64,000 nt of DNA from contig NZ_FXTH01000001.1 in NCBI RefSeq assembly GCF_900182555.1, positions 186,001 to 250,000 on the forward strand, in the 5' to 3' direction. This document shows positions 1 to 64,000 of the stretch, one piece after another. Each line of letters starts with the position of its first letter. The stretch's first letter is position 1. The position numbers and the translations under genes are program-made. Under the pieces are notes generated by a model. That model had not been told where the DNA came from. It ran no database searches and worked only from the letters and a program-made list of their open reading frames with translations. The stretch comes from Fodinibius sediminis. GTDB lineage: Bacteria; Bacteroidota; Rhodothermia; Balneolales; Balneolaceae.

Positions 1-1340
1 AACAGTTCATTGCCTACGCCGTTGGGAACCTCGAACACATGCACCACCCCTTCCTCAGCCAGCTGCTTGAGCCCTTCGCGCAACTGCTTTCGCTTGAAGG
101 GATCCTTGGTCGACACCTTCATAAAATGTTCCGGAGTGAAGAGCGGTATTACATTAAAGGTTACCGGGTCATCACTGTAGATAGTCGTACCGATCCGGAA
201 GGAACCGGGGTTAAAAAGAGAGACAATATCGCCGGGGTAGGCTTCTTCCAGGATATGCCGTTCATCCCCCATAAGTGTATGAGGCGTCGACATCTTCACT
301 TTTTTGCCCGTATTGCTTTCCGTCACCTGTAGTCCCCGCTTAAACTTGCCGGACGTAATACGGATAAAAGCTGCACAATCGCGGTGATCCGGGTTCATAT
401 TGGCCTGCATCTTGAATATGAAGCCTGAAAACCCCTCAGAAAGCGCCCGACTCTTTCCTTCGGCATCCTGGTATTCCTGGGGGTCATTGGCAAGCTCACC
501 AAAATAACTGAGAAAAACATCCAGCCCGAAATTATTGAGGGCAGAGCCGAAAAATACCGGTGTGCACTTCCCATGCATAAATGCATCCTGGTCCATCATT
601 TCAAACATATCTTCGGTCAGCATGACCTCTTCACGGAATTTTTCTTTCTCCCGATCCGAAAGGATAGCCTTCTCCACTCCTTCCTCCAGGTCATACACCT
701 CGGTCTCGGCCTTTTTAGCCCCATGCTCCTCTTTCTTTTGCAGATGCAGTTTCTTGCCAATCAGATCATAGATGCCCTGGAAATCTTTTCCGTAACCCAG
801 CGGCCAGGAAGCCGGAATAGGCTCAATGCCCAACTGATTCTCCACGTTGCTGATCACTTCCAGGGGTTCCAGTCCCGGGCGGTCGCATTTGTTGACAAAA
901 GTGATAATGGGGATCTCGCGCATTTTACAGACCTCAAACAGCTTCTCAGTCTGCTCCTCAACGCCCTTGGCAACATCGATCACCATGAGGGCCGTATCAG
1001 CTGCAACCAATGTGCGCAGCGTATCCTCGGAGAAATCCTTGTGGCCCGGGGTATCCAGCAGGTTAAACTTAATGTTGTCTTTTTCGAAGCGCAGCACCGA
1101 TGAGGTGACCGAGATCCCCCGGTCCTTCTCGATGGCCATCCAGTCGGAGGCCGCATAACGGTTGGCTTTCCGCTGACGGATGGATCCGGCTTCGTGTATT
1201 GCCCCACCATAAAGCAGGAGCTTTTCGGTCAGGGTGGTCTTACCCGCATCGGGGTGCGAAATAATCGCAAAGGTGCGCCGGCGACGGGCTTCCTCTAATA
1301 TTTCTTGCTGTTCTTCGGTAAGGGTTTCAGGCTGGGCCAT
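1..1340 (-). CDS. prfC: Peptide chain release factor 3 (N-terminal ~446 residues; cut by window edge)
   Basis: RF3 is the translational GTPase that recycles RF1/RF2 from the ribosome after peptide release. The reading frame starts at an ATG at 1340 and stays open to base 3, so the last ~80 residues of a protein that is normally about 530 residues lie outside. Visible GTPase motifs are the P-loop HPDAGKTT at residues 29-36, DTPGH at 96-100 and NKCD at 150-153. The long KANRYAASDWMAIEKDRGIS switch region and the late segment EEGVVHVFEVPNG are typical of RF3 rather than EF-G. A TATCTTTC box at 1374-1381 could be its -7 promoter element. Confidence 0.97.
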   Translation of the reverse strand, partial: MAQPETLTEEQQEILEEARRRRTFAIISHPDAGKTTLTEKLLLYGGAIHEAGSIRQRKANRYAASDWMAIEKDRGISVTSSVLRFEKDNIKFNLLDTPGHKDFSEDTLRTLVAADTALMVIDVAKGVEEQTEKLFEVCKMREIPIITFVNKCDRPGLEPLEVISNVENQLGIEPIPASWPLGYGKDFQGIYDLIGKKLHLQKKEEHGAKKAETEVYDLEEGVEKAILSDREKEKFREEVMLTEDMFEMMDQDAFMHGKCTPVFFGSALNNFGLDVFLSYFGELANDPQEYQDAEGKSRALSEGFSGFIFKMQANMNPDHRDCAAFIRITSGKFKRGLQVTESNTGKKVKMSTPHTLMGDERHILEEAYPGDIVSLFNPGSFRIGTTIYSDDPVTFNVIPLFTPEHFMKVSTKDPFKRKQLREGLKQLAEEGVVHVFEVPNGVGNEL

Positions 1341-1373
1341 GGAATCACGTTATTTCTATATTCTAAAAGCCCG

Positions 1374-1381
1374 GAAAGATA
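1374..1381 (-). promoter_or_regulatory. Possible -7 promoter box of prfC
   Basis: On the minus strand the sequence reads TATCTTTC, one base from the Bacteroidota TAnnTTTG element, 33 bases upstream of the prfC ATG. No clear -33 partner is visible. Confidence 0.35.
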
Positions 1382-1589
1382 CGAATTTTTTCATGCTATA
1401 TCACCCTGCAGATAACCAGCCTGCACGCGGGCCGGAAATCATGCCGTATGCCGGGAAAAACCGCAGTTCCTGATGCGGCTGGGATATTCCTGCCTGTCAG
1501 TTAAAACAGTGCAACGGCTGGCTATTTTCTGGTTTCCGGAGTTCTTTATCAGAGGCAGTGCAAAACCGGGCTATAAGAATCAGGCCCGT

Positions 1590-2456
1590 TTAAAACAGAT
1601 CCAGCTGTTTATCCTGCCGTTCTATCGGCCACTTCGGCATGGGATCGATTTCAATAAGTTCGGAAAGAAGCTGGTGAAACTTACGGGCGATAAGCGGCTG
1701 ACTCACCTTGTCGGGCGAATGAGTAAAGATATAGGGATGCAGTCCTTCCTTGATCCAGTCCGCAATGACGATGGCCCATTCCTTGAGATAGGATTCATTG
1801 TTCAGCACATCATTGGCACCCACAAAACGCACAAAGGGACGCGAGCCCGTATTTTCAAACCGGACGGGCACTTCGGGCTTTTTCTTCTGCGCCTCCCGTA
1901 TCGAAGGCTCCTTTACCTCCATGCTGTGGAGTTTACGCGTATCAAAGATCACGCGATCAATATTATAGTTCTCCAGAAGCCGATTCAGACGACGCTCCTG
2001 CTTCCCATGGTCATAAAAATCCAGATGGCGAACCTCCACGGCATAGCTGTAAACGGAAGGCAGCCGGTGCACCAGCCGTTCCAGCTTATCAAACTCATCG
2101 GGAGAAAACCGGGGCGGTAGCTGTATATGAAAGGGTCCCAGCCGGTCGGTAATGGGATCGAAGACCTCCAGGAACCGGGACACCTCTTCCTCCACATTGC
2201 TGAGTCTCCGCTGGTGGGTGATGGACCGGTGAAACTTAAAACAGAATTTAAATCCATCCGGGGTGAACCTCCTCCATTTTTGCACCGTTTGCGGGCTGGG
2301 AACATGATAAAAGGTGGTATTACCCTCCACGGCATTGAACACCGAGGCATACTGCGACAGAAAATCACCCGGCTTGGCGTCATCTGTAAAAAAACGCCCC
2401 ACCCACTCCTTCAGACTCCATCCCGTGCATCCTATGTGATATTTTGCAATGGCCAT
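1590..2456 (-). CDS. DUF72 (YecE-like) family protein
   Basis: The 288-residue protein opens with HIGCTGWSLKEWVGRFF, followed by the FNAVEGNTTFYHVPS and KWRRFTPDGFKFCFKFHR segments that define the DUF72/YecE TIM-barrel family. These proteins are soluble and their reaction is not established. The ATG at 2456 is the natural start and the length matches the family. It lies in the same orientation as its neighbours, 80 bases downstream of the hydroxylase-like gene and 249 bases ahead of prfC, so it may share the upstream transcript. Family call is firm; function is unknown. Confidence 0.93.
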   Translation of the reverse strand: MAIAKYHIGCTGWSLKEWVGRFFTDDAKPGDFLSQYASVFNAVEGNTTFYHVPSPQTVQKWRRFTPDGFKFCFKFHRSITHQRRLSNVEEEVSRFLEVFDPITDRLGPFHIQLPPRFSPDEFDKLERLVHRLPSVYSYAVEVRHLDFYDHGKQERRLNRLLENYNIDRVIFDTRKLHSMEVKEPSIREAQKKKPEVPVRFENTGSRPFVRFVGANDVLNNESYLKEWAIVIADWIKEGLHPYIFTHSPDKVSQPLIARKFHQLLSELIEIDPMPKWPIERQDKQLDLF

Positions 2457-2537
2457 GTCTCCCTGGCAATTAATGACGATTCAACGGTTACAGGCAAATT
2501 GTTTAACAGCATAATCTCTGTATTTAAAGCGCCAGAC

Positions 2538-3167
2538 TCAAGAACTGTTCTCAGGGGGCATCGTTCCAAACACCCTGTCCCATAGCGTAGTGGACACCCC
2601 GAAAGCCTTGTCGTGATGCTTGTAGTGATGCAGGGCATGATGTCGGTGCTGAGTTTTGAGCAATGATGGCACCTTGCGCTTGTGGACAGCGATGTGGATG
2701 GAGGCATAGGCAAGATACCCGGTCATGAATCCCGGCATAAAAATGAAGACCAGTTCACCGAGCACTGTCCAGAACCCGGCGAATAAAAGCAAAACGATAA
2801 GCAACCCGGGGACAGGCGGCATCATCAGGCGCTCACGGTCCCGCGGGTATTCATGATGAATACCGTGGATACTATGGGCCACCTTGCGCGCCCATCCAGA
2901 ATCGGGAAAATATTCGTCAAGATGATTGATATAGCGATGGAACAGGTATTCAAACAGGGTCCAGGAAAATATCGCACTGAGGTAAATCGACAAACCTGCC
3001 CAAAAGCTACTCACGACTTCCCTGACAACCCCCAGGTACAGCAACAGCCCCATAATGGCGAGATAGATGGCAGCTGATACCGGCGCCGGGGACTTCGTCA
3101 ACAGTTCCAGAAAATGATTATCGAAAATTCGCCCACTCCCTTTATTCTTTATCTTTTGCCTCTTCAT
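2538..3167 (-). CDS. Fatty acid hydroxylase / sterol desaturase superfamily membrane protein
   Basis: The 209-residue integral membrane protein has four hydrophobic stretches (about 30-48, 53-75, 119-138, 142-162) and the histidine clusters of the di-iron hydroxylase superfamily: HRYINH near 77-82, HGIHHEYPRD at 101-110 and HRHHALHHYKHH at 174-185. The spacing resembles short fatty acid 2-hydroxylase-type enzymes that act on lipid acyl chains. The substrate cannot be read from the sequence. The ATG is preceded by a good Shine-Dalgarno-like AGGAGAGG. Sphingolipid or fatty-acid alpha-hydroxylation is a reasonable guess only. Confidence 0.88.
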   Translation of the reverse strand: MKRQKIKNKGSGRIFDNHFLELLTKSPAPVSAAIYLAIMGLLLYLGVVREVVSSFWAGLSIYLSAIFSWTLFEYLFHRYINHLDEYFPDSGWARKVAHSIHGIHHEYPRDRERLMMPPVPGLLIVLLLFAGFWTVLGELVFIFMPGFMTGYLAYASIHIAVHKRKVPSLLKTQHRHHALHHYKHHDKAFGVSTTLWDRVFGTMPPENSS

Positions 3168-3275
3168 GTGACCCCTCTCCTATTTGTTTAATCCCTTTTA
3201 AAAAGTTTACATCAAATATCACAAAAAGAAAAGGGAGAGCCGAACCTCAACCGGGAAGGAATAGCATCCCGGAAA

Positions 3276-5138
3276 TTACAGATCAGCTTGCACCTTGGAC
3301 CCCAGCCAGGCCTGCCTGAACCGCTTCATCTTTTCCGTGAGCTCTTTACCCAGCTGTTCGTAGGGTACTATCTCCAGGGCCGGATTCTCAGCCAGCCGGA
3401 TCAACCCCTCTTTTTGCACACCCAGCGACTGATAGGTAATGGGCAGCCGGTCGCCGGCACGGTGCCCGGCAAGAAGCTGCTGCAGATCCCGGGCATCCGA
3501 TACGGAAACCCCGTCAATGGAAATGATCTCGTCGCTCTTGTCCAGGCCGGCCTCATAGAGCGGACTGCCAATCTGCGTACGCCGGGCAACCGTTGCTTTT
3601 CCATCCTCAAAATTAATCTTTGCTGTGCCAAACTGTATCGCAGGCCGGGCCGTATCCGCCCGCTGCAGGGCAAAGCCGGCATTCGCCAGCAGTGGCTTGA
3701 GGTCAACATGATTTCCGCGGTAAATGTGCCGGGCAAAAAACCGCTCCGCAAATGCGGTGCTGTCGGTGACCTCCGCCAAGGTCTGCTGCAAGTCTTCAAT
3801 ACGGTAGGGTTGTTCGGTCTTTCCATATTTCTCCCACATCCTCCGCATGAAATCATCAAGGGTAACCTCTTCAAAAGTCGACCGGAGCATAAGATCCAGC
3901 CCCAGCCCAAGTACCGCTCCCCAGGAGTAATAGGAGATAAACGTATTGGATTTGTTTTGGGCATCGACCGAGGTGGCCGCATCTACAAAAGGCGCCTGCC
4001 GGCTCATCTCAATGGGACTGTAGTAGGTATTGCCGGGCGAGTTGAGCACATAGTTCAGTGTGCCGGCCCAGTCGGCGGCATATTTCTGATCGGTTACAAG
4101 ACCGGCCCGGCGGATCGTCAAATCATCATAGTAGCTGGTAAAACCCTCCGCGAACCAGAGGGCGCCGGATACATTAGCCTCCATAAAATCAAACAGCTCC
4201 AGCGACTGCGGACGGATACGCTCTACATTCCAGCTGTGAAAAAATTCGTGCGACAAAGTATATAAGTTCTGAAGGGCTCCGGCTCCTTCCAGGGGACGCC
4301 GGCTGGTCAGGATCGTGGAATTGCGATGTTCCATCCCGTCTCTATGTACATACGGCAGGTAATCGGCCATGAATGTGTAAGTGTCAAAATCAAAGTCCGC
4401 TGCCTCGCCATAGACCGCCACCTGTTCGGCCACCACCTTCCGGGCCATTTCTGCATAGCGATCAACCTGTTCGTCCGTCCCATTATGATGGACAGTCAGG
4501 CGAATCGTCTGTCCCGTGGTGTCCCCTGGAGCCTCCCATTGTTTCACCACATGCGAGCTCAACTCAATGGGGCTGTCCATGAAGTAATAGTAATTCGGTG
4601 CCCTGAAGGTCATCTCCTCCTGTGTTGGCTGAAGCTGGGTTGCCGCTTTCCAGTCGGTTCCTTCCGGAGGATACAAAGTGACGGTTACCGGGGTATTGGG
4701 TAAATTGGGCGCCCAGATAAAAGCAGCCGGAATATTGAGATGTGCATGCTGTTCATTGATACCGGCGTAGGTACCATCCGCATGGTCACCGAAGAGCGTA
4801 TACCGGAATTTTACCGTCCCGTCATGGCCGCCCACTTCCCAATGGTGCAGATCCGGTCGCGTAATATCCAGGGTATCCCCCTCGCTGTTGGTTGCGGTAA
4901 CATCGTACACATTCTTGGCAAACTCATGCAAGGCATACCGCCCCGGTGATGTTCGGCTCATCGCCAGCGTAACAGTACCCGGAAGCAGCCGCTCCATGGT
5001 CAGGGTAATCTCAGCTTCGTTATGGACAGCATTGGAAAAGCGAACGTCATAATGCAGCGAAGGCTGTTGATCCGAATCAGGCCGACAGCCAACACTTACC
5101 AAAGCCAGGGCAAACAACACAATAATTTTTTTCAACAA
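3276..5138 (-). CDS. M61 family metallopeptidase with PDZ domain, lipoprotein
   Basis: This 620-residue protein has a lipoprotein signal ending in VSVGC (Cys18). It then has an N-terminal beta domain, a thermolysin-like zinc site HEFFHSW at 297-303 with the downstream glutamate in FAEGFTSYY (about 331), and a PDZ domain around 530-590. This is the layout of M61 (glycyl aminopeptidase-like) peptidases. It is probably anchored in the envelope and trims peptides. There is no ATG at the start: two tandem TTG codons at 5138/5135 follow an AGAGGA site at 5-8 bases, which fixes a TTG start. It lies 69 bases downstream of a small lipoprotein gene on the same strand. Confidence 0.95.
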   Translation of the reverse strand: MLKKIIVLFALALVSVGCRPDSDQQPSLHYDVRFSNAVHNEAEITLTMERLLPGTVTLAMSRTSPGRYALHEFAKNVYDVTATNSEGDTLDITRPDLHHWEVGGHDGTVKFRYTLFGDHADGTYAGINEQHAHLNIPAAFIWAPNLPNTPVTVTLYPPEGTDWKAATQLQPTQEEMTFRAPNYYYFMDSPIELSSHVVKQWEAPGDTTGQTIRLTVHHNGTDEQVDRYAEMARKVVAEQVAVYGEAADFDFDTYTFMADYLPYVHRDGMEHRNSTILTSRRPLEGAGALQNLYTLSHEFFHSWNVERIRPQSLELFDFMEANVSGALWFAEGFTSYYDDLTIRRAGLVTDQKYAADWAGTLNYVLNSPGNTYYSPIEMSRQAPFVDAATSVDAQNKSNTFISYYSWGAVLGLGLDLMLRSTFEEVTLDDFMRRMWEKYGKTEQPYRIEDLQQTLAEVTDSTAFAERFFARHIYRGNHVDLKPLLANAGFALQRADTARPAIQFGTAKINFEDGKATVARRTQIGSPLYEAGLDKSDEIISIDGVSVSDARDLQQLLAGHRAGDRLPITYQSLGVQKEGLIRLAENPALEIVPYEQLGKELTEKMKRFRQAWLGSKVQADL

Positions 5139-5207
5139 AACAGTCCTCTGATGTATGTTTTACAGATTTATAAGCTCCTTTTAAGATTCTGATTGCTGTA
5201 TCCAACC

Positions 5208-5627
5208 CTACTCCTGCAATGCTTTCTCCAACCGGCGAAAAACTTCTCTTCTGTAATCCTCTTTCTCATAGTTGGGAACCGTATAATGGTATTCCGGGTT
5301 TTCAACCTCAACCCTGGTCCCCCCTTCAGCCAAGCCGGTCACAATAATCGTCCCCTGGTGCTGATTGACCTGCTGCTCCCCCACATAATTACTCTTGCTG
5401 ATATAATATTTGGTCTGGGTGTTATCCTCAGATTCCTCGATAGAGATTACCAAAAATACACTGTTCTGAACGATATCATTGACAACCTTTTTTACAGCTG
5501 CATACTCCTGTTCATAGGTCCGGGTGCTTCCGGAACTTCCTCCCAGCCCCCCCGTTCCCGCACAACCTTGTACCACCAAGCCAACCATACAACCGAGAAC
5601 CATACTTTTGAACACTTTTCCTACCAT
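5208..5627 (-). CDS. Small lipoprotein, hypothetical
   Basis: A protein of about 139 residues with a signal peptide ending in a lipobox (LVVQGC) followed by a Gly/Ser-rich linker. After the linker it has an alpha/beta-looking domain with KKVVNDIVQNSVFLVISIEESEDNT and VTGLAEGGTRVEVENPEYHYTVP. I do not recognise the family. It resembles the small periplasmic lipoproteins common in this phylum. The ATG at 5627 is chosen over an upstream TTG. It lies between the M61 peptidase and the serine hydrolase on the same strand, so the three may be co-transcribed. Confidence 0.75.
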   Translation of the reverse strand: MVGKVFKSMVLGCMVGLVVQGCAGTGGLGGSSGSTRTYEQEYAAVKKVVNDIVQNSVFLVISIEESEDNTQTKYYISKSNYVGEQQVNQHQGTIIVTGLAEGGTRVEVENPEYHYTVPNYEKEDYRREVFRRLEKALQE

Positions 5628-5748
5628 AATCAATACCTGTAATTTAAATGTTGATATACGTTACTTTAATGAATTGAACAGTGTAAATCCAAATGTAATG
5701 CTGCTTGACTGGTACCAGCGGATTTCAACATTCAAGACACGGCCGGTA

Positions 5749-6783
5749 TTACCTGGTTAACACAGAACGCTCACGTTGCTGCAAAAACGGCAGGATATCC
5801 TCCCTGAGCAAATTAAATACCGGTTCTTTGTAGGAACGCGACTGGCTGGCCTGCTCCAGGGACCCCGTCATAACCACTACCGCATCCAGTTCGGGGACCA
5901 GGAAAATATACTGACCGCCAAAGCCCCATGCAAAACGTACATGGTATTCACACACGGTTTTTTTCCACCACATGTAACCATAATTATACGGGTTGAAGTT
6001 ACTGCGGGTGTACGTCCGAAAAGAATCGCGCAGCCATCTCTCCGAAATGATACGTTTACCTTCATACGTCCCCTCATTTATCACCATCTGTCCGATCTTC
6101 ACCATATCCCGGGGACGAAGTGCAAGATTATTACCGCCCATATAATACCCCTGGGGATCTCGATCCCAGCCGCCAACCGGGATGTTCATGGGCTCGAAAA
6201 GATATTTCACAGCAAAGGAACGGGTACTGCTATCCGTGGCCCGGGTTAAGATGACGGAAAGCAGGTGCGAGGTCCCGGTACTGTACACCATGTCGCCCCC
6301 GGGGCGGGCCTGCATCGGCTGCCCGAGTGCAAAGTGAACCCAGTTATCACTTGTGACCCAGCGTCCATAATTGTGAAAGCTGGTCGTTTCAAGACCGGCC
6401 CGCATGGTCAGCAGATTCCTGAGCGTCAGCTTTTCTTTCACCGGATCAGAATTACGTTCAAAATAATCCTCGAAAAAAGGCTTGATAGGCTGACCGGTCC
6501 CCTCAAGAAAATCGTGATCTATTGCGATGCCGATCAACAGCGATATGATGCTTTTGGATGCCGACTTAATATTGACGTGTTCTGAAGCCGTCATGCCGTT
6601 AAAATACGCTTCGCTGAGCAGCTCGCCATTCTGCTGGATGAGCAAGCTGGTCACCGATGTGATGGAGTCAGCCCGGCTGTTAATTTTTTCAACCGTCAGT
6701 GTATTTGCCTGGGCGTCTGCATGATTATATCCTGCAAACAGTGAAACCACTATTAAAAATATCGCAAGAACCGTTTTCTGCAT
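5749..6783 (-). CDS. Serine hydrolase, class C beta-lactamase-like (S12-type)
   Basis: From the ATG at 6783 the protein has 344 residues and a cleavable signal peptide (AIFLIVVSLFAGYNHADA). Its penicillin-binding-protein-like fold is marked by SASK at 74-77 (SxxK nucleophile motif), the WVHFALGQPMQARPGGDMVYSTGTSH segment (in two parts around residues 160-190) and a C-terminal WGFGGQY segment where family members carry the KTG/HTG strand. The tyrosine motif reads YST instead of the usual YxN. The family includes periplasmic esterases and peptidases; the substrate is unknown. An in-frame extension to 6945 lacks signal-peptide character and is rejected. Confidence 0.9.
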   Translation of the reverse strand: MQKTVLAIFLIVVSLFAGYNHADAQANTLTVEKINSRADSITSVTSLLIQQNGELLSEAYFNGMTASEHVNIKSASKSIISLLIGIAIDHDFLEGTGQPIKPFFEDYFERNSDPVKEKLTLRNLLTMRAGLETTSFHNYGRWVTSDNWVHFALGQPMQARPGGDMVYSTGTSHLLSVILTRATDSSTRSFAVKYLFEPMNIPVGGWDRDPQGYYMGGNNLALRPRDMVKIGQMVINEGTYEGKRIISERWLRDSFRTYTRSNFNPYNYGYMWWKKTVCEYHVRFAWGFGGQYIFLVPELDAVVVMTGSLEQASQSRSYKEPVFNLLREDILPFLQQRERSVLTR

Positions 6784-7184
6784 AGCAGTATTGCCTCGTA
6801 GTGTTGAATACCGTACCCATAAGATGATCTGCATCATAGCCCAATTCCCATTACACATTAATATGGTTATGGTTGTCTGCCATCCATAACCATTTACAGT
6901 CGTCCAGCGTTTTATCCTGAATCGTTCGCCGGCAGAGGGAACCATTCTATTGCATGCAGGGGCTTTCGATTAATGATACAGATGCCTTGACAAAAGGAGC
7001 TTTTTCGAAGGTTAGTGCCTTCCCTGAAAAGCACACGATTCCCTCCGTCAGGGGGTTTATACCATCATTTCAAAACGCCGGTTCCGCTGTCGCTCAAGTT
7101 CTTGCAAGATTTGAAAATAACATTTGTAATCCCCGTAGTTTTCTATATTTTTACGATTTAATTTTAAACTTTTTACATAACGTC
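6784..7184. other. 400-base divergent intergenic region
   Basis: This gap separates the serine hydrolase (minus) from the transhydrogenase operon (plus). It contains the pnt promoter near its right end. I see no supported gene: open frames running in from both neighbours are low-quality upstream extensions. Confidence 0.6.
7123..7151 (+). promoter_or_regulatory. Promoter of the pntAA-pntAB-pntB operon
   Basis: TTTG at 7123-7126, a 17-base spacer and TATATTTT at 7144-7151 match the Bacteroidota -33/-7 pattern (TTTG ... TAnnTTTG). The expected transcript start near 7158 lies downstream of the 6954 upstream start and 27 bases ahead of the GTG at 7185, which supports the shorter reading of pntAA. 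Confidence 0.6.
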
Positions 7185-8309
7185 GTGATTGTTGGAATCC
7201 CTAAAGAAACAGGCGAACATGAAAAGCGTGTAGCCCTCGTACCGGAAACGGTTACCAAGCTTACCGATTTGGGGCTGGATGTCATTGTCGAAAAAGATGC
7301 CGGACGGGCCTCAAACTATCTGGACGAGGCCTATCAGGAGGCTGGAGCAACAATTAAGGAAGATCGTGCGGAGGTTTTCTCCTCGGCTGATCTCTTGATT
7401 AGTATTCAGACACCGCCGGAAGAAGATCTGCATCGTATGCCGGAAGGCAGTATCCTCATATGCTTTTTATGGGCTCTTCAACATGAAAATACGGTTGACC
7501 TCCTTAAAGACAGGGGCATTACTGCGCTGGGGATGGATGCCGTTCCCCGGATCTCACGGGCCCAGAATATGGATGCCCTCTCTTCCATGAGTTCCATTGC
7601 GGGCTATAAATCAGCCCTCATTGGCGCTAATGAACTGGACCGGTACCTTCCCATGATGATGACGGCTGCCGGCACCATTGCGCCGGCTAAAGTTCTTGTG
7701 CTTGGAGCCGGTGTTGCGGGCCTTCAGGCAATCGCCACAGCCAAGCGACTGGGAGCGGTTGTGGAAGCATTTGATATCCGCCCCGTCGTCAAGGAGCAGG
7801 TCGAGAGCCTGGGCGCCACCTTTGTGGAAGTACCCGATCTGGACGAAGAATCTGAAACAGAGGGCGGCTATGCCAAGGAACTGGCAGAGGATGAACAGGA
7901 ACGCCAGCGACAGGTTATCCACGAGCACGCCAAAAAATCTGACATTATCATTACCACCGCATTGATTCCGGGTCGACCGGCTCCCCTCCTGGTGACCAAG
8001 GAGATGGTCCATGATATGCATCCGGGCTCTGTCATTGTAGACCTGGCGGCAGAACAGGGCGGCAACTGTGAGCTTACCGAAGCGGGACAGACGACGGTTG
8101 TTGATGAGGTCAAAATCGTCGGACCGCTGAACATGCCCAGCATGTTGGCCTACCACGCAAGCCAGTTGTATTCCAAAAATATGTGGGCGCTTCTGAATCA
8201 CCTGCTCGAAGAAGGAAAACCCCATTTTGATTTTGAAGATGAGATCACACTCAATACCACTATTACACACCAGGGTGAAATCATCAGCCCGATGCTCAAG
8301 GAATCCTGA
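7185..8309 (+). CDS. pntAA: NAD(P) transhydrogenase, subunit alpha part 1 (domain I, NAD-binding)
   Basis: Domain I of the proton-translocating transhydrogenase, which passes hydride from NADH to NADP+ using the proton-motive force. The 374-residue product starts (GTG) with MIVGIPKETGEHEKRVALVP, the usual N-terminus, and has the dinucleotide fold GAGVAGLQAIATAKRLGA at 174-191. It also carries the family segments ALSSMSSIAGYKS and TALIPGRPAPLL. The protein is soluble and docks on PntB. The separate alpha1/alpha2/beta genes follow the Rhodospirillum-type arrangement. The GTG start is favoured over a 77-codon extension because that would begin upstream of the promoter and lacks homology-like sequence. 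Confidence 0.95.
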   Translation: MIVGIPKETGEHEKRVALVPETVTKLTDLGLDVIVEKDAGRASNYLDEAYQEAGATIKEDRAEVFSSADLLISIQTPPEEDLHRMPEGSILICFLWALQHENTVDLLKDRGITALGMDAVPRISRAQNMDALSSMSSIAGYKSALIGANELDRYLPMMMTAAGTIAPAKVLVLGAGVAGLQAIATAKRLGAVVEAFDIRPVVKEQVESLGATFVEVPDLDEESETEGGYAKELAEDEQERQRQVIHEHAKKSDIIITTALIPGRPAPLLVTKEMVHDMHPGSVIVDLAAEQGGNCELTEAGQTTVVDEVKIVGPLNMPSMLAYHASQLYSKNMWALLNHLLEEGKPHFDFEDEITLNTTITHQGEIISPMLKES

Positions 8310-8322
8310 ACCATCGAATTGT

Positions 8323-8373
8323 GAACAAGGGGATATAAAAAGGTAAACTTCCGAAATCCGGGATCCCTTGTTC
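8323..8373 (+). other. Stem-loop between pntAA and pntAB
   Basis: GAACAAGGG at 8323-8331 pairs with CCCTTGTTC at 8365-8373, extended by an AT/AT step past a single bulged G. It lies 14 bases after the pntAA stop and 26 before the pntAB start. There is no following T-run, so it is more likely an mRNA-stability or partial-attenuation hairpin than a full terminator. Confidence 0.45.
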
Positions 8374-8399
8374 TGTATTCATAATTCAAATTACCAACC

Positions 8400-8681
8400 A
8401 TGTCTGGACTTATATTTAACCTTTTTATTTTTGTACTGGCCTCTTTTGTAGGCTTCGAACTCATATCCAAAGTACCCCCTACGCTGCATACGCCGTTAAT
8501 GTCGGGTGCCAACGCCATCTCCGGAATTACCATCATCGGGGCCGTTGTCGTAGCGGGACAGGTGGATAGCGAGTTTGCACAGATTATTGGTTTTCTAGCT
8601 ATCGTTTTTGCAACCATCAACGTCGTCGGCGGTTTCATGGTCACCGACCGTATGCTCGAAATGTTTAAGAAAAAGAATTGA
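8400..8681 (+). CDS. pntAB: NAD(P) transhydrogenase, subunit alpha part 2 (membrane)
   Basis: A 93-residue membrane protein with three hydrophobic helices (about 5-22, 33-55, 60-80) carrying the diagnostic FELISKVPPTLHTPLMSGAN segment of the alpha2 part of transhydrogenase domain II. With PntB it forms the proton channel. It follows pntAA by 90 bases and ends 4 bases before the pntB ATG, so pntAB and pntB are very likely translationally linked. Confidence 0.96.
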   Translation: MSGLIFNLFIFVLASFVGFELISKVPPTLHTPLMSGANAISGITIIGAVVVAGQVDSEFAQIIGFLAIVFATINVVGGFMVTDRMLEMFKKKN

Positions 8682-8685
8682 AATA

Positions 8686-10110
8686 ATGAGTCAATTTTTA
8701 CCTTCCGGTATTCAGAATATGTTACCCGATATCATCCAACTTATCTACCTTGTTGCTACCGGTATCTTTATTGTCGGCATCAAACGCCTGGGCTCCCCTG
8801 CCACGGCACGATCCGGCAACCAGCTCGCCGCCCTGGGGATGTTCATAGGTATTGTCATCACCCTTTTTGACCAGCAAATTATCAGCTTTGAATATATCAT
8901 CGGCGGTATTGTCCTCGGCTCTGCCATCGGTGCTTTTGCCGCTAAAAAGGTGGAAATGACCTCCATGCCCGAAATGGTTGCTATCTTCAACGGTTTTGGA
9001 GGGGGGGCATCGGCCCTTGTAGCCTGGGGCGAGTTTACCCGGGTCGCCGATCCGAATGTACTATCAGGACAGGATCTTGTTACAATGGGACTGAGTATTC
9101 TTATCGGTTCCATTACATTCACGGGCAGCTTTATTGCTTTTGGAAAGCTCAAGGGATTTATCAGCGGAAATCCGCTCACATTTCCCGGTCAGAACTTTTT
9201 CAATGCGATCCTCACCATCGGCAGTCTGGGCCTTGTAGGCTGGCTGGCTTTCGATCCAACCAATATGCTGGTCTTCTGGATTCTGTTTGGCATTGCTCTT
9301 CTTCTGGGTATCCTGACGGTACTCCCCATCGGCGGTGCCGACATGCCGGTCGTCATATCACTGCTCAACTCCTATTCCGGGCTTGCAGCTTCCATGGCCG
9401 GCTTCGTGATTAATAACAACCTCCTTATTATCAGTGGTGCGCTTGTAGGGGCTGCGGGACTTATTCTCACCAATATCATGTGCCAGGCCATGAACCGTTC
9501 TCTCGGCAACGTGCTCTTCGGCGCCTTCGGTGGAGACAACGGCGGCGGCGATGGCGGCCCGGCAGCCGATACCGACAAAACGGTACGTGAAACAACCGCC
9601 CAGGATGTGGCCCTGCAGTGTGCATATGCAGACAAGGTCGTTATCACCCCGGGCTACGGACTGGCCGTCGCCCAGGCGCAACATGTCCTTAAAGAAGTAG
9701 TGGACAAGCTTGAAAAGAAAGGAGTGGAGGTAAAGTATGGCATTCACCCGGTGGCGGGACGCATGCCCGGCCATATGAACGTACTGCTTGCTGAAGCGGA
9801 TGTCCCCTATGATCAACTCTACGACATGGAGCAGATCAACCCCGAATTTAAATCTACCGATGTGGTTCTCATCATCGGTGCGAACGATGTTGTCAACCCG
9901 GCAGCCAAAACGACCGAGGGCAGTCCGATTTACGGGATGCCTATCCTCGATGTGGATGAAGCCAAGCGGACCATTGTCTTTAAGCGCAGCTTGAGTCCCG
10001 GTTTTGCAGGCATCGACAATGCATTATTCTATGAAGAAACCAACCAGATGTTCTTCGGGGACGCCAAAGATTCGCTGCAGGCACTCAGCCAGGCCCTCAA
10101 CGACGTCTAG
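8686..10110 (+). CDS. pntB: NAD(P) transhydrogenase, subunit beta (membrane plus NADP-binding domain III)
   Basis: The 474-residue product has about nine transmembrane helices in its first ~270 residues (rest of domain II). A soluble NADP(H)-binding domain III follows, with ITPGYGLAVAQAQHVLKE, HPVAGRMPGHMNVLLAEA and VLIIGANDVVNPAA. These motifs and the length are standard for PntB. The start is the ATG 4 bases after pntAB; a longer frame reaching back into pntAB is only an overlap. The complex supplies NADPH for biosynthesis and thiol defence, here consistent with trxB elsewhere in the window. Confidence 0.97.
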   Translation: MSQFLPSGIQNMLPDIIQLIYLVATGIFIVGIKRLGSPATARSGNQLAALGMFIGIVITLFDQQIISFEYIIGGIVLGSAIGAFAAKKVEMTSMPEMVAIFNGFGGGASALVAWGEFTRVADPNVLSGQDLVTMGLSILIGSITFTGSFIAFGKLKGFISGNPLTFPGQNFFNAILTIGSLGLVGWLAFDPTNMLVFWILFGIALLLGILTVLPIGGADMPVVISLLNSYSGLAASMAGFVINNNLLIISGALVGAAGLILTNIMCQAMNRSLGNVLFGAFGGDNGGGDGGPAADTDKTVRETTAQDVALQCAYADKVVITPGYGLAVAQAQHVLKEVVDKLEKKGVEVKYGIHPVAGRMPGHMNVLLAEADVPYDQLYDMEQINPEFKSTDVVLIIGANDVVNPAAKTTEGSPIYGMPILDVDEAKRTIVFKRSLSPGFAGIDNALFYEETNQMFFGDAKDSLQALSQALNDV

Positions 10111-10378
10111 TCTAAATGGCTATTGAATTTTTTGGATGCGGGCGGGGGGTAGTAGTCCGTACTCCCCGGTACGTGACAACAACAAAAGCCGGGATCCCTT
10201 TATCTTCGGTATCAGGTGTTGCAAGGACCCCAGTGAAATGGGATGGAGCTGCCGTAGCCATCCAAACCATGCAAAGAACGGCAGAATAACATCAATGCCC
10301 CATGCATGGAAATGGGGTACTGATTTTTCGTCTTATACTTTCAGTACGGCCAATCGGGACCCGGACAGTACGATCTTG
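10111..10378. other. Convergent gap after pntB with small inverted repeats
   Basis: A 268-base gap between pntB (plus) and the DUF2231 gene (minus). It contains short hairpin-forming pieces, including CCCCAT ... ATGGGG at about 10297-10316 followed a few bases later by ATTTTT, a weak candidate terminator for the pnt operon, and an imperfect GGGG ... CCCC hairpin near 10145-10168. No gene is supported. Confidence 0.4.
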
Positions 10379-10876
10379 TTAGTTAAACTCAACACACCCC
10401 TCGGTTGGCTGATAGACAGCAGCAGACTGCTGGTATACCAGTTTGCCCCCCAGGTGCCCTACATATCCCAAAAACCCACAGCCGGCAAGCAGCAGAATGG
10501 CAAGCCCGGCCCGCAGATATTTCCTGCTGAGAAACGCCAGGTATTCTCTGGCGACCAGCCAGTCAACAACCACGAAAGCGGAAAACAGATACCCCACGGT
10601 ATAGGCAAAACGCTCATGCTCTTTGGCAATCGTGGGATCACATAATGTTCGAGCAACCTGCCCGTCAGCCAGCAGCCCCGTATATACGGCCGCCCATGCC
10701 CCCAGCGTACCGATAAAAATAAGCAGCCGACCGGACGGCCGAAGAAATGGATAGCGCTTGTGCAGCATCAGCGCCGCGATCCAAAACAGGGTACCCGCCA
10801 GCAGAAGGGCCACCGGAATATGAACAACAAGCGGGTGGATCAGCTCCACCCGCCACATACTTAATGGTTCTTGCAT
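10379..10876 (-). CDS. DUF2231-type membrane protein
   Basis: A 165-residue membrane protein with four predicted helices. Its N-terminal ELIHPLVVHIPVALLLAGTLFW segment (residues about 9-30) is the signature of DUF2231 proteins, whose function is unknown. Conserved His and Pro in HPLVVHIP and a later YVGHLGGKLVYQ segment may bind haem or metal, but that is speculation. The ATG at 10876 is used rather than a TTG three codons upstream. It starts 19 bases after the lipoprotein gene at 10896-11216, so the two form a likely operon. Confidence 0.85.
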   Translation of the reverse strand: MQEPLSMWRVELIHPLVVHIPVALLLAGTLFWIAALMLHKRYPFLRPSGRLLIFIGTLGAWAAVYTGLLADGQVARTLCDPTIAKEHERFAYTVGYLFSAFVVVDWLVAREYLAFLSRKYLRAGLAILLLAGCGFLGYVGHLGGKLVYQQSAAVYQPTEGCVEFN

Positions 10877-10895
10877 GTTGATCAAAAGCTGCTGG

Positions 10896-11216
10896 TTATT
10901 CTAAAATCTCGACACGGAGGGGATCCAGCCGCTGACCCACCTTCTCAACCTCAACACGCACTTTTTGACCGTTAGCCAGGCTGTCAAAGGGTACGGGCTG
11001 GTTATTTTTCACGAGCTCCGTAGACTCGATAAAATAGAGTTCAAGAGTCTTGTCATCGGGCGTGTTAACATAAATCTCTGATTCATCGGGATTCACTTCC
11101 TGAATGGTGCCTTCATAGGTGCCGCTTTCAACCACATCTGTTGATTCTCCACCGCAGGCTACAACAAGCATTAGCACCACGGCCAAACTTCCAAGTTTCG
11201 TTATTAATGTGTTCAT
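10896..11216 (-). CDS. Small lipoprotein, hypothetical
   Basis: A 106-residue protein with a lipobox (LMLVVAC, Cys21). The compact beta-rich domain includes GTYEGTIQEVNPDESEIYV and GQKVRVEVEKV, which resembles an OB-like or DUF3221-like small barrel, though I cannot assign a family. It lies immediately upstream of the DUF2231 membrane protein and probably shares its transcript. It is likely exported and membrane anchored. Confidence 0.75.
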   Translation of the reverse strand: MNTLITKLGSLAVVLMLVVACGGESTDVVESGTYEGTIQEVNPDESEIYVNTPDDKTLELYFIESTELVKNNQPVPFDSLANGQKVRVEVEKVGQRLDPLRVEILE

Positions 11217-11437
11217 GGTCTTCAGAATTATTTGTTTTATTGTCAGTTAATGGGAAATACCTTCGTTTGTAAAATCAGTTAGTTAACCTTAGAATGCAAA
11301 TAATGATTCTGGGGTGAAAAGTAACAAACAAGTCTGCAGCCCTGCTCATCTTTTGTAACCTGCTGCAGGATAAACGGATAGAAAGACCGAGGGTATTCTA
11401 CTCCTCTCCTTCCCTCTCGCCGCCAGAGCTGATTACC

Positions 11438-12718
11438 TTACTCCCGTTCGGCGTCTTCTTCATAACTCTGCATGGCTTTCCAAAAACATATACTCCCGAG
11501 TACGCCACAGCAGGCAAACACCAGCATCAGCGCCCTGGCAGATCCATAGGGGCCGGTAAAAACCGCATCCATCAGCCAACCCGTCAAGGGAGGACCAATG
11601 CCAAACCCCACCACGCTGATGATAAAGAGGTATAATCCGCCGGCCAGGGCCCGCATGTTTGGCCTGACCATATACTGCAGAATTGCTGCGGCAATCCCGT
11701 TATAGGACGAAGAAATTACATTTGCCAGCCCGATTAAAATCAGGGCCGCCATGGCCGACTCCGCAAATAAGCCTGCGTAGTACAAGGGTAGGCAGGCCAG
11801 GCCGGCCACCATCCCCATCACAAAACGGTAGGAGTCATTGTAGGTACGGGCCAGCCAGTCAGCTGCTTTACCCGACGCCATTACACTCAACCCTGTTGCC
11901 AGCATAAACCATCCGTATTGGGGCACCAGGGAGGCAGCATCATGGATATCGGTAAGTACAATCCCAATGAAACCGAGTATCGTGTAGCCGGTAAAGGCCA
12001 GAAACGAGAATCCCAAAAAGTGGTAGCGTACCGTCCTCTTCCTGAGAATATACTTCACCACGTCAATGAAATCTGCCTCCACGGCATAGCGCTGGTTGTC
12101 CTCAGACTGTGTGATGCCCCGGGGCAGCTCTCGTATTACAAACCAGGCAACTCCGGCAATGAATAATCCGGGGATTCCCACAGCCATCAGTGATGTACGC
12201 CAGTCGTACGCCCGGGCGATGGATCCGCCCCCCAGGAAAGCAATGCCAATGCCCAGAAAGATACCGGCGGCATATACGGAAAACACAGTGGCCCGCTGGT
12301 GAGGCTTGAAATAATCAGACAACAGCGAGTACACGGCCGGGCTCAGGGCTGACTCGCTGATTCCCACGAAAAAACGGGCCACCATCAAAAACGACAGGGA
12401 GGTGGCAAATCCGCTGACCACTGTCATCAGACTCCAGACGATCAAGCCAGCCACAATCATTAATTTTCTTGAATAAATATCGGCCAGCCGCCCCATGGGG
12501 ATACCGCACAGCGCATAGATGAAAGAAAAGGCGGTTCCGTATAAAATACCCACCTGGAAATTACTGAGTGTCAATTCCCGCTGTATGCTGGGAGCAAGCA
12601 CCGCAATAATCTGGCGGTCGACAAAACTTGAAATATAAATTAGGGTCAGCAATCCCAGCACGGCCCAGGCATAGCGACTCGACACAAATTGTTTGGCCCG
12701 ATCTTTTGTTAATGACAT
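11438..12718 (-). CDS. MFS transporter, Spinster-like
   Basis: A 426-residue, 12-helix major facilitator. The first helix ends in ISSFVDRQIIAVLAPSIQREL and is followed by GIPMGRLADIYSRKLMIVAG (the MFS loop 2-3 motif) and RFFVGISESALSPAVYSLLSDYF. The FVDRQ and GISESA features are those of the Spinster-type branch, whose bacterial members move diverse organic anions and lipids. Substrate is unknown. It is divergent from nth, with 146 bases between them, and no partner gene nearby gives a clue to its cargo. Confidence 0.93.
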   Translation of the reverse strand: MSLTKDRAKQFVSSRYAWAVLGLLTLIYISSFVDRQIIAVLAPSIQRELTLSNFQVGILYGTAFSFIYALCGIPMGRLADIYSRKLMIVAGLIVWSLMTVVSGFATSLSFLMVARFFVGISESALSPAVYSLLSDYFKPHQRATVFSVYAAGIFLGIGIAFLGGGSIARAYDWRTSLMAVGIPGLFIAGVAWFVIRELPRGITQSEDNQRYAVEADFIDVVKYILRKRTVRYHFLGFSFLAFTGYTILGFIGIVLTDIHDAASLVPQYGWFMLATGLSVMASGKAADWLARTYNDSYRFVMGMVAGLACLPLYYAGLFAESAMAALILIGLANVISSSYNGIAAAILQYMVRPNMRALAGGLYLFIISVVGFGIGPPLTGWLMDAVFTGPYGSARALMLVFACCGVLGSICFWKAMQSYEEDAERE

Positions 12719-12864
12719 TCAATATTTTTTTTATCGTAATATTAAGCCGGCAGTGTTCAGCTTACTGCTCCTGGCATCAATCAGCTTTGCGGGTACAATT
12801 GACTATTGTATTCCTGCGTTCACTTTTTGATTTTCAAGCAACCAACACTAACCGCATTTATCGC

Positions 12865-13572
12865 ATGGCAAAAGTAAAACTGTACGACGATCTCCCCAAA
12901 CTTCCTGAAAAATCAGAAGAGGAAAAAGAATGGGCCCTGGAAATTCTGGATGCTCTGTACAAATATTATCCCGATCCGCACTGTGCCCTGCACCACCGCA
13001 ACCCGTTTGAGCTTTTATGTGCAACGATCCTGAGTGCCCAGTGCACCGATGTGCGGGTTAATAAGGTTACTCCGGATCTTTTTGAGGCTTATCCCACCCC
13101 TGAAGCAATGTCCCAAGCCCCAATCCAGGAATTGGAAGAGCTGGTTCGATCCACCGGTTTTTACCGCAACAAGGCTAAGGCACTCAAACAATCCTCACAA
13201 ACGATCGTTGAAAAACACGACGGCAAAGTCCCTCAGAAGATGAATGAGCTTCTTGAATTCTACGGCGTGGCACGAAAAACGGCAAATGTAGTACTCGGCA
13301 ATGCCTACAATATCAATGTGGGCGTCGTCGTTGATACACACGTGCGCCGATTTGCCAATCGGTACGGGCTGACCGAAGAGGAAAAGAACACCGATAAGAT
13401 TGAACGCGACCTCATGGCCCTTTTTCCAAGAGAATCATGGACTGATCTGTCACACCTTATGATTCACCACGGCCGTAATGCCTGCAAAGCGCGCATTTCA
13501 GAACCACCGGAACATCCCCTGTGTGAAAAATATGGCATCCGGTGCGAGTGCCAGGCGATGAGAGAACGCTGA
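12865..13572 (+). CDS. nth: Endonuclease III (DNA glycosylase/AP lyase) with atypical C-terminal cysteine loop
   Basis: The 235-residue protein is a bifunctional glycosylase that removes oxidised pyrimidines. The helix-hairpin-helix reads FYGVARKTANVVLG with catalytic Lys138, and the catalytic Asp157 lies in VVDTHV, so activity should be retained. The Fe-S region is unusual: cysteines fall at 207, 220, 227 and 229 (C-x12-C-x6-C-x1-C) instead of the common C-x6-C-x2-C-x5-C. The hairpin also has FYGVA in place of LPGVG. The ATG at 12865 follows a long in-frame extension that overlaps the divergent MFS gene and is not protein-like. Confidence 0.95.
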   Translation: MAKVKLYDDLPKLPEKSEEEKEWALEILDALYKYYPDPHCALHHRNPFELLCATILSAQCTDVRVNKVTPDLFEAYPTPEAMSQAPIQELEELVRSTGFYRNKAKALKQSSQTIVEKHDGKVPQKMNELLEFYGVARKTANVVLGNAYNINVGVVVDTHVRRFANRYGLTEEEKNTDKIERDLMALFPRESWTDLSHLMIHHGRNACKARISEPPEHPLCEKYGIRCECQAMRER

Positions 13573-13688
13573 TCATCAGTACCCCCGCCGGCCCTTCAGG
13601 ATGCAGACAGTAAATTTTAAACGGCAAAGAACGATAATTTCACTGGATTTGTGAGAAAATAGCCAACCTAAATTGAGAGAGGAATCAG

Positions 13689-14924
13689 ATGAGTGACGGA
13701 CAATTCTTCAATTCCAAAACAGAACCAATCCCCCCGCTGCGACCGGACCTGCAGATCATCCCGGTCAAGGAAAACGGCCGGACCTATCTTTACTTCCATG
13801 ATCAGCAGGGATACGCTACCCCTGAATTTGCACTTTATCGCGAGGCGGCGCAGCTGCTCTCCCTTTTTGACGGCCAGAAAAGTATCACCGACCTTGGGGA
13901 CAACGGGGTCGACAAACAGAAACTGCTGGAATTTGTGCAGCTGCTGGATAAAAACCGACTGTTAACCTCTGAACACTTTAAAAACCACGCTGAAACTGTT
14001 GAATCCGAGTATGAAGCCTCGCAAACTCATTCATCGGTAACCTCCGGTGCATCGTACCCGGCAGATCCACAGAAGCTGATCGACTTTCTCGATGCGGGCT
14101 TCGAGAAACATGCGGCCAATGAGGTTCCCATGGACAGGCAGGCCAAAGCTCTCTATGCTCCGCATATCGATCCGCGTGTGGCACTGGGGAGTTATGCAAA
14201 GGCTTTTGCCCCCATTCGGAACCTGAAGCCCAAACGGGTCGTACTCCTGGCCACTTCCCATTACGCCGGGCTCTACCCGGATATCTATCAAGACAATCCA
14301 TTTATTCTGGTAGACAAGGATTTTGAACTGCCACTGGGTACTGTCAGAAGAGACCGGCAAGCAATCCGGGAGCTGGCAGCCGCCGACAGTGATCTGGGTA
14401 TCAGCCTGCATGACCGTGCCCATCGCAAAGAGCACAGTATTGAACTGCACCTGCTATTCCTGAGTTATCTCTGGGACCACCCCTTCCAGATCATCCCTTT
14501 TGTAATTCGGGGCCTGGACGACCTCTTCTACAAGCAGGACGGCCACCTTGCTGCACAGCTTGATAAATTCGCAACTACACTACGTGACAGCTATGGCCGC
14601 GATGAAGAGACCTTCTTCCTGATCAGCGGTGACCTGGCACATTTCGGCAAAAAATTCGGAGATGATTCTCCCGCATCAACGATGTTTGAAGAGGTTGAAA
14701 CATTTGATCAACAGTTTTTAACACACAGCTCCCAAAATGACCGTTCTGCCCTCTTGAAACTGATGACAGAAGAGCTGGATCCTTATCGCATATGCGGATT
14801 TCCGCCCCTTTATACCTTCTTGAAGGCCATGCCGGACCTCAGCGGAAACATAGTAAGCTATGACCTGTGGGACGAGCGGGACCGAGACAGCGCGGTTACT
14901 TTTGGCTCAATTTTATACCAATAA
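13689..14924 (+). CDS. AmmeMemoRadiSam system protein B / Memo family, with N-terminal extension
   Basis: A 411-residue protein. Residues from about 120 onward form the Memo-like domain, with RVVLLATSHYAGLY, RAHRKEHSIELHLLFL and FLISGDLAHFGKKFG, the histidine-containing segments around the putative metal site of this extradiol-dioxygenase-related fold. The first ~100 residues form a separate domain (YLYFHDQQGYATPEFALYRE) often found ahead of Memo in bacteria. The other two members of the AmmeMemoRadiSam set (AMMECR1 and a radical SAM protein) are not adjacent, so the role here is open. A good GAGAGGAATCAG site precedes the ATG. Confidence 0.88.
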   Translation: MSDGQFFNSKTEPIPPLRPDLQIIPVKENGRTYLYFHDQQGYATPEFALYREAAQLLSLFDGQKSITDLGDNGVDKQKLLEFVQLLDKNRLLTSEHFKNHAETVESEYEASQTHSSVTSGASYPADPQKLIDFLDAGFEKHAANEVPMDRQAKALYAPHIDPRVALGSYAKAFAPIRNLKPKRVVLLATSHYAGLYPDIYQDNPFILVDKDFELPLGTVRRDRQAIRELAAADSDLGISLHDRAHRKEHSIELHLLFLSYLWDHPFQIIPFVIRGLDDLFYKQDGHLAAQLDKFATTLRDSYGRDEETFFLISGDLAHFGKKFGDDSPASTMFEEVETFDQQFLTHSSQNDRSALLKLMTEELDPYRICGFPPLYTFLKAMPDLSGNIVSYDLWDERDRDSAVTFGSILYQ

Positions 14925-14984
14925 CCATGATCGGCAAGCCATGCCCGGTTCCCGGTTGCAACAGACCCCGCTGCGGTATCCCGG

Positions 14985-15320
14985 TTACTCCACAATTTCC
15001 ATTTTTTCAGCAAAGTAGGAAGTAAAATCCCTCATATCCTCTGCCATCCCTTCTTCTTCAGTGGCATTCTGCAGGGTGTCTGCCATAGTAACCAGCGTTT
15101 GATGAAAAAATATTTTCATTTCCTCTTTGGTCATCTCCTTGGTCCACAAATCCAGCCGCAGGGTATCCTGTTTTTCCGGATCCCACATCGAGAGGAACAT
15201 GGCTTTGCAGTTGGCAATACCCTCACCCGCTTTATCCGTAGCGTTCCAGTCAATTCGTTCAGGAATATTCTGATCGTCAAGTTTTACGGTAATACTTATT
15301 TCTTTTTTATTGTCAGACAT
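14985..15320 (-). CDS. gldC: Gliding motility protein GldC homologue
   Basis: The 111-residue soluble protein matches GldC of Bacteroidota along its whole length: KKEISITVKLDDQNIPE, then ANCKAMFLSMWDPEKQDTLR, DLWTKEMTKEEMKIFFHQTL and FTSYFAEKMEI. GldC is a non-essential accessory of gliding in Flavobacterium; in many non-gliding relatives it is kept alone and its role is unclear. No gldB or other gld gene is in the window. It is convergent with the Memo-like gene and lies downstream of ahcY's terminator. Confidence 0.85.
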   Translation of the reverse strand: MSDNKKEISITVKLDDQNIPERIDWNATDKAGEGIANCKAMFLSMWDPEKQDTLRLDLWTKEMTKEEMKIFFHQTLVTMADTLQNATEEEGMAEDMRDFTSYFAEKMEIVE

Positions 15321-15491
15321 AGGTTTCTTGTTCTTAACTGCTTTTGTAATTCAATTCCAGGGATCCCACTCTTCGCTGCGTTTCAGCTGCCTTTATGTTG
15401 TTTCATGTTCTCGGCAAACAGGAAGAAATGCCTCGATCAGCTTACCGTCGCATTCCTCTCCGCGGCAGGGAACGGGGGCCGCTCTTCCATT

Positions 15492-15525
15492 AAAAAGGCC
15501 TCATCCATACAAGGTGAATGAGGCC
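15492..15525 (-). terminator. Rho-independent terminator of ahcY
   Basis: Read on the minus strand, GGCCTCAT (15525-15518) and ATGAGGCC (15504-15497) form an 8-bp stem followed by TTTTTA. It begins 24 bases after the ahcY stop. Confidence 0.85.
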
Positions 15526-15548
15526 CATAATACAAACTGCTGCTGACT

Positions 15549-16859
15549 TTAGTAGCGGTAATGGTCAGGCTTATACGGCCCCTCTTTGGGGACGTCAATA
15601 TACTCAGCCTGCTCATCGGAGAGCTCCTCGAGCTCCACGCCAATTTTTTTGAGGTGCAGGCGCGCCACTTTTTCGTCGAGATCCTTGGGCAGCACGTGTA
15701 CGCCCAATTCAAAGTCCCCGGGTCGATTCCAGAGTGCAATCTGTGCCAGGGTCTGGTTGGTAAAGCTGTTGGACATCACAAAAGAGGGATGTCCTGTCGC
15801 ATTCCCCAGGTTCATCAGGCGTCCTTCAGACAGCAGGATAATCTCTTTGCCGTCTTCCAGCCTGAACAGGTCAACCTGCGGTTTGATATTATCCTGTTCG
15901 GCATTTTCCTTGAGCCATGCGACGTCAATCTCATTGTCAAAGTGACCAATATTCCCGACGATGGTCTTATCATTCATCTTCTTGAAATGACGGGCCGTGA
16001 TGATATCCTTGTTGCCGGTAGCCGTGACAACGATATCCGCCCGTTCAATAGCATCATCCATCTTCATGACTTCGTATCCCTCCATGGCGGCCTGCAGAGC
16101 GCAGATGGGATCAATTTCCGTTACTATGACCCGGGCGCCGGCACCGCGAAGCGAGGCAGCCGATCCTTTACCCACATCGCCGTAACCGGCCACAACGGCC
16201 ACTTTTCCGGCCAGCATGATGTCGGTAGCACGTTTAACGGCATCCACACAGGACTCGCGGCAGCCGTACTTGTTGTCAAACTTTGACTTGGTAACGGAAT
16301 CATTGACGTTGATGGCCGGTGCACCAAGCGTACCCTGCTTCGCCATCTTATAGAGGCGGTTGACACCGGTGGTCGTTTCTTCGGAGATACCGTTGATGCC
16401 TTCCAGCAGCTCGGGATAGTCCTCATGCACCAGCTTCGTCAGGTCTCCGCCGTCATCTAAAATCATGTTGAGCGGCTCGCCGTCTTCAAAAAAGAGCGTC
16501 TGCTCGATACACCACCAAAATTCTTCTTCGTTCATTCCTTTCCAGGCATAGACCGGGATACCTTCATCCGCTATGGCCGCTGCTGCATGATCCTGGGTGG
16601 AGAAAATGTTGCAGGATGACCACTGAACCTCGGCCCCCAGCTCCACCAGGGTTTCAATAAGAACCGCTGTTTGTATCGTCATATGCAGGCATCCTGCAAT
16701 ACGTGCGCCTTTCAGCGGCTGCTCATCCGCATACTCTTCACGGAGAGCCATGAGGCCGGGCATCTCTGCTTCGGCCAGACGGATTTCCTTACGACCGAAA
16801 TCGGCCAGTCCAATATCTTTTACTTTATAGGGAAGCTTCTCTTTTACCTTCTGTGCCAT
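15549..16859 (-). CDS. ahcY: Adenosylhomocysteinase
   Basis: The 436-residue enzyme hydrolyses S-adenosylhomocysteine to adenosine and homocysteine in the cytosol, using bound NAD. Key segments are [15 protein letters not shown] (57-71), the [15 protein letters not shown] substrate loop (81-95), and [13 protein letters not shown] with the NAD motif GYGDVGKG at 225-232. The C-terminus PYKPDHYRY is conserved. Length is standard. Its own promoter box (16896-16903) and terminator (15492-15525) suggest a single-gene unit. No SAH-riboswitch-like structure is seen in the short leader. Confidence 0.98.
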
Positions 16860-16895
16860 GAAAATCTAAACTTGATTATGTTAACTTTCTTGTGT

Positions 16896-16903
16896 CAAAA
16901 ATA
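16896..16903 (-). promoter_or_regulatory. Likely -7 promoter box of ahcY
   Basis: The minus strand reads TATTTTTG, an exact TAnnTTTG element, 36 bases upstream of the ahcY ATG, with TTTTG 14 bases further upstream (16918-16922). The spacing is shorter than the usual 17-23, so the -33 assignment is doubtful. Confidence 0.45.
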
Positions 16904-16952
16904 CAGCTTTATGCCATCAAAAGTAAGGCACAAGCTGCCATGCTGCGATCAA

Positions 16953-17534
16953 TTATATTTGGCTTTTCTCACCGGAAGCGTTTTTATGCTTCTCGATAAT
17001 CGCTTTCACCTTTTTATAGTCTTCATCGGGGCCGTAGCTCCCCATCGACTTTTTGATAAAATTGCCCTCGGCATCCACATACAACTTAAACGGAATACCC
17101 TGCACGCCTATCTTTTTGTGAAGCCCGTTGGAATCCATCAGATAGGTGAAATTGTAGTCATGCTCTTTAGCAAAGGCGCGGGCATCCTTCTTGGTATCGG
17201 TAAAACCAGGGGTCACAGCCAATACAACAAATTCATCCTCATATTCATTCTGCAGTTTCTGAAGGGTGGGGAAACTGGCCAGGCAGGGCTTGCACCATGT
17301 TTCCCACAGGTCAATCATTACCACCTTTCCTTTGAAATCAGCTACGCTTACCGTATCCCCGTCCAGAGAAGTAAAGGTAGCCTGTTCAACATGACCGGCA
17401 ACCGTTGTGGGCCGGGCCTGCTGTTCGGAGGAGGCTGCCTCCTCCGAATCACCTGAAGCACCGCAGCCGGCTATGAATGCCGCCAAGAGGATTGGAAGAA
17501 CTTTTTTCAGGGTATCGTACATAAATAAAGCCAT
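16953..17534 (-). CDS. TlpA/ResA-like thioredoxin lipoprotein
   Basis: The protein of about 190 residues starts with a lipoprotein signal (ILLAAFIAGC) and a Ser/Glu-rich linker. A thioredoxin fold of the TlpA/AhpC-TSA type follows, with the redox motif WCKPC in DLWETWCKPCLASFPTLQ, the cis-proline segment GIPFKLYVD and the helix FAKEHDYNF. It probably reduces or protects envelope thiols, for example during cytochrome c maturation, although no ccm/res gene is nearby. The start could be the ATG at 17534 or the one at 17522; neither has a clear ribosome site. Confidence 0.92.
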   Translation of the reverse strand: MALFMYDTLKKVLPILLAAFIAGCGASGDSEEAASSEQQARPTTVAGHVEQATFTSLDGDTVSVADFKGKVVMIDLWETWCKPCLASFPTLQKLQNEYEDEFVVLAVTPGFTDTKKDARAFAKEHDYNFTYLMDSNGLHKKIGVQGIPFKLYVDAEGNFIKKSMGSYGPDEDYKKVKAIIEKHKNASGEKSQI

Positions 17535-17717
17535 TAAAATTGTTAAGGGGCTAATGAAGGTTAATTAACCATCGTACAAACGTGATATTGCTTAAAAATA
17601 GCCATTAATATGCAAAATTCCTGATCATTTTGACCGTAGAAGGAGCTTTTTATTTACGTCCACCGCCTGATTTTGTATTTTAGGCACCGGTAATCGCAGA
17701 TTGATCAATTTTTACGC

Positions 17718-18920
17718 ATGACGTACGATTTCATTATTGTCGGAGCTGGCATTGTCGGACTTTCCACAGCTTATAAACTTTCGAAAAGCTACCCAGACCT
17801 CGATATTCTTGTCCTGGAGAAGGAAGACCGTGTGGCTGCTCACCAGACCGGGAATAATTCAGGAGTCATTCATTCAGGTATTTATTACAAACCCAACAGT
17901 TATCGGGCCAAAAATTGTGTCGAGGGTCGTCACCAGCTGGTTGACTTCTGCAGAGAATACGAAATTGATCATGAAATCTGCGGCAAAGTCATTGTGGCAA
18001 CCCAAGAAGAGGAACTCCCCCGGCTGGACGGCATCTTCAAGATCGGAAAAATCAATGGGATTGAGGGAATCAAGAAAATTGGTCCCCATGAGCTCACGGA
18101 AATCGAACCCTATGCGCGCGGCGTCCGGGCCATTCATGTGCCCTGCTCTGGCATTGTGGATTATGTGGGCGTCTGCAAGCAACTAAGGAAGCTTATCAGC
18201 ACCGCCGACAACAGGGTTATGTGCGGTCAAGAAGTCCGATCCATCAACAATAAGGAGCAAACCCTTTCGGTTCATACATCCACCGATCGATTTTCGGGCC
18301 GCTACCTGATCAACTGCGCCGGACTTTACAGCGATCATGTAGCCCGGTCGGCCGGTGTGCGTCCCGACGTTCAGATTGTGCCCTTCCGGGGAGAGTATTT
18401 TGAACTGAAGCCCGAGGTGCAGCATTTTGTCAATGGCCTGATCTACCCCATGCCCAATCCGGCCTTTCCTTTCCTGGGTGTTCATTTCACCAAAATGGCT
18501 ACCGGCGGGGTGGAATGCGGACCCAATGCCGTTTTTGCTTTTAAACGCGAGGGCTACGATAAAATATCCTTCGACCTCAATGAAACTATCGAAACGCTGA
18601 ATTTCCCAGGATTCTGGAATCTGGCAAAAAACCACTGGCAGATGGGCCTTGATGAATGGTACCGCTCCTTTTCAAAAAAAGCATTTGTCAAGGACTTGCA
18701 AAAGATGGTGCCGTCCATCCGTCCCGAACATCTCCGGGCCTCGCCTTCCGGGGTCCGCGCCATGGCTCTCAAGCCCGATGGTGAAATTTTGGATGATTTC
18801 CAATTTGAGGCCACTGAGAATGAGATCCATGTCCTCAATGCTCCCAGTCCTGCTGCCACTGCCGGGCTGGCTATCGGAGATGAGATCGTACGTCGGGCAC
18901 AGACCGCATTTTCTCTTTAA
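17718..18920 (+). CDS. lhgO: L-2-hydroxyglutarate oxidase/dehydrogenase
   Basis: The 400-residue FAD enzyme of the DAO family begins YDFIIVGAGIVGLSTAYKL (dinucleotide motif at residues 8-13). It continues with HQTGNNSGVIHSGIYYKPNS, a hallmark of L-2-hydroxyglutarate dehydrogenases that feed electrons to quinone or oxygen. The LRASPSGVRAMALKPDG segment and terminal AATAGLAIGDEI also fit. It converts L-2-hydroxyglutarate, a side product of central metabolism, to 2-oxoglutarate. The next gene, 69 bases downstream on the same strand, is a D-2-hydroxyacid dehydrogenase-like protein, suggesting joint clearance of both enantiomers. Confidence 0.95.
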   Translation: MTYDFIIVGAGIVGLSTAYKLSKSYPDLDILVLEKEDRVAAHQTGNNSGVIHSGIYYKPNSYRAKNCVEGRHQLVDFCREYEIDHEICGKVIVATQEEELPRLDGIFKIGKINGIEGIKKIGPHELTEIEPYARGVRAIHVPCSGIVDYVGVCKQLRKLISTADNRVMCGQEVRSINNKEQTLSVHTSTDRFSGRYLINCAGLYSDHVARSAGVRPDVQIVPFRGEYFELKPEVQHFVNGLIYPMPNPAFPFLGVHFTKMATGGVECGPNAVFAFKREGYDKISFDLNETIETLNFPGFWNLAKNHWQMGLDEWYRSFSKKAFVKDLQKMVPSIRPEHLRASPSGVRAMALKPDGEILDDFQFEATENEIHVLNAPSPAATAGLAIGDEIVRRAQTAFSL

Positions 18921-18989
18921 TTTCTCATTTTGCCATTGCCCGTTATTTATTAGGTTTGGTTCAATGAATCCATAAACCAAATCCGTGCG

Positions 18990-21875
18990 ATGATCTCAAC
19001 GGCCCCCAAGCTTTTTACCGACGAACAAACCCGGCGGCTCTATGCCACTGATGCCTCCAGTTATGAAGAACTGCCTGAGGCAGTTGCTTTTCCAAAAACC
19101 ACTGCGGAAATCGTTGGTCTCGTCGCCTATGCCCGCGAGCAAGACTGCCCTCTGACTGCTCGTGGGGCCGGCACCAGCCTGGCAGGCCAAACCACCGGTG
19201 GCGGCATTATCATGGATATCGGCCGCAACATGAACCAAATTATGGATATCGACCCGCAAGGGCAGACAGCACGAGTACGTCCCGGAGTGATACGCGACAC
19301 CTTGAACCGGCAGGCCGCACAATACAACCTTCTTTTCGGCCCGGACACCGCGACAACCAACCGCTGTATGATCGGCGGAATGATCGGTAATAACTCCTGC
19401 GGCCTTTTCTCCATTAAACACAGGACCACCCGGGAACACGTGCTTGAAATTGAAGCTGTCCTGAGTGATGGATCAAAGGCGGTATTCAAACCGCTGACCC
19501 CCACAGAGCTGACAGCCAAAATGGAGCTTGATACGCTGGAGGGGAAAATCTATCGCGAGATGACCACGCTCCTGGAGAATCACAGGGAACAAATCCTCGA
19601 GAACTATCCCCATCCGCAGATCATCCGCCGGAATACCGGATATGCACTTGACCGACTTTGTGAGATGCAGCCTTTTACAGATGACGGCCGCCCTTTTAAT
19701 ATGGCGGAACTCTTGTGCGGAAGCGAGGGGACCCTGGCGATCACCACGTCAGCCAAACTAAACCTGGTACCGCAGGATCCCGAAAAGGTAGTACTTGTAC
19801 CGCATTTCTCATCCATACGCGCGGCCATGGAGGCCACGGTTGAAGCGGTAAAAATGGATCCTGCCGCCGTCGAACTCGTTGATGACATCATCTTGAATGC
19901 CACCAAGGGGAACATTGAACAACAAAAAAACCGCTTCTTCCTCGATGGTGACCCCAAAGGCATTCTCATCATTCAATTCGATGGGGACAATCGTTCCCGG
20001 CTCAAGACCAAAGCAGAGGAGCTCGCCCGGAGGCTGCAGGATCTGAAGTTAAGTGCATCTACGCCGATCATTACTGATCCCGATAAAATAGACCGGGTCT
20101 GGCATCTCCGCAAGGCGGGACTTGGCCTGCTCATGGGACTTGGCGCAAAAGGACGAACCCCCACCTTCTGTGAAGACACGGCCGTCCGCGTTGTAGATCT
20201 TCCCAACTATGTCGACGACTTCCAGAAAATTTTGGACAGGCATAATTCGAACTGTGTTTTCTATGCCCATGCTTCCGTGGGTGAATTGCACCTTCGTCCG
20301 GTCATCAATCTGAAAAAGGAACAGGAGATCGAGAAGATGAAAACCATGGCTGGGGAGATAGCGGATCTTGTCCGGCACTATCGCGGATCACTCTCCGGTG
20401 AGCACGGGGACGGCCGAACGCGTGCCCCCTATATCGAAAAAGTCCTTGGCCCCGAAATGATGCCGCTGCTGAAACAAGTTAAGCATATATGGGATCCTCA
20501 GGGCCTATTCAATCCGGGAAAGATTGTCAACCCGAAGCCCATGGAGCAGGATCTTCGCTACTCCCCATCCTACCGTCCGCCCAGCGTGAACACCCAGTTC
20601 AAGTGGCGAAAAGAAGAAAGTTTTTCCGATGCTGTTGAGCTCTGCAACGGCGCAGGCGTTTGCCGCAAACTGGCTGACAGCGGTGGTACGATGTGTCCTT
20701 CCTATATGGCAACCCAGAATGAAAAGGATTCCACGCGGGGACGGGCCAACCTCTTTCGGCAACTCTTTTCGGGCCGCCAGCAGGAAGCATTTCAATCCGG
20801 CGAGCTTCGTGATGCCCTGGACCTGTGCCTGAGCTGCAAAGCCTGTAAAAGTGAATGTCCCGCCAATGTAGACATGGCCCGCATGAAAGCTGAATTTATG
20901 CACGGATGGCATCAGGCCAATGGCATCTCACTGGGCGAACGCTTCTTTGCCCAGGCAGCCAATCTTTACCCGCTGGCCGGTCAGATGCCCCGTTTTTCCA
21001 ATTGGATGATGCGGCAGCCGGCCGTTAAAGAGCTGTTGTACCAGCTGCTGGGTATTGACAAGCGCAGGCGCCTCCCCGAATTTGCCCGAGAACCATTTGA
21101 CCAATGGTTAAAAGAGAGAAAAGAAGCTTCCCCGAGCCCGGCATCGACCGACAAGCCCGGGGTCGTACTTCTCGTCGATATTTTCACCAATTATCACGAG
21201 CCTGACATTGCCAAAGCCGCCCTGCACTTTTTGGAGGCGACGGGTCACCAGGTTATTGTTCCGGCCTTCCATGAGTTGGGGCGCCCCCAGCTCTCCAAGG
21301 GGATGGTCAGCCACGCCAAGGAAGTGCTTGACGAGCACCTGCCCCTGCTGTCTGCCTATGCTGATCGGGGGCTGCCTATTGTTGGAATCGAACCATCAGA
21401 AATTTTAACGCTAAGGGACGAGTACCTGGATTTGTGTGACGACAATCAGCTTAAATCGGTCCAGAAAATAGCGAAGCAAAGCTTTACTTTTGAGGAATTT
21501 GCCCAAAAAGTCCTGGCTGCTTCTAACGCTGTTCCTTCTCCCGACACACGCCGCAAGGTTTACATACACGGGCACTGCCACGCCAAAGCTCTCATCGGAA
21601 ATGAAGCAACCCATGAGGCCCTGAGACTGGCCGGTTACGATCCTGAAATACTGGAAACCGGCTGTTGCGGCATGGCCGGAAGCTTTGGTTACGAAGAGCG
21701 TCATTACGATGTGTCCATGGATATCGGGGAACTGACCTTGTTTCCGGCTTTACGGCCGCTCCCTGATGATGCACTGATCTGCGTACCTGGCTTCTCTTGC
21801 CGGCACCAAATCGAAGATGGTGTCCACAGGCAGGCCGTGCATCCGGCCCAGCTGTTGGCAGCCAGCATCCAATAA
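18990..21875 (+). CDS. FAD-binding and Fe-S-binding D-2-hydroxyacid dehydrogenase (YdiJ/Dld-II-like)
   Basis: A 961-residue fusion. The FAD_binding_4 domain comes first (about 40-190, LTARGAGTSLAGQTTGGGI). The FAD-linked oxidase C-terminal domain follows (about 270-520, ending LSGEHGDGRTRAPY and LFNPGKIVNP). Then come two Fe-S cysteine groups (NGAGVCRKLADSGGTMCP and CLSCKACKSECPANVD) and a CCG-type C-terminal domain with HGHCHAKAL and ETGCCGMAGSFGYE. This is the YdiJ/D-lactate dehydrogenase class, which oxidises D-2-hydroxy acids, with D-2-hydroxyglutarate or D-lactate the likely substrates. Next to lhgO, D-2-hydroxyglutarate is the more attractive inference. Confidence 0.93.
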   Translation: MISTAPKLFTDEQTRRLYATDASSYEELPEAVAFPKTTAEIVGLVAYAREQDCPLTARGAGTSLAGQTTGGGIIMDIGRNMNQIMDIDPQGQTARVRPGVIRDTLNRQAAQYNLLFGPDTATTNRCMIGGMIGNNSCGLFSIKHRTTREHVLEIEAVLSDGSKAVFKPLTPTELTAKMELDTLEGKIYREMTTLLENHREQILENYPHPQIIRRNTGYALDRLCEMQPFTDDGRPFNMAELLCGSEGTLAITTSAKLNLVPQDPEKVVLVPHFSSIRAAMEATVEAVKMDPAAVELVDDIILNATKGNIEQQKNRFFLDGDPKGILIIQFDGDNRSRLKTKAEELARRLQDLKLSASTPIITDPDKIDRVWHLRKAGLGLLMGLGAKGRTPTFCEDTAVRVVDLPNYVDDFQKILDRHNSNCVFYAHASVGELHLRPVINLKKEQEIEKMKTMAGEIADLVRHYRGSLSGEHGDGRTRAPYIEKVLGPEMMPLLKQVKHIWDPQGLFNPGKIVNPKPMEQDLRYSPSYRPPSVNTQFKWRKEESFSDAVELCNGAGVCRKLADSGGTMCPSYMATQNEKDSTRGRANLFRQLFSGRQQEAFQSGELRDALDLCLSCKACKSECPANVDMARMKAEFMHGWHQANGISLGERFFAQAANLYPLAGQMPRFSNWMMRQPAVKELLYQLLGIDKRRRLPEFAREPFDQWLKERKEASPSPASTDKPGVVLLVDIFTNYHEPDIAKAALHFLEATGHQVIVPAFHELGRPQLSKGMVSHAKEVLDEHLPLLSAYADRGLPIVGIEPSEILTLRDEYLDLCDDNQLKSVQKIAKQSFTFEEFAQKVLAASNAVPSPDTRRKVYIHGHCHAKALIGNEATHEALRLAGYDPEILETGCCGMAGSFGYEERHYDVSMDIGELTLFPALRPLPDDALICVPGFSCRHQIEDGVHRQAVHPAQLLAASIQ

Positions 21876-21993
21876 ATGAAAAGGCACATGCGAGCATTCA
21901 TGACTCTTGTGGTTTCCATTTACTATTAATCCGATTTTGTATAGCTTAGTTTTCTGCTATCTCATATCGAACGTCATCTTAAATACTCACGTT

Positions 21994-22986
21994 ATGAACT
22001 TTTCAAGAAGAGATTTTCTCCGTGCTTCTCTCCTTTCTTCGGCTGGTCTCCTGCATGGCATACCTGCCTCCGGAAAGCAGGCAACAGGCAATCAACCCCG
22101 ACCCCATAACCGGAAACAGCAGAATTCCGGATGCAGCATCTCCGTTTTCTCAAAACATCTGCAGTGGCTGGACTACCAGGATATGGCAAAAACTGCAGCA
22201 GAACTGGGATTTGACGGCGTCGATCTTACAGTACGCCCCGGGGGCCACGTTCTGCCCGAAAATGTCGAACGGGATCTGCCCCGGGCGGTGCGGGCGGTGC
22301 GCGATACGGGGCTTGAAGTTCACATGATAAGCACCGCCATCGGAGATCCGCGGGATGAACACACTGAACCCATACTGAAGACGGCCAGCCAGCTGGGCAT
22401 TGGCAACTATCGCACCGACTGGTTCCCCTACGACGAAGCCAAAAATATTACACAGAACCTGGAAACTTTAAAATCCAAATTGCAGCGGCTTGCCCTAATG
22501 AATAAGGAGTACAACATCCAGGGCGACTACCAGAATCATGCCGGGGCCAGTTTTGGTTCTTCGATATGGGACCTCTGGATTGTGCTTGAACAACTAGACA
22601 CGGAGTGGATCGGCTGCCAGTACGATGTGCGCCACGCCACCGTGGAAGGGGCTAATTCATGGAAGAACGGCTTTTCCGCAATCCATCCCTATATTGGCAC
22701 GCTTGATATTAAAGATTTTGACTGGAGCAAAAATGGCGGAGAGTGGCATGCCCGGAGTGTCCCCCTGGGAACGGGCATGGTGAATTTTGACCACTATTTC
22801 CAGCTGCTTAAGAAGCATGACATCGGAGTTCCCATCTCCATTCATTACGAATACGAACTGGGGGGAGCGGAGCACGGGGCCTTCGAATTGAAAACAAACA
22901 AAGAGACCGTACTTTCGGCCCTCCGAAGAGACTTGCAAGTGCTCGACGGCTGGCTCCGCGACGCAGGGATAACGAGAACCGGGTAA
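21994..22986 (+). CDS. Tat-exported sugar phosphate isomerase/epimerase-like protein
   Basis: From the ATG at 21994 the 330-residue product starts with a twin-arginine signal (NFSRRDFLRASLLSSAGLLHG). A xylose-isomerase-like TIM barrel follows: AAELGFDGVDLTVRPGGHV, FGSSIWDLW, HPYIGTLDIKDFDW, PISIHYEYELGGAEHGAFE. Metal-binding Glu, Asp and His residues typical of AP-endonuclease-family-2 barrels are present. Exported members of this family are common in Bacteroidota and Planctomycetes; substrates are mostly unknown. The upstream in-frame extension to 21907 lies before the signal peptide and is rejected. Confidence 0.9.
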   Translation: MNFSRRDFLRASLLSSAGLLHGIPASGKQATGNQPRPHNRKQQNSGCSISVFSKHLQWLDYQDMAKTAAELGFDGVDLTVRPGGHVLPENVERDLPRAVRAVRDTGLEVHMISTAIGDPRDEHTEPILKTASQLGIGNYRTDWFPYDEAKNITQNLETLKSKLQRLALMNKEYNIQGDYQNHAGASFGSSIWDLWIVLEQLDTEWIGCQYDVRHATVEGANSWKNGFSAIHPYIGTLDIKDFDWSKNGGEWHARSVPLGTGMVNFDHYFQLLKKHDIGVPISIHYEYELGGAEHGAFELKTNKETVLSALRRDLQVLDGWLRDAGITRTG

Positions 22987-23036
22987 CGAAGTACTGCCTG
23001 CCCCCGGAGCTCTGCCAAACTGCGACAAAGAGTCCG

Positions 23037-23420
23037 TCAACTATCCTTTTTCTCAATGGGATAGCCGGCCTCTGTCCATGAGCCAAATCCCCCGGCCATG
23101 GACTTAACGTTGTGATAGCCCATTTTCTGCAGGTTGTCGGCAGCCAGGGCCGACCGGTATCCGCCGCCACAGTAAAGGATAATCTCCTCGTCCACATCCG
23201 GGTAGGCTTCCTCAATATCGCGCTCAATCACCCCCCTGCCCAGGTATTCAGCCCCGGAGATCCGGGCATCCTCCCACTCGTCCTGCTCACGGATATCCAG
23301 CAGTACAAAATCATCATCCGTGTCAAACTTTTTCTTTACTTCGGCCGGCGTCACTTCCTCAATACGCGTCTTGGCATCATCGACGAGAGTAACAAATCGA
23401 TCTGAATGATGTTTTCCCAT
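23037..23420 (-). CDS. Rhodanese-like domain protein
   Basis: A 127-residue single rhodanese domain with DDFVLLDIREQDEWEDARI and the active-site loop YCGGGYRSALAA, in which the catalytic cysteine is present. The ending MAGGFGSWTEAGYP is standard. It probably carries sulfur as a persulfide or acts in thiol redox; the acceptor is not evident. It has its own TATTTTTG promoter box at 23466-23473, in the 93-base gap after recN, so it need not depend on recN transcription. Confidence 0.93.
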   Translation of the reverse strand: MGKHHSDRFVTLVDDAKTRIEEVTPAEVKKKFDTDDDFVLLDIREQDEWEDARISGAEYLGRGVIERDIEEAYPDVDEEIILYCGGGYRSALAADNLQKMGYHNVKSMAGGFGSWTEAGYPIEKKDS

Positions 23421-23465
23421 AATACTGTAATTAAGCTATGAATTGAGCTGCATGTTCTGCTATTG

Positions 23466-23473
23466 CAAAAATA
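23466..23473 (-). promoter_or_regulatory. Likely -7 promoter box of the rhodanese gene
   Basis: The minus strand reads TATTTTTG (exact TAnnTTTG) 45 bases upstream of the ATG, with TTTTG at 23489-23493, a 15-base spacing. Confidence 0.45.
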
Positions 23474-23513
23474 AAGGAATTCGTAACTCAAAACTGCGTT
23501 ATTTATTTCTGAA

Positions 23514-25226
23514 TCAATTGGAAAAGGTATTTTTTTCAATTAGCTCACGGGCGCTATTCAGGGTGGAGTCCGTAATCATCTCACCACTCATCAAGGTTGC
23601 CACCTCCCGGATGTGCTCTTCGGAATCCAGCGGCACAATTTGAGAAATGGTTCGGCCGTCCTCCTCCACTTTGTGCACCTTGTAATGCTTGTGCGCCTGG
23701 CTGGCAATCTGTGGCTGATGCGTGATGGCAATAATCTGGCACTTTTCTGACAGCCGGCGCATGGTACGTCCCACTTTCTCGGAAATCTCTCCACTAATGC
23801 CGGTATCTATTTCGTCGAAGATCATTACCGGCAGGCTTTGCTCACGGGCAATAATTGATTTCAGGGCCAGCATGACCCGGCTTATTTCTCCACCGGAGGC
23901 AATCTTGGCCAGCGGCTTGGGCTCCTCCCCCTTGTTCGTGGAAATATACAGACGAACATCGTCACACCCATGCTCAGTGCATGTAACCGGCTGCCCCTCC
24001 ACCGTAATCCAGCCGTTGTCTTCAGTAGCATACATCCAGTCAACGCGCACGTCAAAATTGGCATGCGGGATGCCCAGCTCTTCCAGTTCCTTCTCAATCT
24101 GCTGGCTGACGGTTGTGCCAACAGCCTTCCGGGCATTATGCAGCTCCCGGGCGGCCTGTGCCAACACCTCCGACTGTTCGCTTATCTGTGCTTCAATCTT
24201 TTCAATCTCCAGGTCAAAATTCTCGGCCAAACTCAGCTCTTTTCGGATTTCATGCAGATACTCTATCAGCTCGGGAATCGTGCGGTGATATTTTTTACGC
24301 AGTCGGTTCAATTCATTTTGCCGGCTGCGCAATTTTTCCAGCCGGTTGGGATTGAACTCGATAGTACTGCGATAGCGCTCGGCAAACTGTACCGTCTCCT
24401 GGATCGTAATACGCGCCGAGGTAATCTCTTGCAGGTAATTCTCGAATTCAGGCTCAATACGAGCAATATCTTCAAGATGCAACTTAATCTGGTTCAGAAG
24501 CCCCACCACATTACGGTCATCATCCTGTCCAAGCCTCACAATAGACGCGGCCTTCTGGTCCAGTTCTTCAGCATTATCCAGCAGGTGCATCTCAGCCTCA
24601 AGCTCCTCCTCTTCATGTGGTTCAAGTTCCGCCTCCTCAAGCTCCTGTACCTGGAACTGGTACAGTTCAATTTTTTCCTGGAGTTCCTGTTCCCGTTTTT
24701 TGAGTTTCTGCAACTTGTTGTGCAGGGAACGCATCTTATTATACTCTTGCCGGTAGGTACTGAGCCTTGGATCAACCCGGTCAAAAGCATCAATGACCCC
24801 GCGGTGGTTATCCTCTTTCAACAGCAGCTGATGGTCGTGCTGCCCATGCAGGTCCACCAGGAAGTCACCTACCTCTTTCAGCACGGTAATCGTCACCGGT
24901 GTATCATTGATAAATCCACGACTGCCGGAAGAGCGGATCTCGCGCCGTAGAATCAATTCAGGTCTGAGCTCTACGGCGTTTTCCTGCAGAAGGGACTCAA
25001 GCTCCGGCGGCCTGTCGATCTTCAGAATGGCCTCCGTGATAGCCTTGTCGGCCCCCTGTCGGATCATCTCCGTATCGGCCCGCTCACCTAAAATCATATT
25101 CAGCGCTCCGATAATAATTGACTTGCCGGCCCCGGTCTGCCCGGTCAGAATGTTCAGTCCCTCCCGGAAAGAAACATTCAGCTCATCAATAAGGGCAAAG
25201 TCTTTTATATATAGCGATTGTATCAT
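23514..25226 (-). CDS. recN: DNA repair protein RecN
   Basis: A 570-residue SMC-like ATPase that organises broken DNA ends for recombination. The N-terminus IQSLYIKDFALIDELNVSF leads to the Walker A GQTGAGKS at 29-36. A central coiled coil spans about 155-380. The C-terminal half has ASGGEISRVMLALKSI (ABC signature) and VMIFDEIDTGISGEISEKVG (Walker B), then ITHQPQIAS. Length is usual for RecN. It appears to be a single gene between divergent and downstream neighbours. Confidence 0.97.
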   Translation of the reverse strand: MIQSLYIKDFALIDELNVSFREGLNILTGQTGAGKSIIIGALNMILGERADTEMIRQGADKAITEAILKIDRPPELESLLQENAVELRPELILRREIRSSGSRGFINDTPVTITVLKEVGDFLVDLHGQHDHQLLLKEDNHRGVIDAFDRVDPRLSTYRQEYNKMRSLHNKLQKLKKREQELQEKIELYQFQVQELEEAELEPHEEEELEAEMHLLDNAEELDQKAASIVRLGQDDDRNVVGLLNQIKLHLEDIARIEPEFENYLQEITSARITIQETVQFAERYRSTIEFNPNRLEKLRSRQNELNRLRKKYHRTIPELIEYLHEIRKELSLAENFDLEIEKIEAQISEQSEVLAQAARELHNARKAVGTTVSQQIEKELEELGIPHANFDVRVDWMYATEDNGWITVEGQPVTCTEHGCDDVRLYISTNKGEEPKPLAKIASGGEISRVMLALKSIIAREQSLPVMIFDEIDTGISGEISEKVGRTMRRLSEKCQIIAITHQPQIASQAHKHYKVHKVEEDGRTISQIVPLDSEEHIREVATLMSGEMITDSTLNSARELIEKNTFSN

Positions 25227-25421
25227 AGCAGCTCTTCAGTTAATGCACACATAATGTACAAAGCAACAGACAGAAAGTCTGCGTTCAGAACCATTTTTTG
25301 TCGAGCGACCGTCGGAACACAGCTTTTGCATTCGGGTTATCCTAAAATCAGCAGAGCAATCTGTTGCGCAAAAGCTCTTAATTCATTACGATTGCACTGA
25401 AAGGAAATAAATTTACCTGTT

Positions 25422-27881
25422 ATGAAACGTCTGGCTGTTTTACCAATCCTACTGATCCTCTGTACCACTCTTTTTGCGCAGCATCCTTCTATAAGGGAAA
25501 AAACGCAGGGATTTACCCAGAACGAGGGATTTTTCACCTACTACTGGGATGAAGTCGAAGGAAAAATCTGGCTGAAAATTGATCATTTCAACCATGAGTT
25601 TCTCTATGTCAACTCCCTAACGGCCGGCCTGGGATCCAATGATATTGGCCTCGACCGAAACCAGCTTGGCGACAACCGTGTTGTTTATTTTGAGCGCCGG
25701 GGTCCGAAAGTTCTGATGGTGCAACCCAACTATTCCTACCGGGCAAGCACTGATAACAGCCAGGAACGAAAATCTGTGCGCGATGCCTTTGCCCGTTCAA
25801 TCTTATGGGGCTTCGAGATTGCCGCCGAACAAAACGGTGCTGTACTCGTGGACCTCACTGATTTTCTCCTCCGTGATGCTCACCATGCCGGTCGGCGGCT
25901 GGGAGCTGGGGATGCAGGAAGCTTCAGCATCGACAAATCACGGTCGGCCATCTACCCGGAAGGCACGTTGAACTTTCCAAAGAATACCGAATTTGAAGCT
26001 ACTCTTACCTTTACCGGTGACAAGCCGGGCCAGGAGGTCCGATCCGTTACCCCAACCCCCCAAGCGGTTACGCTTCGGCAGCACCACTCCTTTGTGGAAC
26101 TTCCGGATGACGACTTCCGGCCCCGCCCCTTTGACCCGCGGGCGGGCTACTTCAGCATCCGCTACCAGGATTACAGCACCCCGATCGGTTCGCCCCTTTC
26201 AAAACGCTTTATCACCCGGCACCGCCTCCGCAAAAAGAATCCCTCGGCCCGTATCAGTGAACCGGTGGAACCCATTACCTATTACCTGGATCCGGGCACT
26301 CCCGAACCCGTGCGGGGAGCTCTGCTGGATGGTGCGCGCTGGTGGAACCAGGCTTTTGAGGCTGCAGGGTACCAAAACGCCTTCCGGGTCGAGATGCTTC
26401 CCGACAGTGCGCACCCCATGGACGTTCGCTATAACATGATTAACTGGGTGCACCGCTCAACGCGGGGCTGGTCGTACGGCACCTCCGTGGTCGATCCACG
26501 GACCGGGGAAATCATTAAGGGACATGTCCTGCTGGGTTCGCTGCGTGTGCGTCAAGACTACCTGATTGCTGAAGGGCTGCTTGCCCCTTACAGGGAAAGC
26601 GCCCTGTACGGTGACGACAATCCCATGCTGGAGATGGCCCTGGCCCGTATTCGCCAGCTCTCTGCCCACGAGGTAGGCCACACCCTGGGTCTGGCCCACA
26701 ACTTTGCTGCCAGTACCAACAGCCGGGCGTCGGTGATGGATTATCCCGCCCCCCGTGTTTCCATTGGCGCCGACAGTACCTTGCAGCTGGAAGGGGCTTA
26801 CGATACCGGCATCGGCGAATGGGACAGGGCTGCTATAACTTACGGCTATGCAGATCTCTCATCCGCACCCGCCCCGGCAGATACGCTGAATCGTATTATT
26901 TCATCTGTCCTTGACCGCGGACTTGCTTTTATTTCAGATGCGGATGCCCGTCCCCCCGGGGGCGCACATCCGCAGTCCCACCTGTGGGACAACGGAGAGG
27001 ACGCTGTTGAACAGCTGGATCATATCATGGAGGTCCGTACCATTGCTCTTAAAAACTTTTCAGAATCCACTGTACAAACCGGGACGCCCATGGCAAAACT
27101 TGAAGACGTGCTGGTGCCCATTTACCTTTTCCATCGGTATCAAATTCAGGCAGCAGCAAAACTGGTCGGCGGACTGCATTACAGCTATAATGTACGCGGT
27201 GACGGGCAGCCCCATCCGGTGCCGGTGGCTGATTCGGTGCAGCGAAATGCCCTTGGAGCCCTGATGGGAACCCTCTCACCGCAGACACTTACGCTGCCTG
27301 CTCATATTATCGAGCTCATACCGCCACGGCCGCCCGGCTATTATAATTCCCGCGAACTATTCAACAGCCATACCGATCCTGCCTTTGATCCAATGGGTGC
27401 TGCCGAGACAGCCGCTCATATGACAGCTGAACTGATATTTAATCGTTCGCGAGCTGCTCGCCTTGTTGATTTCAAGGCCCGGGATATCAATAATCTCGGC
27501 CTGGGCGAAATGCTGGATACCCTGATGGTCCATACCTGGCAGGCTCCGCCCCGCGAAGGCTACCAGGGCAGCATCCAAAATATTGTAAACCACGTTGTTC
27601 TGTACCACATGATGCAGCTGGCCTCCAACAAGAACGCTTCATCACAGGTTAGAGCGATCATGAACCTGAAACTGGAAGCCCTGCGCGAGTGGATAAAGAA
27701 TGAAGCTGCCGAAGAAGCCCCAACAGAACAACGCGCAGCCTCACTTTTATATGGCTACCGCATGCTGGAGCAGTTCAAGGAAGAGGGGAAGATCCTGCCT
27801 CCCACCCGGCCCATGCCCCCGCCCCCGGGGTCACCCATCGGAAACGACAGCCCGCCCTTCCTGCAGTGCCATTTTCATTAA
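25422..27881 (+). CDS. Secreted zinc-dependent metalloprotease (DUF5117/DUF4953 type)
   Basis: An 819-residue protein with a signal peptide (LAVLPILLILCTTLFA). An N-terminal beta-rich DUF5117 region follows (IWLKIDHFNHEFLYVNSLTAGLGSNDIGLDRNQLG region, roughly 45-200), then a metzincin-like domain with the zinc motif HEVGHTLGLAH at 416-426, and a C-terminal DUF4953-like region. This architecture is common in Bacteroidota and Balneolota and predicts a secreted or periplasmic protease. No C-terminal secretion-sorting domain is visible; the tail is proline-rich. Substrate is unknown. Confidence 0.93.
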   Translation: MKRLAVLPILLILCTTLFAQHPSIREKTQGFTQNEGFFTYYWDEVEGKIWLKIDHFNHEFLYVNSLTAGLGSNDIGLDRNQLGDNRVVYFERRGPKVLMVQPNYSYRASTDNSQERKSVRDAFARSILWGFEIAAEQNGAVLVDLTDFLLRDAHHAGRRLGAGDAGSFSIDKSRSAIYPEGTLNFPKNTEFEATLTFTGDKPGQEVRSVTPTPQAVTLRQHHSFVELPDDDFRPRPFDPRAGYFSIRYQDYSTPIGSPLSKRFITRHRLRKKNPSARISEPVEPITYYLDPGTPEPVRGALLDGARWWNQAFEAAGYQNAFRVEMLPDSAHPMDVRYNMINWVHRSTRGWSYGTSVVDPRTGEIIKGHVLLGSLRVRQDYLIAEGLLAPYRESALYGDDNPMLEMALARIRQLSAHEVGHTLGLAHNFAASTNSRASVMDYPAPRVSIGADSTLQLEGAYDTGIGEWDRAAITYGYADLSSAPAPADTLNRIISSVLDRGLAFISDADARPPGGAHPQSHLWDNGEDAVEQLDHIMEVRTIALKNFSESTVQTGTPMAKLEDVLVPIYLFHRYQIQAAAKLVGGLHYSYNVRGDGQPHPVPVADSVQRNALGALMGTLSPQTLTLPAHIIELIPPRPPGYYNSRELFNSHTDPAFDPMGAAETAAHMTAELIFNRSRAARLVDFKARDINNLGLGEMLDTLMVHTWQAPPREGYQGSIQNIVNHVVLYHMMQLASNKNASSQVRAIMNLKLEALREWIKNEAAEEAPTEQRAASLLYGYRMLEQFKEEGKILPPTRPMPPPPGSPIGNDSPPFLQCHFH

Positions 27882-27925
27882 CCAGGAGTGTCCATGGCTG
27901 AATTACTTAAAGCATTACAATTTTC

Positions 27926-28537
27926 ATGATTTCACCAGAAAAACTGCTGAACGCCTATGCCAATGGGATGTTTCCCATGGCCGATTCGCGCCAGGACCCC
28001 CGGGCCAAATGGTACACTTCCAGCCATCGCGGCATCATACCAATGGAAGCATTTCATGTTTCATCGAACGTCCGGCGCATTGTCCGGAATCATCATTACC
28101 ACATTAAATTTAACCGGGACTTCAGAACCGTGATGGAGGCGTGTGCAAACCGGAAGTCCACCTGGATTTCCGACGAACTTATTGACTCCTACTGTAACCT
28201 CCACGAAATGGGACATGCCCACGCCGTCAGCGTCTACACCAAGGACTGGGAACTCGTAGGAGGACAGTACGGGGTTTCCCTGGGCGCTGCCTATTTTGGA
28301 GAGTCCATGTTTGGATGGGCCAAAGAAGCCTCCAAGGTAGCGCTTTACTGGTGTCACCAAGCCCTGAGGCAGGGTGGGTTTGAACTCTGGGATACACAGT
28401 TTTGGACCGAACATCTCGCACGGTTCGGCTGCATTGAAATCTCAGCAGATGAATACGACAAGAAACTAAAAAAAGCCTTGAAAAAATCAGCCTCCTTTCG
28501 CAAGGTTTCCCCGGGAAAAGAGTCCATGGATAAATAA
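27926..28537 (+). CDS. aat: Leucyl/phenylalanyl-tRNA--protein transferase
   Basis: The 203-residue enzyme adds Leu or Phe to N-terminal Arg/Lys of proteins, marking them for the ClpAP N-end rule. The sequence has the family signatures YANGMFPMADS, WYTSSHRGIIPME, HYHIKFNRDFRTVMEACA, VGGQYGVSLGAAYFGESMF and FELWDTQFWTEHLARFGCIEI. The product is slightly shorter than E. coli Aat but complete. It follows the metalloprotease by 44 bases and is convergent with dxs. Confidence 0.96.
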   Translation: MISPEKLLNAYANGMFPMADSRQDPRAKWYTSSHRGIIPMEAFHVSSNVRRIVRNHHYHIKFNRDFRTVMEACANRKSTWISDELIDSYCNLHEMGHAHAVSVYTKDWELVGGQYGVSLGAAYFGESMFGWAKEASKVALYWCHQALRQGGFELWDTQFWTEHLARFGCIEISADEYDKKLKKALKKSASFRKVSPGKESMDK

Positions 28538-28595
28538 AGATACAATACGGTATGTAAAAACCTGTTCCCTCCGACAGGCCGCATTGCGCCCCCGC

Positions 28596-30518
28596 CTACG
28601 TCTTCAGGGAGTGCATTTTAAGAACCTCATGTACCTTGGCTTTTATCCCCTCGGGATCCAGGCCCACCTCACGATGAAGCTCCTCTTGCGTGCCATGCTC
28701 CACGATACGGTCCGGAACCCCCATAATTGTTACAGGAATCTGATAGGGTTTGTCGCTCAGATTTTCAGCAACGGCACTTCCGAAGCCGCCTATTTTGGTT
28801 CCGTCTTCAATCGTAACGATATGTTCGTACCTATTACAGACCTGCTCAATGAGCTCTACATCCAACGGTTTGGCAAACCGCATATTGAAGTGACCGACTT
28901 CTATACCATCCTCTGAAAGATCATCAGCTGCCTCTATAACATAATTGCCCATGGGACCAAAACTTAAAATCGCAATATCCCCGCCTTCGCGCAGGCATTC
29001 CCCCCTGCCTATTTTCACAGGTTGAAATCCTTCACGGCAGGCCATGCCCGTTGCCCTTCCGCGCGGGTATCGAATAGCCCAGGCAGCGTCATCATAGGTG
29101 GAGGCTGTATACATCATATCGCGCAACTCCTGCTCATTAAGCGGCGAGGAGACCACCATGTTGGGGGCGCTCCGCAGATATGAGATGTCATACAGGCCAT
29201 GATGTGTAGGTCCATCGGCTCCCACCAGGCCCGCCCGGTCAATGCAAAATACCACCGGCAGTCTCTGTATAGCAATATCATGAATGACCTGGTCGTAAGC
29301 CCGTTGCAGGAAGGTCGAATAGATGGCGGCAAAAGCTTTTTTCCCTTCGGCGGCCAGGCCCGCGGCAAAGGTTATAGAATGCTGCTCGGCAATACCCACA
29401 TCAAACGCCCGGTCGGGATACTTGTTCATCATGGGCCACAGGCTTGAGCCACTGGGCATGGCAGGCGTAATGCCGACGATATTTTCATTCTCATCAGCAA
29501 GTTCGACAATAGCTTCTCCAAAAACATGTTGATATTTGGGGGGCTGGGCCGTCTTATCCGGGTTCAGCGATTTCCCCGTGATCTTGTCAAAGGGGCTGCT
29601 CTGGGCGTGCCACTTGGTTTGCTCTCGTTCTGCAGGTGCAAAGCCTTTTCCCTTGACCGTAACTGCATGGAGCAGTTTAGGGCCCGGTATATCTTTCAGA
29701 TCCTCCAGGTAGCGGCGCATCGTATCCACATTATGGCCGTCCACAGGACCGTAATATTTAAACCCAAGGGCCTGAAACAGCCCGCCCGGCGTTATCGCTG
29801 TTGTAACCGCCTTTTCGAGCCGCGATGCAACTTTTCGCATCTTTTCCCCGGCTGATTTGAAATGACCAAGCATATCATAAATCTCATCGCGCAGCTTGTT
29901 GAACGTCTTGCTGGTGGTGATCTCCGTCAGATATTCCTTCAATGCTCCCACATTGGGATCAATGGACATACAGTTATCGTTGAGAATCACCAGGATATCA
30001 GAGTTCAGCGCCCCCGCATTGTTCATCGCCTCAAACGCAAGGCCGGCGGTCATGGCCCCGTCTCCTATGACGGCCGCCACCTTTTTGTCGCTCTGGTCCA
30101 GGTCACGCGCAACCGCCATACCCAGGGCCGCAGATATCGACGTACTGGAGTGGCCGACGCCAAAGGTGTCATACTCGCTTTCAGAGCGCTTGGGAAAACC
30201 TGAAAGTCCGCCATATCTGCGGTTGGTGTGAAAATTATCGCGCCGTCCCGTAAGAATTTTGTGCCCGTATGCCTGGTGCCCCACATCCCAGAGCAGCAGG
30301 TCCCGGGGCGTATCGTATACATAATGAAGCGCCACGGTCATTTCCACCACCCCCAGGCTGGCGCCGAAGTGCCCCCCGTGAATGGAAACAGTATCGATGA
30401 TAAAGTCGCGCAGCTCGTCACATACCTCCACAAGCTGTTCGGGATTCAGTTTTTTGAGGTCAGCAGGTGAATCAATGTTTGCCAGTAACGGACCCGGGGT
30501 AATCTCTTCAAATTCCAT
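28596..30518 (-). CDS. dxs: 1-deoxy-D-xylulose-5-phosphate synthase
   Basis: The 640-residue TPP enzyme makes DXP from pyruvate and glyceraldehyde-3-phosphate, the entry to the MEP isoprenoid pathway. Motifs: VSIHGGHFGASLGVVEMTVA (catalytic histidine region), GDGAMTAGLAFEAMNNAG from 152 (TPP/Mg site), FDVGIAEQHSITFAAGLA and DRAGLVGADGPTHHG. Length is standard. The stop of xseB lies 6 bases upstream, giving the widespread xseB-dxs coupling (with ispA missing), at the end of the comEC-AI-2E-xseB-dxs series. Confidence 0.98.
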   Translation of the reverse strand: MEFEEITPGPLLANIDSPADLKKLNPEQLVEVCDELRDFIIDTVSIHGGHFGASLGVVEMTVALHYVYDTPRDLLLWDVGHQAYGHKILTGRRDNFHTNRRYGGLSGFPKRSESEYDTFGVGHSSTSISAALGMAVARDLDQSDKKVAAVIGDGAMTAGLAFEAMNNAGALNSDILVILNDNCMSIDPNVGALKEYLTEITTSKTFNKLRDEIYDMLGHFKSAGEKMRKVASRLEKAVTTAITPGGLFQALGFKYYGPVDGHNVDTMRRYLEDLKDIPGPKLLHAVTVKGKGFAPAEREQTKWHAQSSPFDKITGKSLNPDKTAQPPKYQHVFGEAIVELADENENIVGITPAMPSGSSLWPMMNKYPDRAFDVGIAEQHSITFAAGLAAEGKKAFAAIYSTFLQRAYDQVIHDIAIQRLPVVFCIDRAGLVGADGPTHHGLYDISYLRSAPNMVVSSPLNEQELRDMMYTASTYDDAAWAIRYPRGRATGMACREGFQPVKIGRGECLREGGDIAILSFGPMGNYVIEAADDLSEDGIEVGHFNMRFAKPLDVELIEQVCNRYEHIVTIEDGTKIGGFGSAVAENLSDKPYQIPVTIMGVPDRIVEHGTQEELHREVGLDPEGIKAKVHEVLKMHSLKT

Positions 30519-30524
30519 ACGCGT

Positions 30525-30743
30525 CTATTGATTGTCATTTTCTTCAACCTGTTGCTCCGCTACTTTTTCAATGCGAAGTTCGGCTTCTTCCAGTGTTTCA
30601 GTACACAGCTTAGACAGCTCGATACCTTCTTCATAAAGTTCAATGGATTTATCCAGGGTAATAGAGTCATCTTCAAGTTCTTCAACAATCGTCTCCAACC
30701 TTGCTAAAGCCTCTTCAAAGCCCAAAGGTTCCTTATTGCTCAT
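30525..30743 (-). CDS. xseB: Exodeoxyribonuclease VII small subunit
   Basis: A 72-residue helical protein with the family pattern GFEEALARLETIVEELEDDSITLDKSIELYEEGIELSKLC (two segments, about residues 6-45). It binds XseA to form the single-strand-specific exonuclease VII; xseA is not in the window. The ATG at 30743 is preferred over a TTG four codons upstream. It lies 6 bases ahead of dxs and 56 bases after the AI-2E family gene. Confidence 0.95.
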   Translation of the reverse strand: MSNKEPLGFEEALARLETIVEELEDDSITLDKSIELYEEGIELSKLCTETLEEAELRIEKVAEQQVEENDNQ

Positions 30744-30799
30744 AAAGCGTGTCAAATATGATCTATTAAAAGGAAAACAAACATATAAATTAAAAAGTT

Positions 30800-32116
30800 T
30801 TAGGCTTCGTAATCCAATTCTTTTTCCATCTCGCGCTGCTTTTTCCGCTTCTGCTTCTGGGATTCGCGGTCAAACTGCTGGATAAAAGAGTCAAGTTCAC
30901 TGCCACTCAAAAACGAAATCTTCTTTGTTTCCTTGTACTGCTGATAAAAAATTGAAATTAAAGCAACGGAGGGAACCGCTATGAACAGTCCCAAGATACC
31001 AAACATAAAGCCAAAAAACAGCAATGAAACCATCACCAGCAGGGGATGAAGCCCAACATGCTTGCCAACCACGCGGGGCACGATAAGCCCGGATTCCAAA
31101 ACCTGTTCAATGCCAAACACAAGATACATGCCCGGCAGAAACTGGTACCAGGGCTCTCCCAGCGTGGCTCCCACCAGGGTACAGATTGAGATACTCAGCC
31201 AGAGCCCAAAGGTGGGGATAAAATTCGTCAGTCCCGCAAAGACGCCCAGCACCAGCGCATAAGGAAGTCCCACAAGATAGAAGCCGACACTGAGGTTCAC
31301 TGCGCTAATGAGCACTACAATAAACTGTCCCCTGAGGTAGGCCCCAACGATACGGGTGATCTTTGTCGTGTAGTCGGTCGATACATTCTGCGGGGTAATA
31401 AGCGAGCGGACAAATACGCCGATTTTCTCATAGTCCCGGATCATAAAGAAACATAAAAAGGGCATTAAAATGATGAAGAAAAGTACCGTAGCCACGCTTC
31501 CAATGCCATAAAGGTAGGTCGTTGAGAGCGTTGTGATGCCCAGGTAAAATTCATCAATAAGCATATCGATCTGAGCGATCAACTGGCTTTTCACATACTC
31601 CGCTTCAAAGCCCAGATATTCAAAAAATGAAAGGATGCCGGCATGTTCAATCATCCCTTCAGTATCGGTGGCCATCCCGTTCAGCAGACTGCCCAGCCTT
31701 GATAACTGCTCGACCAGGGCAGGGATTGCAAAAAACAGGGCACCTCCTATCAGGCCAAGGCTGGTCACTGTAAAAAAAGTAGCGATGGCTCCCCGCGGAA
31801 TCTGCCTGCGTTCGATCGTCTCTACTAAAGGATTAATAATAAAGGCGATAACATAGGCCAGCACAAATGGAATCAGCAAGTGTCCCGAATCATAAATAAG
31901 CCAGAGTCCAGCCATGAAAGAAGTGGCATACAAGAGTGCACGGACAATAGGCTGCTGGCGAATGGGATACAGGACAATCCCAATCAACAGGGCATAACCC
32001 AGCGGGTTAATCAAATGCTGCAGCAGATACATGAGGAAAAGCAGGCCGGCTACACCGGCTCCCATCAAAATAATTTGGCCACGTTCATTGAGCCATGCAT
32101 GGGAATTCTTATTCAT
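30800..32116 (-). CDS. AI-2E family transporter (permease-like)
   Basis: From the ATG at 32116 the 438-residue protein has about eight transmembrane helices and the late segments GLPYALVLGVFAGLTNFIPTFG and VVGKHVGLHPLLVMVSLLFFG, which identify the AI-2E (TqsA/YdiK/PerM-like) superfamily. Members include quorum-signal exporters and Na+/H+ antiporters, so the substrate is not inferable. The charged C-terminal tail is cytoplasmic. The 46-codon upstream extension overlaps comEC's end and is rejected. The gene is between comEC and xseB. Confidence 0.92.
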   Translation of the reverse strand: MNKNSHAWLNERGQIILMGAGVAGLLFLMYLLQHLINPLGYALLIGIVLYPIRQQPIVRALLYATSFMAGLWLIYDSGHLLIPFVLAYVIAFIINPLVETIERRQIPRGAIATFFTVTSLGLIGGALFFAIPALVEQLSRLGSLLNGMATDTEGMIEHAGILSFFEYLGFEAEYVKSQLIAQIDMLIDEFYLGITTLSTTYLYGIGSVATVLFFIILMPFLCFFMIRDYEKIGVFVRSLITPQNVSTDYTTKITRIVGAYLRGQFIVVLISAVNLSVGFYLVGLPYALVLGVFAGLTNFIPTFGLWLSISICTLVGATLGEPWYQFLPGMYLVFGIEQVLESGLIVPRVVGKHVGLHPLLVMVSLLFFGFMFGILGLFIAVPSVALISIFYQQYKETKKISFLSGSELDSFIQQFDRESQKQKRKKQREMEKELDYEA

Positions 32117-32204
32117 AGCAGCTGTTTGGAAATCATTTTGTCTGTTGGATAGATTAGATAACGGTGGATAATATAATTGCGAACGCCACAGAAAACAATT
32201 TGTT

Positions 32205-34622
32205 TTAGGGATCGACCCATATTTCACGGCCGTCGGAAACCAGTTTAACCGCACCTTCGAGACTGGTGAAGTACAGCTCGTTAGTGTTTCTGCGCAATCG
32301 CTGAACAGCTGTTTGGTGAGGATGCCGAAATGGGTTGCGCCATCCCAGCGAGACTACGGCCACCTCAGGACTTGTCGCCCTGAGAAAGTCTTCCGTGGAA
32401 CTGCTGCGACTGCCGTGATGGGCCACCTTCAGGAAATCCGTATTGATAAGATCCGGATATTTTTTCAGCAACCGCTGTTCCTGCCCGCTCTCAGCATCGC
32501 CGGTAAATAAAAATTCCATTGAGCCATAGACTACTTCAAATACAAGTGAACGGTTATTCACATTGGAGACGGAGGAAGCCTTTCCATCGGGGCCGTATAC
32601 CAGGAGCCGGGTGGCGGCATCCAATACCACGCTGTTGCCGGCTTTCAGTGTACGCACCGGCACCCTTTTTTTATCAGCAAGCTCATGGTAAGCGTGATAC
32701 AGCCGGGAATCGTAGGCCGAACCGGAATTATATATGGTATCAACAGAAAGATTCCTGATCAGCTCTTCTGTTCCCCCGATGTGGTCGGCATGTGGATGCG
32801 AAAGGAAGAGCCCGTCCAAGTGGTCAATACCTTCGGCCTTAAGATAGGGCAATATTACATATTCAGCACTGGTGTAACCCGGCTTCCATGGGCCCGAATC
32901 TATAAGAAAATGCTTCCCGGCGGGCGTCCGCACCAAAACGGCATCGCCCTGCCCAACATCAAAAACCGTCAGTACCAGCGTGTCGGGGTACAACTTTAAG
33001 TACAGGTTGTGCAGCTGGGGCACACACAAAAGAGCCAGTATCAGCGAGAACACCTTCCACCGCAGTTTGGCAATCGGAAGGGCCGCTGTGAAAAAGATGA
33101 GCATTGCCCATATGACAAACTGGATGCCACCTTCCACCTGAACCTGCATCCAGCTCCCCTCCCAGCCGGAGATCTGCTTGACCAGGCGGTCGAAAAGGCG
33201 AAAACAGTAATCCACCGGAATATTGAGCGTTCGAGACAGCCACGGGCTAACTAGCGAAAACGGCAGCAGTATCAGGGCAAGCGGCACGATGATCCCCAAG
33301 ACCGGTACTACCAGGGCATTGGCCAGGGGTCCGGCAACAGAGAACTCTCCAAAATAATATCCCAGCAGAGGGAACAGGCCCATCTGTACAACCAGAGAAA
33401 TAACCATAACCATGACGGGCGTACCGTACCAGCGGTGTTTTACCCACTCGGGGAGCCCATAACTTATCACTGGTGCCACCAACAATATAATGTAGACGGC
33501 GCTGAAAGAGAGCTGAAAGCCAATAGAAAAAAGGTCCTCTGGAGAGAACAGCAGGATCAGCAGCGCCGCCACAGCCGTCAGGTTCCTGGAATTCCGTACC
33601 TTGTGAAAAAGACGGCCATAGATGAGCAACCCACCCGTCAGCGACGCGCGTGTCACAGAGGCCGAAAACCCGGTCAATCCCGCATAGAAAAACAGTAAAA
33701 GTGTGACAATCAACAGACCCATTTTTTCTCCGTGCGGGATGCTCCAGCACAGCGGCAGCAGGACCCAGAAAGGGGCCAGTATAAAGCCGACATGCAATCC
33801 GGAAACAGCCATAATATGCGACAAGCCTGCACGGGAGAAGGCAAGCCGTGTTTCGCGGCTCAGCTCATTTTTATCCCCCAGCAGCAATGCTTTGGCCAGG
33901 GGCGCGGCATGACGGCTGAAATTATGCTCTACTGACGACTGCACTTCGCGCCGGAGCATATTCCACATCGACGGCCGGTGTGAAGACCGGACGGCCCCGA
34001 TACATTTAATCCCGGCCTGCAGGTATATTTCCCGGGAGGCCAGATACTCTTTGTAGTCAAATTCGTGCGGATTTCGCGGTTCCTCCAGTGGATAGACCAC
34101 AGCAGAAACCTGCAGGTAATCACCCAATTCAAGCGGAACAGGCAGGCGGACCTCCCGGAGATCCAAAACCGCTCGCAGGTTATATTCCCTCCCCCATACC
34201 AGCTTTGACGGAAAGATAGTGCTGTCTACCACAATATCGATATGGTACTTGCCGGTGCTCGATGGCCTGATACCGGACACTTCGCCGCTGAACGTCAGCT
34301 GCTGCCAGCTGTAGGCGCTGATAACCTCCGCCTCCACCGACCTGCCATTCCCATCAAGGACACTATGCCAGAGTCCCCCAAAGAGCATCAGCATCCACAG
34401 GTAACAGCCGACAGCTGCATAGTAGGTCCAGGGGTTCAACCTGCGTTCATAAACAAGTTCGCTCATCAGGTACAGAATCAAAATGCCCCCGAAACTGACC
34501 ATCCACCACCAGAAATCCGGATCAATATAAAAATCCAGTGCAATTCCCGTGGCCAATAGCAGCACCAGCCTCACGGCCGGGTATGAAGCAAAAGGGAACC
34601 GGTATGTCTGATAAGCATCCAC
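32205..34622 (-). CDS. comEC: ComEC/Rec2 family DNA-uptake channel
   Basis: An 805-residue membrane protein in three parts: an N-terminal DUF4131-like region (about 25-200), the Competence domain with many helices (about 220-510; SHIMAVSGLHVGFILAPF), and a C-terminal metallo-beta-lactamase domain (about 545-800; FDVGQGDAVLVRTPAGKHFL, LSHPHADHIGG). ComEC transports one DNA strand across the inner membrane. All three parts are present and unbroken. The start is a GTG at 34622 with no strong ribosome site; a slightly later GTG is possible. comM, also linked to transformation, lies at 53.2 kb. Confidence 0.95.
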   Translation of the reverse strand: MDAYQTYRFPFASYPAVRLVLLLATGIALDFYIDPDFWWWMVSFGGILILYLMSELVYERRLNPWTYYAAVGCYLWMLMLFGGLWHSVLDGNGRSVEAEVISAYSWQQLTFSGEVSGIRPSSTGKYHIDIVVDSTIFPSKLVWGREYNLRAVLDLREVRLPVPLELGDYLQVSAVVYPLEEPRNPHEFDYKEYLASREIYLQAGIKCIGAVRSSHRPSMWNMLRREVQSSVEHNFSRHAAPLAKALLLGDKNELSRETRLAFSRAGLSHIMAVSGLHVGFILAPFWVLLPLCWSIPHGEKMGLLIVTLLLFFYAGLTGFSASVTRASLTGGLLIYGRLFHKVRNSRNLTAVAALLILLFSPEDLFSIGFQLSFSAVYIILLVAPVISYGLPEWVKHRWYGTPVMVMVISLVVQMGLFPLLGYYFGEFSVAGPLANALVVPVLGIIVPLALILLPFSLVSPWLSRTLNIPVDYCFRLFDRLVKQISGWEGSWMQVQVEGGIQFVIWAMLIFFTAALPIAKLRWKVFSLILALLCVPQLHNLYLKLYPDTLVLTVFDVGQGDAVLVRTPAGKHFLIDSGPWKPGYTSAEYVILPYLKAEGIDHLDGLFLSHPHADHIGGTEELIRNLSVDTIYNSGSAYDSRLYHAYHELADKKRVPVRTLKAGNSVVLDAATRLLVYGPDGKASSVSNVNNRSLVFEVVYGSMEFLFTGDAESGQEQRLLKKYPDLINTDFLKVAHHGSRSSSTEDFLRATSPEVAVVSLGWRNPFRHPHQTAVQRLRRNTNELYFTSLEGAVKLVSDGREIWVDP

Positions 34623-34778
34623 ATAAGTATGATCGTTTCAGGAGCCTATCCTTACAGATTAATTACCCACCGACGGCTCATTACTGGCATCCTGCGGGTT
34701 GGCCGGCACCTCGCTTTGAAATCACGGGATCGGTACTTATTATAAATCTCTCAATGACCTCCAACAAAATGACAATCC

Positions 34779-35816
34779 ATGCGGTTAAGCAAGACCTTTT
34801 TTTATATCCAGTTTCTGGCTGTTATCCTCCTCACGGGGTGCGCTCAATCCAGTAACCAACAAGAGACGGCCGCCCCCCGGGGTGAAACCACTCAGAAAGA
34901 GTGGGCCATTGTGATTCACGGGGGTGCCGGCGTAATTTCCAGGGAGATGCCGGACTCCACCAAACAGGCTTACAGGGAAGACCTGGATGAGGCCCTGAGC
35001 ATAGGAGAAACCATTCTAAAAGATGGAGGATCATCGGTAGATGCCGTGGAACAGGTTATCAACTACCTGGAGAATAATCCTAAATTCAATGCCGGGAAGG
35101 GAGCGGTCTTTACCCATGACGGCGATCATGAGCTGGATGCGGCGATCATGATGGGCCATTCACGAAATGCCGGGGCCGTCACGGGCGTCAGAACCGTAAA
35201 AAATCCCATTTCCCTGGCCCGGCTGGTGATGGAAAACTCCAAGCATATATTGTTCGCCGGCGAGGGAGCCGAACAATATGCCGATGAGATGGAGGTAGAG
35301 CGGGTCAACCAGGACTATTTCTATACCGAACGCCGCTACAAAGCCTGGCGCCGGGCCATCAAAAACAGTGATGCCCAATCATCTGCATCAGGCCTCTTCT
35401 ATGACAAAGACAAATATGGCACCGTTGGGTGCGTAGCCCTCGACAAAGATGGACAACTGGTTGCCGGAACTTCTACGGGAGGCATGACCAACAAACGATA
35501 TGGCCGCGTGGGCGATGTTCCCATTATCGGCTCCGGGACGTATGCCAGCGAAGTTGTTGCTGTTTCAATGACTGGCTGGGGCGAACGTATCATGGAGGCC
35601 GTATCGGGACATACCGTCAGCGAGTACATGAAACACAAACCTGCCACCCTTCGGGAAGCCGGCTCCTATCTGCTCCGCGAGGTGCTCAACCCGGGAGATG
35701 CCGGGATGATTGCCGTTGACAAAAATGGAAATACCCTGATGGATATGAATACCCAGGGGATGTTCCGCGGAAAAGCTGACGCCGACGGCAACCGCGAGGT
35801 GGCCATCTGGGAATAA
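34779..35816 (+). CDS. Isoaspartyl peptidase / L-asparaginase (Ntn hydrolase), lipoprotein
   Basis: The 345-residue protein has a lipobox (VILLTGC, Cys21). The plant-type asparaginase fold follows: WAIVIHGGAGVISREM, FNAGKGAVFTHDGDHELDAAIM, and the autocleavage site DKYGTVGCVAL with catalytic Thr215. A short STGGMTNKRYGRVGDVPIIGSGTYAS segment completes the active site. It should self-process to two chains and cleave beta-aspartyl dipeptides or asparagine in the periplasm. The lipoprotein form is common in Bacteroidota. It is divergent from comEC. Confidence 0.94.
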   Translation: MRLSKTFFYIQFLAVILLTGCAQSSNQQETAAPRGETTQKEWAIVIHGGAGVISREMPDSTKQAYREDLDEALSIGETILKDGGSSVDAVEQVINYLENNPKFNAGKGAVFTHDGDHELDAAIMMGHSRNAGAVTGVRTVKNPISLARLVMENSKHILFAGEGAEQYADEMEVERVNQDYFYTERRYKAWRRAIKNSDAQSSASGLFYDKDKYGTVGCVALDKDGQLVAGTSTGGMTNKRYGRVGDVPIIGSGTYASEVVAVSMTGWGERIMEAVSGHTVSEYMKHKPATLREAGSYLLREVLNPGDAGMIAVDKNGNTLMDMNTQGMFRGKADADGNREVAIWE

Positions 35817-35929
35817 GGATCGCTTGCAACACCCCGAAAGAAGTACCGGTCGTATTTTTTGACCCCTTTTTCCCGAATCCTGCGTATTAATGGGTGAAGT
35901 AAATCCATTAATAAACACTTATCGTCACT

Positions 35930-36394
35930 ATGCGAATCCAGCATCTTTTTATACTGCTTTTCTTTTCATTCACTACCCTGACGGGCTGTTCAGACAATAG
36001 CACAGGCAGTGATGGGGGCTCTTCAAATAAAAGTTTAGGAGTTCGCCTCGTCAATACGGGTTCAGAGGACCTGGAGGTAGAAACCGGCAGTGACAACAAA
36101 ATAACCTTCTGTTACGATAAAGAAGGATGTACCGAGCTTGGTGGAGGTGGATTCGCAACGGTCTTTCCCGATCAAGAAATGGTGTTCAATGAATCCGACC
36201 CGGACAAGTTTGCCATCGGAGTTAAAGTAGGGGTCAAGATAACCGCGGGCAAAGGTAAAATTGAAATAGTACGCGGCGAGTCTTACCGCGATGACGCTGG
36301 TTTCCTGGAATTCACTCCCTCTGAAGTTGTCCATACCTCCGATACCTATACCGCGGGAGATACGGCCGTATTTGAGTGGGGAGAGACAGACTAG
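35930..36394 (+). CDS. Hypothetical lipoprotein
   Basis: A 154-residue protein with a lipobox (TTLTGC) and a Ser/Gly-rich linker, then a small beta-rich domain (SLGVRLVNTGSEDLEVETG, FPDQEMVFNESDPDKFAIGVK, KIEIVRGESY). Two cysteines in the CYDKEGC segment could form a disulfide. I do not recognise the family. It stands alone, convergent with the acidic unknown protein downstream. Confidence 0.7.
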   Translation: MRIQHLFILLFFSFTTLTGCSDNSTGSDGGSSNKSLGVRLVNTGSEDLEVETGSDNKITFCYDKEGCTELGGGGFATVFPDQEMVFNESDPDKFAIGVKVGVKITAGKGKIEIVRGESYRDDAGFLEFTPSEVVHTSDTYTAGDTAVFEWGETD

Positions 36395-36493
36395 CAGCAG
36401 AATGCCCGGGATCCACATCCCATCCCAATCGATATTGTGCGAAAAGTCAGTCCGGAAGATTAGACCGGGCTGACCGGGAGCGGTTGAGCTTGG

Positions 36494-37246
36494 CTATATA
36501 TCGTGATAAAAGCGATGACGAAGCTCTTGAATATAGATGCCGATATCATTCCGGAGTTCAAACAGCTGCTCGTGAAAGGCAAGGTATTGTTTCTTCGTAA
36601 TAAGGGAAGTGCCTTTCAGATCCCGCTGTAAAATAGTCAGCGCATCATTGGCACAGTAGAGGGCCTGCTTGGTGTAGGCGATATTTCCGCCCAGAAACTC
36701 CCGCTCAAAACCAAAAGCATATCCCCCCGCGATTTTAGCTCCCACCTTGAGTACATTGCCCACGAAGTCGGTGCAGTGCCCTTTTAGAAACTTGGGATTA
36801 CGGTACTCAATCCACTGCAGGATACCAACGGCAAGTTCCCGGGAGTCATTGTAAATATCAAGCATCTCGATAGAGCCGTGGCTTGAAAGTGTAAATTCAT
36901 CGCTCAGCTCTTTCCATTCCTCTCCCTCGTCAAAATCGTCCTCCTCATCAAAGAGAAACTCCTCCTCTTCCCATTCCTCCCATAAGAAATCGTCATAATC
37001 ATCATCCAGCTCCTCTTCGTCATCCTCAAAATAGGGATCTTCGTATTTCAGTTCTTCCTCGATGAATGCATCGACTGCTTCCCGCTCGTCCCGGTTTTCC
37101 CGGAGAAGAATCAGCCATCTCGGGGTTGAATCCGAGGCATCCGGGGCTATGAACTTCCGGAGCTGGGTATTCTGCTTGGCTATCTCATTCAAATGGGCCT
37201 CCCACTGGTGTTCATCCCAAATATCATCATTGAAATTAGCAAACAT
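36494..37246 (-). CDS. Acidic protein of unknown function
   Basis: A 250-residue soluble protein with three parts. Residues 1-60 are helical (MFANFNDDIWDEHQWEAHLN). About residues 62-118 are extremely acidic, nearly all Glu and Asp with interspersed Phe, Trp and Tyr. The C-terminal ~130 residues form a helical domain (SIEMLDIYNDSRELAVGILQ, FVGNVLKVGAKIAGGYAFGF, FHEQLFELRNDIGIYIQEL). There is no signal peptide. I recognise no family. The codon pattern and clean ATG support a real gene. It stands alone between two convergent/divergent neighbours. Confidence 0.8.
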   Translation of the reverse strand: MFANFNDDIWDEHQWEAHLNEIAKQNTQLRKFIAPDASDSTPRWLILLRENRDEREAVDAFIEEELKYEDPYFEDDEEELDDDYDDFLWEEWEEEEFLFDEEDDFDEGEEWKELSDEFTLSSHGSIEMLDIYNDSRELAVGILQWIEYRNPKFLKGHCTDFVGNVLKVGAKIAGGYAFGFEREFLGGNIAYTKQALYCANDALTILQRDLKGTSLITKKQYLAFHEQLFELRNDIGIYIQELRHRFYHDI

Positions 37247-37440
37247 AACAACAGCACCCAGCTGATGAGTTTAACATTGGCATTTTTTATAAATAACGTA
37301 ATTTGCCAATCAATTGGTATTAAAAATATCTGGAATAGCCAACTAATCCTCCGCGGAGGCTCCCACCGCTTTCCGGTGTTTTGACAGGGCCTGCAACCCG
37401 TTTTATCCCAGGATTCCAACTGGCCTTGCCCTCCGGACAA

Positions 37441-38277
37441 TCAGAGCCGTTCCAGCACACCCATAAGAACCTTGGTCATCCTGGGCTCCGCAATGCCGGC
37501 GGCTTTTAGCACTTTCTCGATATTGACCGGCTCCAGCGCATCGGGAAAACATTCATCGGTTATGGCGGAAAGGCCAAGCACCTCCATCCCCATATGGACT
37601 GCAGCGATCACTTCGGGCACCGTACTCATCCCGACGACATCGGCCCCGATCATACGCAGAAACCGGTATTCGGCCCTGGTCTCCATGGTAGGACCGCTCA
37701 GGGCCAGGTAAACCCCCTTATGCATCTTTATCCCCCGTTCCAGGGCCACTTCTTCGGCAATATCCTGAAGACGCTGCGTATAGGGCTCGCTCATATCCGG
37801 GAACCGGGGACCCAGCTCGTCATCATTGGGACCAATAAGCGGATTGTCTCCCAGCATGTTGATATGATCGCTGATCAACATGATGTCCCCGCTGCTGTAG
37901 TTGGGATTCATGCCCCCGCAGGCATTGCTCACAATCATTGTCTGTATATCCAGTGCATTAAGCACTCGCACCGGAAAGGCGATCTGCTGCATGGTATAGC
38001 CCTCGTAATAGTGAAAGCGGCCCTGCATGGCTACAATCTTTTTTCCGCTGAGATTTCCGAACAGGAGCCTCCCTTCATGACTTTCAACCGTGGAAACCGG
38101 AAAATGCGGAATGTCATCGTAAAATATCGTATCCTGAACGTCAACCTGGTCTGCCAGGCGGCCCAAGCCTGTTCCCAGGATAATCAGATAATCCGGACGG
38201 AAATCGGTTTGCTCTTTGAGATAGGAAAGCGCTTTATCACGTTTTTCTCGAAATTCCTGAACGGTTTCTCGCTGCAT
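37441..38277 (-). CDS. Purine nucleoside phosphorylase (trimeric type)
   Basis: The 278-residue enzyme cleaves inosine, guanosine and deoxy analogues with phosphate for purine salvage. Motifs: YLIILGTGLGRLADQV, QGRFHYYEGYTMQQIAFPVR, VSNACGGMNPNYSSGDIMLI, DHINMLGDNPLIGPN and LSAITDECFPD, all typical of the PNP/MTAP-type trimeric class (PunA). Length is normal. It follows divIVA on the same strand after 147 bases and could be the last gene of that transcript or independent. Confidence 0.96.
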   Translation of the reverse strand: MQRETVQEFREKRDKALSYLKEQTDFRPDYLIILGTGLGRLADQVDVQDTIFYDDIPHFPVSTVESHEGRLLFGNLSGKKIVAMQGRFHYYEGYTMQQIAFPVRVLNALDIQTMIVSNACGGMNPNYSSGDIMLISDHINMLGDNPLIGPNDDELGPRFPDMSEPYTQRLQDIAEEVALERGIKMHKGVYLALSGPTMETRAEYRFLRMIGADVVGMSTVPEVIAAVHMGMEVLGLSAITDECFPDALEPVNIEKVLKAAGIAEPRMTKVLMGVLERL

Positions 38278-38424
38278 AGGGCAGTGAAATTATTGAGTTG
38301 TTTGGATGATAAATTTTAGAAGGCCCAAGATAGAAAAAGGAGCATAGAAAAAGTAGACCTTTCCTTCCGGAGCCCCCTCTATCCCAACAGTACTATTTCG
38401 TTTATGAATGTCTGTCCACCACAG

Positions 38425-39045
38425 TCAATCCAACTCATCGATGATGTCATCCACATTTTCTGCACCGGGGGGCAGCGGTTGAGGTTCCGCTTCAGCGTCT
38501 TCCCCCTCCGAGGATCTTTTCTGCTGCCGCTCCACGCGTTCTTTTAATTTTATGGACACTTCCCCCTCCTCATCAGGCAGGTTAAAAAGAGACGCCTCGT
38601 CTTTGGAGAATTGCTCGAGCGACTCCTGGGCCATTTCGAGATAGGAACGAATGCCCCCGATAATCTCCTTGCGGCGATCCAGCAAACGGATAATGCTCTG
38701 CCGTACCTGCTGGCGCTGCTGGGTCGCATCTCGGATTATCGTTTCAGCCTCCATTTCGGCTTTTTCTATTTTGGTCTGCGCCTCGCGCCGGGCACCGGTA
38801 AGCTTCTGTTCGGCCGATTCCTTGGCCGTTTGCAGGGTTTCATGAAGCGCTTCCTCCACCCGCTCATAGTGCTTCAGCTTTTCCTCCAGATCATCAATTT
38901 TTTTCTGTAGTTCACGGTTTTTCGAGACCATGTGTTCCCATTCATTCGACATGAGATTAAGAAATGCCTCTACCTCTGCTTTGTCGTAACCGCGAAGCGA
39001 TTTCTCAAAATTCTGCTGTTTGATCTCAAGTGCCGTTAATTTCAT
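38425..39045 (-). CDS. DivIVA domain protein
   Basis: The 206-residue protein begins with the DivIVA lipid-binding pattern TALEIKQQNFEKSLRGYDKA followed by EVEAFLN. An almost continuous coiled coil (about 35-150) and an acidic, proline-ending tail follow. DivIVA proteins gather at curved membrane and recruit division, growth or segregation factors. They are best studied in Gram-positive bacteria, and in diderms of this phylum the role is little known. It is preceded by a PspB-like membrane protein (46 bases), a 52-codon gene and yggS on the same strand, a layout like ylmE ... divIVA. Confidence 0.93.
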   Translation of the reverse strand: MKLTALEIKQQNFEKSLRGYDKAEVEAFLNLMSNEWEHMVSKNRELQKKIDDLEEKLKHYERVEEALHETLQTAKESAEQKLTGARREAQTKIEKAEMEAETIIRDATQQRQQVRQSIIRLLDRRKEIIGGIRSYLEMAQESLEQFSKDEASLFNLPDEEGEVSIKLKERVERQQKRSSEGEDAEAEPQPLPPGAENVDDIIDELD

Positions 39046-39091
39046 AGCAAAATGCCCTAAAGTAGGTGAAAGTTATTACTGTTATTAAAAC

Positions 39092-39457
39092 CTATCGTTC
39101 GTTCAACATGTTCCGGAGGCTTCCTCCCGGATCAGCCGCAGAGTTGCGCTCATCGTTATCTTCCAGTTCTATGGATTTGCTTGCCTGTTCCACTGATTCA
39201 GCTTGATGAGGCAGTGACTGGGACTCGGTCTCTTCACCAGCCACAATAGCTTCCAAATTACGAATGCGCCGTTCACTGTTGGACCGATATTCCATAAAAG
39301 CCTGGGCAAGGTTGTCAAAATCTTCCTCTGTAATAGCCGTGTTGTTGCGGTTGATCCAGGTCTTTATCAACCCCACTATTTTTGCAAAAATAAATGCAAC
39401 CAGCCCAATTCCCCCGACAGCTCCCACAAGTGCTACTACCATCTCTTCAAATGTCAT
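39092..39457 (-). CDS. Small membrane protein, PspB-like
   Basis: The 121-residue protein has one N-terminal transmembrane helix (about 6-28, VVALVGAVGGIGLVAFIFAK), then a short helix-rich cytoplasmic segment. That segment's NLAQAFMEYRSNSERRIRNL pattern followed by EAIV resembles the leucine-zipper-like end of phage shock protein B. The last ~50 residues are polar and acidic. The similarity to PspB is by eye and modest. The start is fixed by GGAGGA at 39465-39470, 7 bases ahead of the ATG, and the ATG overlaps the stop of the upstream small gene (ATGA). Confidence 0.75.
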   Translation of the reverse strand: MTFEEMVVALVGAVGGIGLVAFIFAKIVGLIKTWINRNNTAITEEDFDNLAQAFMEYRSNSERRIRNLEAIVAGEETESQSLPHQAESVEQASKSIELEDNDERNSAADPGGSLRNMLNER

Positions 39458-39612
39458 ATTGTATTCCTCCAATTGTTATGCAATGCCAGAATCCTGCTGT
39501 CATTAGCCTCTTCAGGGGTACGGAATTTAAAATAATTGCCCCTGAGCTGTATGATGTCATGGCTATGCTGTTTTTCGATCACTATACTACCTAACCCAGC
39601 ACAGGCTTTCAT
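39454..39612 (-). CDS. Unannotated 52-residue small protein
   Basis: A 53-codon frame begins at an ATG at 39612 with an AGGAG ribosome site at 39619-39623 (6-base spacing), and its TGA overlaps the ATG of the PspB-like gene (ATGA at 39454-39457). The product starts MKACAGLGSIVIEKQHSHDI and has a central ...QLRGNYFKFRTPEEANDS... segment that looks like an ordered alpha/beta piece; there is no signal or membrane segment. It is too short for most length cut-offs. It follows yggS by 76 bases. Function unknown. Confidence 0.6.
   Translation of the reverse strand: MKACAGLGSIVIEKQHSHDIIQLRGNYFKFRTPEEANDSRILALHNNWRNTI
39465..39470 (-). promoter_or_regulatory. Ribosome binding site deciding the PspB-like start
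   Basis: GGAGGA on the minus strand ends 7 bases before the ATG at 39457 and lies inside the alternative TTG-started frame, so the ATG is the true start. Confidence 0.75.
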
Positions 39613-39688
39613 TGCGAACTCCTGCCGCCTGCAAGGTAATGTACTAAATCTTAGCGATATTGAAACATCCTTATAACGATTTTACCCA

Positions 39689-40393
39689 CTAATAGTTGCG
39701 TTCGCCGAATATGGCACGTCCAACGCGCACCATGGTTGCCCCCTCTTCGATAGCTACCTCCATATCGTTGGTCATTCCCATTGATAGGTGTTCAAGCCGA
39801 ATATTGTCAGAATCATACGACCGGTGCTTATCACGCAGCTGTCGAAGCCGCTGAAATTGGGGGCGCACCGCCTCTGCGTTGCCCTTTTCCACAAAGGTCG
39901 CCATCCCCATAAGTCCGCAGACCTCCACATGCTCCAGGGCCTGTGCATATTCAAGAACGGATGCCAAGTCTCCGGCTTCACAGCCTCCTTTCTGCTCCTC
40001 CCCGCTTATATTTATCTGAATAAGTGTTTTAATGGTCCGGTTGATACGGGACGCTCTTTTTTCTATTTCCCGGAGATATTTCTTCTTCTCGATTGAATGA
40101 ATCCAGTTAACCCGATCAACCATGTATTTGATTTTATTGGTCTGGAGGTTCCCGACCATATGCCACTGGATCTGCTCTTCATCACAGGCCTCCATCTTTT
40201 CCTGGAGTTCTCTGGCGCGGTTTTCACCGAAATGAAGTTGTCCACAGTCAAAAGCGGTTTTGATGTCGTCCAGCGGTTTCATTTTGCTGACAGCGATGAG
40301 CCGGACCTCTTCTGGGTCGCGCCCGGCACGGACGCAGGCCCCGGCTATTCGATCCTTGACGGTGGCGAGATTTTGACAAATATCCTCAGACAT
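39689..40393 (-). CDS. yggS: YggS family pyridoxal-phosphate homeostasis protein
   Basis: The 234-residue fold-type III PLP protein carries the lysine in LIAVSKMKP, then HFGENRARELQEKMEAC, WHMVGNLQTNKIKYM, WIHSIEKKKYLREI, LIQINISGEEQKGGC and EHLSMGMTNDMEVAIEEGATMVRVG. YggS/YlmE/PLPBP proteins keep PLP pools in balance rather than run a known reaction. In Gram-positive bacteria the homologue YlmE lies in the division cluster next to sepF, ylmG and divIVA; here it heads a four-gene run ending in divIVA. The ATG at 40393 is preferred to a GTG two codons upstream. Confidence 0.96.
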   Translation of the reverse strand: MSEDICQNLATVKDRIAGACVRAGRDPEEVRLIAVSKMKPLDDIKTAFDCGQLHFGENRARELQEKMEACDEEQIQWHMVGNLQTNKIKYMVDRVNWIHSIEKKKYLREIEKRASRINRTIKTLIQINISGEEQKGGCEAGDLASVLEYAQALEHVEVCGLMGMATFVEKGNAEAVRPQFQRLRQLRDKHRSYDSDNIRLEHLSMGMTNDMEVAIEEGATMVRVGRAIFGERNY

Positions 40394-40576
40394 AAACACT
40401 TATTTAGGGTTGCAAAATGGTAGTTCCAATCGGCTTTCTGCTGTACCTCCTCCATATAGCGTACAAGAGGTGCAGAATGATCTTAAAAATAAGCTTTTAT
40501 GAAAGGGATTAAAATGGTATTTTATGAGCCTGAATTAAAAGATCGAATCCCAAACACCATTGCTCCTAATTCTGAG

Positions 40577-40584
40577 TATCTTTT
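40577..40584 (+). promoter_or_regulatory. Possible -7 promoter box of the Nif3-family gene
   Basis: TATCTTTT lies 79 bases upstream of the ATG, with TTG at 40560-40562 upstream. The same TATCTTT core precedes rnpB, trxB and prfC. Confidence 0.35.
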
Positions 40585-40663
40585 ATTTCGATTCTAGATT
40601 AGTTATGCATCGGCTCAGGTGCTTCGAAACCAAACCATCAAAGTACGGAGGCCGATAGCCCGC

Positions 40664-41719
40664 ATGAACACGCAGGTTCAGCATATTTCTACCTTCCTCG
40701 ACCAATGGGCACCCCCCAGTACAAAGCTCGACTACGATAACGTTGGATTATTAGTCGGCGACCCCAAACAACCCGCCTCCCGCATTCTAACTTGTCTTGA
40801 TGTAACCCTTGAGGTGGTAGAAGAAGCCATTGACCGAAAGTGTGATCTTATTGTAGCGCATCACCCCCTTATTTTTCAAAGTATCGATCGGATCAATCCT
40901 ACCAATGAACAAGGGAAGATCATATACCAGCTCATTAAAAACGACATCGCCCTTATTGCCGCGCACACCAATCTCGATGCTGCGCTCGACGGTGTCTCAT
41001 TTGTTCTGGCCCAGAGCCTGGGACTTGAAAATCTGAAGTTTCTTGATAACAGCTATCCCATCAGCCGCAAGATTGTGCTCACCACCAGCCATTCCGACAG
41101 TGAATCGGTCTTAAAGCTGCTCAACTATTATTCCGCAAAAGAAGCCCATTACTACAAGGTAGAGGGACGCAAACAAGACCAATACACCTACGAAGCGATT
41201 ATGGATCAGCATCATGTAGGTGATCTCAAGAAGGAACTCAAGAAAAACGGCCTGCTGCATCGGGGCAGCTTCCAGGTGATGGAGGTGGCAAACCCGTCAA
41301 ACAATGTGGGCATGGGCGTGGTAGGCTTTTACCGCGACAAGGGATTGACGCAGCAGCAGTTTCTGGACGTCGTATCCAACGTGTTGAATGTGCCTGCCGT
41401 ACGGTTTTCAGGAAGTGCGGAACGGATCAAGAAGGTAGCCGTTTGCGGCGGTGCGGGGGTCTCGCTTGCCCAGAAAGCCATTGCCGAGGGGGCTCAGGCA
41501 TTCGTAACAGCTGATATTAAATACCACGATTTTTTTACCGATACCAAGAACTTTTTACTGGTCGATGTAGGCCATTATGAAAGTGAAGTGCCCATGGTGG
41601 CGGCACTTCAGCAAGAACTGAGCGAAGCATTTGAACACCTTGAAGTTCTTGAAACGCAAATAACCACCAATCCAATGCAGGTTTTCATACCTGAACATAA
41701 CCAAAATCCGCAGGAATAA
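40664..41719 (+). CDS. Nif3-like dinuclear metal centre protein
   Basis: The 351-residue protein of the Nif3/YbgI/GTP cyclohydrolase I type 2 family starts QHISTFLDQWAPPSTKLDYD. Its metal-binding segments are LIVAHHPLIFQ, LIAAHTNLDAA and LLVDVGHYESEVPM. The middle insert (about 125-230) is the PII-like domain seen in the longer members. It forms hexameric rings with two metal ions per subunit; the reaction is uncertain. It lies 18 bases ahead of the coiled-coil gene, the same pair found in many genomes (Nif3 and zinc-ribbon/CT398 protein). Confidence 0.95.
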   Translation: MNTQVQHISTFLDQWAPPSTKLDYDNVGLLVGDPKQPASRILTCLDVTLEVVEEAIDRKCDLIVAHHPLIFQSIDRINPTNEQGKIIYQLIKNDIALIAAHTNLDAALDGVSFVLAQSLGLENLKFLDNSYPISRKIVLTTSHSDSESVLKLLNYYSAKEAHYYKVEGRKQDQYTYEAIMDQHHVGDLKKELKKNGLLHRGSFQVMEVANPSNNVGMGVVGFYRDKGLTQQQFLDVVSNVLNVPAVRFSGSAERIKKVAVCGGAGVSLAQKAIAEGAQAFVTADIKYHDFFTDTKNFLLVDVGHYESEVPMVAALQQELSEAFEHLEVLETQITTNPMQVFIPEHNQNPQE

Positions 41720-41737
41720 ACCACGATAACCGAATCT

Positions 41738-42472
41738 ATGGAAGAAGTACTTCAACAATTAGCTAATCTTCAGTATATCGACACCAGAATTGATGAGCTA
41801 AAGCAGCTACGGGGTGATCTGCCGGAAGAAATTCTCGATATTGAAACAGACATCAATCGCTACGAGGCACAAATTAAGCGGCTTGAGGAAGAAAAGAAAA
41901 ACCTGAAAGTAGAGAAAGACAACCTCGAGCTCGAAATCCAGGATGCCCAGAATAAAATGGACAAGTACGAAGAACAGCAGATGTCGGTCCGCAACAATCG
42001 GGAATACGATGCGCTGACGAAAGAGATCGATTCTCAGAAACAGGTCATCGAGAATGCCGAGTCGCGCAAGGAGGAGATCGAGAAGCGAATGGATGAAATT
42101 GACCCGGAGATCGAAGAAGCCCAGGCGCAGCTGGAACAGGTCGAAGCGCTGTATGAAGATAAGAAGCAGAACCTTGACAAAGTTGTCAAAGAGACGGAAG
42201 AAGAGGAAGAAATGCTTCTTGATAAGCGCGAAGAGGTTGAAAAAGATATCAGCCAACGCTACCTGAAAAGCTACAAGCGACTGCGCAACGGCCTCTCCAA
42301 CGGACTGGCTGTTGTACCGATGGAGAAAGGAGCGGCATTGGGAATGGCACTGCCTCCGCAAACCCAGGTCGAAGTTCGCCATAAGAATAAGATTATTATT
42401 GATGAAAATAGTGGACGCATTGTGGTGCATCCATCTTTTTTCAAGAAAGCCAAAGAACAGCTTTCGCTGTAA
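41738..42472 (+). CDS. Zinc-ribbon (CT398-like) coiled-coil protein lacking all zinc cysteines
   Basis: A 244-residue protein with a long charged antiparallel coiled coil (about 1-175) and a C-terminal domain that aligns with the C4-type zinc ribbon of the CT398/YbgI-partner family by MALPPQ (203-208), VEVRHKNKIII (211-221) and SGRIVV (225-230). The family's two CxxC pairs should lie near 198-202 and 222-225, but these read GAALG and DENS, and the whole protein contains no cysteine. The fold may persist without metal. It follows the Nif3-family gene by 18 bases, as in other phyla. Confidence 0.9.
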   Translation: MEEVLQQLANLQYIDTRIDELKQLRGDLPEEILDIETDINRYEAQIKRLEEEKKNLKVEKDNLELEIQDAQNKMDKYEEQQMSVRNNREYDALTKEIDSQKQVIENAESRKEEIEKRMDEIDPEIEEAQAQLEQVEALYEDKKQNLDKVVKETEEEEEMLLDKREEVEKDISQRYLKSYKRLRNGLSNGLAVVPMEKGAALGMALPPQTQVEVRHKNKIIIDENSGRIVVHPSFFKKAKEQLSL

Positions 42473-42563
42473 GAACAGCACGCCACGATCATTTACTCTT
42501 GGTCCGGCCCCGTATATTGCAGAGTCCTGTTGCCCGCCTCTATTCTTTTGGGTAGAAATTTCG

Positions 42564-42571
42564 TATCTTTT
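42564..42571 (+). promoter_or_regulatory. Likely -7 promoter box of rnpB
   Basis: TATCTTTT ends 4 bases before the predicted 5' end of the RNase P RNA, which is the expected place for a -7 box. A TTG at 42548-42550 is the only upstream partner seen. Confidence 0.5.
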
Positions 42572-42575
42572 TTAT

Positions 42576-42936
42576 GGATGGTCGGGCAGCCGCTCGCCAA
42601 GGCGAGAGGAAAGTCCGAACACCGACAAGCACTGTGCTTCCTAACGGGAAGTGCCGGGCAACCGGTAAGAAAGTGCCACAGAAAACAAACCGCCCCGGCG
42701 TTTAACGCCGGTGGCAAGGGTGAAAAGGCGAGGTAAGAGCTCACCGCTCCGATGGTGACATACGGAGGCACGGTAAACCTCACAGGGTGCAAGCTCATGC
42801 AGGCAGTGCGTTGCTTGTCGCTATACTGCCGGGTAGAGTGCGCAGGCTCTGGAGCAATTCAGAGATTAGATAAATGGTTGTCATCCTGACTGCTGCAATG
42901 GCAGACAGGATACAGAATTCGGCTTACAGACCATCC
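42576..42936 (+). ncRNA. rnpB: RNase P RNA (bacterial class A)
   Basis: The catalytic RNA of ribonuclease P, which matures tRNA 5' ends. The P1 helix is exact: GGATGGTC at 42576-42583 with GACCATCC at 42929-42936. Conserved core pieces are GAGGAAAGTCC near 42603, AAGTGCCACAGAAA near 42670, GTAAGAGCTCACCG near 42734, GGCACGGTAAACC near 42767 and AGAATTCGGCTTACAG near 42914. The ~361-base length is normal. A terminator follows 14 bases later and a TATCTTTT box precedes it, so it is its own unit. Confidence 0.98.
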
Positions 42937-42950
42937 CACGATTTATATCA

Positions 42951-42985
42951 AAAGGCTGTCTAACAAGGGCAGCCTTTTGTTCTTT
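42951..42985 (+). terminator. Rho-independent terminator of rnpB
   Basis: AAAGGCTG (42951-42958) pairs with CAGCCTTT (42970-42977), followed by TGTTCTTT. It lies 14 bases after the RNase P RNA. Confidence 0.8.
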
Positions 42986-43119
42986 CTGCAGCCGACCCCG
43001 CCAAACCACCAGCGCGATGTCAGGGAAATAAACTTTCATTTAAGATGACAATGAGCTTTATTAGTAAACCAACTAACAACCACAGGTCATCCTAACCTCA
43101 GGATTTGTCAACAACGATC

Positions 43120-43626
43120 ATGAATTCCAAAGAACTCCGTACCCTTCAACACCCACTCAAAGAAGAATACAAGACGAATCCCCAGAAAGCCGAACTGCTG
43201 CTGCATGCCGAAGGCAAGCTGGGTGCCGATATCTCATGTGAAGTCGAAACGGATACCGGTGTTGCTGAAGCTGGACTTCATCCTGCAACAGGTGGAGACG
43301 GCTCGCAGGCCTGCTCGGGCGACATGCTGCTCGAGGCGCTGGTTGCCTGTGCTGGCGTCACCCTGAAGTCGGTGGCTACTGCCATGGACATCACGGTTCA
43401 TGACGGCACAGTAAAGGCGGAAGGACTGCTCGACTTCCGCGGAACCCTCGGGGTATCGCGGGAAGTTCCGGTGGGATTTAAATCAATAAGCCTGACTTTT
43501 GATCTCGACACCGATGCAGAGCCCAAAAAAATTGAAAAACTGATAGAGCTTACCGAACGGTATTGTGTGATCTATCAAACCCTGAAAAACAGTCCCGAGC
43601 TGAGTGCCAACCTCCCCCTCCATTAA
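43120..43626 (+). CDS. OsmC/Ohr family protein
   Basis: The 168-residue protein has the OsmC fold with the two redox cysteines in context: ACSGDMLLEALVACAGVTLKS. In this family these reduce organic or fatty-acid hydroperoxides using thiols. The later segments GLLDFRGTLGVSREVPVGFK and ERYCVIYQTLKNSPEL are standard. The ATG at 43120 is used; a TTG five codons upstream is less likely. It stands alone, convergent with the M90 peptidase gene with a 15-base gap. Confidence 0.93.
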   Translation: MNSKELRTLQHPLKEEYKTNPQKAELLLHAEGKLGADISCEVETDTGVAEAGLHPATGGDGSQACSGDMLLEALVACAGVTLKSVATAMDITVHDGTVKAEGLLDFRGTLGVSREVPVGFKSISLTFDLDTDAEPKKIEKLIELTERYCVIYQTLKNSPELSANLPLH

Positions 43627-43641
43627 ATAACGCACCGGCGC

Positions 43642-44418
43642 CTAGGCTGAAAGATAGGAAGCGGGATCCTGACGGTAAAATTCCTGCAGCTGCCGGTAGA
43701 GCTCCGGATGCTTATGCCTGAGTTCTACGGGCTTTTCAAAGAAGGCTTCCGTAATAACCGCAAAAAATTCAGCCGGGCTGGTAGCCCCATAGGCATCAAT
43801 CAGGGTCTGCTGATTTTGTTCTATGGCATGAAGGAACTTCTGATACTCCCCACCAACGACCCGGGCCCATGAAAGATAGTGGGATTCATCATGATCCTGT
43901 TCAATCTGGTCGGTGGCCCCGTATTCATAATCCAGCTGGTGGGCGAATTCATGAAACACCAGGTTCTCGCCGTCGTGGATGTCTGAGGCTCCTTTCCTCA
44001 CTTCATCCCACGCCAGCACCACATGCCCCCGCTCCCAGGCCTCCCCGCGGCGCTGCTGGAAGCCCTCCTGAACAAAAAAGCTGCTGTGACGGTTCTTTAT
44101 TTTGACCACGTAGGGCTCGGGATAAACCAGTACGGACCGCAGATCATTATAGAAATAGGTTAAATCCTCAATACCCAGCAGCAGGATGGATGCCTGTGCA
44201 GCGATTGTCACCCGTATTTCATCGGTCATTTCCAGTCCTGCACAGCCCTCAAAATGTTTTTCATGCAGAAAAACCTGCACCAGTCCCTGCAGTTTCTCCT
44301 GCAATTCGGCAGGCAAATGGCTTACATAGGGCACATTGCGCAGGAGCACGGCCTGCCATGACTCCGGAAAGGACTGCCCGGCCCATCGTTTACGGCGCCA
44401 CGTCTTAAACCCAAACAT
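43642..44418 (-). CDS. M90 family zinc peptidase (MtfA-like)
   Basis: The 258-residue protein has the MtfA/M90 pattern: LPAELQEKLQGLVQVFLHEK, FEGCAGLEMTDEIRVTIAAQ, and the zinc site FHEFAHQLDYEYG with HEFAH at 156-160. It ends in ELRHKHPELYRQLQEFYRQD. E. coli MtfA is a peptidase that also binds the Mlc repressor; that regulatory partner is not seen here. It starts 10 bases after smpB, so the two are co-transcribed. Confidence 0.93.
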   Translation of the reverse strand: MFGFKTWRRKRWAGQSFPESWQAVLLRNVPYVSHLPAELQEKLQGLVQVFLHEKHFEGCAGLEMTDEIRVTIAAQASILLLGIEDLTYFYNDLRSVLVYPEPYVVKIKNRHSSFFVQEGFQQRRGEAWERGHVVLAWDEVRKGASDIHDGENLVFHEFAHQLDYEYGATDQIEQDHDESHYLSWARVVGGEYQKFLHAIEQNQQTLIDAYGATSPAEFFAVITEAFFEKPVELRHKHPELYRQLQEFYRQDPASYLSA

Positions 44419-44428
44419 GGCAATGCTC

Positions 44429-44896
44429 CTACAGGTTTACTTTATAGGTTCCCTTGTATTTGCGGTCAATATCGCGTTTCATATCACGCTCCTTGATATC
44501 CTGCCGCTTGTCATGACGCTGCTTCCCTTTGGCAACACCCAGCAATATCTTGGCATAGCCCTTCTTGAAGTATAGCTTAAGCGGAACGAGGGTATATCCC
44601 TTCTGGCTGACGGCCTTGTCAAGCTCGGCAATCTCCCGTTTGTTCAGCAGCAGCTTCCGGGGACGGCGTTCATCGTGGTTGGTATAGGAGCCCTGCTTAT
44701 ACGGCTTGATATACATATCCCGCAGCCATACCTCCCCATCCTGAAGGTAGGCGAAAGACTCGCTCAGGCTGGCATTGCCGCTGCGCAGTGACTTCACTTC
44801 GGTTCCCTGCAGCACAATACCCGCCTCATAGGTATCCTCAACGTGATATTCATGCCGGGCTTTTCGATTTTTTATCGTCGGCGTGTTAGTAGCCAT
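44429..44896 (-). CDS. smpB: SsrA-binding protein SmpB
   Basis: The 155-residue protein delivers tmRNA to stalled ribosomes. The sequence shows NRKARHEYHVEDTYEAGIVL, then LQGTEVKSLRSGNASLSESF, WLRDMYIKPYKQGSY, RKLLLNKREIAEL, VPLKLYFKKGYAKILLGVAK and a basic GKQRHDKRQDIKERDMKRDI tail, complete and of usual length. The tmRNA gene is not in the window. It is first in a short operon with the M90 peptidase. Confidence 0.98.
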   Translation of the reverse strand: MATNTPTIKNRKARHEYHVEDTYEAGIVLQGTEVKSLRSGNASLSESFAYLQDGEVWLRDMYIKPYKQGSYTNHDERRPRKLLLNKREIAELDKAVSQKGYTLVPLKLYFKKGYAKILLGVAKGKQRHDKRQDIKERDMKRDIDRKYKGTYKVNL

Positions 44897-44973
44897 AATT
44901 GGACAAGTTTCAGTGTTCGGTTTTGCAGCGATCGGGACGTACAGGTGTTAAATAATCATCCTTCCAACCTGTT

Positions 44974-45393
44974 TTAATATTCAATACCCAGCGCTTCCAG
45001 ATCCTGAAGGATCTCTTCTCCGGGTGATCGGTCGGGCATCGTTTGATAGATCCCCATGATCTGCTTGATCTCTGAACGCGCTTTCTGGTTATCGGGATTA
45101 ATCTCCAGCACTTTGATGTACTGCTCCAGCGCTGATGTCATGCGATCACGCATGCTGCTGTCTTCCGGACCACGGTATTCGAGGTACAGCCCGTAGTTCA
45201 GATACGTTTTTTCCTTCAGTTCGGCCAAATCCTCTGCGGTCTCCTCAGCATTGGCATTTTCGAGCAGCTGTATTGCTTCCTGGTAGCTATCGTCGGCGAG
45301 CAGCTGATCGACTTCCTCCGAAAGATTTTCAGGGGTTGAGCCGGAGCAGGCCACAAATAGCATGGATAACAGAAAAAATGAAACGAAACGCAT
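44974..45393 (-). CDS. TPR-containing lipoprotein
   Basis: The 139-residue protein has a lipobox (SMLFVAC, Cys16) followed by helical repeats of the TPR type (VDQLLADDSYQEAIQLLENA and TSALEQYIKVLEINPDNQKA). It is probably anchored to a membrane and binds another protein. The family cannot be named more precisely. It lies between the site-2 protease and smpB on the same strand. Confidence 0.8.
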   Translation of the reverse strand: MRFVSFFLLSMLFVACSGSTPENLSEEVDQLLADDSYQEAIQLLENANAEETAEDLAELKEKTYLNYGLYLEYRGPEDSSMRDRMTSALEQYIKVLEINPDNQKARSEIKQIMGIYQTMPDRSPGEEILQDLEALGIEY

Positions 45394-45471
45394 GAAATAA
45401 TGAAATTTAAAAAATTAGAAATAAGCTGTTCAGGCATCAAATCCGATGCCGTTAAGATAAGGAAAAGATAG

Positions 45472-46707
45472 CTATATCAAATACAGTGGATTAGGACTGA
45501 TGCATACCACAAAGATCCCCATACTCATCCATCCCAAAAGGGAGCGAGCAGGATTAAGTGGTCGTTCGTAAAGTGCCGGTGGATGCTCAATACCCACCAG
45601 GTAGGCGGTAAAAAAGGCCCATACTACCCAGATTAATGATCCCGATTCACTGATACTGCCCACATAGAGATAGAGGTAGGCGGCGGATGCAGCTAATGAT
45701 ATCGCCAGCATCGGAGCAATCCAGCGATGATCACCGTGAAATGCTTTGCGGAGCAGAAGAAATAGCACAGCAGCCCAGATAAGCCAGCTGAGGATCCCCC
45801 CCGTTAACTCGTATTCGAGCAGCGACAAGTGAATAAAGGGAATGATCTCAATACCGGCCAGAGTTACCAGCAGGCCGAAGAAAATACGCGCCACCGTCTG
45901 GTGTTTCTTAAAGCCGATAAGAGAATACAAAATATGCCCGCCGTCCAGCTGCCCCAGGGGCATCAGGTTCAGCGCCGTAAAGAAGAGCCCCAGCCATCCC
46001 GCAAAGAGAAAAGGGTAATGATACATTTCCCACATTGGCGGTACATTTTCAAAAAAAGAGGCCAGAAAGCTGTAAAGCAACGTGTTGCCCAGGATCAGGG
46101 TCTCCCCATTGGTCTCTCCCGGCGGGTCTTCCGGATACGTTCCATGCTCGGCGACATAGCTTTTAACCGCTTCATGTCCCTCGAACTGCTGGATGTAGGA
46201 GGGCTCGGGCAGGGTGGAAAAGCCATACAGCAGAATGGCCAGGGAAACCACAAAACCCGCCAGGGGACCTGCAATTCCCACATCAAACATCTTGTAGTTA
46301 TCATTGATCTTCTGCTTGATCCGGATTACGGCCCCCAGCGTGCCAATGCCGAGCGGTACCGGAATAAAGTAGGGCAGCGTAACCCTGATCTTGTGATAAA
46401 GTGCTGCAAAATAATGCCCGAACTCATGCACTCCCAGAAAGCCCAGCAACAAGCTGGCAAACAGCACCCCGCGGTAAAAATCGGTTTCAGTAGGCAGGGC
46501 CACCGGAAAGGGCGTGGGTTCAAAACCGACGAAGCTGGATCCGGCCAGCGATACCAACACAAAGGTAAGCACAAAAAGGCCGAGGTGCTTGGCAATGGTC
46601 GCACCATCAAGCTTCGGTTCCTCTTCTTTTTGCCTCGCCTGTGCAGGATTGACGGGCGGTTGGTCGTAAATCTGGTTACTTCTGTCTAGGGAAGGTTCGT
46701 TATCCAA
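45472..46707 (-). CDS. Site-2 protease family (M50) membrane metalloprotease
   Basis: The 411-residue protein has a soluble N-terminal ~40 residues, then about nine transmembrane helices. The zinc motif HEFGH is at 94-98 and the second motif LNLMPLGQLDGGH follows about 150 residues later, the pair that defines site-2 proteases. The YFIPVPLGIGTLGAVIRIKQ segment is typical of the plant EGY1-like branch. It may release membrane-bound regulators. The start appears to be a TTG at 46707, 12 bases after the arcA stop, so it is probably translated from the arcA transcript. Confidence 0.92.
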   Translation of the reverse strand: MDNEPSLDRSNQIYDQPPVNPAQARQKEEEPKLDGATIAKHLGLFVLTFVLVSLAGSSFVGFEPTPFPVALPTETDFYRGVLFASLLLGFLGVHEFGHYFAALYHKIRVTLPYFIPVPLGIGTLGAVIRIKQKINDNYKMFDVGIAGPLAGFVVSLAILLYGFSTLPEPSYIQQFEGHEAVKSYVAEHGTYPEDPPGETNGETLILGNTLLYSFLASFFENVPPMWEMYHYPFLFAGWLGLFFTALNLMPLGQLDGGHILYSLIGFKKHQTVARIFFGLLVTLAGIEIIPFIHLSLLEYELTGGILSWLIWAAVLFLLLRKAFHGDHRWIAPMLAISLAASAAYLYLYVGSISESGSLIWVVWAFFTAYLVGIEHPPALYERPLNPARSLLGWMSMGIFVVCISPNPLYLI

Positions 46708-46719
46708 GATAAAAATAAT

Positions 46720-47943
46720 TTAATTGGCTCTTGTGATAGGCAGCGTCATACAACGTGCTCCACCACGACCCCGGCACAATTCATGGCCAATAAACTTAAT
46801 GGCAATTTTCTGACTTCCGGGATCAAATTCTTTTTCTTCAAATTCCTCGATAAATTCGTGTTGATTCATCAAACGATAGCCGTGCCGGTTTAGTTCACGA
46901 AATGTATTGGTGTTTCGCTCATAACCCACAATGATGCCTGGAGCCAGGGCAAAAACATTGGCTCCGTCGGTCCACTGCTCTCGGAACTGGTTCGTACGTT
47001 CCGCTCCGCCACAGCTGATAAAGGTCAGCTCCCGCTGCAGAAAATGCTCCAGCGCCTCCTTCAGCGAGGGCATCGACTGATTGATGATGTTGCCGTCTGC
47101 ATAAGAGAGCGCCACCACATTGTCGCGGCGCTCGGTGATAGCGGGAGGAAAAACAATGCATTCATCATCATCGCAGAAGGTAAAGATGGTATCAAGATGC
47201 ATGGAGGACCGCTGCTTGGGAATATCGACGGCCAGCACATGCTCAATGCCGTTTTCAAGCAGCTTCTCGGTCGCCTTCATCAGGCCGCTGAAGGATGTTC
47301 GTTCGCTCATGCCAATCAGCACCACACGGTCGGAGACCACCAGCACATCCCCGCCCTCGATGGATTCCTGCTCGCCAATCTTAATGATATTATCGCGCAC
47401 CCCGGCAAAATGGGGATGGTACCTGGCCAGCGTTTCCATCAGAATAGCCTCCCGCAGGCGGGCCTTTTTAGCCGGACGTGAAAGCAACAAACTGTCTCCA
47501 ACAACCGCGGCGAGGTCCCGCGTAAACAGCAGGTTGGGCGTGGGCAGCATCGTAAACCCACCAATTGCCGGTGTGGCCCCTTCAATGACAAACTGCAGCA
47601 GCTCACCGGGCTGCAGCTGCAACAGCTCCTCTTCTATGGTGTGGAGATTTTCTTCGCTTAGTCGCTTGACAAGCTCTTCGACAAAGAAGGCCCGGGCATC
47701 CTCCTGCTGAAAACACTCCAGGAAGAGGTCGTTGATTTCAAGAACCTCACCGTCTCCCGGCATGGCTGCTTTGAAGATCCGGATCATATCCAGGTGTTCC
47801 CGGCGCGCGTCCTCCTCGAAAATGATATCATCGAACAGCAGCTGATCTTTCAGCTCCGGGTTTACAAGCGACACTTCATGCCCGGGAGTGTGTACAATAA
47901 CCCTTTTAAGCCGGCCAATCTCGGAATTTACGGATATATTCAT
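46720..47943 (-). CDS. arcA: Arginine deiminase
   Basis: The 407-residue enzyme hydrolyses arginine to citrulline and ammonia. Family motifs are VIVHTPGHEVSLVNP, FTRDLAAVVGDSLLLSRPAK, ESIEGGDVLVV, MHLDTIFTFCDDDECIVFPP and the terminal GRGGARCMTLPITRAN with nucleophile Cys398. All catalytic residues appear present. The carbamoyltransferase, carbamate kinase and antiporter genes of the usual pathway are not nearby. Instead the next gene, 12 bases on, is a site-2 protease. It may serve acid or nitrogen stress or arginine removal rather than ATP formation. Confidence 0.95.
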   Translation of the reverse strand: MNISVNSEIGRLKRVIVHTPGHEVSLVNPELKDQLLFDDIIFEEDARREHLDMIRIFKAAMPGDGEVLEINDLFLECFQQEDARAFFVEELVKRLSEENLHTIEEELLQLQPGELLQFVIEGATPAIGGFTMLPTPNLLFTRDLAAVVGDSLLLSRPAKKARLREAILMETLARYHPHFAGVRDNIIKIGEQESIEGGDVLVVSDRVVLIGMSERTSFSGLMKATEKLLENGIEHVLAVDIPKQRSSMHLDTIFTFCDDDECIVFPPAITERRDNVVALSYADGNIINQSMPSLKEALEHFLQRELTFISCGGAERTNQFREQWTDGANVFALAPGIIVGYERNTNTFRELNRHGYRLMNQHEFIEEFEEKEFDPGSQKIAIKFIGHELCRGRGGARCMTLPITRAN

Positions 47944-48128
47944 AATATCAATGGGTTAGCAAGGAGGCATCTGGTTCCCCAGAATATACGTTTTGATTGC
48001 ACAATTTTTAAATTATGTTTTTTGTTATATAAAAGTGCAATAGAATGGTTATTTTGGTCGACGGTCGTTTGATGTACTCCATGCAGTTTATTCAAGCGAT
48101 CTCTTTTAGAATTTGATGGACCCCTGCA

Positions 48129-48986
48129 ATGCCTGAAAAAAAAGAAATAGAATCGCTCGTCTATTTACTGGATGATCCCGATCCCTATGTACAGTCGGAA
48201 GTCAAAAAACGCCTGTTTGAACTGGGTGATAATGCGGTTCCCCTGCTCGATCAGCGAAAAAACGAAATCAACGACGAAAAGGAACGGGCGCTAATCAGCG
48301 AAATCATCCAGTGGATTACCTACAGCAGTGTCGAGGAAGATTTCCTTGACGTCCTGGGAAACGGTTTGAATGACCTCGAACAGCTGGAAAAAGCGATCTT
48401 CATTCTTGCCCGTTTTGACAACCCCACGCTGCGGGCCAGCGAGTACCGGCAGCAGCTCGACCGGTATGCCGAACGTATTGCGGCCGATGTGCAGTACTCC
48501 CTGTCAGAAACACAGAAAATGCACAAGGTGCTGGACCTGGTCTTCACGGACCTTGAATTTTCAGGAAGCATGACCGATTACTACAACCCGAAGAATTCCT
48601 TCCTCAACCAGGTTATGGACCGCCGCAAGGGACTACCCATCTCTCTTGGACTGATTGTCCTGTTCATCGCCCGCCGGCTGGATCTGCCGTTCCGCGGTAT
48701 TAACATGCCGATCCATTTTATGCTGATGTATAAGGCGGAACAGGAAAAAATATTGATCGACCCCTTCGATCACGGGAAAATCGTGACCTATAACCAGTGT
48801 TTCTATTTTCTGGAGCAGAATGGGGTTACGCCCAAAAGCGAACATTTCCAGCCCTCCAGCGAGCCTGTGATACTGGCCCGGTGCATCCGGAATCTGATCA
48901 GCAGTTACGAGAAAAAGGATCTTTCTCACAAAACCGAAGGGCTGAGCCATCTCCTCCAGACCGTAGAGATGATGACCCACCTCTGA
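48129..48986 (+). CDS. SirB1-like transglutaminase-fold protein
   Basis: The 285-residue protein has a HEAT-like start (LVYLLDDPDPYVQSEVKKRL) and a C-terminal transglutaminase-like domain with FLNQVMDRRKGLPISLGLIV and FRGINMPIHFMLMY, the marks of the SirB1/YchA family. The catalytic cysteine of true transglutaminases is replaced, as in most SirB1 proteins, so it is probably a non-catalytic binding domain. Function is unknown. It is divergent from arcA. Confidence 0.9.
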   Translation: MPEKKEIESLVYLLDDPDPYVQSEVKKRLFELGDNAVPLLDQRKNEINDEKERALISEIIQWITYSSVEEDFLDVLGNGLNDLEQLEKAIFILARFDNPTLRASEYRQQLDRYAERIAADVQYSLSETQKMHKVLDLVFTDLEFSGSMTDYYNPKNSFLNQVMDRRKGLPISLGLIVLFIARRLDLPFRGINMPIHFMLMYKAEQEKILIDPFDHGKIVTYNQCFYFLEQNGVTPKSEHFQPSSEPVILARCIRNLISSYEKKDLSHKTEGLSHLLQTVEMMTHL

Positions 48987-49028
48987 CAGAGCCGAAGAAA
49001 GGCACGGCTGCAGCCTGGTTCTCACCGA

Positions 49029-51332
49029 TTATCGCTCAAAACCAAAGGCGTCTGTGGGCGTTTCATCAAATTTAAACGGATTAATCTGTCCGGCCAGCCG
49101 GTGAAAGGAGGCCGCCTCTTCCTCATTACCGTTGAATTTGTGAATGTCGCCCGCCAGTTTGTACAGCGTAGGATTCGCCGGCGCCTGATCGAGCAGGTGG
49201 CGCAGGAGCGGGATGGCTTCTTCAAAATTCTTGTTTTCTATGTAGATGGCCAACCGATACAGGTCGGCGCGCAGGCTCTCGTTCGGGGACTCCAGCTGAT
49301 CCAGATAATATAAGCAGCGGGAATAGATGTTGCGGTCGAAGTAAAAGCGCACAAGCTGATAGATGAGCGTGGCCGGCAGCTCAATCCCTTCCAGACGATC
49401 TTCGAAGCGGCGCAGGATATCCCGCTTATTCATAACCATAAAGAGGTGCACCAGACGACACAACGTCTCCGGGTCATGCTCCGAATTGAAAATCTCGGTT
49501 CGCATCTCATCCGTAAAAAGACGGGCAAACTGGGCCTTGATCTCTTCCTCGGGGAACAGTGGATTTACCAGTTCATCGAGCGCCAGCAGCTGATCAAAAT
49601 TACTCAGTGCTTTGAGTTCTTGTTCGGAAAATTTCTCAATTCCCCATTTCTCGTTAAAATAGGACACGTTTTTCCAGTACTGCCGGCTCTCGGTATCCAG
49701 GTCCAGTGGGAATGTGGTTGTGCCCAGGTGATGCGTCACTTGCACATGCGGAGCAATACCCACTTTGTGGCCGGCTGTGCGCGCCTGAAAACAGAGGTCG
49801 ATGTCTTCGAAAAAGGCAAGCTCGTAGTGTTCGTCCATGCGCAGCCCGGTATCGGTGCGCAGCATCATGCAGAAACTGTCGATGTATTCGGCGGGCACCA
49901 GCCCGGGCCCCTCAGAATCAATATTGCGTGTGGACTGATCGGGATTGTAAGTCTTGTCAGCCGCCGGACCGACCAGGGCATACTCCGGGTGAGCCTCCAT
50001 AATTTTTTTCAGCTGCCCCAGCCCGTCACTGCTAAACTCAACATCATTGTGCATGATGCACGCATAGGGCGTTTCGGCCTTCTCCAGCCCCTGGTTCACC
50101 GAGGCTGCAAACCCCCTGTTCTGCCGATTGGTGATGACCCGGCACCGCAGGAACTGCTTCTCCTGCAGTTCCTGAAGATAATCATGCGTGTCGTCAAGAC
50201 TGGCATTATCGATCACTATCAGCTCAACACCGGAGAGGTTGCAGTGCTCCGAGACCGAGAGCAGGCAATGTTCCAGCGCCCCCTTCCCGTGCACCGCCGT
50301 AGGAATGATGAGCGTGATCTCCGCCGGTTCTATGTCACCGGAGGTCTCCCCCTCCCCACTTTCGGCATGCTCCTCATCCTTTTTCTGCTCGGAAAGCACC
50401 TTCTTGTTAACCTCATGCTTGAGTTCCGAGGCCTCCACAAACCGGCGCTTTTTCTCCAGCAGCTGTATTTTGAGCTGTTTGGCCGCAGGGTGAGACGGTC
50501 GATCTTCGAGCACCTCCTCTATCAGCTCCAGCGCCGCATTGAACCGGCCGTCCTTTTTCAGGGCCACGGCCTTATTGAGCATCTCGATTTCAAAATCACG
50601 CTCGCTGAGGGGAGGTTCTTGGGTCTCCAGCGACTGCAGGGCCTTCAGGATAGTATTCCGTTTTGACCCCGCCCCTTTCAGTTTGCGCAACAGGGTAAAC
50701 AACATCTCCTGCCGCAGGGCGGAGGACGGAGGCGGGATGTCTTCCATGGGGCTGGGGCGCGACCAGGGCTGGTCACTGAACAAAAACGGGATTCCGGTCA
50801 TGCGCTCGGCCAACTCCATGGCGCCGTAACTATCCAAAAAGGGATTAAAATAACGGCGGACGCCTGGAAGCTGCTCCAGATTCCAGATAAAAGCCCCATC
50901 TGTGGGCCACTGGTTTCGCTTGACAAGCCCCAGCCACCCCGATTGATCCGCGGGAAGTTCATGACGCTGCACAATGCCCGGTTCGCGTGCGCCCTCCAAT
51001 CGATTCAGACTGGCAACAAGCTGCGACTCGTTGATCTCACTGATCGTCTCGGGAGCCCAGAAAAGCGACCCGTTGCTTTGCAGGAGAGCCTCGTTGAGCG
51101 CATGGCCGCGTCCCGACCGCTGCCCGTGTTCGTAATAGAAGGTTTGTTCGTGCTGGTAGTAGTCAAGTACTGACTGGATAACCTCGTCGCTGCCGTCGGA
51201 GGAAGCATCATCGATCACAAAAAGCTCAAACGAGATATCGCCACATTCATACAGCGATGTCAGCGTATTTTCAATAACATCCTTCTGATCCTGAACGACA
51301 AGCGTAACCGTAAGCAGCGGGGTATTAGACAT
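49029..51332 (-). CDS. Tandem family 2 glycosyltransferase with C-terminal TPR
   Basis: A 767-residue protein. Residues about 5-230 are a GT2 domain (LLTVTLVVQDQKDVIENTLT, ELFVIDDASSDGSDEVIQ), and about 250-325 a coiled linker with a TPR-like repeat. About 335-560 is a second GT2 domain (EITLIIPTAVHGKGALEHCL, IVIDNASLDDTHDY, ACIMHNDVEFSSDGLGQL), followed by a helical region and a TPR near 700-750. The second GT2 keeps the DD-type and acceptor motifs; the first has fewer, so it may be partly decayed. Likely acts in surface or protein glycosylation. It is a lone gene. Confidence 0.93.
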   Translation of the reverse strand: MSNTPLLTVTLVVQDQKDVIENTLTSLYECGDISFELFVIDDASSDGSDEVIQSVLDYYQHEQTFYYEHGQRSGRGHALNEALLQSNGSLFWAPETISEINESQLVASLNRLEGAREPGIVQRHELPADQSGWLGLVKRNQWPTDGAFIWNLEQLPGVRRYFNPFLDSYGAMELAERMTGIPFLFSDQPWSRPSPMEDIPPPSSALRQEMLFTLLRKLKGAGSKRNTILKALQSLETQEPPLSERDFEIEMLNKAVALKKDGRFNAALELIEEVLEDRPSHPAAKQLKIQLLEKKRRFVEASELKHEVNKKVLSEQKKDEEHAESGEGETSGDIEPAEITLIIPTAVHGKGALEHCLLSVSEHCNLSGVELIVIDNASLDDTHDYLQELQEKQFLRCRVITNRQNRGFAASVNQGLEKAETPYACIMHNDVEFSSDGLGQLKKIMEAHPEYALVGPAADKTYNPDQSTRNIDSEGPGLVPAEYIDSFCMMLRTDTGLRMDEHYELAFFEDIDLCFQARTAGHKVGIAPHVQVTHHLGTTTFPLDLDTESRQYWKNVSYFNEKWGIEKFSEQELKALSNFDQLLALDELVNPLFPEEEIKAQFARLFTDEMRTEIFNSEHDPETLCRLVHLFMVMNKRDILRRFEDRLEGIELPATLIYQLVRFYFDRNIYSRCLYYLDQLESPNESLRADLYRLAIYIENKNFEEAIPLLRHLLDQAPANPTLYKLAGDIHKFNGNEEEAASFHRLAGQINPFKFDETPTDAFGFER

Positions 51333-51416
51333 AGACTAGCTTCCCAATGATGTAAGTTTGTTCTGTCGAAATATACGAGCTGAAAAGAAAAAGGCGAAAA
51401 TTATTCATCGCTCATT

Positions 51417-51434
51417 TCGCTGCAAAGGCAGCGA
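51417..51434. repeat. Short perfect hairpin in the gap between the glycosyltransferase and trxB
   Basis: TCGCTGC (51417-51423) and GCAGCGA (51428-51434) flank a 4-base loop. There is no T-run on either side. Meaning unknown; it lies in a 269-base divergent gap. Confidence 0.4.
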
Positions 51435-51559
51435 TTTCATCTCCCCGCGGTGGCGTACGATGATTTTTGCTTTTCATCAAGCCGCTGGTGCGCCCTTTAA
51501 TCAACAGTTCCTATCACTCCCATAAAAAATATCGACTCAATCTTTCATACTATTTTTTG

Positions 51560-51567
51560 TATCTTTG
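51560..51567 (+). promoter_or_regulatory. Likely -7 promoter box of trxB
   Basis: TATCTTTG is an exact TAnnTTTG element. A transcript would begin near 51574, past the alternative upstream ATG at 51569, which supports the ATG at 51602 as the trxB start. Confidence 0.45.
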
Positions 51568-51601
51568 GATGAAATTAATCAAGGAAACTACTGAGTACAT
51601 A

Positions 51602-52570
51602 ATGGAAGATATTGCAGGAAAGACATTTGATGTCGTTGTCGTAGGAAGCGGGCCGGCCGGTCTGACAGCTGCCCTTTATGCAGCCCGTGCCGATTTAAAA
51701 CCACTGGTTTTTGAAGGTCCCGAACCCGGGGGACAGCTAATGCAGACCACCGATGTGGAAAACTATCCCGGCTATCCCGAGGGCGTACTGGGTCCTAAAA
51801 TGATGCAGGATTTCCGCGAACAGGCCGAGCGCTTTGGAGCGGACTGCCGCTATGGAATGGTCACCGATATTGATTTCGGCAGCCGCCCCTACAAATTGAC
51901 CATTGACGAGGAAAACGAACTTTTCGCCAAAGCCATCATCGTTTCCACCGGGGCCTCCGCCAAGTGGCTGGGACTTGAAAGTGAGCAGCGTATGCGCGGC
52001 AAGGGGGTTTCAGCGTGTGCAACCTGCGACGGCGCCTTTTTCCGCGACCAGCATGTGGTTGTAGTAGGCGGCGGCGATACGGCCATGGAAGAAGCGACCT
52101 TCCTCACCAAATTTGCCAGCAAAGTAACCGTTCTGCACCGACGCCAGGAACTGCGCGCCTCCAAAGCCCTGCAGACCCGCGCTTTCAATGATGAGAAAAT
52201 TGAATTCCTGTGGGACACCGAACTCCAGGAAGTGCTGGGCGAGCAAGTGGTGGACGGAGTCAAGGTGATCAATAACGAAACCGGTGACGTAACGACGCTC
52301 GAGGATGTGACCGGTGTCTTCATCGCTATCGGACACAAGCCGAATACCGACCTGTTCAAGGAGGTCCTCACCACCGACGAGGTTGGCTACATTGTGACCA
52401 AAGGGAAATCAACGGAGACCGATCTTGAAGGTATCTTCGCCTGCGGTGATGCCATGGACCCGACCTATCGGCAGGCGGTAACTGCAGCCGGAACGGGCTG
52501 CCGCGCAGCTCTTGATGCGGAACGGTTCCTGGCTGAAGAAGAAGTAAAGAAGGCCGTAGCCGCGGAATAG
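51602..52570 (+). CDS. trxB: Thioredoxin-disulfide reductase
   Basis: From the ATG at 51602 the 322-residue flavoenzyme begins DVVVVGSGPAGLTAALYAAR (FAD site). The redox motif CATCDG lies in GKGVSACATCDGAFF. The NADPH-binding VVVGGGDTAMEEATFLTKFA and the second FAD motif LEGIFACGDAMDPTYRQAVT follow. NADPH electrons go to thioredoxin and on to ribonucleotide reductase and repair enzymes. The transhydrogenase at 7-10 kb is a fitting source of NADPH. The earlier in-frame start at 51467 is unlikely. Confidence 0.97.
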   Translation: MEDIAGKTFDVVVVGSGPAGLTAALYAARADLKPLVFEGPEPGGQLMQTTDVENYPGYPEGVLGPKMMQDFREQAERFGADCRYGMVTDIDFGSRPYKLTIDEENELFAKAIIVSTGASAKWLGLESEQRMRGKGVSACATCDGAFFRDQHVVVVGGGDTAMEEATFLTKFASKVTVLHRRQELRASKALQTRAFNDEKIEFLWDTELQEVLGEQVVDGVKVINNETGDVTTLEDVTGVFIAIGHKPNTDLFKEVLTTDEVGYIVTKGKSTETDLEGIFACGDAMDPTYRQAVTAAGTGCRAALDAERFLAEEEVKKAVAAE

Positions 52571-52579
52571 AACCTATTT

Positions 52580-52637
52580 TCAGGCATTGAAAATCAGGGG
52601 CCGGTGCTGGCCGGGAGCCGGCGCTCTCAATGCCTGA
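52580..52637. repeat. Large inverted repeat in the trxB/DUF4342 convergent gap
   Basis: TCAGGCATTGA at 52580-52590 is the exact reverse complement of TCAATGCCTGA at 52627-52637 (11-bp stem). The 36-base interior holds further GC-rich GCCGG/CCGGC self-complementary pieces. It fills most of the 71-base gap between two convergent genes. It may be a bidirectional terminator, although no T-run follows, or a dispersed palindromic repeat. Confidence 0.6.
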
Positions 52638-52641
52638 CTCC

Positions 52642-53064
52642 CTATTCTTCGCTGTCTTCTCCTTTCTTGCCCACCGTTTTCTCAGCCTGCTGCTTCTCCT
52701 CAGCCGCCGTATCAGCCTCCTCTTCATCCTTGATTTCAATAAACTCGGCTTCTACTTCATACTCATCTCCGTCATTCTGCTCCTCTTCGGGATAGCGTTC
52801 CACGATGATCTTGATGTCGTTCATAAACAGCGCAAACATGCTTATGGCCGATACCACAGGTGCAACGGCCGTCAGTACGGCCGTTCCCGCCAGCCCCACC
52901 GTCAACTGCGACTGAAACAGCACTTTGCCATTCTTGTCCTCAATGATGATTCTGCGTGCATTGCCCTCTCTGACAAGCTTCTTAACCTGCCGTATGATTT
53001 CAGAGGCCGTACCTTTGATCTCTTCCGTAAAAGTCTGTTTTGATGATCTGTTCTTCATAATCAT
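52642..53064 (-). CDS. DUF4342 domain protein
   Basis: The 140-residue protein has a DUF4342 domain at about 10-90 (FTEEIKGTASEIIRQVKKLV, REGNARRIIIEDKNGKVLFQ, LTVGLAGTAVLTAVAPVVSA), with a membrane-associating hydrophobic segment at about 58-82 and an acidic Glu-rich tail. The family is widespread and uncharacterised; the start resembles ubiquitin-binding CUE/TS-N-like pieces in some members. The start is ATG at 53064, or two codons later. The ATG overlaps the stop of a 31-codon frame upstream. Confidence 0.85.
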   Translation of the reverse strand: MIMKNRSSKQTFTEEIKGTASEIIRQVKKLVREGNARRIIIEDKNGKVLFQSQLTVGLAGTAVLTAVAPVVSAISMFALFMNDIKIIVERYPEEEQNDGDEYEVEAEFIEIKDEEEADTAAEEKQQAEKTVGKKGEDSEE

Positions 53065-53156
53065 GGGTCTTTGTTAGGGTGCCGGCGGTGTCTCCGTTTC
53101 TGATTTGACGGCTCTTCTTCTATGGCCGCCTGAACCGCATATTCAATAATATCCAT
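53061..53156 (-). CDS. Possible 31-residue small protein coupled to the DUF4342 gene
   Basis: A 32-codon frame starts at an ATG at 53156 (MDIIEYAVQAAIEEEP...) and ends in a basic, His/Arg-rich tail. Its TGA overlaps the DUF4342 ATG (ATGA at 53061-53064). No clear Shine-Dalgarno is visible. The overlap and the helix-then-basic composition make a leader or coupled peptide plausible, but chance is possible at this length. Confidence 0.35.
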   Translation of the reverse strand: MDIIEYAVQAAIEEEPSNQKRRHRRHPNKDP

Positions 53157-53232
53157 TTTTTTTGTAAGGATTTCACTCTTTCAGGATCATACTACGTAAA
53201 AGGAACCAGAAAGATTCAGCCAAGGGGTTGCC

Positions 53233-54774
53233 ATGTTATCAAGAGTCTATTGTGCTTCAACCATCGGAGTTGATGCCCGCCTTATCGAAGTCGAAGTAAA
53301 CCGAACAGGGGGCATGCCCAAATATTTCCTGGTTGGTCTGCCCGATCGTGCCGTCAGCGAATCGAGTGACCGCATCGAAGCGGCCCTGGAAAACTCCAAT
53401 GCCTCCTTCCCCGGCGGACGTATTACCGTCAACCTCGCCCCGGCCGACCTGCCCAAAGAAGGCAGTGCCTTCGACCTGCCCATTGCCGTAACCCTGCTCC
53501 ACGTTTCTGGACAAATCAAAACCGAGGGACTAAGCGACACCCTGGTGCTGGGTGAACTCGCCCTGGATGGCAAACTCAGAGCCGTCAAAGGCGTGCTCCC
53601 TATGGCCGTACAGGCCCGCGAAAAGGGCATCGGGCATATGATTGTGCCCGCCGCCAACGGCCCGGAAGCAGCCGTTGTGGACGGAGTTCAGGTCTATGCT
53701 TTTGACCATCTGAAGCAGGTGATGGGCTGGCTGCGCAACAGGGACAGTCATGATCCACTGGATGTGGATGTAGAAGCCATGTTCCGCCGGAACGACGACC
53801 ATGAAATCCTTGATTTCAGCGATGTTCGCGGCCAGGAAAACGTCAAACGGGCCCTGGAAGTGGGGGCGGCCGGGGGGCACAATATCATCATGGTGGGTCC
53901 TCCCGGATCCGGAAAAACCATGATGGCCCGGCGCCTGCCTGCCATACTGCCACCTCTCACCCTTGATGAAGCGCTTGAAACCACTAAAATCCACTCCGTA
54001 GCCGGCCTTCTGCCCAGCGGGGAGGCCCTGGTCACCGCGCGCCCCTTTCGCTCCCCGCATCATACCGTTTCGGATGTAGCGCTGGTGGGCGGCGGAAGTA
54101 TTCCGATGCCCGGAGAGATCTCCATGGCGCACAATGGGGTGCTTTTCCTGGATGAACTTCCCGAATTCAAGCGCAGCGCCCTGGAAGTGATGCGCCAGCC
54201 GCTGGAGGACGGCTCCGTCAGTATATCCAGGGCCCGGATGAGCGTCAGCTATCCCAGCCGTATCATGCTCGTTGCCTCCATGAATCCCTCGCCCACGGGC
54301 GACTGGTACGACCCCGGCGATCCAGCCGGTGCCTCCCCCTCGCAGATGCAGCGATATCTCAGCAAGATCAGCGGTCCCCTGCTCGACCGCATTGACCTGC
54401 ATATTGAAGTACAAAAAGTGAGTTATGACGAGCTCTCCAGTAAATCACGGGGCGAATCTTCTGCCCAGATACGCAGTCGCGTGGTTCAGGCACGCGAAGT
54501 TCAGAACCAGCGCTTTATAGGAATTGAAGGCGTGTACTGCAATGCCCAGATGAATACAAAAATGGCGCGAAAAATATGCAAACTCGACGATGCCGGCGCC
54601 CAGATGCTCAAGAAAGCCATCACCTCCCTTGGACTCTCCGCGCGGGCCTACGACCGAATTCTAAAGGTCTCACGGACCATTGCGGACCTTGAGCGGTCGG
54701 AATCCATCCAATCAAACCATATTGCAGAAGCCATTCAGTACCGCAGCCTCGACCGCGAAGGATGGCTGGGCTGA
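53233..54774 (+). CDS. comM: YifB/ComM family Mg-chelatase-like AAA ATPase
   Basis: The 513-residue protein has the N-terminal S5/Lon-like ChlI domain ([20 protein letters not shown], then [20 protein letters not shown]). The AAA core follows, with [14 protein letters not shown], Walker [17 protein letters not shown] and [20 protein letters not shown] (Walker B). The Mg_chelatase C-terminal domain ends ...[17 protein letters not shown]. ComM is a branch-migration helicase that helps integrate incoming DNA in natural transformation. comEC is in the same window. A good AGGGG site precedes the ATG. Confidence 0.96.
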
Positions 54775-54898
54775 TAGGCCGGCGTCCTGCGGCCGCCCGT
54801 CCCATTGCTACTGACGGACTTATTTTATATCCTTTTCCTGGTGAACGCTTGAATCGCTGCAGCCGATAACAAGAACCCCGATAACGCACGATATTCTC

Positions 54899-55762
54899 AT
54901 GAAACAGTCCGGCTCTGTCCCATCCTCCGAAAACCTGCCCATCTATTATGATCTCTACCTCCCTGATATGGTGGAAAGTTCATCCTCTTTGCCGCTGATT
55001 CTTTTTTTACACGGATTCAAGGGATTCAAGGACTGGGGCGCCTTCCCTGATGCCTGTGAAGCTCTCAGTTCCGCCGGCTTTGCGGTACTGGCCATCAATT
55101 TTTCCCTCAATGGCGTCGGACAAAGCATGACGAACTTTGATGAACTGGACCTCTTTGCACGGGAAACCCTGAGCCAGGACCTTGATGATGTGGGAGCTGT
55201 CATTGAGGCCCTCGGGAAGAATGATATCGAACCACCGGAACCCTTTTCCCTGCGGACAGATGCCATGGGCATTATTGGTCACTCCCGGGGCGGGCACACG
55301 GCTGTAGCTGCCGCAGCAGAATACCCGGAAATACAATGCCTGGTCACCTGGTCGGCCGTGGCTGACTATAATGCCCGCTGGAGCAATCAGATGATTGAGG
55401 ATTGGGAAAAAGAAGGCGTAACGGAAATTGTGAACGGACGTACCGGTCAAATCATGCCGGTTAAAAAGGTCGTTTATGAAGATGCATTGGACCACGCCGA
55501 TCGACTGATAGCCGTAAAACGGGTTCAGGAGCTTCAGATTCCCGCCCTTTTTATCCACTCGAAGGATGATGAGGCCGTCCCTGCCGAGGAAGCTCGGAAA
55601 CTATTCAACCACTGTCCCTCCGATCAAAAAGAACTGCAGCTGATGCCCGATTCTGGCCACACCTTCGACACTTCGCACCCCTTTGAAGAAAAGGACTTCC
55701 CTCCCGTCTTCCGGCAGGTTCTGACCTACACCCGGAAATGGTTTCAACGATTCCTGCAATAA
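54899..55762 (+). CDS. Alpha/beta hydrolase (dienelactone-hydrolase-like)
   Basis: The 287-residue protein has the oxyanion segment LPLILFLHGFKGFKDWGAFP and nucleophile Ser129 in GIIGHSRGGHTAVAAA. The likely Asp is in HSKDDEAVPAEEARKLF and the His in MPDSGHTFDTSHPFEEK. It is cytosolic and has no signal. Members of this branch hydrolyse esters of small acids; the exact substrate is unknown. It stands 124 bases after comM. Confidence 0.92.
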   Translation: MKQSGSVPSSENLPIYYDLYLPDMVESSSSLPLILFLHGFKGFKDWGAFPDACEALSSAGFAVLAINFSLNGVGQSMTNFDELDLFARETLSQDLDDVGAVIEALGKNDIEPPEPFSLRTDAMGIIGHSRGGHTAVAAAAEYPEIQCLVTWSAVADYNARWSNQMIEDWEKEGVTEIVNGRTGQIMPVKKVVYEDALDHADRLIAVKRVQELQIPALFIHSKDDEAVPAEEARKLFNHCPSDQKELQLMPDSGHTFDTSHPFEEKDFPPVFRQVLTYTRKWFQRFLQ

Positions 55763-55930
55763 GAGCGCCTGCCACACAGTTATAAACAGAGCGGTACGTG
55801 TATACAGATTCCGGGGGTTGCTCCCGGGGCACCGAACCTGCAGAAGTGATTACTGACCGGCAGGAATGCAGGAACAGTGGCAAAGTTTCCGTATTTTAAG
55901 CAATATGGATCAATTCCTAATCTATCTATT

Positions 55931-57091
55931 GTGAAGACTATCAGACGCTATATTCTTTTGCTTATTCTATGTGGGCTGAGCCTGCCTGCTTCGGCTCAGC
56001 TCCCGGAACTGGTCAATAACCCGCAGTTCCGCCCGGATGCCCAGGCAGCGGTCGATTCCATTTACAACTTCAACTTTGAAGGGGCTGAGCATGTCCTCTC
56101 GGAGTGGAAGCAGAAATATCCGCAGCATCCCCTGTGGACCCTCATGGAAGGGATGAACGTATGGTGGGCCGTGCTCTCCGACCTCCAGGATACCTCGCGT
56201 GACGAGGAACTGATCAATGTCATGAAGAAGGCCAACTACCAGGCCGGTAAACTACTGCACCGGCAGCCATCCCATGCCGATGCCCTCATCATCCAGGCTA
56301 TTGCCAACGGCTATATCGGACGACAGTACTCCAACCGTGAAGAATGGATCAGCAGCCTGAACTATGCCCGGAAAGCCATGAACACCTATGAATACCTGCT
56401 GGAGCTACAGCCCGGCATGGACGACCTGAAGCTGGCACAAGGCCTCAAACGCTACTATTCCGCCTACCTGCCGGAGGCCTATCCCGTGGTTAAGACCGTC
56501 TCATGGTTTCTGCCTGAAGGAAACAAGCAAGAAGGTCTTCAGCTTATCCGGGAGGCTTCTCGGGAAGCTGTATTTGCCCGGGCCGAAGCAACGTATTTCC
56601 TGGGCAATATCAACTACAATTACGAAAATGACTATGCCGAGGCCATCCCTCACTTTGAACGGCTGACCCGCCAGTATCCGCGCAACAACTACTATGCCCG
56701 CATTCTAACCAAAAGCTATTACCAACGACAGCGTTATGACCAGGCGCTTCGGTACATCAATCGTACGCTCAGCCGGTGGGAAACCGATAACCTTCCCTAT
56801 CAAAACGTCCTGCGGGAGGAACTCCATACCTGGAAGGGACGGATCCTTGAAAAGAAAAACCGTCACCGTGAAGCGATTGAACAGTACCGGCAGGCCTTCC
56901 GGGCGGGGCAGGACCTTCCGAATACCCGACAGCGTGCCTTCTGGGCAGCTTCGGGGTATCACGCCGGCAAGCTTTTGGTCCGCCGGCAGGAATTTGAAGA
57001 AGCCCGAGCCTATCTCGAAGAGGTCGCCGATGCTGATGCCGCCACCGACTACAGCGAAAAGGCAGAAGAATTACTCTCACAAATAAACTGA
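55931..57091 (+). CDS. TPR-repeat periplasmic protein
   Basis: Using the GTG at 55931, the 386-residue product has a signal peptide (MKTIRRYILLLILCGLSLPA) followed by helical repeats: AAVDSIYNFNFEGAEHVLSE, EAIPHFERLTRQYPRNNYYA, KSYYQRQRYDQALRYINRTL, RHREAIEQYRQAFRAGQDLP and QEFEEARAYLEEVADADAAT. It probably scaffolds an envelope complex; partner unknown. The earlier ATG at 55877 would put 18 polar residues before the signal and is less likely. Confidence 0.85.
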   Translation: MKTIRRYILLLILCGLSLPASAQLPELVNNPQFRPDAQAAVDSIYNFNFEGAEHVLSEWKQKYPQHPLWTLMEGMNVWWAVLSDLQDTSRDEELINVMKKANYQAGKLLHRQPSHADALIIQAIANGYIGRQYSNREEWISSLNYARKAMNTYEYLLELQPGMDDLKLAQGLKRYYSAYLPEAYPVVKTVSWFLPEGNKQEGLQLIREASREAVFARAEATYFLGNINYNYENDYAEAIPHFERLTRQYPRNNYYARILTKSYYQRQRYDQALRYINRTLSRWETDNLPYQNVLREELHTWKGRILEKKNRHREAIEQYRQAFRAGQDLPNTRQRAFWAASGYHAGKLLVRRQEFEEARAYLEEVADADAATDYSEKAEELLSQIN

Positions 57092-57206
57092 TGGATTGTA
57101 GCCATACAACCTACAACCCGCAATGCCTGCATCATGGGTCGATATATATCCTGAGTTTTGGCAGACTGCCTCGCAGCAAGATGATTCCAGCCTGTCCGAC
57201 GGGTAC

Positions 57207-57893
57207 TTAATTGCGCTGCTGCATCATCTGTTTCATCATGGCACTCATGTCGCGGTAACCGGATGGCACTTCAAAAAGAGCATCGTCGAGTGATTTTTCT
57301 TCGATCTTATTTGCTTTCATGTGGACTTTCCTGTCGCCGTTGCCTGATTCCTCCACCACTTCCAGCGGCATATAGCCATCCGTCACAATCTCCCTGGCCC
57401 AGGCCGGGGCATTCTGTCGAGCCATGGGATTTCCCGGCGACATAAAGGTCCCCAGGCCTTCAGCCATGCACATCGTGAGGTGATCTCCGCTGCTGTTTGT
57501 AACCTGCCATATTTCACAGTCATAACCAGCAACAGTCCTGGTTTCCCCCGTTTTTGTCATCTCGGATTCATCCCACTTGCTATCATAATTCGACTCGTCA
57601 GTCCACTCGTTCATATCCATGTTCATATAGCTTTTCATGTTGTCGAGCACAAACAGCATTTTGGACTCTTCCGGCAAAAAAATCATTGCTCCCTCCGCCT
57701 GCCCGTTGCCAAACTGCATGCGTATTTTGTCGTCCTTGACCATGTAGGGAATTTCGCCCATGCCACTCTCGGCTGTACCGGCAAATTCATAATGGATGAC
57801 CCCTTCAAAATTTTGGGCATGCCCTGTCTGTGGTATTCCCATTAACGCCGCCAGGGCCAGTATAAAAGTACAAATTAGGTGTCGCTGCTTCAT
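57207..57893 (-). CDS. DUF4412 domain protein
   Basis: The 228-residue secreted protein has a signal peptide (FILALAALMGIPQTGHA) and the DUF4412 pattern FEGVIHYEFAG, MVKDDKIRMQFGNGQAEGAM, EESKMLFVLDNMKSYMNMD and DCEIWQVTNSSGDHLTMCMA. Function is unknown; the family is common in Bacteroidota. A GAGG site precedes the ATG at 7 bases. It stands alone, downstream of the susD terminator. Confidence 0.92.
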   Translation of the reverse strand: MKQRHLICTFILALAALMGIPQTGHAQNFEGVIHYEFAGTAESGMGEIPYMVKDDKIRMQFGNGQAEGAMIFLPEESKMLFVLDNMKSYMNMDMNEWTDESNYDSKWDESEMTKTGETRTVAGYDCEIWQVTNSSGDHLTMCMAEGLGTFMSPGNPMARQNAPAWAREIVTDGYMPLEVVEESGNGDRKVHMKANKIEEKSLDDALFEVPSGYRDMSAMMKQMMQQRN

Positions 57894-58087
57894 AACAAAA
57901 CCTCATTAATTTAATTCTAACACTCCAGTGTATGGGTCGCCTGTATTCATAATACGTAAATAAACAGCCAAATAGCTCACTAAAATCCGATTGTTCCGGG
58001 AAGGACCACCCGACCGACCCCGTAGCCCTAAGTGGACATATGAGATTCATACGCTTTCCGTTGCTTCTGCAATGACCGTTCAATCAA

Positions 58088-58120
58088 ATAAAAAAGCCCC
58101 TCCCGTTGCCGGGAGAGGCT
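58088..58120 (-). terminator. Rho-independent terminator after susD
   Basis: Read on the minus strand, AGCCTCTCCCG (58120-58110) pairs with CGGGAGGGGCT (58106-58096) around a short GCAA loop, with one mismatch. A TTTTTT run follows. It lies 32 bases after the susD stop. Confidence 0.9.
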
Positions 58121-58151
58121 TGAAATTATAACGAATTACAGCAATCAGTGC

Positions 58152-59735
58152 TTACTGATCACCAATATCCCACCACATGTTGGAGGTGTTGTTATCCTGT
58201 GAAGGCGTTAACTGGCTTACGCCACTATCATATCCGGAGCTGTTCGTTCCGGCTTCAGCACTTGGGTAGATGTAGCGTGTGGGAATTTCGCCCCCGTTGG
58301 TTGCGTCAACAGCGGGATACAGACCGGGATAGCCCTTGGCATCGTACGTTCTGCCATGGTCAGCTCCCCAGTTCTTGTCGTCCGAGGTGCGTCGCCATTC
58401 AGACCATGCGTCGAAGCCCATGGGAAACAGTGCCACCCATTTTTCCTCGGCAATGACCTGGGCCAGCCCGTCTTCCGCATTTCCGTTGCTGGCATCAGCA
58501 ACACGCTGAACCGCAAAGGCTGTACCGTCCGTCGTAAGCAGTCCGGAAGAGGCATCACCGTCATCCCAGTGCGCGTCTATGCTGGCATACGACATGGTAA
58601 TCGCTTCTTCCAGCATAAGGGCAGCGCTTTCGTTGGTCCAGCCCAGATTAGCTGCCTCCGCACGGTTAAGATAGGTGTAGGCAGCCGTCATATAAGGCAG
58701 GTCCGCGCCGGCATCCCAGATCTGGTCGCTGATGGACGATCCGCTGTTGGAAATCTTGTCAATTCCAAAACGTCCACCGGAAATAGTCGGATCCGTTGCA
58801 AAGACGTTCAGGCGCTCGTCCATCCGGGTATTGGAATACACGATGGTGGAGTCACCGTTGGTGTCTCCCTGCAGCGCGTCCGTAAAGGAATCAGACAGGA
58901 GATAATCCGAGGCGCGGTTTTGCGACAGCGGGTTGATGGCACCCGGCGAGTTTCGGTAGTCGTACCAGGCTTCAGCATCCACTGTTTTAATAACCTCGGC
59001 TTCGTGATCTAAAGCGGCATTGAACTCCTGCTGGGCATAGGCTTCATCCACATCGGAAAGCTGGATCGCCAGCTGCAGGATGAGGGAGTTGGCAAACTGC
59101 TGCCATTTTTCCATATCGCCGCCGTAAAGCACATCACCGGTTGGTCCGGCGGCGCCTACGTTAATCATGTCACGGGCTGCCTTCACACGGGTGATCAGGT
59201 TTTTATAAATTGAATCCTGACTTGTGTAGGTCGGCGTGACGTTATCCAGGCCGGCCAGTCCTTGGCCAACCGTTCCATCGCCGTTGCTGTAAGGCACCGG
59301 GCCCCAGATATCGGTTACCCGCTTGAACACCACCGCGCTCATAATCTCCGCAACAGCGGCCTGGTTGGCGGGATCGCCAAAACCGGAAACCGTGGTGGGG
59401 ATTTCTTCGGCTGTGGTTCTCTGATAGATCTCCTTGAAATTGCTCAGTACCCCGGAGTAGTAGAGCGACCAGGGATAGGGGTTTTCCCCATAGGTCATCT
59501 CCGTGGTATACGTACTCTGAGCCTGGTATTGCACGTAAAGGGTTGGATTGTTGAAATAGGCGCGGCCCCAGTTCGTAAAGAACTGGTTCATACCGCCGGC
59601 CATCAACCCTTCCATGTTTGCTTCTGTCGGCACATCATCGTCCTGGTTGAGTCCGCCGAAATCGACGCTGTCGCAGGACGTGATTGTTACCGAAAGAATA
59701 CATAAGAATATTGGTAATAATCTAAGTTTCTTCAT
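58152..59735 (-). CDS. SusD/RagB-family outer-membrane lipoprotein
   Basis: The 527-residue lipoprotein (lipobox SVTITSC, Cys20) has the helical TPR-like SusD fold: LMAGGMNQFFTNWGRAYFNN, SALYYSGV-like WSLYYSGVLSNFKEIYQRT, VVFKRVTDIWGPVPYSNGDG, and the C-terminal LAQVIAEEKWVALFPMGFDA then WSEWRRT, which marks the SusD-like-2 branch. It acts as the lid of the SusC pore and binds the substrate (glycan or peptide) on the cell surface. It lies 11 bases after susC in one transcript that ends at the terminator. Confidence 0.95.
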   Translation of the reverse strand: MKKLRLLPIFLCILSVTITSCDSVDFGGLNQDDDVPTEANMEGLMAGGMNQFFTNWGRAYFNNPTLYVQYQAQSTYTTEMTYGENPYPWSLYYSGVLSNFKEIYQRTTAEEIPTTVSGFGDPANQAAVAEIMSAVVFKRVTDIWGPVPYSNGDGTVGQGLAGLDNVTPTYTSQDSIYKNLITRVKAARDMINVGAAGPTGDVLYGGDMEKWQQFANSLILQLAIQLSDVDEAYAQQEFNAALDHEAEVIKTVDAEAWYDYRNSPGAINPLSQNRASDYLLSDSFTDALQGDTNGDSTIVYSNTRMDERLNVFATDPTISGGRFGIDKISNSGSSISDQIWDAGADLPYMTAAYTYLNRAEAANLGWTNESAALMLEEAITMSYASIDAHWDDGDASSGLLTTDGTAFAVQRVADASNGNAEDGLAQVIAEEKWVALFPMGFDAWSEWRRTSDDKNWGADHGRTYDAKGYPGLYPAVDATNGGEIPTRYIYPSAEAGTNSSGYDSGVSQLTPSQDNNTSNMWWDIGDQ

Positions 59736-59746
59736 GGTTAATATCG

Positions 59747-62700
59747 TTAAAAGGTTACTTTTACATTAAAGCCGTAACTTTTCGTACCGGGCAGCTGGCC
59801 ATTCTCACCATACGTCTGGGCAAGTTCAGATGGATCCCAGCCGTGGACGTTGTCATCCGATACGGCAATCATCCACAGGTTACGCCCCACAACGCCTACC
59901 GTGGCAGACTGGAGGAAATTGCCAATCCACTCTTTAGGCAGCGTGTAATTCAGGCTCAGTTCACGCAGCTTCACAAAATCAGCATCGTGAATGAACGGCT
60001 CTGCAATAGTGTTTGCCTGCCACTGTCCATAGTAATCAATGGCTTCAACATAAGTGTCGACGGGGTTACCCTCTGCATCAACGCCGGTAACATGAACCCC
60101 ACCGCGATTTTCCTCTTCAACGAGTGAGGTGGGATTGCCGTCAGCATCGTAATTCCACGCGTCATCGCGCTTGAGGTTACCCAGATCGTTCTTGCCTGCT
60201 GTTTCTTCGAGCAGACCAGAGTACTGGCCCCACTGCTCAGAAAGGGTGAAGAACTTCCCGCCTTTCTGGAAATCGATGCTTGCCGTCAAGCTCAGGCCCT
60301 TGTAGGCAAAGGTATTCAGGAAACCACCGGTCCAGTCGGGCAGCACGCTGCCGAAGTACTGGTTCTGTTCAACGGCATATAATCCATTCGGGTTAACGAC
60401 AGGCTGTCCGTTTTCGTTGCGACGGATTCCGGGACCTCGCAGCTGACCCCATTCTTCATTAAGCTTGTGGGTCATGGTTACGTAACCGAAAGCAGCCGTG
60501 GTGTTGGCCATTTCGTAGGAATCCAGTCCTTCTGGCAGTTCCGTAACGACCACGCTGTTTTTGGCCCAGTTGAGTGTAGTGGACCAGCGGAAATCCTGCG
60601 TACTTACCGGTGTTGCATTAAGCGCAATTTCCACCCCTTCACGCTCAAGCGATCCGGCGTTGGTCAGGTATTCGGTATATCCCGTACCTGCTGAGAGGCT
60701 GGTCGGAACGATTTCGTCCTGGCGCTCCTCGAAGTAGTACGTTACGTCCAGGCCGATGCGGTCGTTGAAGAATCCGAGATCGGTACCAATTTCGAACGAT
60801 GAACTGAGCGCCGGCTTAATATTGGGATCAACCAAAGTCTCGTCGGTATAAAGCAGCGGGTTGGCTGCCCCGGTTTCTGGGTTGGTAAAGGGATCCTGCT
60901 GCAGGAAGTATACCTGGTTGATAAGTTCAGCATCAACGTCGTTACCAACCTGCGCCCAGCCGGCCCGCAGCTTACCAGAGGTAAGAACGTCGGACTCGAT
61001 AAACTCACTGAAGATGAAGGAAAGTCCAACGGAAGGATAACCGTAGCCGTTGTTGCCTTCAGGCAGGGCGGAACTGTAGTCCTGTCGGTAGGTTCCATCC
61101 AGGTACAGGAAGTCTTGGTAGCCAATGGTTGCCTTGGCAAACATACTCAGCACTTTTTTATCCCAGTTGCGCTCAACGGGAATGACCTGCTCGGCTGAGT
61201 TGGCAAAGGTATAGACATCGGGCAGAATCAATCCGCCGTTCTGCCAGTTGCCGTCATCCATTTCGGCGCTCAGGCGCTTGTAGCTCTGGATGCGCACCTG
61301 ACCACCCACAAAGGCGTTCACGGTCCAGTCGTCGAAGCTGGCATCGTAGCGCAGACGAGAGCTGAAATTATGTTCCTTGGTCTCGTCCCCGTATTCGCCG
61401 AAGGAGTTCACCCAGGCATTGTACAGCGTGGGGGCTGAAGAGTAGGACAGGCTGTAGGGCAACTCGAAACGATACTTAAAGTCTTCGTATGTTGTGCTCG
61501 CATTACCCACCAGCTCAAACTGGTCACTGAGCTGGTACGACAGGTCAACGTTCATGAGCAGGTTGTCGGTATTGCGCGTTTCATCGTAGCGGTCCATCCA
61601 TGTATACGGATTGTACCAGAAAGCCGGCTTAAAGTATTCGGAAGGCGGTCCGCCAACCAGTTCAAGCGGGGCAAGAGCCATGAAGCCGGGCCCCCAGTTG
61701 TTCCAGGAAGCACTGTAGCCTTCCGGCGTCTGAAGATCTTTCAGCTCTCTCATCTTGTCCATCTCGAGGTTACGCGCGAACCAGGAGTTGAAGGAACCGG
61801 AGGTCTGGTTTCCGTAGTCATCGTTGCGGACATCCCCGTTAATGGACTGGGTGGTGTAATTAACCTTCAGCCCGACGTTGAAATCATCCGTAACGTCATA
61901 GTTGAAGCTACCATTGAGAAACTGCTTGTTCAGATCGGAGTAGGGCAGAATACCTCCCTGTGTCAGGTTGGTGAATGCCAGCCGCGTGTTGTACCGATCG
62001 GTGCTGTAGTTAATGGCCAGGCCGGTTTTGTTGGTAACACCGGTCTCGTAGAAGTTCTTAATATTATTCTCAGCAGCATCCCAGGTGGATGTTTCACCAT
62101 AGTATGGGCTGTCCGGGTACATATTGTACCAGGCGATATAGGGCTCTCCGTCAAACTTGGGTCCCCAGCTTTCGTCGGCATAGCCGTTGAAGATATAACG
62201 CTCACCGTCAAGGGGCTCCAGGTAGTCGGGATAGGGGAACCCTGAGTAACCGTCAGAGAAGTTCAAGGTCGTCCACTCTCCTTCACCGGAATATCCTTTT
62301 CCATACTGGTTCTGGAAATTCGGCAGATAGGAAACCACATCGAAGGTGGTGGCGCTGTTCAGTTCAACGCTGACCCCGGATTGACCGGAGGCCTTGGTGG
62401 TAATAATAACAACCCCGTTTTCACCGCGCTGACCATAAAGCGCCGTAGCGTTTGGCCCTTTCAGCACGTTTACATCCTGGACATTGTTCATGTCTATAAT
62501 ATTGGGGTTCTCAGTGGGAACACCGTCAATAACATAGAGCGGTTCAGCCAGATCGTCCGTCAGTGAAATAGCACCGCGGATTCGAATGTTACCGAAATCA
62601 CCGAGCTTGGAACCAGCTTGTCCAACCATCTGGACCCCTGCGATCTTACCGGCCAGGCCGGTCTTGATGTTCGCATCCTGGGAAACGTTCAGCTGTTCCT

Positions 62701-63097
62701 CGGAAACTTCCTGCGTGGAGAATGAAACGCGTCGCTGCGTAACCTCTTCACCCAGAGCCGTTACAACCACTTCGTCCAGGTTTATACCTGACTGCAGCTC
62801 GAAGTTTTCTACTGTCTCTTCGTTTGCAGTAATGGTAACCGAACGGCTAGCTTGGTTATAACCAATGAAAGAAACGGTGACTTCATAGGTACCGGCAGGA
62901 ATATTGGTTATTTCATATTCCCCGTCTGCATTTACCGAGGATCCCGTCGAGAGCTCCGCAATAACTACGTTAGCTCCCGGCAAAGCCTCGCCAGAACCGG
63001 CATCCGTAACGGTCCCACTCAAACTACCGGTCTGGGCAAAGGCCGTACCGACAGAAATGAGACACATTATCGCCGTGTATAGTAACTTTCTAAACAT
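59747..63097 (-). CDS. SusC/RagA-family TonB-linked outer-membrane transporter
   Basis: An 1116-residue protein with a signal peptide and a CarboxypepD_reg-like domain (about 25-100; GSLSGTVTDAGSGEALPGAN). A TonB plug follows with the SusC signature NVLKGPNATALYGQRGENGV leading to VIITTK (about 208-233). A 22-strand barrel ends GTKSYGFNVKVTF, a typical C-terminal aromatic residue. It takes up nutrients too large for porins with energy from TonB. No TonB, sigma/anti-sigma or glycoside hydrolase genes accompany it here. Confidence 0.97.
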   Translation of the reverse strand: MFRKLLYTAIMCLISVGTAFAQTGSLSGTVTDAGSGEALPGANVVIAELSTGSSVNADGEYEITNIPAGTYEVTVSFIGYNQASRSVTITANEETVENFELQSGINLDEVVVTALGEEVTQRRVSFSTQEVSEEQLNVSQDANIKTGLAGKIAGVQMVGQAGSKLGDFGNIRIRGAISLTDDLAEPLYVIDGVPTENPNIIDMNNVQDVNVLKGPNATALYGQRGENGVVIITTKASGQSGVSVELNSATTFDVVSYLPNFQNQYGKGYSGEGEWTTLNFSDGYSGFPYPDYLEPLDGERYIFNGYADESWGPKFDGEPYIAWYNMYPDSPYYGETSTWDAAENNIKNFYETGVTNKTGLAINYSTDRYNTRLAFTNLTQGGILPYSDLNKQFLNGSFNYDVTDDFNVGLKVNYTTQSINGDVRNDDYGNQTSGSFNSWFARNLEMDKMRELKDLQTPEGYSASWNNWGPGFMALAPLELVGGPPSEYFKPAFWYNPYTWMDRYDETRNTDNLLMNVDLSYQLSDQFELVGNASTTYEDFKYRFELPYSLSYSSAPTLYNAWVNSFGEYGDETKEHNFSSRLRYDASFDDWTVNAFVGGQVRIQSYKRLSAEMDDGNWQNGGLILPDVYTFANSAEQVIPVERNWDKKVLSMFAKATIGYQDFLYLDGTYRQDYSSALPEGNNGYGYPSVGLSFIFSEFIESDVLTSGKLRAGWAQVGNDVDAELINQVYFLQQDPFTNPETGAANPLLYTDETLVDPNIKPALSSSFEIGTDLGFFNDRIGLDVTYYFEERQDEIVPTSLSAGTGYTEYLTNAGSLEREGVEIALNATPVSTQDFRWSTTLNWAKNSVVVTELPEGLDSYEMANTTAAFGYVTMTHKLNEEWGQLRGPGIRRNENGQPVVNPNGLYAVEQNQYFGSVLPDWTGGFLNTFAYKGLSLTASIDFQKGGKFFTLSEQWGQYSGLLEETAGKNDLGNLKRDDAWNYDADGNPTSLVEEENRGGVHVTGVDAEGNPVDTYVEAIDYYGQWQANTIAEPFIHDADFVKLRELSLNYTLPKEWIGNFLQSATVGVVGRNLWMIAVSDDNVHGWDPSELAQTYGENGQLPGTKSYGFNVKVTF

Positions 63098-63300
63098 AAA
63101 TTACCTCATTATTTGTTAACAATTTGATTGACTGAACTGCAAAAGGAAGTATAATATAACATAGCCCTGATATATTACTGATTGTCCCCTTTTAAGTTCA
63201 TCTATGCCCTAAGGGGCGAATAAGTGACCTTCTATAATAAAAAGTCATTAACGCCGTTAAGTTAGTTTATTAAACCTAAAGTTGAAAGTGTTTTTTTACA

Positions 63301-63335
63301 CAAAAATAGCACTCCCTTAACAATAGAGCTCAAAA
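63301..63335 (-). promoter_or_regulatory. Likely promoter of susC-susD
   Basis: On the minus strand TTTTG is followed by 22 bases and then TATTTTTG (63308-63301), an exact TAnnTTTG box. The transcript would carry a leader of roughly 200 bases before the susC ATG, long enough for regulation in the 5' region. Confidence 0.45.
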
Positions 63336-63857
63336 TAAGGCTCTGACTTAGTTATTTTGGCAATCACGGAAAATCAGGTGTTTTATCCTCATATATTAAT
63401 GTAGTGGTGGCAAATTATGTTAGTGAGTGTACGATTATCCCCCCACAGGTTGCCCTTCCCACGGCCCAGCCTCTTCATCCCTCCAGTCCAGCCACCGCCC
63501 CGTACTAACCACATGGTTATGAAAACGATGCAAGCGAGCAGTCTATTTTATTAACTATATGGTTGGTTATTTTCTGGAGGCTACACAATTCATCGCATGC
63601 CCGTAGCCTGTTCTTTTTCCTTTAGCAAAATTGCTGCAATTTCACCGGATGGGCAACAGATAATCAGTCAGGATAAAACAAGGACTCCCAAAAACCAAGG
63701 CCAGGTGGAGGCGGGTAATGTCAGCCTGAATGCGGCCGGATACCTTTCTCCTTATTATTTGATCCTTCCGAAGCCTCGGAATTCATTATTTCAAAATGCA
63801 ATAAGAAGATGCTCATTTACCATGGCTCTAATCTAAATTAATTCCTTTTTTTATATA

Positions 63858-63883
63858 GCACCTTTTGAATGGTCAAAAGGTGC
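63858..63883. repeat. Perfect 10-bp inverted repeat
   Basis: GCACCTTTTG (63858-63867) and CAAAAGGTGC (63874-63883) flank a 6-base loop. No T-run follows on either strand, so it is not a standard terminator; an operator or a mobile-element remnant is possible. Confidence 0.55.
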
Positions 63884-64000
63884 GTAAAAACCACCGCCTG
63901 AACCTGCTTCGGCGCACGGGATCGCTCGCTGCGGAAATAAATGAAGATGTTGATTTTTCTATAGCTTCAACCCACCTGTTGCTATGGAACACTCACTGCC

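Follow-up and report, generated by a model that had tools for sequence, protein, structure and literature searches.

The window, i.e. the whole stretch of 64,000 nucleotides that was analysed, covers positions 186001-250000 of contig C1 in genome G000 (4.4 Mb, 50 contigs, 97.9% complete, with a single DivIVA match). Its source is a Fodinibius, a salt-loving bacterium. The features considered here are all encoded on the minus strand. They begin with yggS (39689..40393), the product of which belongs to the PLP-binding YggS/YlmE family (TIGR00044, 190.3 bits at a cut-off of 106.25), followed by a 15-nt element (39636..39650), a 52-aa ORF (39454..39612), a gene for a PspB-like protein of 121 aa with a membrane span and a coiled coil (39092..39457) and divIVA (38425..39045; 206 aa; PF05103, 98.7 bits at a cut-off of 28). 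The four ORFs that the initial annotation had placed on one strand were recovered, and its naming of yggS and divIVA held, both profiles scoring above their cut-offs. The ATGA overlap and the short gaps described there were likewise real: yggS and the 52-aa ORF are separated by 76 nt, the 52-aa ORF overlaps the following gene by 4 nt, and this gene is separated from divIVA by 46 nt. The unit of four genes was drawn too short, though, since the genes for a purine nucleoside phosphorylase (PNP; 37441..38277; NF006054, 373.3 bits at a cut-off of 218) and for an acidic protein of 250 aa (36494..37246; without a match to Pfam at E ≤ 0.01) are also kept with divIVA, in 54/55 and 47/55 loci of the family, respectively. 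Upstream, in divergent orientation, are two further genes, one NIF3-like and the other for a coiled-coil protein that matches a zinc ribbon weakly.

The smaller of the two ORFs between yggS and divIVA had been counted as a protein-coding gene, and the pair as two distinct small proteins. This ORF of 52 aa was however found in its own genome only (1/12); a search of 11 further genomes of the genus gave nothing at E ≤ 0.1. Its codon-usage score of -0.03 is lower than that of every one of 136 slices of equal length from real window genes, the same genes on which the codon model had been trained, and is reached by 24% of 214 spurious ORFs. On these grounds the ORF was rejected as a real partner gene; it is probably not a gene. 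At its site the relatives carry PspB-like copies: the distance between yggS and the 121-aa gene is 231 nt in the window versus about 400-1,085 nt in Fodinibius relatives, in which the interval holds one to three other copies (paralogues A or B). What the locus really features is copies of a single protein family in tandem, and one of the two small ORFs is most likely spurious. Descent of the 52-aa ORF from a decayed A or B copy was also considered and rejected. The first ~50 nt 3′ of yggS are alike in five relatives (e.g. a score of 82 with F. salsisoli, where 200 shuffles gave at most 27), and the best local alignments with these five span only ~45-50 nt after yggS, ending before the start of the ORF. 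The ATGA overlap is probably the end mark of a lost paralogue.

The 15-nt element, GATTTAGTACATTAC, is putatively promoter-like and conserved 5′ of the first array gene in Fodinibius. It was found with 15/15 letters in all 7 other same-genus loci among L001-L030 (L002-L008) and exactly in the named loci L032-L037, and with 14/15 letters in F. roseus (L031). In other genera it was recovered at L009 (14/15) and L017 (15/15), the best match being at most 13 in the remaining loci. The copy at 39636-39650 is the single exact one in the window genome. A wider regulon was tried and rejected, as up to 2 mismatches gave 6 genome matches versus 5 for the reversed control. The simplest guess is a promoter for the array and divIVA; the conservation of the element in Fodinibius, after yggS and before the array, hints at a separate promoter for these genes.

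Neighbourhood of divIVA and copies of the array

The terms genus, family, order, class and phylum are used here as in the genome search tool, whose phylum is wider than the NCBI Balneolota. A DivIVA match was present in 55/58 family genomes and in 120/247 phylum genomes. Of the class, 21 of 23 genomes with divIVA were fetched (the 2 left out belong to a genus already covered), and of the other phylum 45 of 62; the 17 remaining ones, which include G115 and G230 with the weakest matches, were left out by hand. Neighbour counts for class and phylum rest on profiles built in this analysis. In the family, yggS, a PspB-like gene and PNP were found near divIVA in 49, 54 and 54 of 55 loci, respectively, so that the neighbourhood is conserved, as had been claimed. 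The corresponding numbers were 1, 5 and 5 of 5 for the other loci of the order, 19, 2 and 21 of 21 for the class, and 30, 0 and 30 of 45 for the rest of the phylum. The six family loci without yggS all have at most 1.5 kb of upstream sequence, and in four loci of the order no yggS was found anywhere in the ~12.6 kb fetched, about 6 kb of it upstream. The initial annotation had named separation of the genes in related genomes as a result that would speak against its functional link, and outside the family such a separation is seen in 4/5 order loci, where yggS is missing; because the PspB-like pair stays by divIVA at these loci, the link between array and divIVA is the tighter one.

These counts point to yggS-divIVA-PNP as the older core, with the array as a later addition in Balneolales that may also occur at two other loci of the class (L074, L095). 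The core is common but not universal: yggS is missing in 15/45 and PNP in 15/45 loci outside the class. Where yggS is present outside the class (30 loci), it ends within 220 nt of divIVA. Among loci with at least 4.5 kb of flank, ileS follows downstream on the same strand in 12/21 of the class and 23/43 of the other phylum, two of these calls having been confirmed by TIGR00392 and the others made with a profile built on 12 of them. All of yggS, divIVA, PNP and ileS occur together in 12 class and 21 other phylum loci, i.e. 33/64 Bacteroidota loci outside the order. Downstream of divIVA ileS was found neither in the window nor in the family (0/25 with at least 4.5 kb downstream), the order (0/5) or the named loci (0/9).

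A PspB-like gene stands directly 5′ of divIVA in 54/55 family loci and in all 5 other order loci (59/60). These 60 loci hold two array copies in 40 cases, one in 9, three in 8, four in 2 and none in 1, and the copy numbers are lower bounds because contig ends or the fetched flank cut some loci. Neighbouring copies overlap by 1 or 4 nt at 18/62 junctions and are separated by gaps of at most 20 nt at 55/62, i.e. they are spaced as if translationally coupled; the median distance from the last copy to divIVA is 45 nt (59 loci). The exception in the family is G016 (L050), in which the end of a seemingly unrelated protein lies upstream of divIVA. Two relatives of the array were found in other settings: in G122 (L161) a related gene lies 11 nt downstream of yggS, at a different place from divIVA, and G240 (L168) has a related tandem pair in a genome without DivIVA match. 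That the array proteins serve YggS, by PLP handling or membrane tethering, with divIVA as a bystander, would agree with the yggS gene upstream in 49/55 family loci and with the gene pair in G122. This explanation is nevertheless very improbable, as yggS is absent in 4/5 order loci in which the pair still lies beside divIVA, and as in Fodinibius the conserved element lies between yggS and the array.

By a simple hydrophobicity scale 119/121 array proteins have a single hydrophobic span. In the common layout the membrane span is followed by Lys/Arg residues and by a helix bearing R..NLEAI, from which an acidic linker leads to a C-terminus that differs between the types; because Lys/Arg follow the span (positive-inside rule), the C-terminal part is predicted to be cytoplasmic, on the same side as DivIVA. 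On a tree of 129 copies, labelled A, B and C by position (L024, L001, L010 and L016 set by hand), the first (A) and the last (C) types separate. Nine loci were not included in the tree: L032-L036, which are named and mostly duplicate unnamed ones, and L060, L062, L074 and L095, which are short or divergent. The starred branch (100/99) comprises 53 A-type rows and the 3 single copies of genus g5, the rest being placed among C and B. Loci of this genus have one copy each, of the A type in the three on the tree. B copies have originated repeatedly from within C (4 changes). Types A and C are both present in families f1, f2 and f3 and, as they also separate on the tree, have therefore both been kept for long. 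They are old duplicates; the exact order of duplication is unsure, given the small number of columns in the tree and its weak midpoint root. The window genome has the C type only. Relocation of an A copy within it was rejected, since the A-type profile (E up to 1) finds just the C gene (0.05) and one stop-containing place (0.08). The C type differs from that of F. roseus by dN = 0.29 (dN alone, dS being not computable).

Possible kinship with PspB

The C protein was characterised by alignment, tree and a low-confidence AF2 model. In this model (pLDDT 61.7, pTM 0.23) helices are predicted at residues 3-38, 44-72 and 113-119, with a low-confidence stretch at 75-111. The first helix (39344..39451) is long and contains the membrane span; the second (39242..39328), with the conserved R..NLEAIV, is predicted to be cytoplasmic; and the protein ends with the conserved peptide LRNMLNER (39095..39118). 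Five residues are invariant in 31 C-type rows, namely R64, L68, E69, N116 and L118, and the cytoplasmic helix and the C-terminal tail are therefore picked out. The C-terminus reads (L/I)(R/K/Q)NML in 25/25 Balneolaceae rows and L(R/K)N(Q/H)L in the 6 other rows, and that of the A type differs from it. Profiles of A and C match each other with a probability of 98 over 51 columns, covering the cytoplasmic helix and the linker but not the membrane span, which ties type C to type A at the level of sequence.

PspB models are at the top of the match lists of A-type proteins, PF06667 being found in 25/30 (best 1.6e-6) and TIGR02976 in 28/30 (best 3.6e-7) at E up to 1, while PF06667 was found in 17/31 C-type proteins (best 2.7e-5). 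Bit scores were compared with the Pfam cut-off of 25.6 for 11 A-type proteins only, and 2/11 reached it (25.7 and 28.5). The C protein of the window scored 14.6 bits versus 25.6 for PF06667, so that the label PspB-like given to it initially stands only as a sub-threshold likeness. The A-type protein of L031 scored 22.0 bits versus 51.7 for TIGR02976, and none of ten further relatives (seven located elsewhere, two beside divIVA outside the order and one of type B) reached the PspB cut-off. Searches against solved structures gave weak matches only, the best at E 0.017 and mostly coiled coils. Other coil families also match the array proteins weakly, and a coiled-coil bias in the PspB matches is for this reason possible. 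Type A is likely to be remotely akin to PspB, and the array proteins are at most candidate members of PspB.

PspA and PspC were each found in 38/40 order genomes. In the window genome their matches are on contigs C12, C11 and C2 and the array gene is on C1; the array is hence not part of a psp operon there. Together with the leading position of PspB profiles among the A-type matches and the related proteins at other loci in the class, the presence of PspA and PspC would fit a scattered PspB-type component of the envelope stress response that acts with PspC/PspA and has come to lie beside divIVA by an accident of the old operon. We consider this explanation unlikely, given that so few of the scored A-type proteins and not the window protein reach the Pfam cut-off, and that 59 of the 60 sampled order loci have the array beside divIVA, including those that lack yggS.

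DivIVA and the proposed role of the array

The DivIVA of the window is identical at 91%, 87% and 81% of positions to those of Fodinibius roseus, F. salsisoli and F. halophilus, respectively; F. roseus is listed in the NCBI taxonomy under Balneolota, Balneolales, Balneolaceae. Residues 1-57 align with B. subtilis DivIVA (2wuj), with RGYD kept and L17 R18 at the places of F17 R18, in line with an N-terminal domain of the lipid-binding type seen in B. subtilis. F17 of B. subtilis DivIVA has a role in membrane insertion. Because a hydrophobic residue and Arg are kept at these places, DivIVA may need no anchor. The protein is modelled with an N-terminal helix at 5-16 and one long helix at 22-152 (pLDDT 77.9). 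Its conserved C-terminal tail is also found, though differing in form, in Bacteroidota that lack the array. A tail motif tied to the array was rejected as a candidate, the counts of 50/60 in the order versus 1/66 in others being partly circular due to the pattern having been fitted to Balneolales letters. By eye, other Bacteroidota DivIVAs have hydrophobic-acidic tails of their own.

The gene order suggests, with confidence that we would put at about even, that the array proteins are membrane-bound partners of DivIVA. The locus would then be the Balneolales version of an old division-linked yggS-divIVA-PNP(-ileS) cluster, in which small single-pass PspB-like membrane proteins were inserted directly before divIVA. 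An early duplication would have given rise to the first (A) and the last (C) types, with further copies derived from C in some lineages, and the window genome would have retained type C only. The predicted N-terminal helix would serve as membrane anchor, the cytoplasmic helix may drive oligomerisation, and the flexible acidic linker would present the conserved C-terminal peptide (LRNML in type C), which may bind DivIVA or a protein gathered by DivIVA at poles or septum. Several observations were counted against a partnership with DivIVA: the loci in G016 (L050), G122 (L161) and G240 (L168), the possibly anchor-free DivIVA, the fact that no DivIVA tail was seen to go with the array, and the single C-type copy with which the window genome lives, as well as the single copy in genus g5 and the low confidence of the AF2 model of the C protein. 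A more specific version, in which the cell-pole scaffold recruited a PspB-type membrane stress protein and an A/C hetero-oligomer binds DivIVA by its C-terminal peptides, coupling the envelope growth or division under DivIVA control to membrane stress in the place of SepF/YlmG, is put forward as a tentative and rather doubtful proposal.

The initial annotation had proposed the small proteins as possible replacements of SepF/YlmG in the role of polar or septal partners. This idea, i.e. replacement as FtsZ anchor or as septal membrane partner, draws on the gene-order place, which is the same as that of sepF-ylmG in the Gram-positive cluster, and on the lack of both proteins in the order: the profile search found SepF in 0/40 order genomes (and in 7/14 known genomes in a control search) and YggT/YlmG above cut-off in 0/40, with one weak match. 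FtsA was however found above cut-off in 40/40 order genomes; an FtsZ anchor is thus likely present and a stand-in for SepF not needed. At E ≤ 1 neither small ORF is matched by the profile of SepF or by that of YGGT, and outside the class 0/45 loci have a PspB-like gene and the place is left unfilled in the 30 loci with yggS at most 220 nt from divIVA. The replacement appears improbable.

Comparison with known systems

The array proteins may share with PspB the layout of a membrane helix at the N-terminus and a helical part in the cytoplasm behind it, as a low-confidence model predicts for the C protein, and their profile matches to PspB range from sub-threshold to marginal, e.g. over positions 9-64 of 73. 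They differ from it by their greater length, with the acidic linker and the conserved C-terminal peptide, by their tandem copies beside divIVA, and by the location of the window protein, which is not beside pspA/pspC in its genome. PspB duplicates within psp operons have been reported (PMC11237479), and the word DivIVA is absent from the main text of this report. In open-licence PubMed Central full texts, PspB and DivIVA co-occurred only as single mentions of each, and no description of the Balneolales divIVA locus was found in titles and abstracts among the matches listed.

For Bdellovibrio, an operon of yggS-proC-divIVA-yggU has been reported, in which the genes are co-transcribed, divIVA has a promoter of its own inside the operon, and the ProC homologue interacts with DivIVA by two-hybrid (PMC7186360). 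As reported, this system shares with the present locus a diderm host with divIVA downstream of yggS, and it differs in that the middle gene, proC, encodes an enzyme and not a membrane protein and in that an array is lacking. That YggS-family genes are syntenic with sepF and proC has been discussed as well (PMC5504682).

DivIVA has been studied mostly in Gram-positive bacteria, and the array proteins are small, concrete candidates for DivIVA partners in diderms, carried by named cultured species such as Fodinibius roseus. The gene order in Bacillus is ylmE-sepF-ylmG-divIVA-ileS. Balneolales differ from this Gram-positive ylm-divIVA cluster by being without SepF and YlmG, by having no ileS nearby and PNP after divIVA, and by the PspB-like array in place of the middle genes. 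Both have a YggS-family gene upstream of divIVA with a small membrane protein in between, and ileS follows divIVA in many Bacteroidota outside Balneolales as it does in Gram-positives, so that the likeness noted by the initial annotation is stronger than was claimed. The comparison suggests that a yggS-divIVA-ileS cluster is common to Gram-positives and Bacteroidota, and that Balneolales added membrane proteins of their own to it.

Genes flanking the array and divIVA

Near the array, the one to four tandem PspB-like membrane-span and coiled-coil genes directly preceding divIVA in Balneolales, yggS was not found in four genomes of the order outside the family (L066-L069). In L066 and L069 its place upstream of the array is taken by genes of approximately 300, 216 and 207 aa, the latter two encoding multi-span products. 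On the other side, the purine nucleoside phosphorylase gene (PNP) is followed by a gene for an acidic protein of 250 aa that belongs to no known family (window 36494-37246, minus strand). This gene is retained after PNP at 47 of 55 loci in the family, at 5 of 5 in the rest of the order and at 7 of 21 in the rest of the class.

Related and other coiled-coil proteins

A wider family of membrane-span and coiled-coil proteins was observed at dispersed positions in the class (L149-L156, L161-L163 and L168); many members carry NLE.IVTS..WD-like motifs, and tandem pairs occur in L149, L150, L151 and L168. A nearby gene in L150, L151 and L168 is presumably HisG-like, as named from its start. In the window, a coiled-coil protein (41738-42472, plus strand) resembles the CdsZ/CT398 zinc-ribbon family with a sub-threshold Zn_ribbon_9 match; its protein sequence contains no cysteine, and a C4 zinc site is therefore impossible.

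Multi-span protein between PNP and ileS

In 10 of 43 other-phylum loci, including L098 (7364-7978) and L112 (7355-7975), the interval between PNP and ileS holds a protein with several hydrophobic spans and a C-terminal stretch that matches the DivIVA coil. For the two proteins scanned, the Pfam E-values of this match were about 6e-4 to 7e-4, which falls short of the cut-off. Such a protein may be a further membrane-bound partner for DivIVA in Bacteroidota other than Balneolales.
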